In this document: piece by piece, positions 1-64,000 of the stretch
Layout of the letters: each line of letters starts with the position of its first letter
How positions within the stretch are numbered: the first letter of the stretch is position 1
Assembly (NCBI RefSeq): GCF_029227915.1
Contig: NC_079888.1
Location: 6,751,001-6,815,000, forward strand
Reading direction: 5' to 3'
From: Hydractinia symbiolongicarpus
Taxonomy: Eukaryota > Cnidaria > Hydrozoa > Anthoathecata > Hydractiniidae
DNA: 64,000 bases
Notes under the pieces: model-generated
Databases searched by the model: none
Told to the model about the DNA's origin: nothing
Seen by the model: only the letters and a program-made list of their open reading frames with translations
Translations under genes and position numbers: made by a program

Positions 1-1360
1 GCTGTATAAACATGGTATGTGGTTATAAGAACCTCAATTTTCTTGTGAACCTGGAATTAATAAAATAATCCAAGCGGAAAACATTTTCCGGAAAAAATGA
101 CGTAATTTACAACTCTGCTAGCTTATGTCAACAATAAAACATTTTTTTATTCTGTTAATTAATGAAAAGTTGATGAGTCATTTAACGCATTGTTTATTTT
201 ACAGATTAGTTATGTAATTTAAAAAGTCTATAAACGCATTGTAGATGAATTGTTCAGTAAGACAATATCTAAACAACAACAAAAACAACAAAAGCAACGA
301 CAACAACAACAATGACAATGACAATTACGACGACGAAAACAAGGTAGCTACATACTTTTACATATTTGAAGTACTGCTTCACATTAAAATCAGTGATACA
401 TGCAAAGGATGAAAAATACGTTAGATTTGTTAAAACAATATAAAAATACGATATGTGTGGCTAATGCAATGGCCTCAACGCTTTTCCTTTTAGCAAGTGA
501 CTAACGCAGAATCTTTGAAATCTAAGTCAGCATTCAGTTTCTAGATCTGCAACGTGCAGTTTTTCTTTTCTTGCTACACATTATGGCGTTTTTTATTTGG
601 GAGAAAAGTATTTACTCTTCTCATAATGCCCCATATTCTCCTCCCCCCCTCCCTAGCCACACCTCTCAGCACCATTTTGCAAACACTTTGTGTAGTTTCA
701 AGCAACTCTATAAGCATGATTTTGTTATAGTACTTAGAAATTTAGAATTGTTAATAACGCAGCAATTTCGTACTCATTCCTTTGTTGATCTTTTGTTGTA
801 AGCGACTGTTTCAACACGTAATGGCTACAAAAAATGTCATATTGGTTAGCACTGTTGCGAAATTTTGTATAATTCAATCACCGGAGGACATCGTTAACTG
901 TTTCCTCTTTGTTGTTTTATTAGATAGTGTATTTTTAGTATCGTCAGTTTAACCACATAATGAAATAAAAAGCGTCAGAAAGGTGTTCTTCACAATTTTG
1001 ATTATGTGGTTGTATATTGCAAAATACAATGAAAATGATTGCGTAAAAGAATTAGTTATAAACTTATTAAAGTTCCACATGCTCATATGCGGGTCACGAT
1101 GAATCAATTCTTTACAAACTGCCAGAATAGTCTAGATTACAAATTGAAGGACTTCATCCTCCTAGGATACAGCCGATAACCTTTTCTTAAAATTCGTGTA
1201 AGCCACTTAACTTAAGTTAACTTTCATTTCGTAACAACTACCTTAAATACTATGTACGATAAGAATCAAACCATCATATAATGCAAATTTGTGTGTCATT
1301 TGTTTATTGAAAATAAAAAACTGTATATCCCGAAATACGAACATGGGCCATGTTCGCATC
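1..1360. other. Intergenic, no gene seen
   Basis: No credible exon on either strand. The only open frame of note (571-801 plus) has no recognisable protein pattern and is probably chance. The stretch contains a CAA/GAC-type microsatellite (272-345) and is otherwise AT-rich unique-looking sequence. Confidence 0.6.
272..345. repeat. Composite CAA / GAC microsatellite
   Basis: A run of CAACAA units grades into TGACAATGACAA and then ACGACGACG. Read on the minus strand it is a GTC-GTT composite, the same composition as the microsatellites at 9661-9790 and 39805-39950. Confidence 0.8.
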
Positions 1361-1362
1361 GC

Positions 1363-1409
1363 CGTCCCGGGGTCAGAAAAAATACAAGATGCCCTGGGGA
1401 CGAGGTTGG
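1363..1409 (+). repeat. Dispersed repeat module with CCTGGGGACGAGGTTG core
   Basis: This copy reads CGTCCCGGGGTCAGAAAA, then ATACAAGATG, then CCCTGGGGACGAGGTTGG. The same three-part module recurs at 3776-3826 and 43812-43859, and the core alone recurs at several other positions, so it is a dispersed repeat and not coding. The family is not identified. Confidence 0.75.
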
Positions 1410-1588
1410 TGTAAAGCTCAAAGCAATTTTACTCTTTTTTTAATTTTTCTCGACCGTGGGTACACGATTTACAACAATCGAGCTGCCCCAGAGTTCCTGC
1501 AGTGCTCAATACTGGCTCTGGTATCCACTGACGAAGGCTTGTTAGCCGAAATACCAAAGTTGTCTGGATTCTCACGAATCCTTTTGCC

Positions 1589-1770
1589 GACGACGTGGCT
1601 CAGTGGATAAGAGCCCGCGGTGCATCTGATGCGACGATCCCGGGTTCGAGTCCCTGAGCTGCCGAGGCAAAGGAATTTCGCGATTATCCTACAACTTTGT
1701 AATGGTATCCTGTTAATATGATATACACTCACAATTGCTCTCCACATTGGTTTATATATATATATATACC
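1589..1770 (+). mobile_element. tRNA-derived SINE copy
   Basis: The head carries a Pol III box A (TGGCTCAGTGG, 1596-1606) and a perfect box B (GGTTCGAGTCC, 1643-1653) at tRNA-like spacing. The T-arm nearly pairs, but the would-be acceptor strands (1589-1595 and 1657-1663) do not, so it is not a functional tRNA. A non-tRNA body follows, ending in a short TA-rich run near 1753-1766. This is what is known of tRNA-derived SINEs; the family name is unknown. Confidence 0.7.
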
Positions 1771-1989
1771 TCATCGACCAACTTTTTGTAATCGGTATCC
1801 AAAGTACCAAATTTGGTACAAATCGTCTGGGACCAAATCTCTAGGACATAACGAAACTGCTTAAAATAATTCTTTTCGATCCAATCGACAATGTGTCTAA
1901 GCAAAATTTTAATTAAATCATGGACCTAAAAAAATTTCGATCAAAAGTTATAAGCTTATAAACATCCACCTGATGACGTCATCAATTTT

Positions 1990-3570
1990 GTTTATTATAA
2001 ATTAAAGTTTTATTTCTTTATTACTGTTTATTTATATGGCAAGTTCTATACCTCTAAAATGGTTAGAATTTAATTTCTGATAGATTGTTAGCAATTTCGA
2101 TTAAAAAATGTGACGTCAGAAAAGGACACCAAATCAACGTAATGACCATTTCCTTCCCTGTGGTGATTTTTATCACAAAACTTATACCTTTCTAAAATGG
2201 TCGCAATTAAACTTCTGTTCAGTTAAAAACAGTAATTACATCAAAAACTCAATATTGTCTATTTAATATTAGCTATAAAATTTTTTTTTTAATGTTAAAA
2301 ATGGTTTTTCCAAAGGTCCAAATATTCTAAAGGCTTTAATCGCGAAGAAATATGTAGGCACGTTTCAATTTTGTCTAGACGTTTTGATCATTTTTTTTAC
2401 ATACACTGGCGGACGTCTAGTCAGAATTTTTATACACATGGTGGGAATTAGCCATCTTAGAAAAACTGCCACCATTTTATATTTTCATTTTCAAATGTTA
2501 CATTCAATTGGTTAAGTTATTTTCTTATTTCCGCTGTATAATTTTAAAGACTTTAAATTTTTATGAAAGTAATGTTTAAAGTCGCAAGAAGATGAAGATC
2601 AAGTTCTTCCAAAGAAAGTCACGACCTTCAACGAATTCTGGGAAAGTTAGCTCAATATTTTGAAAATTAACTCAAAAACGCACTCTAAGCGTAGTAAATC
2701 TTAACTTCAATATTCACGATGGAGAGTTCGAAGCATTGCGACGAAGTACACGCAAATCTTGTTTACACAGCTCTTTAACACAGGTGACAAAATTTGTATC
2801 TTTTGCAATCAAGTAAAGTGGTGAGAAGAATATTACCACTTTTAAATATGACTTACAAATAAAATAAAGAAGAAAAATACGAGACAGAAAACCTAGTGAT
2901 CGACTTCCCAAAACTAAAACATAATAAAGTATTATACAAGATACACAGTATGGCATATCATAAAAAATGTTATGAAAACTTCATTCATGGCATAGAAAGT
3001 ACTCAAGTAGTCATTTTGTTGCTAATGGTCCTCAAGCAATTCGCTGTGAAGAAAAGTTTTTTTAGACTCGTTCAACATCATCGTATTGATAGGCAAGAAA
3101 TGTGTATATACATAGTAATTCAGATAAGCTACTTTTGTCGTACGTCAGTTATCAATCTTATAAATATTTCATTTTCAGACAATTTAAGAATTATCTTTCT
3201 TAACGATAGTAATACATTTATCGACCTTACTTGACGTCATCTTCTGATAGCGTCAACAAAGGCGTCATAATTTTTAATCAAACTTACTTTCCATGAATTA
3301 GGTATAAATGAAACTTGGGATAAAAATCTGTAGACGCAGAAGAATAGTAATTACGTTGATTGGACGTCATTTTGGGTCATTAAAAGTGACGTCACAATTT
3401 TCAATCACAATTGTTATCAATCAATCAGAAATTAGTTTCTAACCATCTTAGAGGTATAGAACTTGCCATATGAATGAATAGTTCTGGAGAAATAACAGTG
3501 TAATTTTTAATGAAAAAAAATTTGAAGACTTCTGTTTGTACAAAAATACTATTTTTGTTTTAGTAACGGA
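1990..3570. repeat. Large inverted repeat, possible foldback element
   Basis: The segment 1990-2190 (ATATGGCAAGTTCTATACCT, TAAAATGGTTAG, TGTGACGTCA, AATCAACGTAAT) reappears in reverse complement at about 3290-3560 in the same order with modest divergence. The arms are roughly 200-260 bp and flank about 1.1 kb. A weaker copy of part of the left arm follows it at about 2170-2250. Palindromic TGACGTCA-like sites recur in the arms. There is no transposase frame inside, so a non-autonomous foldback element is the likely reading. Confidence 0.6.
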
Positions 3571-3775
3571 AATAAAACTTTCCACATATTTAATTATTAG
3601 CAAAAAAACAAACCTCGTGCAATTTAGCTTGTACCTATCTATAATATTTTAAATATAACGATGGAAGAAAATTTAAGTTGTAGAAGGGTATGTAGGCTCC
3701 TTCAGCAAACGAGATTTACGCACGAAACAATTCATTATTGATTCATAATAATTTCCCAAACTCTTTTTTGCCATC

Positions 3776-3826
3776 GGACCGTCCCGATGGCAGAAAAGAT
3801 ACAAGTTGCCCTGGGGACGAAGTTGA
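3776..3826 (+). repeat. Dispersed repeat module, second copy
   Basis: It reads GGACCGTCCCGATGGCAGAA, AAGATACAAG, then TTGCCCTGGGGACGAAGTTG, matching the module at 1363-1409 and 43812-43859. A short open frame (3787-4035) begins inside the repeat and is not considered a gene. Confidence 0.7.
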
Positions 3827-5409
3827 ATAATCTCCGGTATAAATACAAATCCTCCGTAAACGATGACGTCATATTAAAATCGTTAAAAAACGTTTCTGTA
3901 AACTATACTAGATTCCGGTCAAATTTCATCAATAGAGCTTACGGCATTCTAAAGTTACCTAAGGTGAATAAATCCACGCCTTCTAGAAGATGTTTATACC
4001 CTCAAAAGTCTGCTAGTTATACATGGAGGGCGTGATAAAGCATGATTCAAACCAAATTGCTTATTTTGTTCTTTTTATAAACGATTCAGGTTCATTAACT
4101 ATTAACTTCTATCATTAAGAAAACTTGTGCACGTTTTTTTCATGCAAGAAACCAACTAGTAACGATTTCTCACTTTTTATAACCATTTACCAGAAAAAAG
4201 TTTTTTAATTTTGGCCGATTCTATAAGATGAAAATTTAATTCGAATTTTTTGAACACAATAAAGAAACTTTTATCAACTTATATACAAGAGAGATGTAAT
4301 AATGTCGTTTTAGGCTTTTATTTATCATTTATGTGTGTTCCCAGAACCTGTCGTGCAAGTGTAGTTGTTACCATAGTGATTATGTTACCATAGTTACAAT
4401 AGGAGGCGTGTGGAAAAAGGATCTTAATTAGAAATTCTTTACTTTTTTGCACGTAGTAGAAGTTTCTTAATTTTTTAGGCGACTAGTTAGTTTCTTATAA
4501 TGTGGTTTCTTATTTAAAAAGTATATGTAAAATAAGTGTGTTATCTCTTGCTGTATTGAAATATTTTGTTTTACAAATTCGTCTCGCCATCCGATAGAAA
4601 TGAGACATTGAGCCCTGGGAACGACGTGTGATGTTACGGTAAGTTGAAATGGAAGTGAGGAATATAATATAGATGTTAGAATTATTTTTTCCTAGAAATT
4701 TCTAATGTGAGAAACTTAAGGTAATGGTAGAAATTGAAGAGAAAACGCTAAATTTTTATTTCTAAGAGGTTTCTTGTAACAGCTTAAAGAATGCTCATTT
4801 TATTTATATGGCTCCTCTATTTTCCTAGTTCAAACAAAGCCAGGATGATAGGGTGTTTTATTCTTCTAGGATAAAGTAATAATCAAATGTGAATTTTGAA
4901 TAGTCCAGAACTCAACCTTACCCGGCGCAATTTTGATTGACTTTAGAAGAAGTCCTGGGAACAAAGTTGGTTAGAAGTCTGATTTCGTATTTGAGAACGT
5001 GCTTAAAAACAGCGGATATGCAGACAGAATTTTTATCGGATCAATAAACTTTTTAGAAATCACCAATCACTTTCAGCATGTTGCATGCGTTAACAGCAAC
5101 CTCGTCTCTAAGCCTCTCTTACACTTCTCCTTTAAGAAAACTGCGAAAAACTTTCATTGCTTTCTTAAAATTAATTTTGTGTTGAGAAAGACTGGATCTT
5201 AGGGGTTATTTGGAGACTAACTTGTGTGACGACTTTCAATCTCCCAGCAGGTTTGTTTCAGCAAAATGATTTTTCTAGAGTACTACTGAAGTTTCTTAAA
5301 TTTTAATTAATAATTATAAAGTTTTATATAATTTCTTATAAGTCTGTTTTTACGATAACAATGTGGAGCTTGGAGAAATTTCAATGATACTTTAAGAGAT
5401 TTAGTTTTT

Positions 5410-5640
5410 ACTAAAATTAAATTTCGCGAGTTTTTGTTACTTTCGCGAAAATTAGTTCCTGCAAAAATTATTGGAAAACTCGCTTTTCGCGAAATTCACG
5501 AAAATTAATTCCTATGAAATTTTTTTTCTCTTTTTAAAAAATGATATACAAAACTATTTATTACAACTTTAATTAAAAATCATTTCTCGCGAAAATAAGT
5601 TCTTGCAAAAATTAATTCCCTTAAGGTACGATATTCCAGG
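5410..5640. repeat. Cluster of TTTCGCGAAAATTAATTCC-type repeats
   Basis: At least four partial copies of CGCGAAAATTAATTCC or its close variants (AAATTAGTTCC, AAATAAGTTC) occur here. Related copies lie at 6303-6372 and, more diverged, at 33393-33530. The palindromic TCGCGA centre suggests a dispersed element end and not a host regulatory site. Confidence 0.6.
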
Positions 5641-6302
5641 TAACGTCGATAAGTTTCACAGGCCTTCATTAAAAGCAGCAGGCTAGTAGATGATAGCACT
5701 CACTTTACTGGATAATAAAACTTTAAAAAAATATAAATATCAGCCATTCTGTCATACAGAATATAAAGTTATAAGAAAAAAAGAGTTATTTTTAGTAACT
5801 AGGCACAAAGTAATCCAAGGTTAGTCAACCGAGGTATAGAACCTGGTGGATTACAATCATGCGCATACCATAAAAGTAAAAAAAATCACCTTCATGTTCG
5901 TATGAATGAATAAAATTGATTTTTGGAATTGAGAGGTAGAAATAATCACGACTTACGTATGCCATAGTCACAAGACTTTTTGTTGTGACTATGGTTGTGT
6001 ATGAGTCACTGTTAGCTACTAAGTTGTTTAAAATGATTGGAGCGTGAAATACTGAGTTCTAATACATTTTTTATGCGAAGCCTATCCAAGTTCCATATTT
6101 TTTTTTTTTTTTTGAAATCAAGAATAATTATGGTTAGGAAAATTTGCAGTTGCAAATAATTTAATGCTTTTCACGATTTTCCTTTGCACCCACTGCGGAT
6201 GAAAAACATAAGGCGATGTATCTTAGTTGTTAAAATATGTTAAAAAAACAACTGGACCTGCATTGATCAAATATAATAGTACGGATTGACTACCTTTAAT
6301 TA

Positions 6303-6372
6303 ATTAACTTTCGCGAGAAAAAATTTAATTGAAGTTGACAAAACTTGAGAAATTCGCGAAAATTAATTCCTT
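6303..6372. repeat. Pair of CGCGA repeats
   Basis: AACTTTCGCGAGAAAA and, 45 bp later, AATTCGCGAAAATTAATTCC. Same repeat type as at 5410-5640. Confidence 0.55.
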
Positions 6373-8412
6373 TGCTGTAAGAGAAATTGGATCATTTTAT
6401 TATAGGAATATTTTGTTTTCTTCAATAAGACTTCTAGTCAATATTTTTTTTCTAATTATACTGTAACTTCCATCTGAGTTCTAAATGTTTATGATTTAAT
6501 GGGTTCATGAACTGTGTTAACTACAGTGGATATATTTGTCTGGGTAAGAATAAAACATTTGGTTGAACATTTGGGTTCTTTACATTTACCCCTTTCGTTT
6601 TTTGAAATTTCGTTACCAGGCCTCTGTTTTCGCGGGTTTTTTTCATGCTAACAAAAAATGAAATACTTTATGCCTGGAATATCAAATCTATAAAGTGGTT
6701 TTCATCGTGATTTTTAGCTAAGATAAAAGTGACTATGCAGTAACGAGTCGGCAACAAACTTGTCCCCAGGATTTTTTGCTTTTCAATAGCGCTGCGCTTT
6801 TTTTTATAGTTCTGGCAAATAATGCCGAGATTGAGTTTGGTACTTCAAATTTACGAATACGTGCCTTTCTATGCCATAAAACATTTCATTCATTTCTTTT
6901 TAACGTAATTCGTCTATGAAAGTTTATAATTTACTGCTTGCACCACTGACTTTAAAAAATTTGAAAAATTTCCCTACATAAAGAGTTAGGGGTGAAGGAA
7001 TGCAGTAGGGGCGCGGTCAATGTTTAAATCTGAATATCCAATATGTCGAAAGAACAGGGCGTATATTTTGCTAAGTTTTATATCCGCCTTTTGTTAAACT
7101 GTTCAAAGCTTAAACTATTTTTTGTCGTATAGTAAAAGAGACTGTTGCGCAACACAACAGCGGACGTGATGTTGGTGCGAAACATTTACAACACATTTTT
7201 ATTGGCTTGCGTCAAAATATTTGTTTATGCGCATTTGCAAAAAACAAAACAAATCAAGGATTTTTGGGTATAATTCTTGAAACAAAAAAATTGGTTTCTT
7301 TTCAACCATCTACAAAAATGACAAAGTCGCTATGGATACATTTTAATATATATCTCCATATATGCTGTGGCAGTATATGTATATATAAATCCATATATAC
7401 TATGTTTGTGTATACTTACATATATACTGTGATGATATAGCTAAATAGTGATTTCTCTTTTCTTTTTTCAATCTTTTTACATTCCGTATTAAATTATACC
7501 TCAAGTGCAGTAAACAAATCAAATTAAAATGCTAGAAAACGTGCCTATCTGGTGCAACATTCGGCGAAAGAAGAGGAAGCACAAGGTGCAACTTCCAAAA
7601 ATAACAACAATAACAAAAACAGGATGTTCATAATGTAAGTTAAGATAGATAGATAGTTATTCGTCTATACATAATAAATGTATTAAGTAAAGCTATAAGT
7701 CTGAAGCTTCATGCTAAGGTTTTTTTCTTCTTCTTGTTGCACTAAAATCAAGCCTTCATGTTCTTATAGTGTCCTTAGCAGATTATATTTCTTTTGTATC
7801 TTATTACATATAACAAAAAAAATGACCGAAAAAAAAGTTAAAACAATAGGAAGGTTGAACTTTTACCGATTTCCCCTTTTTTCCTCAAAGACAATAAACA
7901 AGGGAAAAAGGAAGGAGTGTTCGCAAAAAGCTAATTAGCGCTATTTCACGAAACTTAAATTTTACTTGACAAATATTTGCGTTGTTCTGTGGAAAAAAAA
8001 TAAATTAAAAATTAAAAAAAAATACACAAAAAATAACAAAAATAAGAACAATATTAGTCTAAGCATGTAAAAAGAAAAGAACAGTTTAGGATAATTTCCT
8101 GGGTTTTTTTTACACAAAATCAATAATTTTGGTGTCAAATACTTTACTAAGTCTTGTACATAAAGAAACAAGCTGTGGGTAAAGTCTAACTAATCAATAC
8201 TTCACTTGGTTATCCACTGTGTTTTGTCATAGTCTTTACAAGAACGTAAATCACGCCACAACAAATTCAGTCAGAGCAAAAATGAGACTTGTTTCCATAA
8301 TTACCAATAAAGTCAGGTTCTGGTGATAAAATAACATGTCCTTAAAACTGCTTTGAACAATTTTAATTTCTCTGTTCAACATCGTTAGAACATAATCAAA
8401 GTACAAAACATA

Positions 8413-8610
8413 TGACTATTTGAGCTACAGGAGTGATGGGAATACAGAAACCGCCTAAATACACAGCCACTCAAGACATCAATTCCATTCCCTTACCGGA
8501 ATAGAAAGGATCCGATTAATTTAAAGTCGCTGCTATGACTCGATCGGCGTTTGAAACAAAGCCTCCAGCACTAAAAACAAACACTCGCTAGACTAACAGT
8601 CGAGAAGGAG
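8413..8610 (-). mobile_element. tRNA-derived SINE relic (AGCTCAAAT-tail family)
   Basis: On the minus strand a degenerate tRNA-like head (near 8610, box B-like TTTGTTTCAAACGCC) is followed by CGAGTCATAGC, GACTTTAAA and CCTTTCT, and then by AGCTCAAATAG near 8423. The same landmarks in the same order occur in the minus-strand copy at 50045-50255, and the AGCTCAAAT element also at 18046-18300, which supports one SINE family. Confidence 0.55.
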
Positions 8611-8619
8611 TTTCTTAAA

Positions 8620-11600
8620 TACATTGAGGTGATAAAAAGTAGATATGCGCATGTATGTCCAGATTTTTTTATTAAAGTAGTTTCCAGTTCTCAAATAGAA
8701 ATACTCTAATTTTACTATCCCTTGTAATATGTTCCTCCAACAAAAAAACAATGTTTTAATCGCGTGACATAATTTTTCCACTCTATGCGTTAACATAGGC
8801 GCTACGAAACTGTTTGCAAAGTGGAGACAGCTAAATCCTCCATATGCGCCATTTTGGTCTTCAGTTTTTAACATAATGTTTATTACTTAAACTTAGCAAA
8901 ACAGTAGTAGAAAAATATACCCCTTGCTCAGGTTCTTATAAAAATGGTTTGTAGATGTGTCATTGAAAAGAAAAGAGAGGTTATGTACAAAGTTGTCAAA
9001 TTAAATGATTTGTACAGAATTTGACAAAATAAAAGTCTTTTAAAGACTCTTATGATGTCTTGTTACCATGGGACCACGCGTTGTTGTTGTTGTTTTGAAT
9101 AGGAGAAACGTGATTGGCCGGAAATGATTTTGTTTACTTTATTTTCAAGTCTTTTAATAAATAGTATTATAAAAACTTATTCAGCAAGCTCTAATTGGAA
9201 TGGACGATGTTTTTATTTACGTTACACTCCATCGTAGAGACAAAAATGTTTTTTTTAAACTATAAATAAAGAGGAAGTTGTAAAAATGCTATAATGAGGA
9301 TTGTCAAAAAAAATATAACCGCTCTCCCACTCAGAAATTTACACACTTAATTTTCGACTTTTTCTGGTTTAATGCGTGTATGTTTTGTGGCAAAAAAATC
9401 TTTTGATGTGACGACTTCTTTTTTATTTCTTCTGAATTAAACTTTTGTAAAGCTCAAAATTTGTTCAATAAATAGATGTTGTTAAATGGTGCCTTGAGAT
9501 TAGAGAATTCTCCCCGAAGGAGATTCGCTAAGTTGCATGTTGTTGTTCGTGCGTAAATAAAAATATTGAAGTAAACAACCTTATCGCGGTAAGTTGTATA
9601 TTAAAAGTTTTTGTAGAAATTCGTTATTTTAAGTGTCTTAGATTATTGTTATCTTCTCCTTCTTGTTGTTTTTTGTTGTTATTGCGTTTGTTGTTGTTGT
9701 TTTTGTTGTTTTTGTTGTTGTAGTTGTGTCGGTCGTCATTTTTATCGTCGTCGTCGTCATTTTCGTCGTAGTTACGTCGACGTCATCGTCTTTTTTGGAC
9801 TTTGGATTTTCTTGGCATTCATGGATTGATCATTTATGTACAAACGTAGAAAGAAAACCTGGTAAATATTCTCGCATGGTTAAACAACGAAATGCATCAT
9901 GGGTAGCCTTTTTCATATAAGTGAATTCTGCACTAGCTGGGTCAGAGTTTCCATTTCATTGTTCTTCGAGATTAAATCTAACATTAAAAAACACATGTAT
10001 AGGATACATGTATAACAAATAACATTTTATAACAAATAATTTATAACAAATATATAAATATAAAAATACAGTTCTGACAAGAACTAGAGAGAGAGAAGTC
10101 ACCAAGTAACTTGACACTGCAAAGACATCTTGGTAGGAAGCTCATTTTTTTTTTTTTTTACGTTCATCTGTTTGAGAGAAAATCTTGCTAAGAATTTACG
10201 CCAACCATTTCTTTTTACTTCTGATCAAGAATTCGCACAAAAATCAAATTTGGGAATTAAAGCCACGTCATAAATCTTATGCAGTAGTTGGTGAGCACAA
10301 AGTGTAAGATTTAATTTTTAATGTGTCTTATCAATTTCAAACTCAAGTCATGGAAGGAAAGAGAAGAAACGTGTCCTGTCCTGATTCAGGTGCTTATAAC
10401 AGCAAAAAAAATTGTACAAATCTTGTTAAACAATGTTTCTGCGGGTCAAATTAATTGAATAACTTTGTTTTTGTGCTGAATTAGTAAATTATCTTAGAAC
10501 TAGTCAGTGACTGTTAACGTTTTAGCGTCGCTTTCTACATGTAACTCGTGCCAATTTTGTTATACTCCAATTGAGTTTTGTTTAAGATCAACCTCGTCCC
10601 CAAGGTTGTTTTTGTTCGTTTGGACGGAATGCCCTGAGGATGAGGAAGTTGGTCTAAGACATCCCTCTCCTAAGGAATGACGAGTTTTTAAATTGTAAGT
10701 GAAAATATTCCACAATTCATGATCAGATTAAATTTTACATATTGTGTTGATACGTGGTGTAATTCAAGGTTGTTGTCTCAATGCAGATGAAACAAACAAA
10801 ACAATTCCAGGACATTTTATCACGTACCATGTTTTATACGCTATAGTTTACGTGCTGCCTAAAAACCCCTCAAGAATGCTGGGTATATATATATTATTTA
10901 ATGTTTTACAGACAAAACAATTTTGTTCGCTTACAAAAACTCTATCACAAATGAAACAGAAATGAGAAAAAAGTGGATAGCTGAACAGCGATCAGCGGTT
11001 TGCGTATGCAATATCACACCGCAAACCAATATGGTATCCCAAATCTGTTCTATGTAAACAAAAAAATCGGCTATATTCTCGTGTAACAAACAAGCGAATA
11101 CGGTTTGAATAAGAAATACGTGTGTGTATTCAGCGCTGCTCCATTCCTTTGTTTTTTAATCTTTAATTTACTACTTGTGAGAATATTGAAACTTTTACCG
11201 CGATTTTCCGCCATTATTAATTTTATTGATTTTAAAAGCGAAAACGAACAGAAAACAGCGATTAAAAGAATATATTCGTTAATATTTGTGTTAAAATTTA
11301 ACTTTATATTTCTACTGATAGCAAATAATTTTTATCTACATATTTTGTAAAATTAACGGCGTTAAGTTTAACAACGTCGTTTGTGTTGAGTGTTTAGTGA
11401 CGAGATAACGTTTAAAAAAGTCAACTACCAATTCGATTTTTTTTGCATCAGAACCTAAAATCTATATCTTGGTCCAAGAAGTTTAAATTAAACTTCTAAG
11501 CCATATGCAAAAAATTATCAAGGTTCTTTGTCTTGCTTTTTTCGGGACAGCGAGACAATTCAATGAGATAAAATCCCTTCTAAAATCTTTGTAGGGTTGA

Positions 11601-12050
11601 TATCTACTACGATTTTAACTGACATATTGCATAATTGGCTGTTCGCATGATTTCATGTTCCTATAAAAAGACCGTACTGAGTTTATTTTGTTTTCTATGT
11701 TGCTGGTGTCAATACAGTAAAGTGAAAAAACAAAAACAAAAAAGAAAAGTCTGTTAGATGGAAAAATAAATAAATAAATAAATAAGTTTAGTAATTGCCT
11801 CATTAACGAAAATAGGATTTTGGAAAAAAGAATAATTCAAACAGGGACTTGTATAAAAAACAAAATGTTACTTCACACCGCTGAAAGCGAAAACCACGAA
11901 CAATAAAAGAAAACATGTATTTGTTTTTTAATAATGTGAAATACAAACATGAATATATAAAACTGTTGAAAAGAAGAAGAAAATATATAAAAAGAAAAAC
12001 GGGAAGAAGAAAATTTTCCTCATTTGATATATTATTGCTGTTAATTTTTT
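8620..12050. other. Intergenic, no gene seen
   Basis: Apart from the microsatellite at 9661-9795 and two converging CCTGGGGACG-type motifs at 10588-10605 (minus) and 10630-10652 (plus), I see no gene. Short open frames at 10744, 11105 and 11615 lack splice sites in useful positions and look like AT-rich chance frames. Confidence 0.55.
9661..9795 (+). repeat. Composite GTT/GTC microsatellite
   Basis: (TTGTTG)n passes into GTCGTC units with a GTAGTTACGTCG segment between. The open frame here (9663-9920, Val/Phe-rich) is the translation of the microsatellite. Confidence 0.85.
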
Positions 12051-12056
12051 AAATCA

Positions 12057-12376
12057 TTAAATTCGTGTCACTGTATGTATTGTTGATATCTCACTGAATA
12101 TGTGTGTAGACTTTTCACTGAATTTATGCGTTGACTTTTCACTTAATATAATCGTTGAGGAATATACTTTTTCACGTCTCGCTGGATATATTTTTTGACG
12201 TCTCACTGAATATAATTGTTGACATCCCACTGAATATATTTTTTCACGTCTCACTTAATATATCTGTTGACATCTCACTGAATATATTTTTTGACGTCTC
12301 GCTGGATATGTTTTTTGACGTCTCACGTCTCACTGAATATATTTTTTCACGTCTCACTGAATATATTTGTTGATGT
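12057..12376. repeat. Tandem repeat, about 24-bp unit
   Basis: About 13 imperfect units of the type GACGTCTCACTGAATATATT TTTT, with variants GCTGGATATA, GACATC and CACGTC. Both strands are open and give periodic peptides, which are artefacts of the repeat. Confidence 0.8.
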
Positions 12377-12379
12377 TTG

Positions 12380-13180
12380 ATATTTAACGGTTCTCTTTTT
12401 TTTTTAAATTTGAATTTTTGATTTGTGAATAACATAAAAGTCTAATGAATATCTCATTTGACGAAATCACAAAAGTACAGGTCACCATCCTAAACCTGAT
12501 TTTTGTAGAAAAATTTAGTACATGCATTGTTTTGCTGAAGGGGCAAATTTAAAAACACTTGAAAATAATTTTTTATTATAATTGTTTTGTGGTATCATAA
12601 GCCTTGATACAAGACCATGTTTATCAAAATCGAAGAAAAATTATTTCGTTTTATGAAAAAAAACGTTTTAAAGGTCTGGAAAAGAGCTGTTATACGACCG
12701 CGTGACATATTAGGGCGTCATTTAATATTCTGACACCAATAGCTTATAAAATTTATACAGATTGTTTGCAAAAAGTTACTGTCGAAAAGACAAACTTAAC
12801 TCATTTTATTAAATTTCGCACAATAAACCAACAACAAAAATTAATTTGTGGCTTAAAATATCAGGCTTGTACCCAGGTGACAAAAAAGGATGATATTCAA
12901 AATGGTAGACGTTAAAAAAATTATTTAATATTATATTGTTGCTATCAATAATATAAACAAAGCAATCTATTCAAGCATAAAGAATAAATGGAGAATAAAC
13001 AATTTTTTAACAATAAAAACTTTAGCTGAGACCAATTAGGAACGTTACAATGTTATACAAAGTATATTTTATTTATTTTTATATTTTAGTGTATGAAACT
13101 TAAAATTTAAAGAAGACAGAGAGAGTCAAATACATTAGAAGGTATTATTTTTTTCTGTTCATACATACTATTAAATTTAT
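12380..13180. other. Intergenic AT-rich stretch
   Basis: No exon or repeat that I can support. It ends at the possible minus-strand exon at 13182. Confidence 0.5.
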
Positions 13181-13181
13181 T

Positions 13182-13340
13182 TTATAAAATCGCTGATTCT
13201 GTAAACCACCATTGAGGAAAGAAACAGTCAGTTTCATCTTTCCTCCAAGGTTTCATGGACGCTTCTTGCAATTCTTTGTTACCTAGCAACCGATGCATGA
13301 TTTTCTTAACAACAGTTTTATCGGTGATTCCTTTAAAATC
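13182..13340 (-). CDS. Possible terminal exon of an unidentified minus-strand gene
   Basis: On the minus strand a 52-codon frame runs from a GGTTAG acceptor at the 13340/13341 boundary to a TAA at 13182-13184. The frame is closed upstream by the TAG of that acceptor, so it must be spliced if real. The peptide starts DFKGITDKTVVKKIMHRLLG and ends PQWWFTESAIL, with many charged residues and Trp/Phe, unlike the low-complexity chance frames nearby. A polyadenylation signal AATAAA (13176-13181 minus) follows the stop directly. The acceptor tract is only moderately pyrimidine-rich. I found no convincing upstream exon in 13.4-19 kb and do not recognise the family; it may be a gene remnant. Confidence 0.35.
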   Translation of the reverse strand, partial: DFKGITDKTVVKKIMHRLLGNKELQEASMKPWRKDETDCFFPQWWFTESAIL

Positions 13341-13984
13341 CTAACCAACTGGTGCGGTGAAAGCATTTTTATTCTTAGTGTTTATCTAGAAATTAAGTTA
13401 TTATGCAATCTAAGAAACTTTTTAATATTTTAGTTTACATATCACATTACTTCTTGATCACTTTCGTCCTCGCTTTGAAGAAAACAACCTTGGGTCGTGG
13501 TAGGCACCCTAAATTCTGTTTTTAACCTCACTAGATAGGCTTAACACAAATTATGTGAAACTCGTGCCCTGGTTTTTAACCCTGACGGAACCTGTTTCAA
13601 CATGCAACTTATAAAGTCCTGGAGATGAGGTTGTTTATGTCTCCCACATATGAACTATGATCGAAAAAATATAAGGTTCGTGCCTGAAGGTCCCCTGAGC
13701 TACTACGGCCCTGAAACTGCACTCGCTTTTAATATAAGTTCCAGTTTACACGTGTCGAAATTACGACGTCGTTGAGTAAAGTACGTCATGCAAACATCAT
13801 CTGACGCAAAAAAATAGTTGAAAACAAAATGTTGTTGTAAAAATGTTGATTTGATTTTGTTTATTTTAACTTTTTTTTATCGATAGTAATATTTATCTTA
13901 AACTTTTATTTTATTGCTTTATTTTTATTTACAAAACAGACAAAGACGCGTTGTTCATATATTTTTTTCAGCTGCTGCCAATGG

Positions 13985-14185
13985 GAGGTCTTTGTTGTTG
14001 TTGTTTTTTTGTTGTTGTTATTTTTATTGCTATTGTGCTGTTGTTGCTATAGCAACTACCGACGTCATTTTTGCTTTTATTTTACATGTTGTTAATGCTG
14101 TGGTGGTTTGTTGTTGTTGTTGTTTGTTGTTTGATTTTTCTGTTTGTTGTTGTTATTATTTGCTGTTGTTTTTATTATCCTCTTT
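13985..14185 (+). repeat. GTT-rich microsatellite region
   Basis: Repeated GTTGTT and TGTTGTTATT blocks with interruptions. Overlapping Cys/Val-rich open frames (13914-14277) are its translation. Confidence 0.75.
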
Positions 14186-14902
14186 TTACTGTACATCATC
14201 TCGTGACCAGGTTTATTAACGTGTTTTATTTTCTAAATAATTTATTTACCTTGATTCGTTTCTTGTTATTGTTTTGACTTTGTTATTGTTCTGTCCCGTG
14301 TGTTGGTTGCCAGCGCTTTTTTGTGTTGCTCGATTAATTATTTATGTTATGTTTTCTTTGTCTTGTTTATTCACATGGTTTTGTTTACGCAATTTGGAAT
14401 GCAAACACTATGTTTTTGTTTACCTCGCTGTTTTGTATGAGAAAATTTTTGTTGGATAAATGTTGTTCTTCTCGTTGTTGGAGTTCTGTTTTAGGCGATT
14501 GTGTTTTTATCAAAAGAATTTTTCAGTTTTTATTGGAAGTGGAAAATGTGATAGAGTAAAAAGAAGCAGAAGTTCTGAAGGGAAATAAGGTACTTTGGTA
14601 TATACATTTGCAAGAGTATCTGATAAAAAATTTGAACTTTTTTAAAAATTCGAAAAAGCTGAATTTCCACTTACAAACAAAATGGAACAGGTTTGAAACA
14701 AAAAAAAATACTTTGATGTGATTGGCTATTCTGGTAATTATTCTTTTGTTCTTATAATACTTTTATATTCTTATCCGCATAAAAAGTTGAAATAATTTCC
14801 TGTTTGAATCGAAACGAACCGGGAATAAAAATGCAACCAGTCAGATTGTTCCGTTTTGGTAAAGAAATCAGTTTAATGTGTGTTTGATGTTATGAGCAAA
14901 TA

Positions 14903-15246
14903 ATGCGTATTGTAATGCTTCAAATAAACGCCTGGGCGTCTGTTCTAGAGGGCGCTAATAAGATTTATATTCTTTTGTTTTTTCTTGTCAAAGTACACAT
15001 ATCGTCATCGTCAGTAATATAAAAGCTGGTGCAGCATTGACTGTATCTTCATCCGATATTTCGGATGGATCGTTGAAACGCATAATTTTTATCATAACAG
15101 AATATAACAAGTCGATGGCCCGTGAAAAAATCTACGGTTTAACCCGTCCTTTTTTACTGGATTGCGTGTGTCTCGCTACTTGCGGTACCATTTTGAGTGA
15201 TGGACAGACGTAGAAGAGGGGCGTTTATTCAAAGCAATACGATATG
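14903..15246. mobile_element. Possible MITE with imperfect terminal inverted repeats
   Basis: The left arm (CGTATTG, GCTTCAAATAAACGCC, CGTCTGT) and the reverse complement of the right arm (CGTATTG, CTTTGAATAAACGCC, CGTCTGT) match over about 40 bp with one 4-bp gap. The interior is about 250 bp without a coding frame. Target duplication was not clear. Confidence 0.4.
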
Positions 15247-17984
15247 CTAATACGACAAAAGCAGTACTGATTTCGCAAACCACGAGTACTAATATACAAT
15301 TTTATACATATTTTTATATATAATGCTTTGGGCGTTTATAAACGTCTTTTACTTTTTCTTAGGCGTTTTCAAAAAGCTCAATAAAGATTCTCTGTAAAGA
15401 TTTCTCATTTTTCTTTTTTATACTGTGAATCTTATAAAGGAAGAAGGTCCACTATAGACATGCATGTGTCTTCTAATACACTCTAATGCATGTGATTAGA
15501 GACTACTTTACCTGTGAGACAAAGGATCGTATCAGCGTTTTCTAAGCTACCTCTATCCCAGTATCTCTACCGTTGAGTGCTAAGCAACCTTGCTGGGAGC
15601 ATAGCACATACAAACCGGACAGGGAGCAGAGGGGACAATCCCACAGTAAAATTTACATCATATAAATTTTTAAATTTGTGAAATGTTCTAACTATTGGAG
15701 CTAACTATGATAGCCCCAAGAGGAGACACTGAGACTGGCCCTCCCTCCCCCACCCCTTTGCAACGATTTTACTTCTTACGCAGTTAAGGAAATAAACTAC
15801 AATTAACGAAAGTCCATCGTTGCCAGTTAAACGTAGTACTTTCCTGCAAAAGCCTGGGGACGATGTTGCTACCAAAACCTTAACAAGATTGTGTCGTGAC
15901 AATTTCTTTGTCGTGTTGTATTTACGATTTCATCAGCCACAATTAGATATTGAAACAAAAATCTTGTCGTCACTATAGCAACATTGATGCTTTTTAATAT
16001 TGTTTATGTTGCGTGTGATTTTCTTTACACCTTCGTGCCCAGGACTTTTTTGTTCGGTTGAAAAAGTATTACTGCTTTTCTGATAGAATGATTTGAAGTT
16101 TTGAAATGTATTGTTCGTCACAATACATTTCCGCGATTTTCAGAGCAGAATAATCTTATTTACGTCACGCTAGGTAGATGATTAAAATTGTGGTATAAAC
16201 ACGAAGTAGGTGTTTAAAATCTTGTGAAAATCTATTTTACACTTTTCGAAAAGACCAATTTCTATTGAGGTGTTTTTGGCTGCAGCTAGAATTTTTCTGT
16301 CTCCCTCGACGCCTGTATGTTGTCATCTTTAAAAATTCAAAGTTCCCACAGATGGACAACTTATTTAACAACCAATAAAAATTTTGAAAACGCAGCCATC
16401 TTTAATATAGTGGCAATTAAGCCAAGCGTGTGATCTGCGTCACAGAAGCTTTAAATAAATGCAACTTTATGCTACTAAAACCAACTTTTTATTCGTTCCT
16501 ACTGATTTAACTCGCTTATCAAATATTGTTGACCTTCAGGAGGAGGCCAATCTCATATTGTTACAAATTGTGAGTTCTGAAATTCGATTGGTCGATAAGT
16601 TGAGTTTAATGCTCTCGTCCTCCGTGTGTTTAACTTTTTCCTAAAATTAACTTTTTCCTAAATTTAGAACAGAGATAAAATAAAAAAAATAGTTCTAATT
16701 AACAGAGAGAGTTAACCAATCAAGTTATATTATTATTGTGTTGTTATGTATTACATGAAAAAAATAACATACAAAATCTATTACGAGACCAAAAAAACAA
16801 CAAAGCAAAACGAGACAAACACAGACAAATTACTAAAAGCTTACCAACAAAGCGAAGGGTTATCCTTCGGGAAGGCGGGAAAATTTTCAGCCTTTTTATG
16901 ATAGCTCACTACTGTGAAACCTCTCCATCGAAGACATCATAAGACTAAAAAATGTGACATAGATGTTAGGGTGTATGGTGAAAGTCATCGTAAGATTTCT
17001 CAAGAGGTTAAAACCGAAAGGCCATATATATTGTAGAAATGCTATCCTTCTTTAAAAAATAAAAGACTTCACAAAAAACTTTGATATTTTGATGCTACGC
17101 AGTTTTGGGTGCTTTATTTATGGAGACGTTATTTTAGAGGAAGATGTATAACAGCGTACACTCTAGAAAAAATAAACATTTCGCTATTGTTTCTCCATTC
17201 TTCATAGATGTCCGTAGTAGAGTGATGTGTCAGCTATAAAGAATGTGCGCTATAAACAGGTTTTACCTTAGTCAACATAGTTCACTTTGGCTAGTTAAAG
17301 TGCTTAACCTTGGATCTGATAGCCCTTTGTTTCTTTGGACCCTTACTGATAACGACACAAACTTTTTCGTTAGTTCTTGTCAATTAGAAAAGCCCTGGGG
17401 ACGTGATTATGGAGGGCCGCTCCAGTGTTTTTCCGCTTCCGATGCGAGACTGACCAGGTTTTATGACGTCATCCAAATACAAAAAAAACAAAACAAAATA
17501 TTGCAGCTTTACGGTGCAGCCAACCACAGTTTCATTTATGACAAATTTTCGCTTGTTGTGCTGAAGGGAAGATGAAACTGCTTCTAGTTAAAGGTGATCA
17601 ATTACTATTTTTACCCGTCCTATGTTGGAGGCCTAGCTCAACTTAGAGGTTGATTTTTTAAAAGATCTTTTGTTGATTTATTCCCAAGGTATCTCTTTTA
17701 GGGGAATTGCCAAATATTTAAAAAGTTTATAAAGTTTGCAGTTTTTTTTTGTACATGGAAAAGCATTTTTGTAGCAACAGACCACAGTAACCAAAGAAAT
17801 TTAATCCAAAAATATAAATATTTACTAAAAATTAGTAGATTGATACCTATACAAAAGTGGGTGCATGCCTAATTGTTCTCAAAATGAAATCAAAACAACT
17901 AAAACTGATTTGGTACGGTTTAATCTTCAAACATGCCTTAGCTAATCCGAACTATACAGCAAACTACCTCTAATTAAAAAACAT

Positions 17985-18300
17985 GTTTCGACCGGGGATC
18001 TGACCCCTGGCTCTTGGTATCCCTGATTTGTAGGTTTAGCCTAACTGATAGATAGATAGATGTCCATATTTTACCTAATTACCTCAAAATTATAGAGGGA
18101 TGTATCCTGTCTATTGTTTCCAGGATGAGCCATGGCTTAGATGGGGAGTCCTAGAGCATTTGATTCTTATTTGAGCTATGCAAAACCAATTAGGGTCCTC
18201 ACTCTGCCAGACAATTCCCTGTAACATCCAACAGCCCACATATAGTACCGCTCGAATGTACTTTGCATGTACACGATAGTTATCACCTTGGCACAAGCTT
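17985..18300 (-). mobile_element. tRNA-derived SINE copy with (ATCT)n tail
   Basis: Read on minus, a degenerate tRNA-like head near 18300-18235 is followed by a body with AGCTCAAATAAG, AAATGCTCTAGGACTCCC and a terminal ATCTATCTATC run (18046-18062). The body matches the copy at 50045-50255 over about 40 bp. Beyond the tail, 17985-18045 minus shows another tRNA-like piece (GGGGTCAGATCCCCGG), perhaps a second SINE head. Confidence 0.6.
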
Positions 18301-19375
18301 TTGGTAGCGTCAGAACTTTCGCTGTTATTGTTACCGTATTGTTAAATACATGAGCTATTTTTGCATGTTGAAAACAATAGGGTGCATGTCTTGTTCGCGA
18401 AATTTATTTAGCTCATGTGAACTGCGTGTGTCCCATTGTTGCATTTAATTGCTATAGTCGTCAAGAGATCAATGAAAGAAAATAAAATTTAACAAAGATT
18501 TAAGTTTCGTTAGATCGCATTTTAAAAGTTTCAGAACAAAAGACGGCGATAGAAAAGCTTCGTTAGATCGTGTTTTAAAAGTTTAAGAACTAAAAATAAT
18601 GATAGAAATGCTTCGATAGATCGCATTTTAAAAGTTTAGATTATCATTTTCACCCACAAAATTATCATTTTCACCCACAAACTCACTTCTTTTTCACTAA
18701 TTTCTTTTGAAAATAAAAGAACATATACCACATATGTTCTTTTATTTTCATAAAAAGTTTTGTGATTATACTTATAAAACCTGACAATATCCTTAGTGAC
18801 AAGTCCAAAATACTGATGGCAGAAAGTATTAAAATTTGCTATACAGTGCCCTAATGTGGTTTTAATTTATGTGGCATAAATATATCTAAAAATATATAAA
18901 TATCTTGAAAAGAAAAGACTCGCTTTTAAAAAAGACTTTCTAAACAACTTTTTAAGGTCTACAACATTTAGCATTATTGTCATATTCCAATCCTTTTAAG
19001 CTCCATGTAAGCAACAAAGAAAGGCTAAATAAACCAAATAATTCGTTGAAATTTCACCCAAAAAGTTATATAGTAGTAAAATTCAAAACAAGAATTGTTA
19101 AATATGGTTTCTGTAATGTTTGAAATGAGTGTCAATTTGATTAAATAAAATAACCAGAAGCCTAATCATTATGAAAATCAGAGGGATGTAAAACGATTTT
19201 CTTTGTGTATATTTATGTTCATGCATTTTTAAGGTTGACAGTCTGTTTTCATACACTTCCTAATTTCATATGTTTGCAAATATGAAGCTATTTAACTCTG
19301 TAACCATTGAAATACAGTTGCCACAGCTAGTTGAAATAATTAAATAGTTGAATTTTTACTGTTTTAAAAAAAATC
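18300..19375. other. Intergenic AT-rich stretch
   Basis: No exon seen. There is a local near-duplication at about 18500-18640 of TTCGTTAGATCG, TTTTAAAAGTTT (three diverged copies) and a small palindrome around ACATATACCACATATGT at 18720-18737. Confidence 0.5.
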
Positions 19376-19615
19376 TTATTATTATTATTCCGTGTTGGAA
19401 ACACTTTTATCAATGTGGGTCCTGTGTCCGGAATGTATGCATTAAGTATACACTGGCATTACCTACCCAATTTCCCTCACATGGCATGGGTTGACCCATA
19501 GCTGTGGTAAAGACACTTGCTAAACATGCCTGAGCTTTGGATCGAAACACGGAACTTGTAATTACGTAGCGAACTCCATAACAACAAGGCCACACACCCC
19601 CGAAACCCATTGAGG
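19376..19615 (-). mobile_element. tRNA-derived SINE copy with (AAT)n tail
   Basis: On the minus strand a tRNA-like head near 19612 (GTGTGGCCTTGTTGTTATGG as box A region, GTTTCGATCC as box B) is followed by a unique body and ends in AATAATAATAAT. Its body differs from the AGCTCAAAT family, so it is a second SINE type. Confidence 0.6.
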
Positions 19616-19675
19616 TTATTGTATATGTTTAAAATGTGGAAAAATTCAATACCCATTTCAATTTTTGTTGTCTAG

Positions 19676-20314
19676 ATACATCTGAACATTTAGTATTTTG
19701 TTGCAATGCAACCGACCAGCATGCACAATATTTTGGCACCTCTTAACCAAGAAAATTCACCTGCTTACACCAACGAAAAACTGACAAAAACATCCAACTT
19801 CACTTACGATAATAATGATGGTAACAGAACATATTTTACTGTGGAACCAACTTTTATTCGACAAAAAGACACATCCATAACAAAGTTTGAAAACTTGTCT
19901 CAGCAACGAGCCCCTTCCAGTAGGTTGACGGAACGAGATATGTCTGATTTAAATCGTTCTCAATACTGTGACAGTGGTAAATCTATGAGGGAAAACCTAG
20001 AGCCTTTACTACATACAGGGAAACCCCCTGAAAGCAAAACTGTCTCTCATGAAACTCAGAAATATAAGATGGTTAATTCACAAAGTATTGATTCCGGAGA
20101 TTCTAACCGTGCCACTTATGAATACCCTGGAAAACCTGAAGAGCCTAGAAGAACAACAGAGCATACATTGCCAAGAGACAAAAATCCAGAGACAAGGTAT
20201 TCAAGAAGTGAGCAAGAAAATTTTGATAGTAATAAAAGTCATCATAATGATGCTGTTACATTCACCTCTGCTCCAAGTAGGTCGTATGAATTGGGAAGAC
20301 ACGAATCTAAATCT
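19676..20314 (+). CDS. Alternative first coding exon, probably of the FOXP gene
   Basis: An exon between a TTGTTGTCTAG acceptor (ends 19675) and a CT|GTAAGT donor (20314/20315). An in-frame TAG at 19691 precedes the ATG at 19706, so the 203-codon frame (MQPTSMHNILAPLN...) starts here. The peptide is polar, Ser/Glu/Arg-rich and probably disordered, with no domain I recognise. It ends in phase 0. The next plus-strand coding exon that accepts phase 0 without a stop is 27433-27503 of FOXP; splicing to 26766 instead would meet a TAA after 12 codons. Inference: it encodes an alternative N-terminus giving a 752-residue FOXP. It could also belong to a separate short transcript. Confidence 0.5.
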
Positions 20315-23300
20315 GTAAGTTTATACATTACTTTTTATTCTGGCCAGTTGTACTAGTTTTATCTGGATAATTTTAAGCTTTTAAAATGTTCCAATAATCA
20401 ATAACTGCATATCTTTAGAAAGGGTTGATTTACTGACAATCTGTAAACCAGAAAACAGGGAATTTTACCAGTCCAATGTAATGTTTTTGTTTTCCTGTTG
20501 TCACATGTTTCTGGCCGAGTCAGATTTTTATGACATCATGCAACCACCCCCCAGCTATCAAAATATTTTTCTCATTTGCTTATTATTTTAAAGTAAACAT
20601 CTCAGGGGGTATGAAGTTGTTTATATTGATAGAAATGGAAACAAATTTATTTAGATTTTCTAACCTTTCTACATTTATTAGGAGGAATGATAACAACATC
20701 ATCTGGACTGTTTTGTTTATAATAAACATAGTTTTTTCTATCACAATAAGAACACACAAAGACATCCTATTTCACCAGTAGATCTTTTAGTATCAACCAG
20801 TTTTGGAGAAGTTTGTGTAAAAGTTAAGCTTCAGAAAACACAAAAACTTTTAAAGATATCTTTGTAACAAACAGAGATTTTGGAAGGGTGTTTGTCATCT
20901 TGAAGATGAAACGTACAGAATATTATAAGTGTTGTGTTCCTATTTCAGTAAGTATATTAAAGTAAGTAATCAGATTACAAGACAGGTACCTTGAAATTAA
21001 TCCCAAGGAAGATTAATTCCTTTAGTATTTAAAATAAAAACATTTATTTTTAACTTTTTGATCACTAAGATTTCACGTTACATATTGTCGATTTAAAGTT
21101 GGACTTAAAAATATTTATGTTTGTTATCACCCGAATGTAACTGTGAGATAATGCTAGATAAAAAGTTATTAGATTCCATTCAGAGAATATTTTATAACCA
21201 CAGCAAATGTTAATATGTCAAGCATTCAAAGTTTTTTTTAGCTCTTCTTTACTTAATTAATTATGCCTCCTGGGGCTTATTTCTCAGAGATGATTTTGAG
21301 CTCATTAGAAGGAGAGGGCTTGATAAATTTTCAATATCACAAAACAATAATTTATTGACACAATTTTTAAACCTATATTCTGCTGGACAAAATGTTTGTC
21401 AATGCTTGTCAGTCATTAGTTGAGACAGTTATTTGCATGAAAAGATAAACGTTAACATATAGTTTTTTTTAAAAAGCAAGTATGGTACTAAATTCAGGTA
21501 ATCCATCTTTATTCGAAGGTGGGGACTTATTTAACAACAATAATTCCTAGGGCTTTTCAAAGCTTAATCAAGTATACTGTATTGAACAATATGTTTGAAT
21601 TGTGTGCACTGTTACAATAAGTGAAGCAATCCAAATTATTGACAGACATTGGAAGTCATACTTCTAAACCACATTTTCACCAGCCATCTTTGTTATGGAC
21701 AATGACCTTTTACTGGTCAACTCATCTTTCCCTGCCAAGTCGTTTGATCTCCAACTTGAGTCTTAGCTCTTAACCAAATTGGTGTTCTTTAGGAATTGGG
21801 GTCATACATAAATGACATCCCCCTAAAAAGTCTATGACCCCCCCCTCCCATCTTTCTTAACAAGTTGACTCCAATCCCCTAAGATATATTTAAAAAGTGA
21901 TCAATAAATCATTCTGCATGTATTAAACATTATCCTCTACATGCATATAATGAGTTCAACTTATGTATTTTTATTTTTGTTGTGTACGTGCACAGTTTGT
22001 TATACACAAGCGAAGAGAAAACTCCCAACAAGCTACTGAAAAACTGAGGGAAACGCTGGTAGTGATATATAATTTGGTCCCCCCTCTCCCCCTATCTTAC
22101 AACGTCATTTATATATGAACCATGTATGTACTGCGGATTGTTTTCTGATTCATAGCATGCGATGAAGTTCAAATAAATTCTTTTCAGTTTCTCTTTTCAG
22201 TTCTTAAGGAAGTTGTTTCATGATTTTAACGTATTAATTGTAACCAGATTTGAGAACTCTTTTAAAAGATAATTTAATAAATAACTCATGTAAGCAAAGG
22301 TTTAAAATTAATACTCTATTTACCAGGGACAGCTCTTAACAAGGGCAACTGGCACAATGCAATCACAACTAACGTGCAATGCTGCTATATTTTAGTCTTG
22401 TATATATATACATCAGATCGTTAGACTTTTTGCAGGATTTATCCCTATGGATATCAGTATCCATGTTGGCCTGTTTTTATGATATCTGATTTGGTAAATG
22501 AATTTATTCTGATCAAAAAAATACAATTTACTAGTTAATTTGATTTTTTCGGGAAGTTTGAGAATATTTCAGGCCTTGGGTGACTTTATGTATATCTTTT
22601 TATAAATTTAATTCTACAAGTTCATATTATTGTTACCTTTGTCAGGAACACATTTCAAAACAATAATTGTGTGTGGTTGTTTATGTTGAATGTCAATCGA
22701 CAAAATCCGTTTTATTGCATTTTTTTAGAATTTATTTGGTCATGCTATCTTGCTTTGATTGTTTCTTTTTATTTTATTAAAACTATAATTATTTTTTACT
22801 TTATATTGTTTCAAATAAACATGTTTCTCATAGTTGTATAGATAAGATCTGTTATGTTTTGTTTAATGATAAAAACAAAGTCAAATTAAATTTACTTGAT
22901 TAGATTATTGTCTTTAAAGCCCTTTTTGATGAACAGCTTAACTAATATATACAGTAACAAAATATTTTTGATCACAAATACATGCGATGATGAATGAGAG
23001 AGAGAGAGAGAGATGAGTAATAGTTCCAAATAAGAAGTCTTAAAATTAAAGTGTATTTCTGATATGTTTTATCTTATATTTATTTCATATTATATTATAA
23101 TTTCGTTATTTTACGGGTTTTAATTTCAGAATATGTTTTGTTACAATTCTACGACTGTTGTTCAATGCGAAGTAAACAGGAAGGCAGTGCCAACTCTTTT
23201 AAATTTTGCTTCTGCTACAATAATGCTACACAAGTCTTTGAAATGATAACTTCACTGAACCTTAGTTTATCTCTCTGTTGCAGAGTATAATGTTATTATT

Positions 23301-26300
23301 ATTATTTTTGCTGTTTTATGTTTGTAACACATTATTTTCAAAATTTAAGCATACTTTGTCAATACTTCTTTTCTCCATTATTTGATTTTCACAGAAAGTG
23401 TAAGTTGTGTCGACCAGCTTGTACCTATGATTACATCTTTATGTAATTACTTTCACTGTTCAAAACATAAATTCTTAGAAATTTTGGTTTAGAAAAGGTT
23501 TAGAAAGTTTTATCGGTTTATTGAATGAATGAATGAGCGAATGGGTAAATAAAAATATTTTTTTAGCTATAAACATAAAGTACTTTAAAAAAATAAGGAT
23601 ATAAAAATTATATTAAAGAAATTTATGCACGCCTTACTGAAGCTAAGGAGACAAAGAGAAAAACCCAGAGTACTACCAAGTCAATGTAACTTAGTTGGTT
23701 TTCCAACAAGAAGGGGTATTTTATTTTTCTACCACAATGGTAGCATTCTCTTAGTATTTTGTTTTTATTTATGCATTGCTCATTGTGAGCATAGAAAAAA
23801 AGCTGTGTTTGTTTGTTGCACATAAGCTGTGAATATGTGTGGCATCCTGTAAATAAAGCATCTTCTTGCCACCTGTTGCATCTCATGATACTTGAGAGTA
23901 TGCTGGCATGTTGTCTATTCAATGAAACTATTTATAGGTGGTATGCTCACAACTGCATGATTTTGAAATATTTTCTATAAGCTGCTTGCAAATTTGTCAA
24001 TATTATAAAGATTGTAAATAAGTTATTGTTAAGGTTCAAACAGAAAAAAGGTTTGGCTTCTTATCTAGGATAATTAATATCTTTCGTGGTATGTTTTATT
24101 CAATTCACTTTGAAAAATGACCTTGCACATCTGATTAAATATATATAATTATTTCTCTTCTTGGGGCTTATGTGAAAGACACCTCACCTACAATTTAGCT
24201 TTACATGTATTCAAGACTACATTTTGTTATTTCATCATTTGCATAGAAGATTCTCATCGAAAGTTTTTCTTTCTGTTTTTCTCTATAAACAACATGATTG
24301 ATTATTACAGGTGCTCACATTCAGCATGTAGAGAGTTGATTAAGCTACTCATAACTTCAACTTGATTGGTTGTTGATTTCAAAAAAACATTTGTATACAA
24401 TCTGAATGAGATGAATACTGTTTGTGATGTCTCTTTCAACATAATGTTGTTTTGAAGATGAAATATACTTTTTAAAAAAAGTTTTTTTCAATAGACGTAT
24501 TTTGTTTTTGGAATTAACATTTCTTGGTCTTGTTTTGTAAGGATGTTTTTATTCAAGGGATTTTAGATCTGTATTTTTGAATATTCTTATATTCTATGGA
24601 ATTTTTGCTGGTATACTAAACAAAGTTATTACAGTTATATCATTTAGGATGACATTAAACACAGCCTGCTTTTTTTTATAAATATAAGTGTATGGAACGT
24701 TGCTGCTATCTAATTGTGTTATTGTTTTTGTTGTTGTTGTTGTTGTTGTTGTTGTTATTGTCTTTGTTGTTGTAAAGAAGGGAAAGATTGAAGGAAGTCA
24801 GATAACAGGAAATTTACCCCTTTGTTGAAATTCATCATGGTACTAAAGCCTGCTTATGACAGTTTTAGCTCAGATTTGATTTATAATTCATAATTTAAGG
24901 GGAAAGAAAAAGGAAAAATGTACTCCAAAAGTCTGTAATCTTTGAATCCATTGTTGAAATGTCTAATCTCTAACATTCTGCAGGACATTTCACGTTTATA
25001 AGTCATGCTGGAAAGTTATGTGAAGTCTTAAAAGGTTTTGTTTCGAACAACATCATAACTTTTAGGATATTTTTATGAAGAAAAAAAACTATGTTCGAAA
25101 TTACTTTCCTGTAATAAAAGTTATAATTTGGTAAAAGTATTTTTCAAAAAAAATTCTACTTATTTCAGCATTTCAGAAGATTTTTTAAGACATGGAAGAA
25201 ATGTGTATAACCTGTTAATTATTTACCAGTATATCTATGGTTTCTCTTTATCATCAGTTCGTTTTGTGGGGTAAAAATTGTGTAATTCGCATGCTTTTAA
25301 TTTTATATAAAATTAGCAGAAACCTGTAACTAAATCTCCACCATTTTGTTTTCAAGTCTTTATCAATACATGTTTGAGTGAAAAAAAGAAGAAATTAGCA
25401 TTAGACTTTATGGTTCAATATCCAGACATCTTTTATTTTATTTTATTTCTTTTACTTTGATAAAGTTGTACTGAACCTTCTAATTTTAAATTCTTCCTTA
25501 ATATATTGCTGCTAAAGGTTTATTTAATCAGTAGAATTTATCTATAGACAAAATAAAATATAAGAGAACAAATGAATTAAGCCCAGAAAAAAATTGTGCT
25601 TAAGAAGAGTGCAAGAAAAAATTCAGTTTCGATTTTTGTATAAAACCCTTCTGCATTAGATCAAATGAAGAATTTCTACAAGGTGGTTTAAATTTATGGT
25701 AAATTTGTTGACTCTTTTCATTTTTGCATGTTTGAGTAACTTAATCACGACATATATTTATAAAAAATTATAATTATTCTGTAAGATAATAAAAACAAAT
25801 AAACAAACAAGTAAGGTTAAGATTTCATAAAAGTATAAATAAGATATATAAATAAAAAAAAGAATACAAATAATAATTATAAAAGAACTGTATGAAGTTG
25901 ATGTAAATATTTATTTTGGAAAGAATAGAACTAGCATCAATTTGGTCAATACAAATAACAACAAGCCACGTTGTGAAAGTCACGCGAAAACATTACTTGA
26001 TTACTTACTTTTTATGAGAATCAATTTTTTAGTCAGACTCAAATCTACTAGTTCAAGTACCCAAATTCTAACCAGGCTGGTCGTTTATTCTTATTCCTCT
26101 ATTGTTCTAAACAATAGAGCTATTGTTTTTAACCTGCAATAACAGCTAGATATTTTTATAAAGCAGATATTCTTATAAAAGAAAAATTGTGTATTTCTGC
26201 TAACCCGGTTTTTAAAGATACCTACAAAAAAAAAGTTGATTGTATATGTTATAGAAACCAGGTGTTGTACTAAACCTACCAGGTGTCTCGACTGCATGTT

Positions 26301-26765
26301 TCTTTCATGTTGTTGTTAGAATTATTTTTTTCATGTGTAAAAATGAGCTAATGGATGTAAATAGCAGAATAAATAGATAAATAAAAAATAAATAAATAAA
26401 GGCCGGAAAGGAACGGCGGTACACAATAGTAAATTTCCTTTTCAAAGGTCGCATGTCAATAAGTTATTGTTTACTGTCAACAAAAACAAGTAAACTGATA
26501 TTATTTAGGTAAACAATTTTTTTTGCTATCAAAACACAAACCTGTGATTTGTTGTGGGTTAATAAACAAGAAAGAGAGGAGAGAACATTAGTTTGATGTT
26601 ATTTTGATGTTGTTGTTTTTATTAGTGATTGAAGCGGTTGTTTGATTGATGAAAACATCTCCACTGGTTCATGTTTTGGTAGAGATCACGTGATATATTA
26701 TAAAATATACGTCTTTATAAATACATTTAAAATTTCATTCTCTTCCTCTCTCTCTCTCTCTGTAG
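20315..26765 (+). other. Long intron or upstream region of FOXP
   Basis: About 6.4 kb without a supported exon. It includes a pair of inverted pyrimidine-rich segments at about 21790-21850 and 22075-22125 (ATAAATGAC next to a CCCCC run), a GTTGTT run (24725-24770), a GAGAGA run (22993-23013), and a relic repeat at 26005-26202. Candidate promoter sequence for the second start would be near 26700-26765, where a CT run precedes the exon. Confidence 0.5.
26005..26202 (-). mobile_element. Relic of the dispersed element also found at 44403-44557
   Basis: On the minus strand it shows GGTTAAAAACAATAG, AGAACAATAGAG and CCAGCCTGGTTAGAATTT in the same order as 44455-44520 on plus. Its flank ATATTCTTATAAAAGAAAAA followed by GTGTATTT matches the right end of the 44-kb copy. 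Confidence 0.6.
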
Positions 26766-27006
26766 TCGTTTAAGAATATAAATACATCAGAACATGTTGG
26801 ATAACGATGAAGCTAGGGCTAATGGGATTAATGGTGATAATGAAGAGAATTTGAGTCCTCATATGAAAGATAATTATTGTAATAATTTAAAAAGTCCAAC
26901 TCATGAAGATGCGTATATTCGCAGTACTAAACTTCACAGCTACCACGGCAAAGCGACAAATTATTACCGAGATGAAGCTAAGAAGGACGTAATCCTTACC
27001 CCTAAG
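26766..27006 (+). other. FOXP exon with start codon for the 620-residue form
   Basis: A CT run and TGTAG (ends 26765) look like an acceptor, or alternatively an initiation region. ATG at 26794, 71 codons beginning [11 protein letters not shown], donor AAG|GTCTGT at 27006/27007, phase 0. It is mutually exclusive with 19676-20314, because in the phase supplied by that exon this one would read a stop after 12 codons. Confidence 0.7.
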
Positions 27007-30000
27007 GTCTGTGTGATTAGATTTATAATATACAATATTGTTTTCTGAAACATGATATCAACAATAAGATGGTCAGTAAGGTGTTCTGCGCAAGTTATAG
27101 ACATCTAAACATCTGGAAAAACGTTTATAAAATCGATATGGAGTGTGATGATCTGTAATTTCAGAATTATTTGTGTTTATTGTCAACTCTATTGTATTTT
27201 TTATTTCATCTGTTTGTAAACCACAAAAAAGAAGTTGTTTCTCATGAAATCTAACCTCATAACTGCTTATGAAACTGTATAATAATGTTTTGCAATATTC
27301 TTGAAAGAAACATACACAAAAACAATCACGTTATTAGCTAATATATTTTCTGACGTTTTATTAATGCTGTTTATACATTCTGATAAAAGGCTGCATCATT
27401 TTATTTTAATGTATATATTTTCTTTTCTTCAGCCGCATAAAGAGATGGTAGTAAATGGTGAAAGTTCAAGAAATAATTCACCAGTGCATGGTAGTCGACA
27501 AATGTATGTAGAATTCTCTTCTTCCTTGATCCTACTTTTTTGTGTGCTAATTTTTTACATTTCCTTTTTTTGTTTTGTTACCGATAAAAAGACGTTAAAA
27601 ATAGATCGTAGTAAATAGATATGCCGTGAAGTATTGTGTCAAGCAGCTTATGACCAATAATTTCTGCCCGGTGTTGTTCGTTAGTTAGCTTAAGGCGGGT
27701 TTCCACTCAAACAAATGTGATCGAACGGATCGACGTCGATCACACCGATGTTATTAAAAAAAAGAACATTGCATAATCTTCGTCGATCGACGTCTACCTG
27801 GCGGTCGAATTCGATTGAATTCAAAAGTAGGATTGCTTTCTACTTTTTCGTCGATCGATTGAAATTTATCCAATGAGATTGATTTAAACCCACGTGATGT
27901 AAACAAATCAACGGAGAAATGAACATTCACTTAGAAGCGGGAAAAAAAGAAAAATGGCTAAAAACGTTTTAAACAAACGAAAATATAATTGCGTATTTGA
28001 TGCAGCAACAGCAATACACTATTTAACACAAGCAACAATTAAAAGATGAAAATGTATCACTGATAAGTGTTTAATTCGCAAATGAATGTTGAGGAATTTG
28101 AGATTGTAGAAGTTCGCGGATTTCGTTTTCTTGGGACACTTCCTCGAGAAGTTTCAAAGACAGTTTTATAAAAATATTTTTGTTTATCGTATTTTTATCA
28201 TGAAATTTTAAGTACATGCTCAATATCATTATTTCATATCAAATTTGCGTTGTTTGAAATAAATTTGAAATGAATCGCTATCGATCGAGGCATAGTCGAA
28301 TTTAAATGGAAACCAATTTTAATAAAAGCGCCTTGGATCGATTCGACCGCATTTGTTTGAGTGGAAAACCGCCTTTAAAGGCCTCCTTCCAAGCGTTCAT
28401 AACCGCAACTCACAGCGTCAGTCTCGATATGCTCAATTTCTATTACATTAAAGATGGCAGCGTTTTCTGAGCTGTTATTGGTTGTTAAAAAAATTGCCCG
28501 TCCAACATACAGACGTCGCGTCCAGAAAAATAATCTAATGCACATGTCTATATACAAAACGCTGGAAGCTGCATATTGAAACGTAATGATAAAAGGCGAC
28601 ATCAAGACTGTATCGTTGACCTTAATGAAACGACATCAAGACTGTATCGTTGACCTTGGTTTATCTCTCCCACTTTATAATTAATTTCAAAAAAATAATA
28701 AAATGAAGTTAGCCCATGGGAACCATACATCACCTTTGCTCTATTTCGAACCTAATTTTCAATTTAACTATCACGCAGCTTCTTTTCAATCGGGGGTAAT
28801 GTTTGCAACTATTTGGAACCTTTTTTCAACCGGGGTAATGTTTATAGCTATTTTGAACATACTTTTTAACCAGGGGTGATGTTAACAACTATTTCGAACC
28901 TACTTTTAAACCGGGGGTACTGTTTACAACTATTTCGAACCTACTTTTAAACCGGGGGTAGTGTTTACAACTATTTCGAACCTACTTTTAAACCGGGGTA
29001 CTGTTTAAATCTGCCACATAGCAAATTATGGTAATGATTAAAAGTTCTAGTGGTCTACTGGACATTTCAAACAGCAAAACGTTCTAAAACGGAGTTATGT
29101 AGTGTAGACATTTAAAAAATATAATATTAACAGTATTAAAGTGGTCAAACATAATCTATACAAACATTTTATCTAATGAAACAGGACATGCGTATTTCAT
29201 GTCAACCATATTTTTTTCAGTTTATAACAATCTGCGGTTTCCATAACATGACAACTTTCTCATCTGTTCAATATTGTTGTTTTTAGAAGTGAACCTAAAA
29301 TGGATGAACATACAGGTACGATACTTAATACCAGTCCGTCTCCATAGTAACAACTGTATTTTGTTTAAAATGGCTACCCGATAGCTACTTTTATGCTTTA
29401 CAATACACGAAACACTATAACTGGTAAGTATCCACGCAGCTATATATACTTTTTTTTGTTTATTTAGTTATAAACAAATTATTTCGTGATGGTCGTTGCA
29501 TTTGGCCAGGTTGCGATAGATCATTTCCTGATAGAAGAGAATTTGTCAGGTGGGTACAAAAATCGTTCTGTTGAAAATCAATCTGTTGCTAGCTAATTTG
29601 AAACATTAACGACACTGGACAATCAAATAATCTCTCATTTTCTCCGATGTAGTGAATGTTTTCTTATGCTATATGAAAGTATTTTGTTTTTAGGCATCTT
29701 GACTGTTATCATACTCTGGATGAAAAGAGTGCTGCACAAGCTCGTGTTCAGGGATATGTTGTACGAGAACTGGAAGAAAAGGTATTTTCGATGTTCGTTT
29801 TGAAGAAGTGTAACTGAAACAAGAGGATTTGGTGTAGCGCGTAGCGTAGCCCATGTTTCCGATTTCGTATATATTTCGTACATATTTAGCACAACAGACA
29901 TATCGCAGAGAAACGAAGGCAAGGTAAAATATAGTCCATTCGACATGTTCTTTTAATAAATATTTTAATTTTTAGTTATCTTACGAAAGATCGAAACTTT

Positions 30001-32563
30001 CAGCCATGTTAGGCCATCTACAATTTTCAAATGAAAAAGTGGGCTTATCAAATGATAAGGTTTGTACTTTACTACTCTTGCATGAACTGGTGTAAAAAAA
30101 AAAATTAAATTACAATTAAAATTAACAAAGAATAAGAAACGTCATTCAAACATACATTGTTTTATTTTACTAAATTAGCATTTTATTTTTTATATTAGCG
30201 TTTTAGAATTTTGTTTATTATAGTAGCGATTTTTTCAAACTCTTCTCCGCAGGGATCATACATGTTACAGACGACAGCTCACTCCATATCTCCTCCGCCC
30301 CGTATGGATCGCCATGTACCTGTAATACCTTCTTCAAACGGACAGATGGTTCTAGTTCCTTACCCGCCTCCACCTCATCATATGCACCCAGTACCTCACA
30401 TGCCACATATGGAGAGTGAACGAAGTGCCGTCCATTCTCCACACCCTGTTTCTAGAGAATCAAGGGAACGTCAAAACTCTCCATCGCCGTCTACATCACC
30501 GAGAAGACACTCCACCTCACATGGTCAGGTTATCACACCCACAAGTCATCAAAGTTACATTTCTCATACAAAAACAATGCATGGACAAGGTCATTATCAT
30601 ATTCCACCAGGCCACTACTTTCCAGTTCATCATGGGTTTCCTGTCAGACCTGGATTGATGATGAAACGTGAATCGCCTGAACACGATACACGCAGCCCAA
30701 TTGAAGATCGCTATTCCGTACCTGGATTGATTCCAGTCTCGCATAGTGAAGAACTGCATCGGAACTCAATGATGGTAGAAACACTTCCCACGGGCCCTTC
30801 TCATATTTCAAGTGGTCACAAAATGCCAAGTAACGATTCTGTAGGCTACCATCCCGTTCGACGCAGAGGTGAAGCCGCAGCAATGGTGGATATTGGCCAC
30901 GGTATGTCATTTGGTACGTTCCTTATTTCAGACATAGATCAACTTTTTTTTACAGAACCTTGTTTTCAAAAATTTCAATGCTGAAGTGGTTTGTTATAAA
31001 TTATGCATTTACAACTGCTTCGTGTCGGTAGTGTCGGTAACATTTATTTTTAGAATTACGCACCAAGGGAAATTTGTACCAAGATCCAGATGTTAGACCT
31101 CCTTACACATACGCCTCGCTTATCAGGCAAGGTGTTCTCGATTCGCCAAACGGTGAATTAACGTTGAATGAAATTTACCAATGGTTTATGAAAAATTTTG
31201 CATACTTTCGAAAGAATACAAGTACATGGAAGGTAAGCCAAGAATTTTTTTAGTTTTTTTTTTTTAATACTTCTTTTTGGACTCTTGACATGAAATTTCT
31301 AATTGCTAGAGGAGTGGAATCACGTCGGTAGAGTCAGCATGTTTTTCTCAAAGTTCACCTTCGGAAATTTTGAAAATACGATTTCTTTAGAACGCAGTTC
31401 GACATAATCTCAGTTTACACAAATGTTTCGTACGAAAAGAAAATCATAAAGGTGCTGTGTGGACGGTGGACGATGTTGAATTCTTCAGGCGAAGGATGAC
31501 AAAACCAGGACTGTAAGTTGGCATGTCATATTGTCACGTGGCCTCATCTGTCAAGTCTATGAAATATCTTACAATTGGGTATAATTTGGACTGTTTGGAA
31601 AATGAAGCAACTGTTAATGAAGATAAAAGTGTCTAAATTTTTTATATATAGTTGCCATGTTTGTTTATACATATTTGCTCGATATTTCAGACCGAAACGC
31701 GAATATTACGCTCCATCAGAAAACAACAATCAAGGCTCAAACTCTCCTCCTGAACCAGAAGATGATTACGTAACAGACGAACCTCTTCCTTCTATGGCTA
31801 TGGACAATTCAATAAGAAAGGATTCAAATGACGAAGAGGAGGAGAGTGAAGGACCCCGTGATGAAGTATTTACTGGTCCTCCAGAGAAGATGAGAAAATG
31901 TGACGAATACTCAATGGAGAAGTAATTTTTTTCTTAAATTTAGATGATTAAATTAGTTTATTTCTTTGTAATAAGTACAGACTTCGTAGCGTCTAGAAAA
32001 AAAGAGAACATACTTGACAAGTAATGTCTGTAAAATAGGGGAAAATAACGCCAAAAAAAAGTCAGGGAAATATTTTACAAGAATGTCACATGTTTATTGT
32101 TTCCATATACTTTTATACTTTCATAATAATTGCACTAATTCTCTCTTACTTGATAATATAGTATGATTTTCAAAAGATTGATTCCTTACTACTAATATTA
32201 ATTTTTTTACTAAAATCACTGAAAGTAATAGCTTTTTGCTGTATTGATACCTTATTCACGTCGGAAAATCAACGAAAGTCGTGTATTTGTATAGGAAGAA
32301 GTTCCACCTAAAACATCTAAGTAATATATGACCTTTTTTCTTAGTCAACCTGGTATTACGGTGATCAAGGAAGAATTCGAGGACGAATTAAGAAACATGA
32401 CGTCACAGTAAGTAATCTAAAATAACCTTTTTAACTTTCCTCACAGACTCTCTAGTTAAAATGTTACCTTGTATTCTAGCTGTCATAATTCATGTGTTTT
32501 TTTTCGTTTAGAGAGTACGAGAGATCGCTAAATGAGACCGTTACGGTGGTAACGGCATCTTGA
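26794..32563 (+). CDS. Forkhead box P (FOXP) transcription factor
   Basis: Exons 26794-27006, 27433-27503, 29287-29315, 29468-29549, 29694-29781, 29976-30059, 30253-30901, 31054-31232, 31391-31512, 31691-31921, 32345-32407 and 32512-32563 join in frame to 620 codons plus TGA. A C2H2 zinc finger (C115, C120, H133, H138) is followed by a leucine-zipper-like helix (about 139-178). A His/Pro/Ser-rich linker (190-405) precedes the forkhead domain (about 419-505) with [12 protein letters not shown] and the recognition helix [13 protein letters not shown]. Known for the family: a nuclear DNA-binding repressor that dimerises through zipper and forkhead. FAYF (A455) carries the alanine typical of FOXP in place of the proline of other FOX proteins. 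The vertebrate poly-Gln N-terminus is absent, and the zipper-to-forkhead linker is much longer than in vertebrates. ATG 26794 is preceded in frame by a TAA. The last exon ends ETVTVVTAS. Confidence 0.93.
27690..28377. mobile_element. 682-bp MITE with TTA target duplication, in a FOXP intron
   Basis: The element 27693-28374 begins AGGCGGGTTTCCACTC and ends, in reverse complement, AGGCGGTTTTCCACTC. The terminal inverted repeats match at 24 of the first 25 positions and weakly for about 15 more. It is flanked by TTA on both sides (27690-27692, 28375-28377). There is no transposase frame. A 3-bp TWA duplication is typical of PIF/Harbinger elements; TTAA would suggest piggyBac, but that reading makes the two ends unequal by one base. 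Confidence 0.75.
28597..28657. repeat. Short direct duplication, 34-bp period
   Basis: CGACATCAAGACTGTATCG and TTGACCTT occur twice, at 28597-28623 and 28631-28657, with identical sequence. Confidence 0.8.
28741..29008. repeat. Tandem repeat, about 41-bp unit, in a FOXP intron
   Basis: Six units of the type CTATTTCGAACCTACTTTTA, AACCGGGGGTA, CTGTTTACAA. The last three are nearly identical and the first two are diverged, so the array is growing or being homogenised at its right end. Confidence 0.85.
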
Positions 32564-35560
32564 AAAAACCTCCGATGTTTGTCTCGATTAGAATGGTTGC
32601 TGTCACTTTCTCTCCGTGCGAGAGGAATTATATGACGAGATCTTTAGGAGTGGATTTGAAAGTAAAATTTATTTATACTGTTTTGTGTTATTCATATTTA
32701 AATTTATGCGGTAATATATTTTTGTTAATTTTAACCCCCCGCTGCCATAAGCTTTTAGGCAACCAAGCAGGGGGTATAGTATTATACTTGAAGTACTCTT
32801 CTTAGTTTTATATCTTGTATTTATGCTACTCTAATAATTAAATCTACTAATGACCGTTTTGGCGTCCCATTACTTTAGATTGTAAGCTTGGCGTCCCATT
32901 ACTTTAGGTCGTAACATTTAAATTAAATCTAATTCTGTAAACAACTCGATTGCCCACAGTTCGGAGAAACATAATCATCGTGCGAAATTATGTTAACTGA
33001 GCACGAAATATTCTCTTTGCTGACTTAACTTGACATTGGGAGAATATCATCCTTTGGGACATTTTGTCAAGGCGTGTATCTCTTGCTTCACTTTCGTGCT
33101 TCCCTTTCGTGTAATCCATCTCAAATCGCTATCATATTTGACCAAGCGTTTCTTTGTGTGTTTTAGTTTATTTTTTTCAATTTTTTGTAGATATTGCAAA
33201 AAGTCAGATTATTTTATTCGGGTTTTTAAAAAACCGACCAGCACTTTTGTATATACCAGTGTTGTTGTTATTGTTGACAAAGTCTACTGTTTGTAACGCT
33301 GTAAAAATATAAATGTTGAACATAACTGAAACTCGTTTATTGCGTGATTTTGGTGTTTGCACCTTTTTCGTATTACCTTAAGTTGATTCATTTACGCGAA
33401 AATAAATTCTATCCATAATCTTCGCAAAATGGATTTTTTTTGGCTTCGCGCAACATAGTCATGTTCGCTCAATCGCGCAAAATTGTTCGTTGGTGCGCGA
33501 AATAAATTTATACGCGCGAAAATATACGATTTCCAATGAAACAAACTGGAAAATATAACGAGAATTTGAAAACTGTAGGGTTGGAGAACAGCATTGAAGA
33601 GCATAAACTTACCTGCATACCAAAAAAAATATACAAGGTTGCCACGCCACCTCAAAAGCCCTTAATTCTTCAATTGTAAAAATTTCCTTAAACACTTCTC
33701 AAATCTCTTTAATTTTAATTTTACAACCCATGTTTATATTTTTAAATTGTATAGAAATTCTACTATTTTCCAGCAATAACTTGTTCTTCACTTATGGATT
33801 TACTTTTAAAACCAACTCAAATATTCTCAATTTCTTTGAGAAAATATGAAAATGTCATCAAATCTCCTTCGTCTCAAAAGATTGTTGAAAATTCTCATCA
33901 AAAGTCCTCAAATCTCAAATTGACTCGAAAAATCGTTATATTGGTTTTTTGCCGACAAAACTAAAACACCTTCGTTAACAAGTGTCATAATTATCTTAGT
34001 GGCGGCTGTTATGTTGTCTTCTTTATATCCAGTCAGTGCACTCTCGTCGCAACATAGCTTTCTTTACTCTTCAACTTGTCGAGGAAGAACTTGTATAGCA
34101 TTTTGCGTGGAAAAGCTAGAAGACCTTGGTCTTGGAAATTTCTGAGAAAAAATGTCCTGGAAAATTCTTGATGTTTTTTCTAGGACTTTGACAAAATCTA
34201 TAAAATGTCCTTATATTGTCCAGGAAAGTAATGTTGAATTAATTTTTTGCCGATTGAGATGTCTCTAGAAAGAAAAATTAAGGCAAAATTTCTCAGTTCT
34301 TCTTAAGTCCTAAAATTTTAAAAGTTCGGTTATTCTCTTCTGGTTCTTTTTGACTAAGAATGTAACCTAATGTAATCTAAAAAATACAAATTAAACTTTT
34401 ACAAGCTAAAAGCTTGTACTCGTTTTTGACAATCCTAAAAAATAGTGACTATACAGCATATAGAGAAAGGTATTCATGTTAAATAAGTTGTGAGGCATAC
34501 ATAATTTTGGTGGGAAGTCAAGAGTAAATGTCTTAAAATTAATTTTATCTTTGAAATAGATAAAAATGAATTTGAGGGAAAAGTGACTAATTATAATGGC
34601 CTTTACAAATTTCAAAACCAACTCGTAAGCCCTGAAGTGGGATGGAAGCAGAAAACACAACTAAAAACTAAAACTCTGACAAGTTGGTTCAAAGATAATA
34701 CAAAAACTGAGTTTGGTCAATTCGGCAAAGCCGTAGATCTGAACCAGAAGTTGTTCATAGTTACTATACCATGCAATAATGAAGAACGGCCACAAATAGA
34801 ATGATGAAAACAGAAAAGTCAGAAATTGGTGTTTGATTGGTGTGAAAAATACAAGGCGATAAATTCGCAGTGTGGCTGTGTGGGAGTAGGCTGTGTGGCC
34901 TGTGTAGGTGCATGGCCGTTAAGTTAGCTACGTATTCACACGATATTTTTGTTAATCAAACACAGTATGTGATTGGTTCTTTTCACAACCAGTGAAAAGA
35001 GTAATTGATTTTATTTACATCTACCGCTGAACATTACCGCTTGGTGTAAGATCTTTTCTCAACACAATCAACCAATGTTGTTATTGGCAATCAGAGTCGC
35101 GTAAACAAACAAAAAACATCTTTTACAAAAAGATTCTAAACATTGTTCCCGAATTTATTTTTGTATGTATACCTATTGACGACATAGCTAGACGGACAGA
35201 GCTTTGCGGAACATTTATAAACAAACACAGAATTAAAAAAAAAAAAGAAAACATGTTTGAAAACTTGATGCGTAAAACGAGGCGGGTAAAACATTCTGTA
35301 TTTTTACAATTTGCAAGTTGTAATTCAATTCCTAAAACCATTCAAAAAATCCAGAATGACCCTTTAAATTGCCCATTTAAAACGACAAATACTTCAAAAG
35401 CGAGTTTTAAAAAATACTTTTACAACCACACTGTGAAATCAATGTATCACGATTCTGAAACTTATTGTTAAAACTCACCGGGCCTGTCACGTGTGTAAGT
35501 CAGGTGTGTAAATCACGTGTGTGAAATATCTATATATACGACAGGCGATAGTCGGACTAT
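32564..35560. other. FOXP 3' flank and intergenic sequence
   Basis: The FOXP 3' UTR start is expected here, but its polyadenylation site is not clear; AATAAA occurs at about 33399 and 33503 inside CGCGAAA-type repeats (33393-33530). Between 33650 and 34330 there are degenerate repeats of TCCTGGAAAATTC / CTCAAATCTC type. Open frames 34583-34804 and 35253-35471 are not recognised and have no gene context. Confidence 0.5.
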
Positions 35561-35569
35561 TTCTCTATA

Positions 35570-35674
35570 CTAGTTGTTAACCCGTGGAAAATCCACGGGT
35601 TCGCCCGTCGCAGCTAAGCTACCATTGTGCGTGACAGACAGACAGACAGACGTATACGGGCATTATAATATAGA
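35570..35674 (-). mobile_element. Minimal Helitron-like element, 105 bp
   Basis: Read on the minus strand it starts TCTATATTATAATGCCCG after a host A (35675). It ends with a perfect hairpin (35579-35601: 10-bp arms AACCCGTGGA, 3-base loop), then AACAA, then CTAG before a host T (35569). A 5' TC, a subterminal 3' hairpin, CTRR terminus and A/T insertion site are the known signature of Helitrons. It also contains a GTCTGTCTGTC run. There is no room for Rep/helicase, so it is non-autonomous. Confidence 0.55.
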
Positions 35675-35873
35675 TGGTGTTGCGTAATCATTTAATTAAG
35701 GATAAATAAACAACATTGGGTACTTTATAATTTTATTCCCTAAAAAAATAAAAAATGTTAGCAGAATTTCCTAAAACATGGAATAGTTTTCATACATTTA
35801 TTGATGTTTTTATTTGAACAGTTATTTTTTGTATCACAAGCTTTATAAGTTTTTTGTTGTTTAATTCAAGCAG

Positions 35874-36126
35874 GTGTTACTGCGACTGCTGGCTTAATCT
35901 CCTACCCAATTGATACAATCAGAAGACGTATGATGACTTCTGGACAAGCTGTCAAGTACAAGGGATCCATTGACTGTACTGTGCAAATTTTAAAGAATGA
36001 AGGGGCAATGTCGATGATGAGGGGTGCTGGCGCCAACATCCTTCGTGGTGTTGCAGGGCTGGTGTGTTGGCTGGTGCTGACAAATTCAAGGAAGTTTACA
36101 TCAAAATGCGAAATAACGCTCAATAA
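35874..36126 (+). pseudogene. ADP/ATP carrier (mitochondrial carrier) 3' fragment, frameshifted
   Basis: From a TTCAAGCAG acceptor-like site the frame reads [15 protein letters not shown], matching the ADP/ATP carrier signature RRRMM in the third repeat, then [16 protein letters not shown] and [12 protein letters not shown]. After this, near 36057, the frame shifts: the homologous end ([19 protein letters not shown], then Gln and TAA at 36124) continues in another frame, as if one G is missing. Only the last ~85 of the usual ~300 residues are present and no other carrier exons are seen upstream. AATAAA at 36237-36242. Most likely a duplicated last exon that decayed. A real last exon with a sequence error is the alternative. 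Confidence 0.75.
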
Positions 36127-36422
36127 GTAGTGAATGTTTGGAATAGAACTTTTTTAAAAAATTAGGTACCAAACGTAAACGTTTGGTGTAAATATGTCAA
36201 CAAGAATTGTAACTAACTTGTTCTGTTGATATTTGTAATAAATGATCTGTGACGATAAATAGTACTGAGGAGGTTTATTTAGCATTCGCTTTTTTTCTAT
36301 CCTTCACATGCTAAATGCTCTGGCTTACTCGAAGTGTTATTACAGCTAGTGAAATACAGGCTCGGGCTTCGTGTCTTAAAACTTGAGGCACCTTACCTTG
36401 GGTGCATTTTAATTCCCGCGGA

Positions 36423-36659
36423 CTTAAATTTACGCACCCATAGCGGTTGTATTAAATTAACGCACCCATTGCGGTTGTATTAAATTAACGCACCCATTGC
36501 GGTTGTATTAAATTAACGCACCCATTGCGGTTGTATTAAATTAACGCACCCATTGCGGTTGTATTAAATTAACGCACCCACTGCGGTTGTATTAAATCAA
36601 CGCACCCATTGCGGTTGTATTAAATTAACGCACCCATTCCGGTTGTATTAAATTAACGC
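36423..36659. repeat. 28-bp minisatellite, about 8.5 copies
   Basis: Unit ATTAAATTAACGCACCCATT, GCGGTTGT, nearly perfect in the central copies, with single-base variants in the first and the seventh to eighth. Confidence 0.9.
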
Positions 36660-38500
36660 GATTAAGAAGAAGTGTAGTAAAAACAACAATTTTTTTGGTT
36701 TTAAACATTTCCTCAAGCAAAAGGATTAAATTCAACTACAGCACCACTCATAGCATCCTCGCGGACCACCCCTGCTGCTTTCATCACAAATTTTGAACGG
36801 CATTCTGGACAATGTTTGAGCCAGCGAAAGCGAGAGTCATGAAGAAACAGGAATTAATTCGTTTCGTCGGGGGACATTTTCCTTTCGTCATCCGCAAATT
36901 TCCAATCATATTTTTTAAATTATCTTACATTTTTACTTATGTACACAGATGACGGACCTTCATTCTTAAAATAAACATTTATCGCGCCTTAATAAAAACG
37001 TCAAAGAAAGCGTTTATAGTGTTTAGACGGAACAAGAAAGTATAAGCTTAATTTTGTCTAATGATACAGTAGTACTGAATGATCTGAAGGAAATAGATGA
37101 ATTTCTTTGTTTACATTTTCAGCGGTAAGCTCTTTCGGCTCTGGTATCTACTTGACAGAAGAAAAGATCGGGCGCTAGTTGAAGCAAAGTTATTTTTAGT
37201 CCATTTTATCTCACGAAGGCATTGTACAGATAAATCATAAGGCATTATTTTATACTCGATAATAGTTTAAAACCCCAAACGATGTAACCGTGAAAATAAA
37301 TACATAGGTAAAGACCTTTCGCCACTAAATCATCTTTTTTCCTACCCTGCAAATCCCAGAGCCAAAGAGCTTACCGCTGGAAAGTAAACAAATAACGTCA
37401 CGCTGGAAATCATCTATAGGCATGGCAAACCAACATATACCTACTAATAGTGATTTTCGTTGTTTATCTTAACCAATGTTTTTAGTAGTAGGAGAATTTC
37501 GACAACAACAATTCTCTTTGGTGTGTCTCATAGTGTATCATTCTCCTTAAGTTTGGTCAAGGACAACTCCGTTATGATACAAGGCTTTGTAAAATAAAGA
37601 TTTTTGGTGGAACCACTTTAAAGAAAAGATGAGCTAAAGGCAACAACGTTTCCCCTACATATGTCGCATTAATGGACACGTTGCAAATACATCCTTAATG
37701 AAAAACCCACCCTTTCGATACTTAAGAAGTCCTTGGAGAATACCTAGAATTGTCCATCTTCTGTTCTTTATGAACGTTAAGAAAGAAGAATTTAATCCAA
37801 TAAATCTATCTAAGCATCAAAATTTAAAACAGAACGCGCATACAATGAAATTTTATGCACGTTTCCTTACATTGTTGACAATTGATTTTCCGTTTAAAAC
37901 ATTTCATATCTCGTGTAATATTTTTTCTACCTCTACCTTGATGTTAAATTCTAATGACGTGGTTTCTGTATTTTCTAATGTGAGTGTAACAAAATAGGGC
38001 AAAAAAATCCCACAGTTGGACCGACATAAGTTCTGAGTACTTTGTTATCATGAAAACTTCTCTCTCTGTTTTAGAAAGAGGACAAAATGAGCCAACAGTA
38101 CCAATTATGGAACTTCTATGTCTTGACCTCAGCCACCAATCGTTCCTCAAAATTTATAAAGCTAATTATGTGTTGGCTGAAGAAGAGGCCGTTTTAAAAA
38201 CAGGCTGTCCTTCAGGGGTAAACTTATACGATAGAAAAAGATTCTTATACACTGTGATCTACAATTCCGAACCTGATATTTTTTGAAAATTATGTTTTTT
38301 GATTATTTCCATGGCCAAACGGCATCACTTGGCCAGCATTAGGCTGCAAACGTGTTACTTTGGCAAGGGATGAGGAACCAACGGAAATGCACTTACTACA
38401 TTGTCCGCATTACCAAGTTAATTTGTCCTGACGTCAGCACAAAATAGCACACTTTAAGATTATGGATCTAACCAAGTCCTAAGTCCGTTGGTATGTCCGC
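36660..38500. other. Intergenic, contains an inverted repeat
   Basis: No gene supported. The open frame 38050-38286 (78 codons, ending NLYDRKRFLYTVIYNSEPDIF is not fully quoted elsewhere) and a 44-codon frame ending at 38431 look protein-like but have no splice context or recognised homologue. An imperfect inverted repeat lies at 37106-37394. Confidence 0.45.
37106..37394. mobile_element. MITE-like inverted repeat
   Basis: Left arm TTGTTTACATTTTCAGCGGT followed by AAGCTCTTTCGGCTCTGG. The right arm in reverse complement reads TTGTTTACTTTCCAGCGGT followed by AAGCTCTTTGGCTCTGG. Arms of about 40 bp flank about 205 bp. Weaker similarity continues outward (ATAGATGA). There is no coding frame. Confidence 0.6.
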
Positions 38501-38502
38501 TG

Positions 38503-38730
38503 TGAACATTGACGAGTGAACATTGACAAGTAAGAAACATTGACGAGTAATAAACATTGACGAGTGAAAATTGACGAGTAAACATTGATGATTAAACATT
38601 GACGAGTAAACATTGACGAGTGAACATTGGCGAGTGAACATTGACGAGTAAACATTGACGAGTAAACATTGATGAGTGAACATTGATGAGTGAACATTGG
38701 CGAGTGAGCATTGACGAGCGAACATTGACG
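38503..38730. repeat. 14-bp tandem repeat
   Basis: About 16 units of GACGAGTAAACATT with variants GAGTGAACATTG, GATGAG and GGCGAG and a few 17-bp units. Minus-strand open frames here (Phe/Ser/Gln/Cys periodic) are artefacts. Confidence 0.85.
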
Positions 38731-38734
38731 GCTT

Positions 38735-39590
38735 TCCAACTGCTTGTGGTTATAAGCTTTGAAACTCCGGGGTCCTTGCAATAATTTATGTTCGGGATTG
38801 TAGTTTCTTTCATAGATATAAGTGAATATATTAGATAGACAATTAACTCACGCACCACTAATAAACCTCCCATCACTGCAGACTGCAGGGGTCTAAATCT
38901 TGCGCATAACAGCAAGCAAACACGCTAATAATATGCATCCCCCATCATTCACCTCCTCTTGCTCCTTTCGCTTAAGAAATCTAACCGTGAATTGCTTTAC
39001 TGTTTCAAACAATACACTTCTCCGATTGAATAAGTATGGGAGTTGAATGAGCATGGGAGTTTGCAAATTTATTCGTTATTTTAATTTCCATATTTTTCTC
39101 TCTTATTTTTACACCCACGTTCTTTCAACTTTTTATTTTTTTGGCGCGTCATGGTAGTGTTACAAATATACATGTCTTAACACTTGTTTTTCTCCAAACT
39201 ATATACTTAATAAATGGAATGATCAATTTTCATGACACCGTCATTTAAAACAACTCAGCTCTTGAGAAGGTCTGGATGAAGTCTGTATGTGGTTATTTTA
39301 TGTTTATAAACTGGTTACAGTAAAAATAGTGATAATGACGTCATTGTCGTGCGCTAGATTTCTGATGAGTCATCATTAGAAAAATGGAGTATTTTTTTTA
39401 AGATTATCTTGTTACGAAGATGATGATGCTTGTATAAACAGATCACGAAACTAATTCTAAAGTAAATATCTATGGTGCCTTAAAAAAATAGGGAAAACGT
39501 CAAAGAAGTTTCGTATAGCTTTTAAACAAAATAAGTGTGTTGACAAGCGTAGCTGATTGGTGGAAAGTGATCGCCATAGCAACTAATGTT
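38735..39590. other. Intergenic, upstream of the MMP gene
   Basis: No exon seen. Proximal regulatory sequence of the MMP gene probably lies at the right end. Confidence 0.5.
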
Positions 39591-39593
39591 GAC

Positions 39594-39626
39594 TATAAAA
39601 AGTAACAGATTTCTCAGATTATAAAA
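39594..39626 (+). promoter_or_regulatory. Two TATA-like boxes upstream of MMP
   Basis: TATAAAA at 39594-39600 and again at 39620-39626, 110 and 84 bp before the ATG at 39704, with an inverted CCAAT (ATTGG) near 39557. A start site some 30 bp downstream of either box would give a short 5' UTR. No transcript evidence. Confidence 0.5.
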
Positions 39627-39703
39627 AGCTTTTTAACAGTCTGCTTTACACACAGAGACACACATAGATTATATCAGTTATAAATATCAAGCCTTCTAAC
39701 ACG

Positions 39704-42700
39704 ATGAACTTGCTAATAACACTGCTGTTAATGATCATGAGCTGCTACGTACACAACAGTCAATGTGCAGATACCGAGAATGCAAAGGTTTATATATTAT
39801 ATCTATTGTTGTTGTTGTTGTTTTTGTTGTCTTCTTCTTTGTTGTCGTCCCGTCGCCGTAGTTATGTCGTCGTCGTCATCGTTATTGTTGTTGTTGTCGT
39901 TGTCGTTGTCGTTTTTGTTGTTGTTGTTGTTATTCTTATTTTTATTTATTTTTTCATCAGAGGTATCTTTTGAAGTATGGTTATCTCGACACTTTTTCTG
40001 TTGGAGATGAAGTGTTAAAGGCTAGTATCAAAAGATTGCAATATTTTGCTAACTTAAAGCAAACAGGTAAACATGTTTTCTTGGTTACTCCATAGTCTGC
40101 TTTCATATGCTTGTGTTAAGGAGGGGGGGGGGGGGTTACGAAGCAAATTGGACGGCGAATTCCCCAGCGAAATGTATCTGAGCATGCGCAGTTGTGTTTG
40201 TTTTGATTTTGCTTCGCCGTAAATTAGAAACAGTTTCTACTTTTTAGCCGCAAAATATTTTGCTGTAAACTTTCAACCAATCAGAAAGCAATCTTCAGTG
40301 TTTATTCATAGAAAAGCGCATTACTGAAAAGAATTCAAAATAAATGTCTTGTTTTTAATACCAAGGAGAGTATTCACATTTTGTATTTTAAATTCTCCAC
40401 ATGTTTTCTCTTTCACGTGAAAATCAAAAAGATATTTCGCAGCTTATTCGCCGCAGAAATCGCTTCGTGAAAATCAACCTTTACAGTTATTAGACTTTAT
40501 TAAGTAAACCGACCTTAAACACTGTTTTGCAAGCTAAAAGTAGAATACAAAAGAGGACGATAGTAATGTTGCAATCATTCTGTTATACAGGAGTACTGGA
40601 CGCTGCTACGCAAAAACAAATGACTATCCCAAGATGCGCCCATTCTGATCCAAAGATCAAGATAACACGCGCAAGAAGATATGTGCATCAAGGGACAAGA
40701 TGGCGGAAGGTAAGCATGATGCGCCATGTTTAATACAAACTTTAGTTTTAACATAGCGTAATAACATTACATTGCTCGTCCGAGAGGATAGATTTTCAGA
40801 TTTAAACGTGATTTTCCCAGATTCATCACATTTTGCCTCTTTTTAAAAGTTGTTATAGTTAACCAAGCTTTGCTACCATCTTTAGAGTTTGTTGACATGG
40901 AGATTGGAAGGGCGTGGTCGAACTTTGAGTCGAAGTATTATTCGGAGAGTGATGAGTAAAGCCATGGGCTACTGGAGTCGTTCTACAAACATTAATTTTA
41001 AAGAAACGGCCAGTAGTAAACCCGATATTTGGGTCAAATTTACACGGTATCACCATGGTGATCCATATTCATTCGATGGTCCAGGTGGTACGCTGGCTCA
41101 TGCGTTTTATCCACATAATAATCAAGGCTTAAGTGGAGACATCCACTTTGATGATGATGAGAATTACACGTATCAATCTTCGCGTGGAAGAAATCTGTTA
41201 TGGGTAGCTACTCATGAGCTAGGTAGAATTTTTTTATTTATTAATTTATTTTAAAAATATTTACATGAAAAGTGTTTCAGTTTTATAAATATATCTATCA
41301 ATACAAGTCCTCTGGTTACCAAGTGATAACAGCCTAAAACAAAAGATCATGCGCACTTCCATATTTACATTAAGGATGGTGGCGCAATAATCTTTTCTGC
41401 ATGCGTTACATTTGCTTAAAAAAGTACCCAACGTTTATATGAAACAAGCAACGTGTTAGCGAAAGAATGTATCATTAGAAGCGAAAGACGGGGAACCAGC
41501 CAATAACAACACGTTTTATATTTCTAGGTCATTCCCTTGGATTAGAACACTCCAACCTTCGCGAGGCCGTGATGTATCCTTGGTACACTAAGTATAAAGC
41601 CAATTTTAAACTGCATAACGATGATGTTCATGGAATTCAGGCATTATACGGTACGTTATGTTTGTTAACTTTCAGGAAGTGTGACCATAGCTCAGCATAA
41701 GTCACTGTGCTTGCTTAGCGAGTAATAACGGAGCTTGTAAGTTTAAAACTTACCATAAAAAACAATCTGTTCTAGGAAAGAGAAAGAATCCGACAAGTCG
41801 CCGCCCAACTCGTCCAACTCGCCCAATTCGTCCAATTTCCAACAACAAGAAATGTCCACAAGCTGGTGTCACGGCAATCTTCTACAGTAAACGGGCTAAA
41901 AGCATGGTAGCACTAACAAAAAATAAAAAGTTGTATTTTGTTAATAACAAAGGTATAAAGTATGGACCGGTCTCGACATCAAATTATTTTCCTAAATCAT
42001 ACATACCGCAGGCTATTGATGCAGCATTCAACATAAAAATAAGAAGCAAGGAGTACACGATTGTATTCTCACAGAGAAGGTAAGTGTATCATTGCATGTG
42101 TATTTTACTAGCTTGTGTTCAAATGCTATCACCTATAAATTGCATGAAAAGTTACTATCCAGGCAAAAACATTGCAAAAAGGTAAGTGTCTTTCACAGTT
42201 TCTGTAAAGCATCTTATGTGGGGGAAAGTTGGGTCAGAGCAGTGCTATCCTTGCCTGACTAATTCAGACGTTATAAAAATGTTTTGAAAAGGCGACAACA
42301 TGAAGATTTTTTTGAAAACACACAGAAAAGAGTGTGCTAAAAATGAGTTGTGTTAAAACTTCAGATAAAAAAATTATAATTTCGTTTCAGCTATTATTTG
42401 TTCCACAAGTTTCGCTATATATCTGGTCCGCATAGTATACACAGAAGAACCAATAAGGAGCCGTTAAACTTGCGTTTTCCGAATTCGGTTAAAAAAATCG
42501 ATGCAGCGTTGATATGGCAACGAAATAAAAGAATTTATTTTTTTTCTGGTCCATACTATTGGCGCTATAACAATAAGAACAATCGATTGGACAGTGGATA
42601 TCCGAAGAGGATTTCACGAGCATGGAGAGGTTTACCAGAGAAAATCGATGCTGCGTACAGCTCGTCAGATGGAAAACATACTTTCTTCGTGTCTGGAAAA

Positions 42701-43320
42701 CATTATTATTTATTCAATGACAAGTAAGAAATGATTATAGTTCTTTTGTTATTGATTGGTAATATAATCTTTTAAGCCTCGTTTACACTATTGGATTAAC
42801 AGTCTTAATGTGGTTAAAAGTGTTACCGGCGTTAAGATGTCAGAGTTGAATGTTATGTTAACGTCGACGGCTTAGTAAGAGTTAAAAAGGTTATCGAAGG
42901 ATAAACTTTGTTAACACGGATACATTACATTATCATGTTAGCGTTAAGCTTAATACTGGCGTTACCATTGTTACCCCAGAAGTGTAAACAAGGCTTTAAG
43001 AACGTACACGATATTGGTCAAGTACTTAATACAGTATTTCACTTGGTCGCAACTTTGATCTCTCATATGCTCGACGCATTCTGTAATATACCTTTTTAAC
43101 TAGCAAATGACGTTACATTTGCAATAATAATTATAAGCAAGTTCTTTTTATTTTATATTCTTAATTTGTGTTCAGAAACGTTCGTGTGAAACGCGGTTAT
43201 CCCGAACATGTTGGCAGAGAGTGGTTAAATTGCAGTGGGCGTTCAATGATACGTGGTGGTATTGGCTTCATTGCAGTTGGTGGAATAAGAGTGGAGGACG
43301 GTAAAGCTGATGAACCTTAG
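39704..43320 (+). CDS. Secreted matrix metalloproteinase with hemopexin domain
   Basis: Exons 39704-39787, 39961-40066, 40591-40709, 40886-41222, 41528-41650, 41776-42079, 42391-42723 and 43176-43320 give 516 codons plus TAG with matching phases. Residues 1-21 are a hydrophobic signal peptide ([12 protein letters not shown]). A propeptide with YLLKYGYL follows, then cysteine switch PRCAHSD (C79) and a furin-type RARR (90-93). The catalytic domain has structural-zinc histidines (HHGD, HAF, HFD), active-site [12 protein letters not shown] (H213, E214, H217, H223) and Met-turn M231. Next come a basic Pro/Arg hinge (about 258-282) and a four-bladed hemopexin domain closed by C283 and C488. A Gly-rich 28-residue tail follows. 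Known role: zinc endopeptidase cutting extracellular matrix, kept latent by the cysteine. The furin site predicts activation during secretion. No transmembrane or GPI signal is obvious. AATAAA candidate at 43546. Orthology to a vertebrate MMP number is unresolved. Confidence 0.95.
39805..39950 (+). repeat. Composite GTT/GTC microsatellite in MMP intron 1
   Basis: (TTGTTG)n with GTCGTC blocks and GTAGTTATGTCGTCG, filling most of the 173-bp first intron. The first exon frame reads through into it only as an artefact. Confidence 0.85.
40139..40467. mobile_element. Possible MITE in MMP intron 2
   Basis: Left end CGAAGCAAATTGGACGGCGA; the reverse complement of the right end reads CGAAGCGATTTCTGCGGCGA. 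17 of the first 22 bases match. Another GCTTCGCCG lies inside at about 40213. No coding frame. It directly follows a run of G residues (about 40121-40135). Target duplication was not resolved. Confidence 0.45.
42772..42998. mobile_element. 221-bp MITE with TTA target duplication, in the last MMP intron
   Basis: Element 42775-42995 starts AGCCTCGTTTACACT; the reverse complement of its end reads AGCCTTGTTTACACT. TTA flanks both sides (42772-42774, 42996-42998). The interior is rich in GTTAAC/GTTACC motifs. A 3-bp TTA duplication again fits PIF/Harbinger-type elements, but the TIR differs from that of the FOXP-intron element. Confidence 0.7.
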
Positions 43321-43811
43321 TAGAATATCATGTTGTCCCCATGGATTTGACATTTAATTTTTTACTCTGTAAATAGTTTTTTTAAGACATATCCTGCATC
43401 GATCTTTGTTTTATATTTTTTAAAAAAAAGTTTATGTGCCACATTGGTATTGTGGAGATGTTCTCAAATCTCCCTAATGCGCGAGTTCTCAGCAAAGATG
43501 TGCAGACGTTTCACTCATTTCACAAAATTAGCGGAAAATTTGACCAATAAACAGAAAGAGCCGTATTGCGTATTAGTTGAACTTTGATAAAACAAACATG
43601 GTATCTGTAAAATCCACGGAAACATAAAAACATAAAAAAACAGGAAATTCCCACATATTTTCAAAACACTAGTCCAAAAAAAATCGTTAAAGTTTTTGAA
43701 ACAAAGTTTTTTTTTACATAACATTGTTACTTATCTTGTAACACTGGAGTCAATAGACAAATTCCAGGCTTGCCAACCTCACTTTCAGCGCCTGTTGTCT
43801 CTTTTCTAAAA

Positions 43812-43859
43812 CCAGGACGGTAGAAAAGATATAAGATGCCCCTGGGACGAGGTTGCAGG
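43812..43859 (+). repeat. Dispersed repeat module, third full copy
   Basis: CCAGGACGGTAGAAAAGATA, TAAGATG, CCCCTGGGACGAGGTTGCAGG in split form. Same layout as 1363-1409 and 3776-3826. Confidence 0.7.
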
Positions 43860-44402
43860 CTTGCTTGAAAATGCAAAAAAAGTATCAGAGAAAATGGGTG
43901 TGAAATCAGGGAGATAATAAATATGGAAACATTAAAAAATCCAACCTAAATTTCTGTCAGACGCCATGTGTGGAGCAGCTTCAAATCAATTCATAATCTG
44001 CCCCATGGAAATAGTTTTAGGAAATGAACACTGGTGACAAGGATAGCTTCCAGTGTAAAGTTCATGAATTTAAATCGTTTTTTCAACACTAAGCATAACA
44101 CTATGACGATGGACCGCCCGCTGCTAAGCAGAGCAGTTATCGTAGATTAAATAGGGGCTTTAAATTCACCAGGAGTATATTCTAATAAAAAAGGAATGTT
44201 TGCCTGGAATTTTCAATTGTACACCGAGAATACCATACGGATTCTAATCGCATTTTGAAAATCTTTGCGACCAACGAAACCGAAGTGTTATGACTTTTTA
44301 TTTTGAATGCCCCTCCCCATCCCCTTTATCACGTCAAAATTCGAATCTCTTGCCCTGCAAAGTTAGTTGGGAACCGAATTTTACTAGAGTACCAGACATA
44401 CC

Positions 44403-44557
44403 CGCTTTTTATTTTATAAGAATATGCTTTGTAAGAATATCAGGCTGGGATTTTGGGTTAAAAACAATAGGTCCATAGAACAATAGAGAAATACAAATTA
44501 TGGCCAGCCTAGTTAAAATTTTGATATTCTTATAAAACAAAAAGCGTGTATTTAGCT
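44403..44557. mobile_element. Short inverted-repeat element
   Basis: The arm at 44403-44425 (CGCTTTTTATTTTATAAGAA, then TAT) is repeated in inverse at 44524-44546 with one mismatch in 23. The interior carries GGTTAAAAACAATAG and CCAGCCTAGTTAAAATTT, shared with the minus-strand copy at 26005-26202. No coding frame. Confidence 0.65.
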
Positions 44558-47317
44558 ATTGCACGCTTGTGAACCGACCGAAACAAACTTTTGTTTACGT
44601 TTCACTCTAATTTATTGATTTATTTATCTTAAACAGTTTATTTGACGCATTTTCTTGTTTTCGTTAAAAAGTTGTCAAAACTTATATAAAAAAGCGTGAA
44701 TATTGAAACCACATAAAAATAATTCAAAAAATACAAAAAAAATTAAATGTATTTCACACGACCTAAGCACTATTTTAAAAAAAATCTTACCACAATTGGC
44801 ACTGTCCCACGATTCTTTCCATATCCGAATAAAAGAATTTCCCGCAACTTTGTGGTAATGTCCTTAGTTTTCTCGTGTCGGTTACTTTTAATTCTCACCC
44901 GCTGTTATTCTGTCTTTATCACTTCTATGATCAAACGAAACTTTTTTTCCATTCATTATATGTAAATCTTTCTTGATAACAGAACAAGAAATTAAGTACA
45001 CTTCAAACAAAGTGGCAGATTGCAACCTGCTTCTTTTCTGTGCTCCTTTTTTTTACTTATTCGTTTCAGAATATTTATACAGGATAGCCAGTTCGTTGTT
45101 GTCAATGCGGATTCTATCTTTTGAAGGTGTACATTACGTAGCTATCATTAGGATTGTAATAATTTCTTTCACCTGTCATGGTTTGATCTGTAGCCGTGGT
45201 AACAGTATTGCTAAAAGTTCTTGATTTTTAAAAAACTACTTCATTTTCTGCGTTGTTGCAATTTTCCCGCCATTCTGATATTGTAAGACGCCACATCACC
45301 CTCCACCGCAGATAGATTAAACTCCACCACAAGCATACGTGACTAAAAAACTTACTTTAAAGACAATTAATTCTGATATATATCACACCCAAATCTCGGT
45401 GTAGGTTACGGAAAATAGCAAAGTACGGCGTCTTTGTTACGTGTCAGTCGTAAAGAGTGAGCCAATGACATAATTTTTTAGGATTTACGTACAGGGCGCT
45501 TTGGTTACAATCATTAGTGCAATAAATGCACACATAAAATTTGGTACTTATTACAAAATACCACTGGGTTTGTTTACAAAGGAGAACCGCCTCGACGTTG
45601 TTTGATATTGTTCTTACAGGTAGCTTAGCTACCCTATAGCTAGATTTAGGATTGTCCTAGCCTTTATTACTAAATACTCAGTAAAATAGTTTGAATATTA
45701 AACTTTTTGGCCCTGGCTAGCTAGACTAAGTATGAAAGGACAAGGCTGAGCTTTTTGGTTGGGTTAAAAGTCAAAACTTAAAAGGAAAATTACATCAAAG
45801 TTTTTAAAATTATATTACACATATTTTTTAGTTTTCAAATTTCTCGCTTTTCTCGCTGGAAATTTTTAAAGTTTAAAAACCATGTCCCACAGTAACTTTT
45901 TCATCCTTATCCTAATGTCATATACATAAGCTATGCAACAACTTTTGCAGGAAAATAAAAACACGAAAAAGGTTGTTATTAAAATATTATAAATTAATTT
46001 CAAACCCATTAGTCCCTGCAGCCATTTTGGTGTAAGCGGTGTGAAAAGCTAGACTAAGTAAAAGTCCTATTACTTCAGTAAAAATTGAAATAATGACTTG
46101 AAACTTGGTATTATATGTTTTTAGAACAGTTTGATGAAATGAACCCAAATATTTTTTTTTACTACTATCATAATTTCTGAGTTCCTGAATTTAGCCATTT
46201 TTGGAGATGCCGATAAACTGTTTTTGACAGTATATCAATTTTGACAAGCCATGTGTACAGAAAACATTCAAAGTGATTCTCAGGATTAAAAATAATTCAA
46301 ACAGATAAAATGTGTTCCAGGTTTAGGACCAAATACCTTATCCAGCTCAGAGAAAGTAGGAATGTGCTTCTAAAGCACAGTGCCAAATACATAATCTAAA
46401 TTTTATGCCGTGATTAGAAAGTTATTTTTTTGTCCACCTGGATCTGCAACACGTTTACTTGCACTAATCGCTCAGCCTAGTGCCAATCACAATTAATTTT
46501 TGAATATCCACAGGAAGTTATTATGAAAAATGAAAAATGCTCAACTGTATTTGCTTTGCAGAAGTACCAATATGCTTCATCGTAAGTCCTGTGAATGTTG
46601 GTTTATGAAAAATATACTGTATCTTTAATGCAATAAGCACTCCACTTGATTTGTAACACATTACACTAAGTGTCCTCCATGTGACACAGTTTACCCTTTA
46701 CTGAGTCTTAACCTGGACAGAGACTTTAGGTCGTCCCGCTCCAAGCGAATATTACTTCTGGCTATTACTACTCTCCCAAATTTTGTTATTTCATAAAAGA
46801 AACCGTTAGGTTAAAATTTATTTATGAAAAATAGGTTCCCGTTCGATAAAAGAAACCTGAACATTTGCAGAAATTTATTTATGAAATACAGGTTTCTGTT
46901 TGTTGCGACAACATATTTAACCAACATGCAATGCCTTACATACCTATCTAGCTATATACTTAAGTCTTGACTGCTCACTGTTATGGGAGGTCCAAATAGC
47001 TAGCTATCTATCTTTATTTAAAATAACAGAATGCCTTGAAAAATCTTTTGTGTAGCTAGCTACATAAAAATAATATACTTAGCTTTTGTACTTTATCGCG
47101 TCATTGTTTAATAACATGGTACATGGCATGGTACTAGCTAGCTTAAAATCACAAAATAAATATTATCCAGATGCGACCATCTTTCATCATCAGACATCAG
47201 AAAGGCGTTTCTGTTATTTACTTCTCATTATGGGCTACCTCAAATTCTTGTATATCTAATGAAAAAAAAGTTACTTAAGGCTTTCTTAGTTCCATTTCAG
47301 TTTCAGCGCTGGCCAAT

Positions 47318-47344
47318 ATGACGGACAACGTCGAGGAACCCTGG
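47318..47344 (+). CDS. Candidate first coding exon of the tropomodulin gene
   Basis: ATG at 47318 follows a TTCAG acceptor-like tract. The frame MTDNVEEPW ends at a TGG|GTAATT donor (47344/47345) in phase 0, as required by the first firm tropomodulin exon at 55455. If used, intron 1 is 8.1 kb and contains both satellite arrays. Alternatives are an ATG directly before a donor at about 52158 or at 55321-55323. Inference only. Confidence 0.3.
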
Positions 47345-48445
47345 GTAATTTTGAAAAAATGTGGTTCTGCCTTATGATTTTCAGTTTTTTGCTGCTGATA
47401 TCAGCATATTTTAGCCCTTGAGTGCCACAACTCCGTATATATAGGAGTTAATTATCTTTAATTGTGAACCTTATTTTATCTATAGCATGCAGAAAGTTTG
47501 TATCCAATTTTTTGCTAACTTACTTAAAAATTCCTTACATACATGCGTGCGACTTTCCCAATAAGAAAAAACAAACAAATATCTGTTTCATTCTATTTGA
47601 GAAGAGCGGTCAGAATCAAGGTTTTATTAGGTATGCGTTTTAGCTGCTTTTTTGTCGTGTTTTTTATCGTTTTTATTTCAGTTGCGCTAAATTCTTGACC
47701 ACAGTTTATTGTATTTCTCCAGTATATTACGCATAGGTTTATCTGCTTCAAACGTATGAATAACATTTAATAATTATCTCCATAATTCATCAGAGTTTTG
47801 TCGGCTTAACAAAATGCGCGATAAATATCATCTGTATGCTAGAGTTTTGTTATTTTAACACGTTCATTAGTTCTGGAAAGTATCGTTTTAAATAGCTGTT
47901 TCTTTGTGAGTCAAAAAATGCTCAACCTTAAGTGCTGATAATAAACAAAGTGCTGTTTGTTTATGATCGCATTCTGATTAAAATCACAACAAAATATTGT
48001 ATATATTCATTTATATTTCTAATAAATTACCATCATTATTCTTTTGTTGTTTTAATCTCATCACAATGATTTTAATTGATCCACAATCTGAGCAAGCTTG
48101 ATTTTTAACAAACCAGTATTTGTTATCAATGCTAAAAAATAGGTTGTGAATAATTTTTTTAAAGTTAAATGTATGGTTTTATATCACTTGTGAATGTTTA
48201 AATGTTTCAAGCATAGGAGCGTGTTATAGGTATGATAGCGAAGAAATGGTGTGATTTTGTTTTCCATGGAATAAGTGTAAATTTTGTTTAATATAAGCAA
48301 CATATGAGGATGCGATTGTCATTGAGATCTATTTTATCTGTGCAATATTTACTTACAAGGTTGTTAAAAATAATTAAAACGACTGACCAAGAAAAAAAGA
48401 AATCTTCGGACAGGTCAAGGATAAGTATTTTGAATGTTAATATTT
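47345..48445. other. Non-coding stretch before the satellites
   Basis: AT-rich, no exon or repeat that I can support. Confidence 0.5.
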
Positions 48446-48448
48446 AAC

Positions 48449-49518
48449 TAGTTTTAGCGCTACGCGACATCTTTGTTGTAGTTTAGTTGAGCGTTATGAA
48501 ACATCTTCAGTTGTAGTTTAGTTGCGCGTTATGAGACATCTTTGTTGTAGTTTAGTTGCGCATTATGATACATCTTCAGTTGTAGTTTAGTTGCGCGTTA
48601 TGAGACATCTTTGTTGTAGTTTAGTTGAGCGTTATGATACATCTTCGTTGTAGTTTAGTTGAGCTTTATGATACATCTTTGTTGTAGTTTAGTTGAGCGT
48701 TCTGAGATATCTTTGTTGTAGTTTAGTTGAGCGTTATGATACATCTTTGTTGTAGTTTAGTTGAGCGTTCTGAGATATCTTTGTTGTAGTTTAGTTGAGC
48801 GTTCTGAGATATCTTTGTTGTAGTTTAGTTGAGCGTTATGATACATCTTCAGTTGTAGTTTAGTTGCGCGTTATGAGACATCTTTGTTATAGTTTAGTTG
48901 CGCATTATGATACATCTTCAGTTGTAGTTTAGTTGCGCGTTATGAGACATCTTTGTTGTAGTTTAGTTGAGCGTTATGATACATCTTTGTTGTAGTTTAG
49001 TTGAGCGTTATGATACATCTTTGTTGTAGTTTAGTTGAGCGTTCTGAGATATCTTTGTTGTAGTTTAGTTGAGCGTTCTGAGATATCTTTGTTGTAGTTT
49101 AGTTGAGCGTTATGATACATCTTTGTTGTAGTTTAGTTGCGCGTTATGATACATCTTTGTTGTAGTTTAGTTGAGCGTTATGATAAATCTTCAGCTGTAG
49201 TTTAGTTGCGCGTTATGCGACATCTTCAGTTTTAGTTGAGTTGAGCGTTATGATGCATCTTCAGTTGTAGTTTAGTTGCGCGTTATGATACATCTTTGTT
49301 GTGGTTTAGTTGAGCGCTATGATACATCCTCAGTTGTAGTTTAGTTGAGCGTTATGATACATCTTAAGCTGTAGTTTAGTTGAGCGTTATGAGATATCTT
49401 TTTTGTGGTTTACTTGCGCGTTATGATACATCTTTGTTGTAGTTTAGTTGAGCGCTATGAGATATCTTTGTTGTGGTTTAGTTGCGCGATATGCGACATC
49501 TTCAGTTGTAGTTCAGTA
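48449..49518. repeat. Satellite array, 34/35-bp unit, about 31 copies
   Basis: Unit TTGTAGTTTAGTTGAGCGTT, ATGATACATC, TTTG (34 bp) or TTCAG (35 bp). Variants GCGCGTT, GAGACATC and TCTGAGATATC recur in blocks. The left part is homogeneous and the right part (after about 49200) is diverged. Confidence 0.92.
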
Positions 49519-50044
49519 ACTTTTACTTTAACTTCAATATCACTTATTGGCAACAACTACTTCTGTTAAAGTTTGAATCTTTGGAAGGCTCAAATATTTT
49601 TTAAGGAGCCGAATTTTCCTTTATGTGATTTTAACATCTTCAGTTTTTTTAGTGAAAACTGAGGGATTTCTTGCTAGAGTAAAATGTGGTTTTGCCTTTC
49701 CTATTTTAGTAATTGTAAATATCACACTTTAAGAAAATTGTTGAAGGAAAAATAACAGTACAATTCCTATGGGAAGACATTTGCGCAGTACATAATCAAA
49801 AAAGTAATACTTTTAAACAACTTTTTAATCTCAAATCCATATAACATTTAAAAATCAATTGAAAAAAATAAAATTCTTTTGTGTTTCGAAAATACCACAG
49901 ATTTGTATTTTTTACATTGAATGTTTTTTCATAGCTTATAGAAGACATTAAAGCTTAATGTTTTAAAATTTTTCAAAGAAATTTAACAATAATTTATTAC
50001 TATTTTAAATAAAATTATTTACCCCCAGGTAGTCTCTTCAGTTT
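49519..50044. other. Spacer between satellites
   Basis: AT-rich, nothing recognised. Confidence 0.5.
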
Positions 50045-50255
50045 CTACCTGTAGTGGTATTGAGGACGGGAGTTCTAGTGCATTTAAGGCTCACATTTGA
50101 GCTGTGAAAGCTATCACTGAACTAAAAAACCGCTAAGGTAACGCTAAGCAGAAAGGATGAATTCACACACTTAAAAAGTCTTAGGCATGACTCGGCCGGA
50201 GTTTAAACCCAAGACCTTTAACACTTGAAGCGAACGCTCTACCCTTTTGCAAAGT
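50045..50255 (-). mobile_element. tRNA-derived SINE copy between the satellites
   Basis: On minus the head reads GGTAGAGCGTTCGCTT (classical tRNA box A region) and GGGTTTAAACTCC (box B). It is followed by CGAGTCATGCC, GACTTT, CCTTTCT and the tail AGCTCAAATGTGAGCC, AAATGCACTAGAACTCCC. It matches the relics at 8413-8610 and 18046-18300. Confidence 0.7.
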
Positions 50256-50431
50256 ATGTATAAAATATGTAATTGTATTTTCGCATTAATTTATTTATTT
50301 CATAGTGATTACTTTTCAGCTATAGGGTTGTATTACTTTCTTATACTTTTACCATAAGCTTTGGTTGCGATAAACAGAAACACATTCATACACATAACTG
50401 CTAACACTTTTTTATGTCCATCATTTCTTAT

Positions 50432-51872
50432 TTGTCTTCCATCAATAATCTTGTATGTCTTCCATCAATCACTTTGTATGTCTTAAATCAATCAATTTGT
50501 ATGTCTTCTATCAATCACTTTGCATGTCTTCCATCAATCACTTTGCATGTCTTCCATCAATCACTTTGCATGTCTTCCATCAATCACTTTGCATGTCTTC
50601 CATCAATCACTTTGTACGTCTTCCATAAATTACTTTGTATGTCTTCCATAAATCACTTTGTATGTCTTCCATAAATCACTTAGTATGTCTTCCATCAATC
50701 ACTTTGCATTTCTTCCATCAATCACTTTGTATGTCTTCCATAAATCACTTTGTATGTCTTCCATCAATCACTTTGCATGTCTTCCATCAATCACTTTGTA
50801 TGTCTTCCATAAATCACTTTGTATGTCTTCCATAAATCACTTTGTATGTCTTCTATCAATCACTTTGTATGTCTTCCATCAATCACTTTGTATGTCTTCC
50901 ATCAATCACTTTGCATTTCTTCCATCAATCACTTTGTATGTCTTCCATCAATCACTTTGTATGTCTTCCATAAATCACTTTGTATGTCTTCCATAAATCA
51001 CTTTGTATGTCTTCTATCAATCACTTTGTATGTCTTCCATCAATCACTTTGTATGTCTTCCATCAATCACTTTGCATTTCTTCCATCAATCACTTTGTAT
51101 GTCTTCCATCAATCACTTTGTATGTCTTCCATCAATCACTTTGTATGTCTTCCATCAATCACTTTGCATTTCTTCTATCAATCACTTTGTATGTCTTCCA
51201 TAAATCACTTTGTATGTCTTCCATCAATCACTTTGCATTTCTTCTATCAATCACTTTGTATGTCTTCCATAAATCACTTTGTATGTCTTCCATCAATCAC
51301 TTTGCATTTCTTCTATCAATCACTTTGTATGTCTTCCATAAATCACTTTGTATGTCTTCCATCAATCACTTTGCATTTCTTCTATCAATCACTTTGTATG
51401 TCTTCCATAAATCACTTTGTATGTCTTCTATCAATCACTTTGTATGTCTTCCATCAATCACTTTGTATGTCTTCCATCAATCACTTTGCATTTCTTCCAT
51501 CAATCACTTTGTATGTCTTCCATCAATCACTTTGTATGTCTTCCATAAATCACTTTGTATGTCTTCCATCAATCACTTTGTATGTCTTCCATCAATCACT
51601 TTGCATTTCTTCTATCAATCACTTTGCATGTCTTCCATAAATCACTTTGTATGTCTTCCATAAATCACTTTGTATGTCTTCTATCAATCACTTTGTATGT
51701 CTTCCATCAATCACTTTGCATGTCTTCCATAAATCACTTTGTATGTCTTCCATCAATCACTTTGTATGTCTTCTATCAATCACTTTGTATGTCTTCTATC
51801 AATCACTTTGTATGTCTTCCATCAATCACTTTGTATGTTTCCCATCAATCACTTTGTATGTCTTTTATAAAC
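50432..51872. repeat. Satellite array, 23-bp unit, about 62 copies, with higher-order repeats
   Basis: Unit TCAATCACTTTGTATGTCTT CCA. Diagnostic variants (CCATAAA, CTATCAA, TGCATG, TGCATT) recur in fixed order: a 161-bp (7-unit) block repeats at about 50658, 50819 and 50980, and a 69-bp (3-unit) block repeats four times at about 51163-51440. The unit has no stop codon in any plus frame, so long periodic open frames up to 273 codons arise. These are not taken as genes. Confidence 0.93.
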
Positions 51873-51879
51873 CATATTG

Positions 51880-54800
51880 CATATGTGTGTGCAGTTAGTT
51901 TTCACTCTTTTGCAATATTTTTAATATGCAAAGTTTATTTCTCTTTGTTAGTTATAATTAAGAATATGCGAGTAACTAACTAAACTATCGTGTTATATGG
52001 CTTCTTGGTTACTTGGAGACAAATTAACATTGTGATAACAGAAGAAGTTTTTGTTCCATTGGATTCTCGATTGAATTTGTTTTGTTATAATATTCTCATT
52101 ACTCTAATGAGGCAGAAATCACTAACTGAAAGTGTATCGCCGCTTACAAGACAAATGGTGAGGAAAATACTTTTTTATACGTTTACCGGTAATTCCCGGT
52201 AACTCGAGAACTTTTATTTTCTCGAACTATTTTCTTAGGTCCCTTGAAAGTTTGTTAATACTTTTTTTTTATAAAATAATCAGGTTAACTTGAACCTCGG
52301 ATAACTCGAACATTCTTTAACTCGACCCATTTTTCATCCCCCCTGAGGCTAATTTTCTCGCATAACTGGAACTTTTTACTCGAGAAAAGGAAATCAAAGA
52401 CGAGAAAAATGTCATATTTTAATTTTTTTTTAGTTTTTATTGACTCCTGATGTAGTTTAGATAGATAATGTTGTTTGTCAAGGGAAATCTGGTCCCTTAA
52501 AGGTTCGAGTTACTGATGGTTAACTATTTTAAAACTAGGTTAATGTTTGCAGTATTTGATTTCAAAGAGGATTTTTAGTAAAGGAACGCTAGAGGTCGCC
52601 ATTTTAAAATCAAGAGTATGAATTTTCTTCCTTGCTGAAACTTTGCTTCATAAATTTGATGCATTGAGATGACAAGATGGTTTGATGTGTAAAGCAGCGT
52701 ATTCATCATAAGACTTTACCATTGTTTATTTTTGAATATGCTGATCTTTTGTAACTGCAAAGAGGCCACAATAAGGATAGGTACAGTGTATTAGCTGACA
52801 AAGCAAAGTTATTCAAAATATTGCGGATCAACGTTTAAAAATATTTTTATTGGTGCATATTTGATTGCTTTGTTTAGAAGCAGATTAAGTATTTGAATTT
52901 TCATTTAAAGTTTTCAATTTTTTATGCTGCAAACATATAGCTGACTAGCGTAACAGAATAATTTGACGAAAAGTCCGCTTTAATCAGAAATACCACATGT
53001 GGTCTATATATGTCAATATATTTTCACACATCTTAAGCCATACTAAATCCATACTGACTTTTATTCTGGCGGCCCGTCATCAATCGGTTCAGGGTTTTTT
53101 GACGGAATTGAATTTTGACGCGCAGCTTCGGTGCCATTTTATCTATTGTTTTCGCAAGGCAAAAACAACAGTTTGAATAAAAGAAATCGTTTTTTTTTAC
53201 TTACTGTATATTTGAGATGACTATCTTCATCAGTTGCTACGTTAGGGACGAGTTCTTGACGACGGTGGCTAGTTTGTATCGGTAAAAGTAACACAGTCGA
53301 GCAGGTCCACGTGCGCTGCTTTTTATTCATTTGACATATTAACTCACCCTATAGAAACAAAGGAAAAGTTGTCCGGCGTTCGAACCGGCGTGTCACCGTA
53401 TTTTTTAGCCTAAGTGGAATTATATGTTTTTAGCGTTTTTAACAAAAATTTCGTTAATCTTCTACCAGCTTTCGTCATCCTCAACTGGATTATTTTAACT
53501 ACCAAGTTCAACTATAATATGTGATTAATCACACAAGAAAACTTATAGCACCGACTTTTAATTTTTTTACAAACGAACAGAATAAGTATCAATTAATATA
53601 TTATCTTCTTTGCGTCCTCAAACCATTTCAGAATTACCGACACCACATAATCTGATCAATAGTTATTTGTCGCGTTGGTGTTGATTGATCTAATTACAAA
53701 TGTTTGTATTTCTCTGTAAGTGTTCGTCTAGCACTGACGTCTGTCAAAGATAATAGCTAGGCGCTGCAGGAGCGCAGCAAGAGTGCAAGCGTGATTCTTA
53801 TGCAACCCTACCTGATTCATGTGCAGAAGAATCTATAACTTACTTTCAAAAACCTTCAAAAGGGACATTGTTTATTGCAGTTATGTCATACCACACTTCG
53901 TTATAACATGCATATGGTTATAACCTCGTTCGTCATCTTGGACTTGCATTATGTCTATAGTTTGCTATAACAATATTCACGTCGTGGCTTCGTTAGTACA
54001 TATAACTGTGTTACGCTGATTCTTCTCATGTTCACGTCCTGACTTTTTCGCTCTTTACTCTAAGGTGCCGAATAGCAGGGGGAGGAGGGGGGGGGATAAT
54101 AAGCGGACTTACTTCAAAACATTCGAAATAAACTTTCAACAACAACAAAAAGATTTGAAAAAAGATATAAGCGATTATTTGGGACCTTAGAGTAATATGA
54201 TAAATAGTAAGGTTATATTAGGCGTCTGCGGTAATTTATGTAGTCAAGATGCATTTTAAGTCAATTAAGGAGTTAAAAAAACTGATAAAATGTCATCCAG
54301 ATGATGTAACATTTGTATGCACAAGTAATTCCGTGTGGCTATTATTAAAAAGTAGGAACAGTGATTTCAGATTTAAAGTTTACATATCCAACAAATTCAT
54401 ATCTAAAGCAATTCAGAGAGGACGCCTAGTTTTTCTAATAACTCTATTTGATCTTGTATAAAAACTCAACAATTTTTTAAAAACGTCACAAGATTTCAAG
54501 CCGGGTTTCGTTACGTAAGCGTATTATTCCTCCTTCCATTGGCTTTATCTACAGTAAAAATGATGACCATACCTTATCATCGTGTCAGCATTGCGTTTTC
54601 TTCTAGTTTCGTAAACCAAGTTTACGGTCACTTGTACTTTATAATATCATGCAATATTGTGGAAGCATTTTGGCATTGCTATCTTCCTCTACACCTCATG
54701 CAGCTAGCAGTAATACAGAATGTCAAAATAGACTCAGCATTGTCCGGTTATAAGGAAACATTATGTTTTAAATTTTAGCTAATTATAAACAACAAAATAA

Positions 54801-55454
54801 TAATGTTGATCTATTGAACTAATTACAGCTGACTATGTATACTGAGAATGCGTGTATATCGTGGCTAAGAAATAATTGTTTTGATTAAAAGTCCTGTTTC
54901 GCAATACACGTAAACACACATAAACAAAAATTTATCTGTTTAAGTGTTAGCAGAACATTGATATTTGACACAAGGTAATTAGGCTAATCAATTTGTTCCT
55001 TTCATCCAACTTAAGCTAGAGATAAGTATAATTAATTGCCATGGTATTGAAATAATGATATACATTCTACAAACTTTATCTTATTTGTCATTAGAAAGGA
55101 TAAACAATACAACATAAAAACAGACATAGATTGTTTAATCCGCAGTAAAGAGATTCGTGCTTGCAAGTTAAGAATACAACTATGACAAAGCAAGCAAGAT
55201 GTAAACATCGTGTATCGAAGTGAAATGGGGGAACTGTTGGTGTAATTCATATTTACATCTGATCCATTGCTTTTTCAGTTGTACAAATGTTACAGCCGTA
55301 ACTGTCAGAATATCCACACCATGGTTAGTGGTTGGTCACCTCTGTGTGCAACTAATTCTTATACCTTGAACGAACATAAAAAGCACATATTTATTGTTGA
55401 ATATATGTACCTGTTTATATTTATTTATTAACTTTTAGTTATTGTTCGTTTTAG
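51880..55454. other. Non-coding, probably tropomodulin intron or upstream region
   Basis: No exon I can support with confidence. 52180-52525 carries AACTCGAAC/CTCGAAC motifs. A lone box-B-like TTCGAAC sits in a GC-rich palindromic context near 53376. A G run lies at about 54080-54094. Open frames at 54249 and 54539 are unrecognised. Confidence 0.45.
52180..52525. mobile_element. Possible pogo/Tigger-like relic
   Basis: Repeated CGGTAACTCGAGAAC, CGGATAACTCGAACATTC, TTAACTCGACCC and a terminal GGTTCGAGTTACTGATGGTT resemble the sub-terminal (TAACTCGAAC) motifs I associate with pogo-type elements. There is no transposase frame, and the ends were not resolved. Confidence 0.35.
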
Positions 55455-58400
55455 TCATCTGATCTGACGGATATTGCTGAATTGCTTGATGAGGAAGGCT
55501 GGGATCTGTTAAATGGACTGACTGAGGAAGAGCTAGAACAGCTCAATAATGAGTTTGATCCAGAGGTAAATAAAAACACAACAAGAAATTGTCTCTATAA
55601 GAAAAAAAGTAGTAAATGCGTTTACTTTTAAATACTTCACCCCGTCAGTATACTATAAGTGTCAAAAATACCTGGGCATAAAGTTGATTTACACCTTAAA
55701 ATTTTAGGAAAATATTTAGAATCTACGTAAACGAAGCATCCCCTTCACATTGTACTTAGAACTAGACAAAAAATAATGATTTGGTTATGAGAATAAGAGT
55801 AGAAAAGGTTGTGTTATAAAGTAGTGTGAAAATATAGAAACAAAGGGATAAAATAATTCAGTTTTTAACTTTTTCGCTTCATTTTGGAAGTGATGTTTTC
55901 AGCAGACATGTATCTGTCCCGCAAAGTAAATTTAGGTAAGAAATGTATTAACCAGGACTCGTTTGAGAAGCAGTTTTCAACTGAAATAAATATTTTACAA
56001 ATAAAAAAGCAAGTTTTGAACTAAGTTCTTTAAAGCTCAAATTTGTCGTAAGCAAAAACTTTGGCGTAAAATCTAATTTTATTAAACCAACTTATTTAAA
56101 GACTTCCTAAGCCGTCCATTTTGATTTCAGATTTCATTGTCTCCAATCGGAAGCCGCCAACAAGTCAGATCACCTGTGCCTGCTGCGCCAATGTATAATA
56201 AAGAAGACCTCGTGGGCAATCTGGAAAAAATGGTACATTATTTATACGCACGGTCGATTTAAATTTGCATTAACAAATGGTCTCATTCAACCATAACGCT
56301 ATTAGAGATTATTAACCGAAAGAAATAGAGTAGGCAAGAAAAAATCCGCTTTCAGCGAACATCGGAATGTTAAAGTTTTCAACCATATAACCTTGTGTTA
56401 TTTTCTCATATTTTCTGAATATCCTAGCGACTAAGTTTTTCTTTCTATGGAAGATATGAAGTATATAATTACGAAAATTTTGTTCTTTCAAACAGTAAAA
56501 ATGAGTCTTTTAAAAAATCATAAAAATCATTAACTCGCTCAGCAAAGTAATTGAATTCATTACACTCTATATTTTAATAATCGCCTCCCATGCGCCATTA
56601 TGGTAATTCGTTGTTATGGTGATTTCATCATTTCATCATGCGTGAGAGTCACATTGGTATTCTGCGTCACGAAAATTAAATTAATTTTAAGAATTTTAAT
56701 CAGTTAACTTGGAGGATTAATAATAATTAGAAAAAAAATAAATACGAATTTAAATAAATAAATAAATATAGTTCTTAGAACGAGAATTGAATAAGAAATG
56801 TTCACAAGATATCATTTATGACAATATCTAAATCCAATGAAAATAAAAAAAATTAAATTTGACATTCATGTTGGATTATTCTTTACTTTAATTTCTCTTA
56901 GTAGCTACGTTCTTATCTTTCAAGGTTGCTAAATGTCAAGAACCGATAAAAAATGAAAAACTACGAAAAAAAGAAGAGAAAAAGCAGAAAGAAAAACAAG
57001 CAAGGTTAAAGAAACAATATTCTCGAGATAAAGAAGATTTGCTGCCACCGCCTCCCAAACAGGTAAAAAAAAAATAATAAATAAATAAATAAAAAAAACA
57101 ACTCTTGTTTCAAATGACAAAGGGTACGTAATGACAAAAAATTAATTGAATTAATTTCGGTATACCCATCGAGCCAATTTTATCTAAATGTATATTTGCT
57201 TAAAATAGTAAAAAGTAATATTCACATGTTCGTTTCCAATCTCCTAGATTGCTTTGACAGAAGAAGAGGAGCAGCTACTAAACGAGGCTACTGAAGAAGA
57301 ATTAATCGAGGCAGCAGGTAAATAATTTTTAAAATGTTTTTCTTGGATCGGAGATGGAGTTTGTAATTTACGAATTAAGATATTATAAGGAAAATATATA
57401 TTTCTTTCAATAATTGTTTTGGGATTTTGTAAAATAAAGATATCCAACTTGCATTCGGTTTTGTTCTGCACTATATACACAAACCATCCACCTCTAGAAA
57501 AAGCACTCCATGAAAAACAGTTTGAGCTGAGAGAGAAAATTCAACACATGCTGACAAAGCGAAAACAGCAACAAATTGACATGTCCTTCATCGATGATGA
57601 TGCTAAATCGTTTGACATAATATCAAACGGAGATGTAAACAAATCTCCAAATCGAAGCAGAAGAGTCGAAGATTGGAATATAATTACGTCATCGCCTAAA
57701 GATGATAAACAATTTGGGAGAGGTCACTCAGACTTTGTAGAAATTGACAGTGAAACTGATACAATAACGGAATTTATTATTGACAATCCGGAGTTTGATT
57801 TTGAAACGGATTCCAGCTTCGCACCATCAGACCTCTGGCTTGACGAATCAGATTTTAATTCAGATAGTGAAAGTAGCAGCTCATTAAAAAAAGTTAAACT
57901 GGCACACGTACACGCGCATGCGCGTAATGAAGAAGTAAATTTGTCCTCGCAAATGACAAAACAATTTACCTTCGCAGAAATTCGTAGATACAACAAGAAA
58001 GTTCGAAAATATAACGAATCTGTCGAAAAAGAAAATGCAAGAAGGCGAAAGCTTCGAGATAGCAAATCTAACTCTAATCGAAAATATAATTGGACACAAC
58101 AGATAAGACAACGACAAGGAGATAGTAACGACGAATTCTCCGACTGCAGTGATCAATACTTATCTTGCGCATCATCCGGTTCGTATTCTAAGAAAAATGG
58201 TGGCGTAAGATCGACACGTGGTAGTGAGGAACAAAACGGTTTGGCTGTCATACCCTATGCAGTTAACGATACACCGCAAGATGAAATTGCTGTTCCTCTT
58301 AAAGTAAATTTAAATGTTAGTGTTAGCAAGACTGAACAGGGGCGCGGTCAGGATAATGCAGAAATGCAGACCAGTAAACTGAAAGACGATTTAAGGAAAA

Positions 58401-59257
58401 TTGAAAGCCCTGAGAAGGAGATCAACGTAGCCGTGGATATCGAAGTAAACATTGACAAAGATGCTAACGCGGAGTTTAGAACTACAGTTAATGTACCTTC
58501 TGATTTAAAACAAAAGGGTTTGGATGTCAAAGTCAATGTTGATGAAAAAAGCATAGTTGATAATATGATCAAAGATATAGCAAGACGTCGAGAACAACGA
58601 AGAGCATTAGGTTACACCTCGTCGTTGGATGAAGGCGTTTCGCAAAATACTCATGTTCCGTTAAATGAATCTCCACCACGGACTATAAAACAAAATAGAT
58701 TTATGAAAGCTGTAACTAAATTTGAACCAGAAAACAACTTTCTCAAATCTGTAGACAGTCGAACTCAACAACAGGAGTCTTCTAAACGATTTGAACGCAG
58801 CGGAGGAGAGAATTTTTATGATGGAAACGGCGATGTTTATAGTGATTCAGGAATCGAACAAACTTCATCCGAGATGGGATTTGTAACACCAAATAGATTA
58901 GAAAGAGATTTAATTACACCTGTGGAGATGTTGAATGGAAGTGCTACGCCCAGTTCCAGTATACCCAATGAAGAAAGTTTATTGCAGACTGAAAATTTGA
59001 ATGTTCGTGACCTTCATACGGAATCAAGAATGGGAGATACAGAAACTGACCAAAAAGAACATGTTAATAAGCGTTCGAGAAAGTTATATTCCAAGGCGCG
59101 AAAAAATTCGTGTAAATTGAAAATCTCTCGTGATAAAAGTTTTGAGAAAAATAAAAAACAGATTGAGAAAATGGCTAAACAAAAAAGTTTTGAAGCGAAT
59201 AAAAACGGGAAGAAAATTTTGAGTAAGCAAAATACAATAGAAGCTCAAACAAATAGG

Positions 59258-59326
<69 letters not shown>

Positions 59327-62300
59327 GAAATTGAGAATGATAAAATATTGTCAAAAAAGAAGAATAAATATATGCGCCGTAACTCCAGCATCGATCGACC
59401 TTCAAAAATTTCGTCCTCAATTATGAAGTCTAAAATTAAAAGGACAGCCTCAACTGAGATCAAAGAAGATATGATAAAAAATTCTATTCCGTACAGTAAA
59501 TTACTGAAGAGCAATCGACTGTTGTTTCTTGAAGACAAATCCGAATCAAGTAGGGATAAATCTTCACAAAAAGAAGATAGTGTGGACAGAACTTTAAGGA
59601 AGGGAGAAAACGAAGTTAATAGAAGTAAATTAAATGAAAAAAAATTGTCTCGATGTAATGTGGCAGACACGAGTAACAGAGACAGCAAACTGTCACCACG
59701 CGACAATAATAAATCAAAATCTCGGCACGAAGAATTGCACCAAAGTCGTTTTAAAGACAATAAGAACTTATCACGTGACTCTAGAAATATCATTGGTAGG
59801 GAGATGGATGAATCACGTGATTTTAAAACACATGAGAAGATCAAAGATAAAAAGAAAAGTACCTGCAGTACTTTACTAGAAAAGTTAGAAAAATTAAACA
59901 AATCATCACTTGAGTCAAGCAACCAATCAGCATGCAAAGACAAAAGAGAAGCATTTGTAAGAAGAAAATTGTCACGTGATAAAAGCGTGGAAAAAATGAC
60001 ATCTCTCTATGAGAATAACAAGAACCTACATTCCTCTAAACAGACCAATGAAAAAAAAGTCCTGGATTACACAAAGCAAAATACTTTAGCAAACAAAACA
60101 CAGATTAACAAGAAAATAGAAAGAACAAGTATGACAAAGAAAGATGACAAATTGCCCAAACTGCCCAATAATGCTGAGTCAGCAAAACGTTTTGGTTTAC
60201 AGAGCTTGAAATCTCCTTCTCCGATAAATAAAACAAAATTTGAACCTGTATGCAACGAAAAGGAGGATGCGTTAAAAGCATTGGAAGCAATTCGTGCAAA
60301 ATTGAAAAAAGTTCCAAAACCGAAATGGATAGAAGACCCTGCTGAAGCCGAAGATGCTGATGATATGATTGGTCAACCATCACAAAGTAATGAAGAAGGT
60401 ACACCCAAAAAGAGAAGTGCACTGACTGCGTTGCTGGAACGAGATGCTGAAAAACATGAGAGCAAAAAATTTGAAGTAAAAAAAACAGCAGATGACAAAG
60501 TGGATGGTCGTGGTGTGTCGGCGGCTTTATTACAGCAAGGTAGAATACACATTTTAAAGTTTCATCACGGAAATATAATACATTCATGCACGAAGTTAAA
60601 CTTCACCATAAATATTTGAATCTTCATGCACAGTTTTTTTTTCAACAAACTCCATCTCTGTGTCTGAATTTATTATGTTTCTTTTGCTGTTTGATTGTAA
60701 ATTAAGACGCAAAACGGAGAGCTTTGCAAAAGGTTCGCTTGTCTTAGACGCTTTGTTTATCAAAATATATACATAATTTTGAAAAACTTTAGCAGATAGT
60801 AAGGCAACCAGCTAACTTAACGGTTCAAATAAAATGCAATTGATTGAAAATACCTATTCTCATAGAACACCTTATGATTTAACCCTCATTTCATGTCGTT
60901 TTAACTCACCCCAAAAAACCCATTGCAATCCTTTGTGAAACTCCAACTGGATAGCTTATTTATTGTTTTGCCACGAAAAACTTTTTCTCTCCCACTTCTT
61001 AAGCTTACATAGTTTTTCGTTAAGCCCATAAATTCCATAACAAGTGGCATAACATTTATTTATGATAGAATATAATTATTCAAATGTTGAACAAAATTTG
61101 AATCACGCATGTGGATCCAAAATACTGGACAAACCTGACCACTGTTATTTACTATAAATTTATCTCACAAATGCTTTTTAGCCTTGTTGAAGATGAATGG
61201 GATGCTGACAAACGATCAAATTCATTCTGTATTCGCTGGAGAGAAACCTCCTGGAGCAAGCATCAAGAGTACAAGTGAGTGGACTTCTGTAATTCATTTT
61301 TTTATGGACGATAAAGATTGTCTATGACACTATGATATTCCTACTGATTCGTCCACAAATCATGGCATGGTTCAGGGTACACAAATATCCATAGCATTTT
61401 CTTTAGCCTAAACTTTTGTAATTTTTAACTGACAAACCTTTAACACCCCAAACTTGTCTATATAACGCTATGATTTAGTTGCAACCCCTCCCTTTTATGT
61501 CTACTTGGATTTTTTACGTACCAACGGGCAACCGAGCCCTAAATTTAAACCCATTTTTGTAAGTTTCAGCCGAAAATCCTTTATCACATCAAACGTAAAG
61601 TGTTAAGCATTTATCCTTTTGATTGAGATTAAAATAACAAATGTTCTTCTTCAGCTGCTGTCAAAGCTACTCCTCGACCAACAAAACAAATTGTTCGACC
61701 TCAAGATGAAGAAACAGAGCTAGATGTTGTTGCATTGATGAAGAATTTGAAAGAAGACACTGATAGTTTGTTTTATGTTTGTATTAACAACGAACCAAAA
61801 CTAGAAAAACATGTCTTAAAAGAAATATTCTCTGCTGTTGAAGTTTCCAAAAAGATAAAACACCTGTCTTTAGCAATGACAGGATTGATTGATGCAGATA
61901 TAAAGGTAATTTATGGTGCTTGTATGTTTAAAAACTTCTAGTGGTATGTTTATGTAATCCCGAACGAGAATTGAATGACATACCTATTTATCTATTTGGT
62001 ATTTACAAAATTAAACTTTAGTTTCATGATTTTGTTAATTGTTAACTTAAATTTGAGCAGCTAGTTGGCCATACTAATTTAGAGGGGTGTAGTCTCTCGA
62101 TTGTATCCATGAGGGACCACAAAGTCCATTATAGAATGTTTAAAGTACCCATTTAAATTACGGACACCTTCACACTATCTGCCCAAACAGACAACTGTTT
62201 ACGTGGGAAACGAAACCACGGCCTATTGGGCACGAGTCGAGCGTTATACCGACTGAGCTATTAATTCTAATGTTTACAAGAGGACGAGAATGGATTCATT

Positions 62301-64000
62301 CTCTTTTTTTTTAGATTCTAGCCAGAGCCATCAGATACAATGAGCAATTAGAAACGTTGAATTTAGAGTCAAACATTATAACACAACATGGTCTGGAGGT
62401 GAGTGTTTGAGTTATCAAAACCTAGGACAATACAAATGTATTTGCATTGTCAAATTGTAGTGAGACTCAGGGGTTTACATGAAGGACTGGGATGAAGCGT
62501 TTAAAGATGAAACAAGTTGAATAGTTTAAAGGATAAAAAAGTTAATGAAAATATTTGTGTGCATCTAATTGCTTTTTTACTTATTAATTTTTTAGGCTTT
62601 GATGAAAGAAGTAGGACGGCATCCATCGCTGAGAGAAATCAAAATTTCTAATCAGGTAAAGATATTTCTTAAAATATCTTCAAGTGTTATTTTTATTTTT
62701 ATTTATTTATATATATATTTTAGCTAATATTAATTTTCGTTTCAGAAACAACCGTTTGGTGGTCAAGGAGAAGCTTTAATGGCTGATGCAATCCACAAAA
62801 ATGAAAATATTCTCAAATTTGGATATTCGTTTAAACAACCGGGACCGAGAAATAAAGCAGACAGAGCAATCATTAGACACAACGAAAATCGTAAGATCAT
62901 TGTCTTCATTTGGCAATATATCAAAAACACCATTGAGCTCAAGCATCTCCTTAACCGCGCTCTAGAACGATAATACATTATGTTAGTCTGTATATCAATC
63001 TTCAGCAAGAAGTGAGCGACGACACAATTTTTAAAACATCTTGTTACCTCCTCTTCGTATATTATATAACCCTGTTACAACTAGTCACATTAACCTATGT
63101 AAAATTAGACACCCACCACGTTATTTCTTTTCGTTTTTGTATTTCATCACATTCACTTCTTGTACTTTCTCAATACTAGTACGGCAACGACGCCGAAATG
63201 GAGAAGAAAATGTGTATGACTTGAAGGCCGTGTGCAAAATTCGTGACCCGTGGCCCCTGCCGTGGATAAAAGTCAAGGGCCGTCGGTTGCTTGGTGGCCT
63301 TATTGAAAACAAGGTAATTAATTGTAACAACACTATCGGACCAGTTCGTTAATGTTTTTAATCACTTTTTAATCGTACAAAATATTTTTTTGTAGGTAAC
63401 AGAGATGGGTCATATGGCTGGTGTCGAAAATGGCTCTAAAAGAGAATCACGTGGTTCAAACTTAAGAGAAGAGGAGGCGACGCCATTAGACATAAATGCA
63501 TTATTATCTGCAAGAAAATCAAAACTGAAGGGAACTTCAATAGCTGATCTTGAAGAACAACAACGAATGAAGAACAAAAGAATAATGCAAGAGATGCATG
63601 AAAGTACAAAACCAAGAATAGAAGAAGAAAATGAAACTGAAGAGAAGAAGGAAGATGTCACGCAATTGAATGAAAAGAAAGAAGATGTGACGCAGTTGAA
63701 TGAGAAGAAAGGAAATGTGACGTCATTGAATGAGAAAAGGGAAGATGTCACAAAGATGAATGGTGATACTAACTCGAACAGAAATCATCTTAAGAAGAAG
63801 CAAAAATCAGATAATGTTAAAGATTTTCCTTCTGATGAAAAAGAAGCTGAAGGGATGGGAAATGGAGGGAAACCTGTTGATAAAGGTGTAAAAGCTGCTA
63901 AAGATGAAAATTCTATCAACCTTGATAAAGTTGAAAAATCCTCTGAGAAAAGTAAAAACAGCGAGAATACACAAGATAATGATGAATCACCAGTAATCAA
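55455..64000 (+). CDS. Tropomodulin/leiomodin-family actin pointed-end protein (3' end outside window)
   Basis: Firm exons: 55455-55565, 56131-56232, 56925-57062, 57248-57317, 61182-61274, 61655-61905, 62315-62398, 62596-62655, 62746-62890, 63180-63313 and 63396 to the window edge, plus the optional exon 57498-60539. All phases agree. The N-terminal part (LLNGLTEEELEQLNNEFDPE, then MYNKEDLVGNLEKM) matches the tropomyosin- and actin-binding start of the family. EEEEQLLNEATEEELIEAA plus ALLKMNGMLTNDQ forms the second tropomyosin-binding helix. The leucine-rich part has SLFYVCINNEP, IKHLSLAMTGLIDADIK, LETLNLESNIIT and FGYSFKQPGPR. Known role: caps or nucleates actin filaments in sarcomeres and cortex. 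A basic segment, an unfamiliar DPWPLPWIK motif and a charged C-terminal extension follow, more like leiomodins than short tropomodulins; LLSARKSKLKGT is a weak WH2-like candidate. The true start codon is unresolved. Confidence 0.9.
57498..60539 (+). CDS. Giant phase-1 cassette exon of the tropomodulin gene
   Basis: The exon runs from a CCACCTCTAG acceptor (ends 57497) to a CAAG|GTAGAA donor: 3,042 bp, 1,014 codons, no stop. It enters and leaves in phase 1, so it can be skipped without changing frame. Skipping joins 57317 to 61182 as EEELIEAA-ALLKMNG, the canonical family helix. The encoded segment starts EKALHEKQFELREKIQHM, has an acidic stretch (about 57735-57885), a Val/Asn-rich part (KVNLNVSV, VKVNVDE; 58290-58570) and a basic Ser/Lys part with recurring SRDKS motifs. 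It then has 22 Gln encoded only by CAA (59261-59326) and ends GRGVSAALLQQ. It looks largely disordered; no known domain is recognised. Confidence 0.82.
59261..59326 (+). repeat. Pure (CAA)22 poly-Gln tract in the giant exon
   Basis: Uninterrupted CAA, 66 bp, in frame with the giant exon. Minus-strand frames over it are Cys, Val or Leu runs and are artefacts. Confidence 0.95.
62085..62270 (-). mobile_element. tRNA-derived SINE in a tropomodulin intron
   Basis: On minus, box A TAGCTCAGTCGG (62249-62260) and a box B-like GGTTTCGTTTCC (62206-62217) are followed by a body with GGTCCCTCATGG and GAGACTAC. The head is close to a real tRNA, but the T-arm is mutated (an extra T, and TTT where the box B consensus has the conserved purine and A). 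Confidence 0.65.
63642..63761 (+). repeat. 30-bp in-frame tandem repeat in the tropomodulin C-terminal exon
   Basis: Four 30-bp units encode the 10-residue repeat EKKEDVTQLN, with variants EKKGNVTSLN and EKREDVTKMN. The repeat lies in a highly charged extension that continues beyond the window. Confidence 0.9.

Follow-up and report, generated by a model that had tools for sequence, protein, structure and literature searches.

The gene and its parts

The window, meaning the whole 64,000-nucleotide stretch of Hydractinia symbiolongicarpus DNA that was analysed, contains a gene of the tropomodulin family. Tropomodulins cap the pointed ends of actin filaments, and help to set filament length in muscle and in membrane skeletons. 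The gene was assigned by a match to Pfam family PF03250 (E 5.7e-14) that covers the TMBS1/ABS1/TMBS2 region, and by an alignment of its protein with Tmod1 (E 1.6e-35) spanning residues 23-365, and the leucine-rich ABS2 domain is also present, residues 186-365 matching a tropomodulin domain of known structure (E 2e-25). None of the six other open frames of the window that were compared with Pfam gave a match at E 0.01. The parts of the gene, all on the forward strand, are as follows.

47318..47344, forward: tentative first coding exon (MTDNVEEPW), in frame, with the lowest-scoring donor of 19
55455..55565, forward: coding exon, N-terminal region with a TMBS1-like segment (reading frame, Pfam, paralogue comparison)
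56131..56232, forward: coding exon, ABS1 region (reading frame, Pfam, Tmod1 alignment)
56925..57062, forward: coding exon, charged linker, with extra introns on both sides relative to the paralogue
57248..57317, forward: exon of 70 bp, first half of the TMBS2 helix (EEELIEAA), ending in phase 1
57351..57364, forward: 5' arm of an inverted repeat, GAGATGGAGTTTGT, in the intron preceding the giant exon
57498..60539, forward: giant exon, 3,042 bp or 1,014 codons, in phase 1 at both ends, mostly disordered, with poly-Gln
59259..59326, forward: pure CAA microsatellite of 22.7 copies, encoding the poly-Gln run
60645..60658, forward: 3' arm of the inverted repeat, ACAAACTCCATCTC, in the intron following the giant exon
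61182..61274, forward: exon, second half of the TMBS2 helix (ALLKMNGMLTN), beginning in phase 1
61655..61905, forward: exon, start of the leucine-rich domain (Tmod1 alignment)
62315..62398, forward: exon, leucine-rich domain (Tmod1 alignment)
62596..62655, forward: exon, leucine-rich domain (Tmod1 alignment)
62746..62890, forward: exon, end of the leucine-rich domain (Tmod1 alignment)
63180..63313, forward: exon, start of a C-terminal extension missing from the paralogue (paralogue comparison)
63396..64000, forward: last exon, 911 codons, continuing past the window (L002:396-3131) to a stop at 66131

The gene thus outruns the window, its stop lying 2.1 kb beyond the edge, and the protein does not end shortly after ABS2, owing to a last exon that encodes a disordered tail of 911 aa. 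For this reason the gene is called here a tropomodulin paralogue and not a standard tropomodulin: by its sequence, it is a divergent paralogue in which two of the coding exons are large and disordered, the first lying within TMBS2 and the second at the C terminus. The predicted product is about 1,316 aa without the giant exon and 2,330 aa with it, compared with about 360 aa for a tropomodulin such as Tmod1 or the conventional 362-aa tropomodulin that the same animal encodes on contig C9. The window gene resembles these in its TMBS1/ABS1/TMBS2 region and its ABS2 domain, and differs in the giant exon within TMBS2 and in more than 900 extra C-terminal residues. Each of the seven C9 introns can be paired with one in the window gene, in matching order and phase (as read by eye). 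The original prediction had envisaged two forms, one of them normal; this does not hold, because the gene continues to the 911-codon exon, so that even the form lacking the giant exon keeps the 911-aa tail at about 1,316 aa and is no normal tropomodulin of about 350 aa. The animal's conventional tropomodulin is the separate gene on C9.

The giant exon

The predicted phase-1 junction of exons 57248-57317 and 61182-61274, which yields a tropomodulin helix, was confirmed to the base: joined directly, the two exons read ...EEELIEAAALLKMNGMLTNDQ. The open exon claimed to lie between them was likewise exact in its coordinates, phases and reading. It begins with A after the acceptor CCACCTCTAG and ends in CAAG before the donor GTAGAA, and belongs to an open stretch (57389-60616) of 1,076 codons, the longest in the six frames of the window. 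At the stop frequency of the window, the probability of 1,014 open codons is 6.6e-29; dinucleotide shuffles of the exon (n=300) contained on average 65 in-frame stops and never fewer than 48, with a longest open run of 213 codons. Chance cannot explain the open frame. The G+C content of the exon peaks at the first codon position, like that of the other exons of the gene; a synonymous-codon bias test was uninformative as a test of coding. Taken as a whole, the giant exon almost certainly belongs to this gene and is translated.

The encoded insert was expected to be disordered and to bear poly-Gln. The poly-Gln is present, and both composition and a low-confidence model indicate that the insert is mostly disordered: AlphaFold2, run on the whole insert without an alignment, gave a mean pLDDT of 42.9, with 758 of 1,013 residues below 50, and a beta-like part (58250-58648) reached a mean of only 51.0. 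The insert contains no Pfam domain, and at E up to 1 it has no homology to the tail or to the first 405 residues of its own gene. Of the three matches from a PDB search, again at E up to 1, one was weak and the others covered poly-Gln.

The inverted repeats lie 3.3 kb apart on either side of the exon, which raises the question whether the stretch 57351-60658 might be a mobile element or captured gene with these repeats as its ends. This is highly improbable: genome searches turned up the insert only once, setting aside two weak matches confined to its poly-Gln part, and the introns flanking it each gave one match in a genome DNA search that skips very common words. Further, the insert has no Pfam domain, there is no relative in the viral contigs (six stretches matched a pattern, none of them a relative), and the bases beside the two arms form no target-site duplication.

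Another proposal is that the open frame is an alternative first or last exon that yields a separate product, either started at 57498 by a promoter or a trans-spliced leader of its own or ended by polyadenylation in the following intron. The frame continues for 26 codons beyond the donor before a stop, and an AATAAA lies at 60828 in the following intron. However, one such motif is roughly what chance would provide in 642 A+T-rich bases (an estimate), and AATAAA also occurs in the preceding intron and again 57 bases downstream of the stop that ends the gene. Both borders of the exon carry splice sites of matching phase and no stop precedes the donor in frame, all of which makes a separate product improbable.

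Interruption of the TMBS2 helix

TMBS2 of Tmod1 has been described as residues 109-144 (PMC12109978). The insert falls within it, between the residues aligned to A132 and A133 of Tmod1, as had been proposed for the second tropomyosin-binding helix. In the skipped form the PF03250 match scores 52.7 bits (cut-off 23.3) and extends to profile position 142, whereas on the N-terminal side of the included form it scores 42.2 bits and stops at 131; TMBS2 is intact in the skipped form only. The giant exon sits within an intron common to the C9 paralogue, in which a 516-bp intron occupies the same codon in the same phase 1, without the insert.

Across the junction (window 140-159) the two paralogues share 13 of 20 residues, against 117/340 overall, a level met by 5 of 321 windows, the other four of which overlap one another near the N terminus. 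This well-kept helix favours skipping, although the same conservation could arise if each half were kept separately or if the insert were young. The hydrophobic moment at the junction gave no signal in any of six peptides.

The giant exon is a large symmetric coding exon, with the same phase at both ends, and the claim that it can be skipped in frame is correct as arithmetic. The main rival to a cassette exon is constitutive inclusion, giving a single 2,330-aa tropomodulin-like protein with TMBS2 permanently split, while the C9 gene does the ordinary capping. The existence of that conventional paralogue could have freed the window gene from constraint on TMBS2; and with another giant disordered exon at its C-terminal end, extra length may simply be a habit of this gene. 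Moreover, residues 2-24 of the insert are predicted to be helical (pLDDT about 63-71 in a single-sequence model), so that the helix might continue from EEELIEAA into the insert. Against this, the junction-spanning helix is kept as well as any stretch of the protein, and the splice sites and flanking introns described below would favour skipping. Constitutive inclusion is the less likely of the two.

Splice sites and the flanking introns

Splice sites were scored with leave-one-out matrices built from about 18 sites, taken from gene models drawn by eye. The donor of the 57248 exon (57317), which would be used in skipping, is the strongest of 19 at 11.19 bits; the acceptor of the giant exon (57498) is the last of 19 at -5.38 bits, and its donor (60539) is 14th at 3.23 bits. 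The combination of weakest acceptor on the giant exon and strongest skip donor suggests that skipping is favoured. Two results temper this. The skip acceptor at 61182 ranks only 12th of 19 (2.72 bits), which counts against skipping; and the acceptor of the 57248 exon, which is expected to be constitutive, is the second weakest (18th of 19, -4.10 bits), so that a weak acceptor on the giant exon is no proof of a cassette and is compatible with constitutive inclusion. Within the giant exon there are internal donors of up to 8.32 bits and acceptors of up to 5.71 bits, and other splice patterns are thus possible.

The two introns flanking the giant exon carry an inverted repeat that can pair over an unbroken 16 bp, one of the pairs being G-U; 14 bp of it are perfect. 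Its stacking energy is -29.65 kcal/mol; none of 2,000 shuffles was as low (lowest -27.11), and it ranks first of the 55 pairs among the 11 introns of the gene after the first, the next being -19.05. In real sequence, its strength was matched in 2 of 1,218 and 5 of 2,060 overlapping placements (about 0.2%), figures to be read with the fact that the repeat was first spotted by eye and the statistics computed afterwards. Of 20,000 shuffles, 83 contained a perfect match of at least 14, as did 1 of 668 real placements, and the duplex energy of the full introns is not unusual (42/200 shuffles as low). Human exons that are looped out by helices between introns are described as showing lower inclusion (PMC8052449), and the repeat suggests that the giant exon could be looped out in the same way, favouring skipping. 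A role for this RNA helix is put forward tentatively. The same source describes PCCRs, complementary intronic stretches around exons, among them one of 15 nt around DST exons 46-52, at -25 kcal/mol and with a span of 9.4 kb (PMC8052449). The window gene shares such complementarity between flanking introns, its helix being predicted from the sequence of one species.

A proposed cassette exon

The reading preferred here, with modest confidence, is that the giant exon is an alternative cassette exon in a divergent tropomodulin paralogue, whose inclusion splits TMBS2; that both the skipped and the included forms are made is fairly probable. With the exon left out, TMBS2 would be unbroken and the 1,316-aa product would cap pointed ends in the manner of a tropomodulin, while carrying a long tail. 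With the exon included, TMBS2 would be split into two hybrid ends some 1,000 mostly disordered residues apart in a protein of 2,330 aa. By analogy with work on vertebrates, this should weaken binding to tropomyosin at the second contact; the leucine-rich actin-binding domain might at the same time be freed from the N-terminal cap, giving a tethering or scaffolding protein. With less confidence, the weak splice sites of the giant exon and the 16-bp helix looping it out may bias splicing towards skipping.

Leiomodins, relatives of tropomodulin, are described as having lost TMBS2 and gained a C-terminal extension (PMC4571291), and one account places them in Olfactores (PMC5888912). Loss of TMBS2 of this type would hold in the window gene for the included form only. 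The gene shares a C-terminal extension with leiomodins and differs from them in other respects: a leiomodin scores its protein lower than does Tmod1 (78.6 against 126 bits), no Pfam family at E up to 5 was found in the last-exon protein and no WH2-like pattern in the tail, and in place of a proline-rich stretch after ABS2 the tail has 4.0% proline and no run of three or more. On a speculative and rather unlikely extension of the cassette reading, the intron helix would act as a switch between a tropomodulin-type cap with TMBS2 intact and a giant form with TMBS2 broken, so that splicing would achieve something resembling what vertebrate leiomodins reached by gene divergence.

Giant disordered cassette exons are a known kind of element, and TMBS2 of a tropomodulin would be a new place for one. 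Neuronal ankyrins, which are cytoskeletal adaptors, include a giant, mostly disordered, in-frame alternative exon. Those exons are similar to the present one in size, disorder and frame, although the protein is unrelated and the exon described here breaks a binding helix. The interruption of a functional helix also sets it apart from the general trend, reported for internal exons, that longer ones more often encode disorder (PMC9825244). Among the matches listed in a search of titles and abstract openings covering few subscription journals, no cnidarian tropomodulin with an insert appeared, and nothing was found that joined tropomodulin and Hydractinia.

The striated muscle of cnidarians is regarded as an independent evolutionary acquisition. 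If the proposal is true, a gene that splits TMBS2 by means of one exon would provide a natural test of TMBS2 function in a cnidarian, and the intron helix would be a concrete, small and testable RNA element for control of the giant exon.

Extent and family of the tropomodulin paralogue

The divergent tropomodulin gene on the forward strand was viewed in the original prediction within the window only, which gave it too small an extent: its last exon carries on into the downstream DNA (L002) as far as a stop at 66131. The window itself occupies C14:6751001-6815000.

L002:396-3131 (window 63396-66131), forward strand: last exon, 911 codons, with several near-identical repeats (SVSSLRRKKLDADKEVSESP...)

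With a tentative first exon at 47318, the predicted products have 1,316 amino acids if the giant exon described below is skipped and 2,330 if it is included. The tail matched no Pfam family, and a search of the genome (480,894,487 bases in 76 contigs) found it only at its own locus among the best 50 of 97 candidates scored. By a charge and hydropathy measure the tail is disordered, like the insert encoded by the giant exon, as are the N-terminal 149 residues; the leucine-rich part is folded. PF03250 recognises the skipped form at 52.7 bits (cut-off 23.3), and among solved structures the top match is Tmod1 (E 1.6e-35, 126 bits, residues 23-365), followed by leiomodin-2 (78.6 bits) and TMD-1 (75.1 bits).

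The presumed 8.1-kb first intron houses two tandem arrays, at 48467-49517 (34-bp unit, 30.6 copies) and 50433-51864 (23-bp unit, 62.3 copies), the latter of which yields long open frames without gene evidence. The convergent neighbour of the gene is a single open frame that matches the Rolling stone family (L002:6458-7438, minus strand; PF21534, E 2e-8). A further open frame of 261 codons at 30199-30981 has 45% G+C, against a window mean of 33%, and gave nothing in Pfam at E 0.01.

The giant exon and its insert

The coordinates and phases originally proposed around the giant exon were all borne out on re-reading of the sequence.

57498-60539, forward strand: giant exon, 3,042 bp, 1,014 codons, phase 1 to phase 1, between exons 57248-57317 and 61182-61274

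On translation, skipping gives the joined reading ...NEATEEELIEAAALLKMNGMLTNDQIHSVF, and inclusion gives ...EEELIEAAEKALHEKQFELREKIQHML... at the upstream junction and ...GRGVSAALLQQALLKMNGMLTN at the downstream one. The open stretch around the exon extends over 1,076 codons, more than any other in the window; 1,014 open codons have an expected frequency of 6.6e-29 from the stop frequency of the window, and 300 dinucleotide shuffles of the exon contained at least 48 in-frame stops and no open run beyond 213 codons. Its length by itself is not unique, since a 200-kb genome sample contains one open frame, of 1,222 codons, that exceeds it.

Searched against the genome, the insert gave its own locus and, on its poly-Gln part, two weak matches (E 4.0e-5 and 4.8e-4). 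AlphaFold2, run without an alignment, assigned pLDDT below 50 to 758 of 1,013 residues, and modelled helices at residues 2-24 and 158-188, a long helix that covers the poly-Gln, together with a few weak elements. Alternating hydrophobic strands and then a helix are discernible at 58250-58648, where AlphaFold2 gives low-confidence strands and a helix in blocks of pLDDT about 60-67. The poly-Gln (about 22 residues) is encoded by a pure CAA microsatellite at 59259-59326, inside the coding exon, whose length is likely to differ among individuals. Residues 545-833 (59129-59995) bear four copies of a short motif like [RK]-[DQ]-[KN]-[ST]-[FIV]-E (RDKSFE, KQKSFE, KQNTIE and RDKSVE), which are possible kinase sites.

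The C9 paralogue and the case for skipping

An exon-wise genome search with PF03250 found, at E 0.001 or better, a single place, on contig C9; it missed the window gene, whose split exons fall short of E 0.001, so that other split genes may escape it too.

L003:7026-1650 (C9), minus strand: conventional tropomodulin, 362 amino acids, gene model drawn by eye

The C9 protein stops just past the leucine-rich domain. All seven of its introns have, by eye, a counterpart of the same order and phase in the window gene, one pair being offset by about two residues where the alignment is uncertain. Counting along the alignment places the insertion point between the counterparts of Tmod1 A132 and A133, inside the second tropomyosin-binding site (TMBS2), which spans residues 109-144 according to PMC12109978. 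At the same split alanine codon the C9 gene has a phase 1 intron of 516 bp (L003 5163-4648), without a long exon. Because the introns match in order and phase, the TMBS2 intron is most likely older than the duplication, with the giant exon sitting within it.

The two paralogues share 117 of 340 aligned residues. The 20-residue window 140-159, across the junction 149/150, has 13 identities; 5 of 321 such windows have at least 13, and the four besides this one overlap one another near the N terminus. The Pfam match to the skipped form reaches the profile end; for the included form, the N-terminal side matches at 42.2 bits as far as position 131 of 142, and the C-terminal side gives no match. In splice-site matrices built from the introns of both paralogues, leaving out each site in turn, the skip donor (57317) ranks first of 19 and the skip acceptor (61182) a middling 12th, while the giant-exon donor ranks 14th and its acceptor last. 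A weak acceptor is not special to the giant exon, since that of the preceding exon (57248) ranks 18th of 19. Conservation, profile and splice-site ranks, together with the inverted repeat described next, bear on skipping indirectly; the strongest rival explanation is that the giant exon is included constitutively.

An inverted repeat in the flanking introns

57351-57364: 5' arm, GAGATGGAGTTTGT, in the intron before the giant exon
60645-60658: 3' arm, complement of GAGATGGAGTTTGT, in the intron after the giant exon

The arms would form a helix of 16 contiguous base pairs, including one G-U pair, with 3 more beyond a bulge; for nine other exons of the gene, the introns on either side have at most 10 nt in common. 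Its energy, -29.65 kcal/mol, was equalled in 0 of 2,000 shuffles and ranks first among the 55 pairs formed by 11 introns of the gene, a set that excludes the 8.1-kb first intron. In real sequence at the same spacing this energy was reached in 2 of 1,218 and 5 of 2,060 placements, the latter five in 2 of 20 loci; such placements overlap and so do not count as independent trials. Shuffling produced a perfect match of 14 or more in 83 of 20,000 cases, and the real sequence had one in 1 of 668 placements. Taken over the whole introns, the duplex energy is unremarkable, with 42 of 200 shuffles as low. The helix statistics are somewhat flattering because the repeat was spotted by reading and tested afterwards. 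A repeat family or transposon ends are disfavoured as the origin of the arms, since each intron matched itself alone in a genome search by DNA, which passes over very common words.

A proposed splice switch

In human pre-mRNAs, exons enclosed by such complementary regions show lower inclusion, and known functional cases reach over kilobases (both from PMC8052449); hence the proposal that the intron helix favours skipping. No paper joining tropomodulin with Hydractinia was found in the literature searched.

In outline the predicted included form would resemble a leiomodin, with TMBS2 disrupted and a C-terminal extension: vertebrate leiomodins have lost TMBS2 and gained such an extension (PMC4571291). 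It is nevertheless not filed as one, because neither a WH2 domain nor a run of prolines was found in it, and because leiomodins are placed in Olfactores (PMC5888912).

In the proposed switch, the helix would draw the strong donor at 57317 closer to the acceptor at 61182, favouring skipping and leaving TMBS2 intact. Were the helix opened, or the weak sites helped, the giant exon would be included, and about 1,000 mostly disordered residues would then separate the N-terminal tropomyosin and actin sites from the leucine-rich domain.
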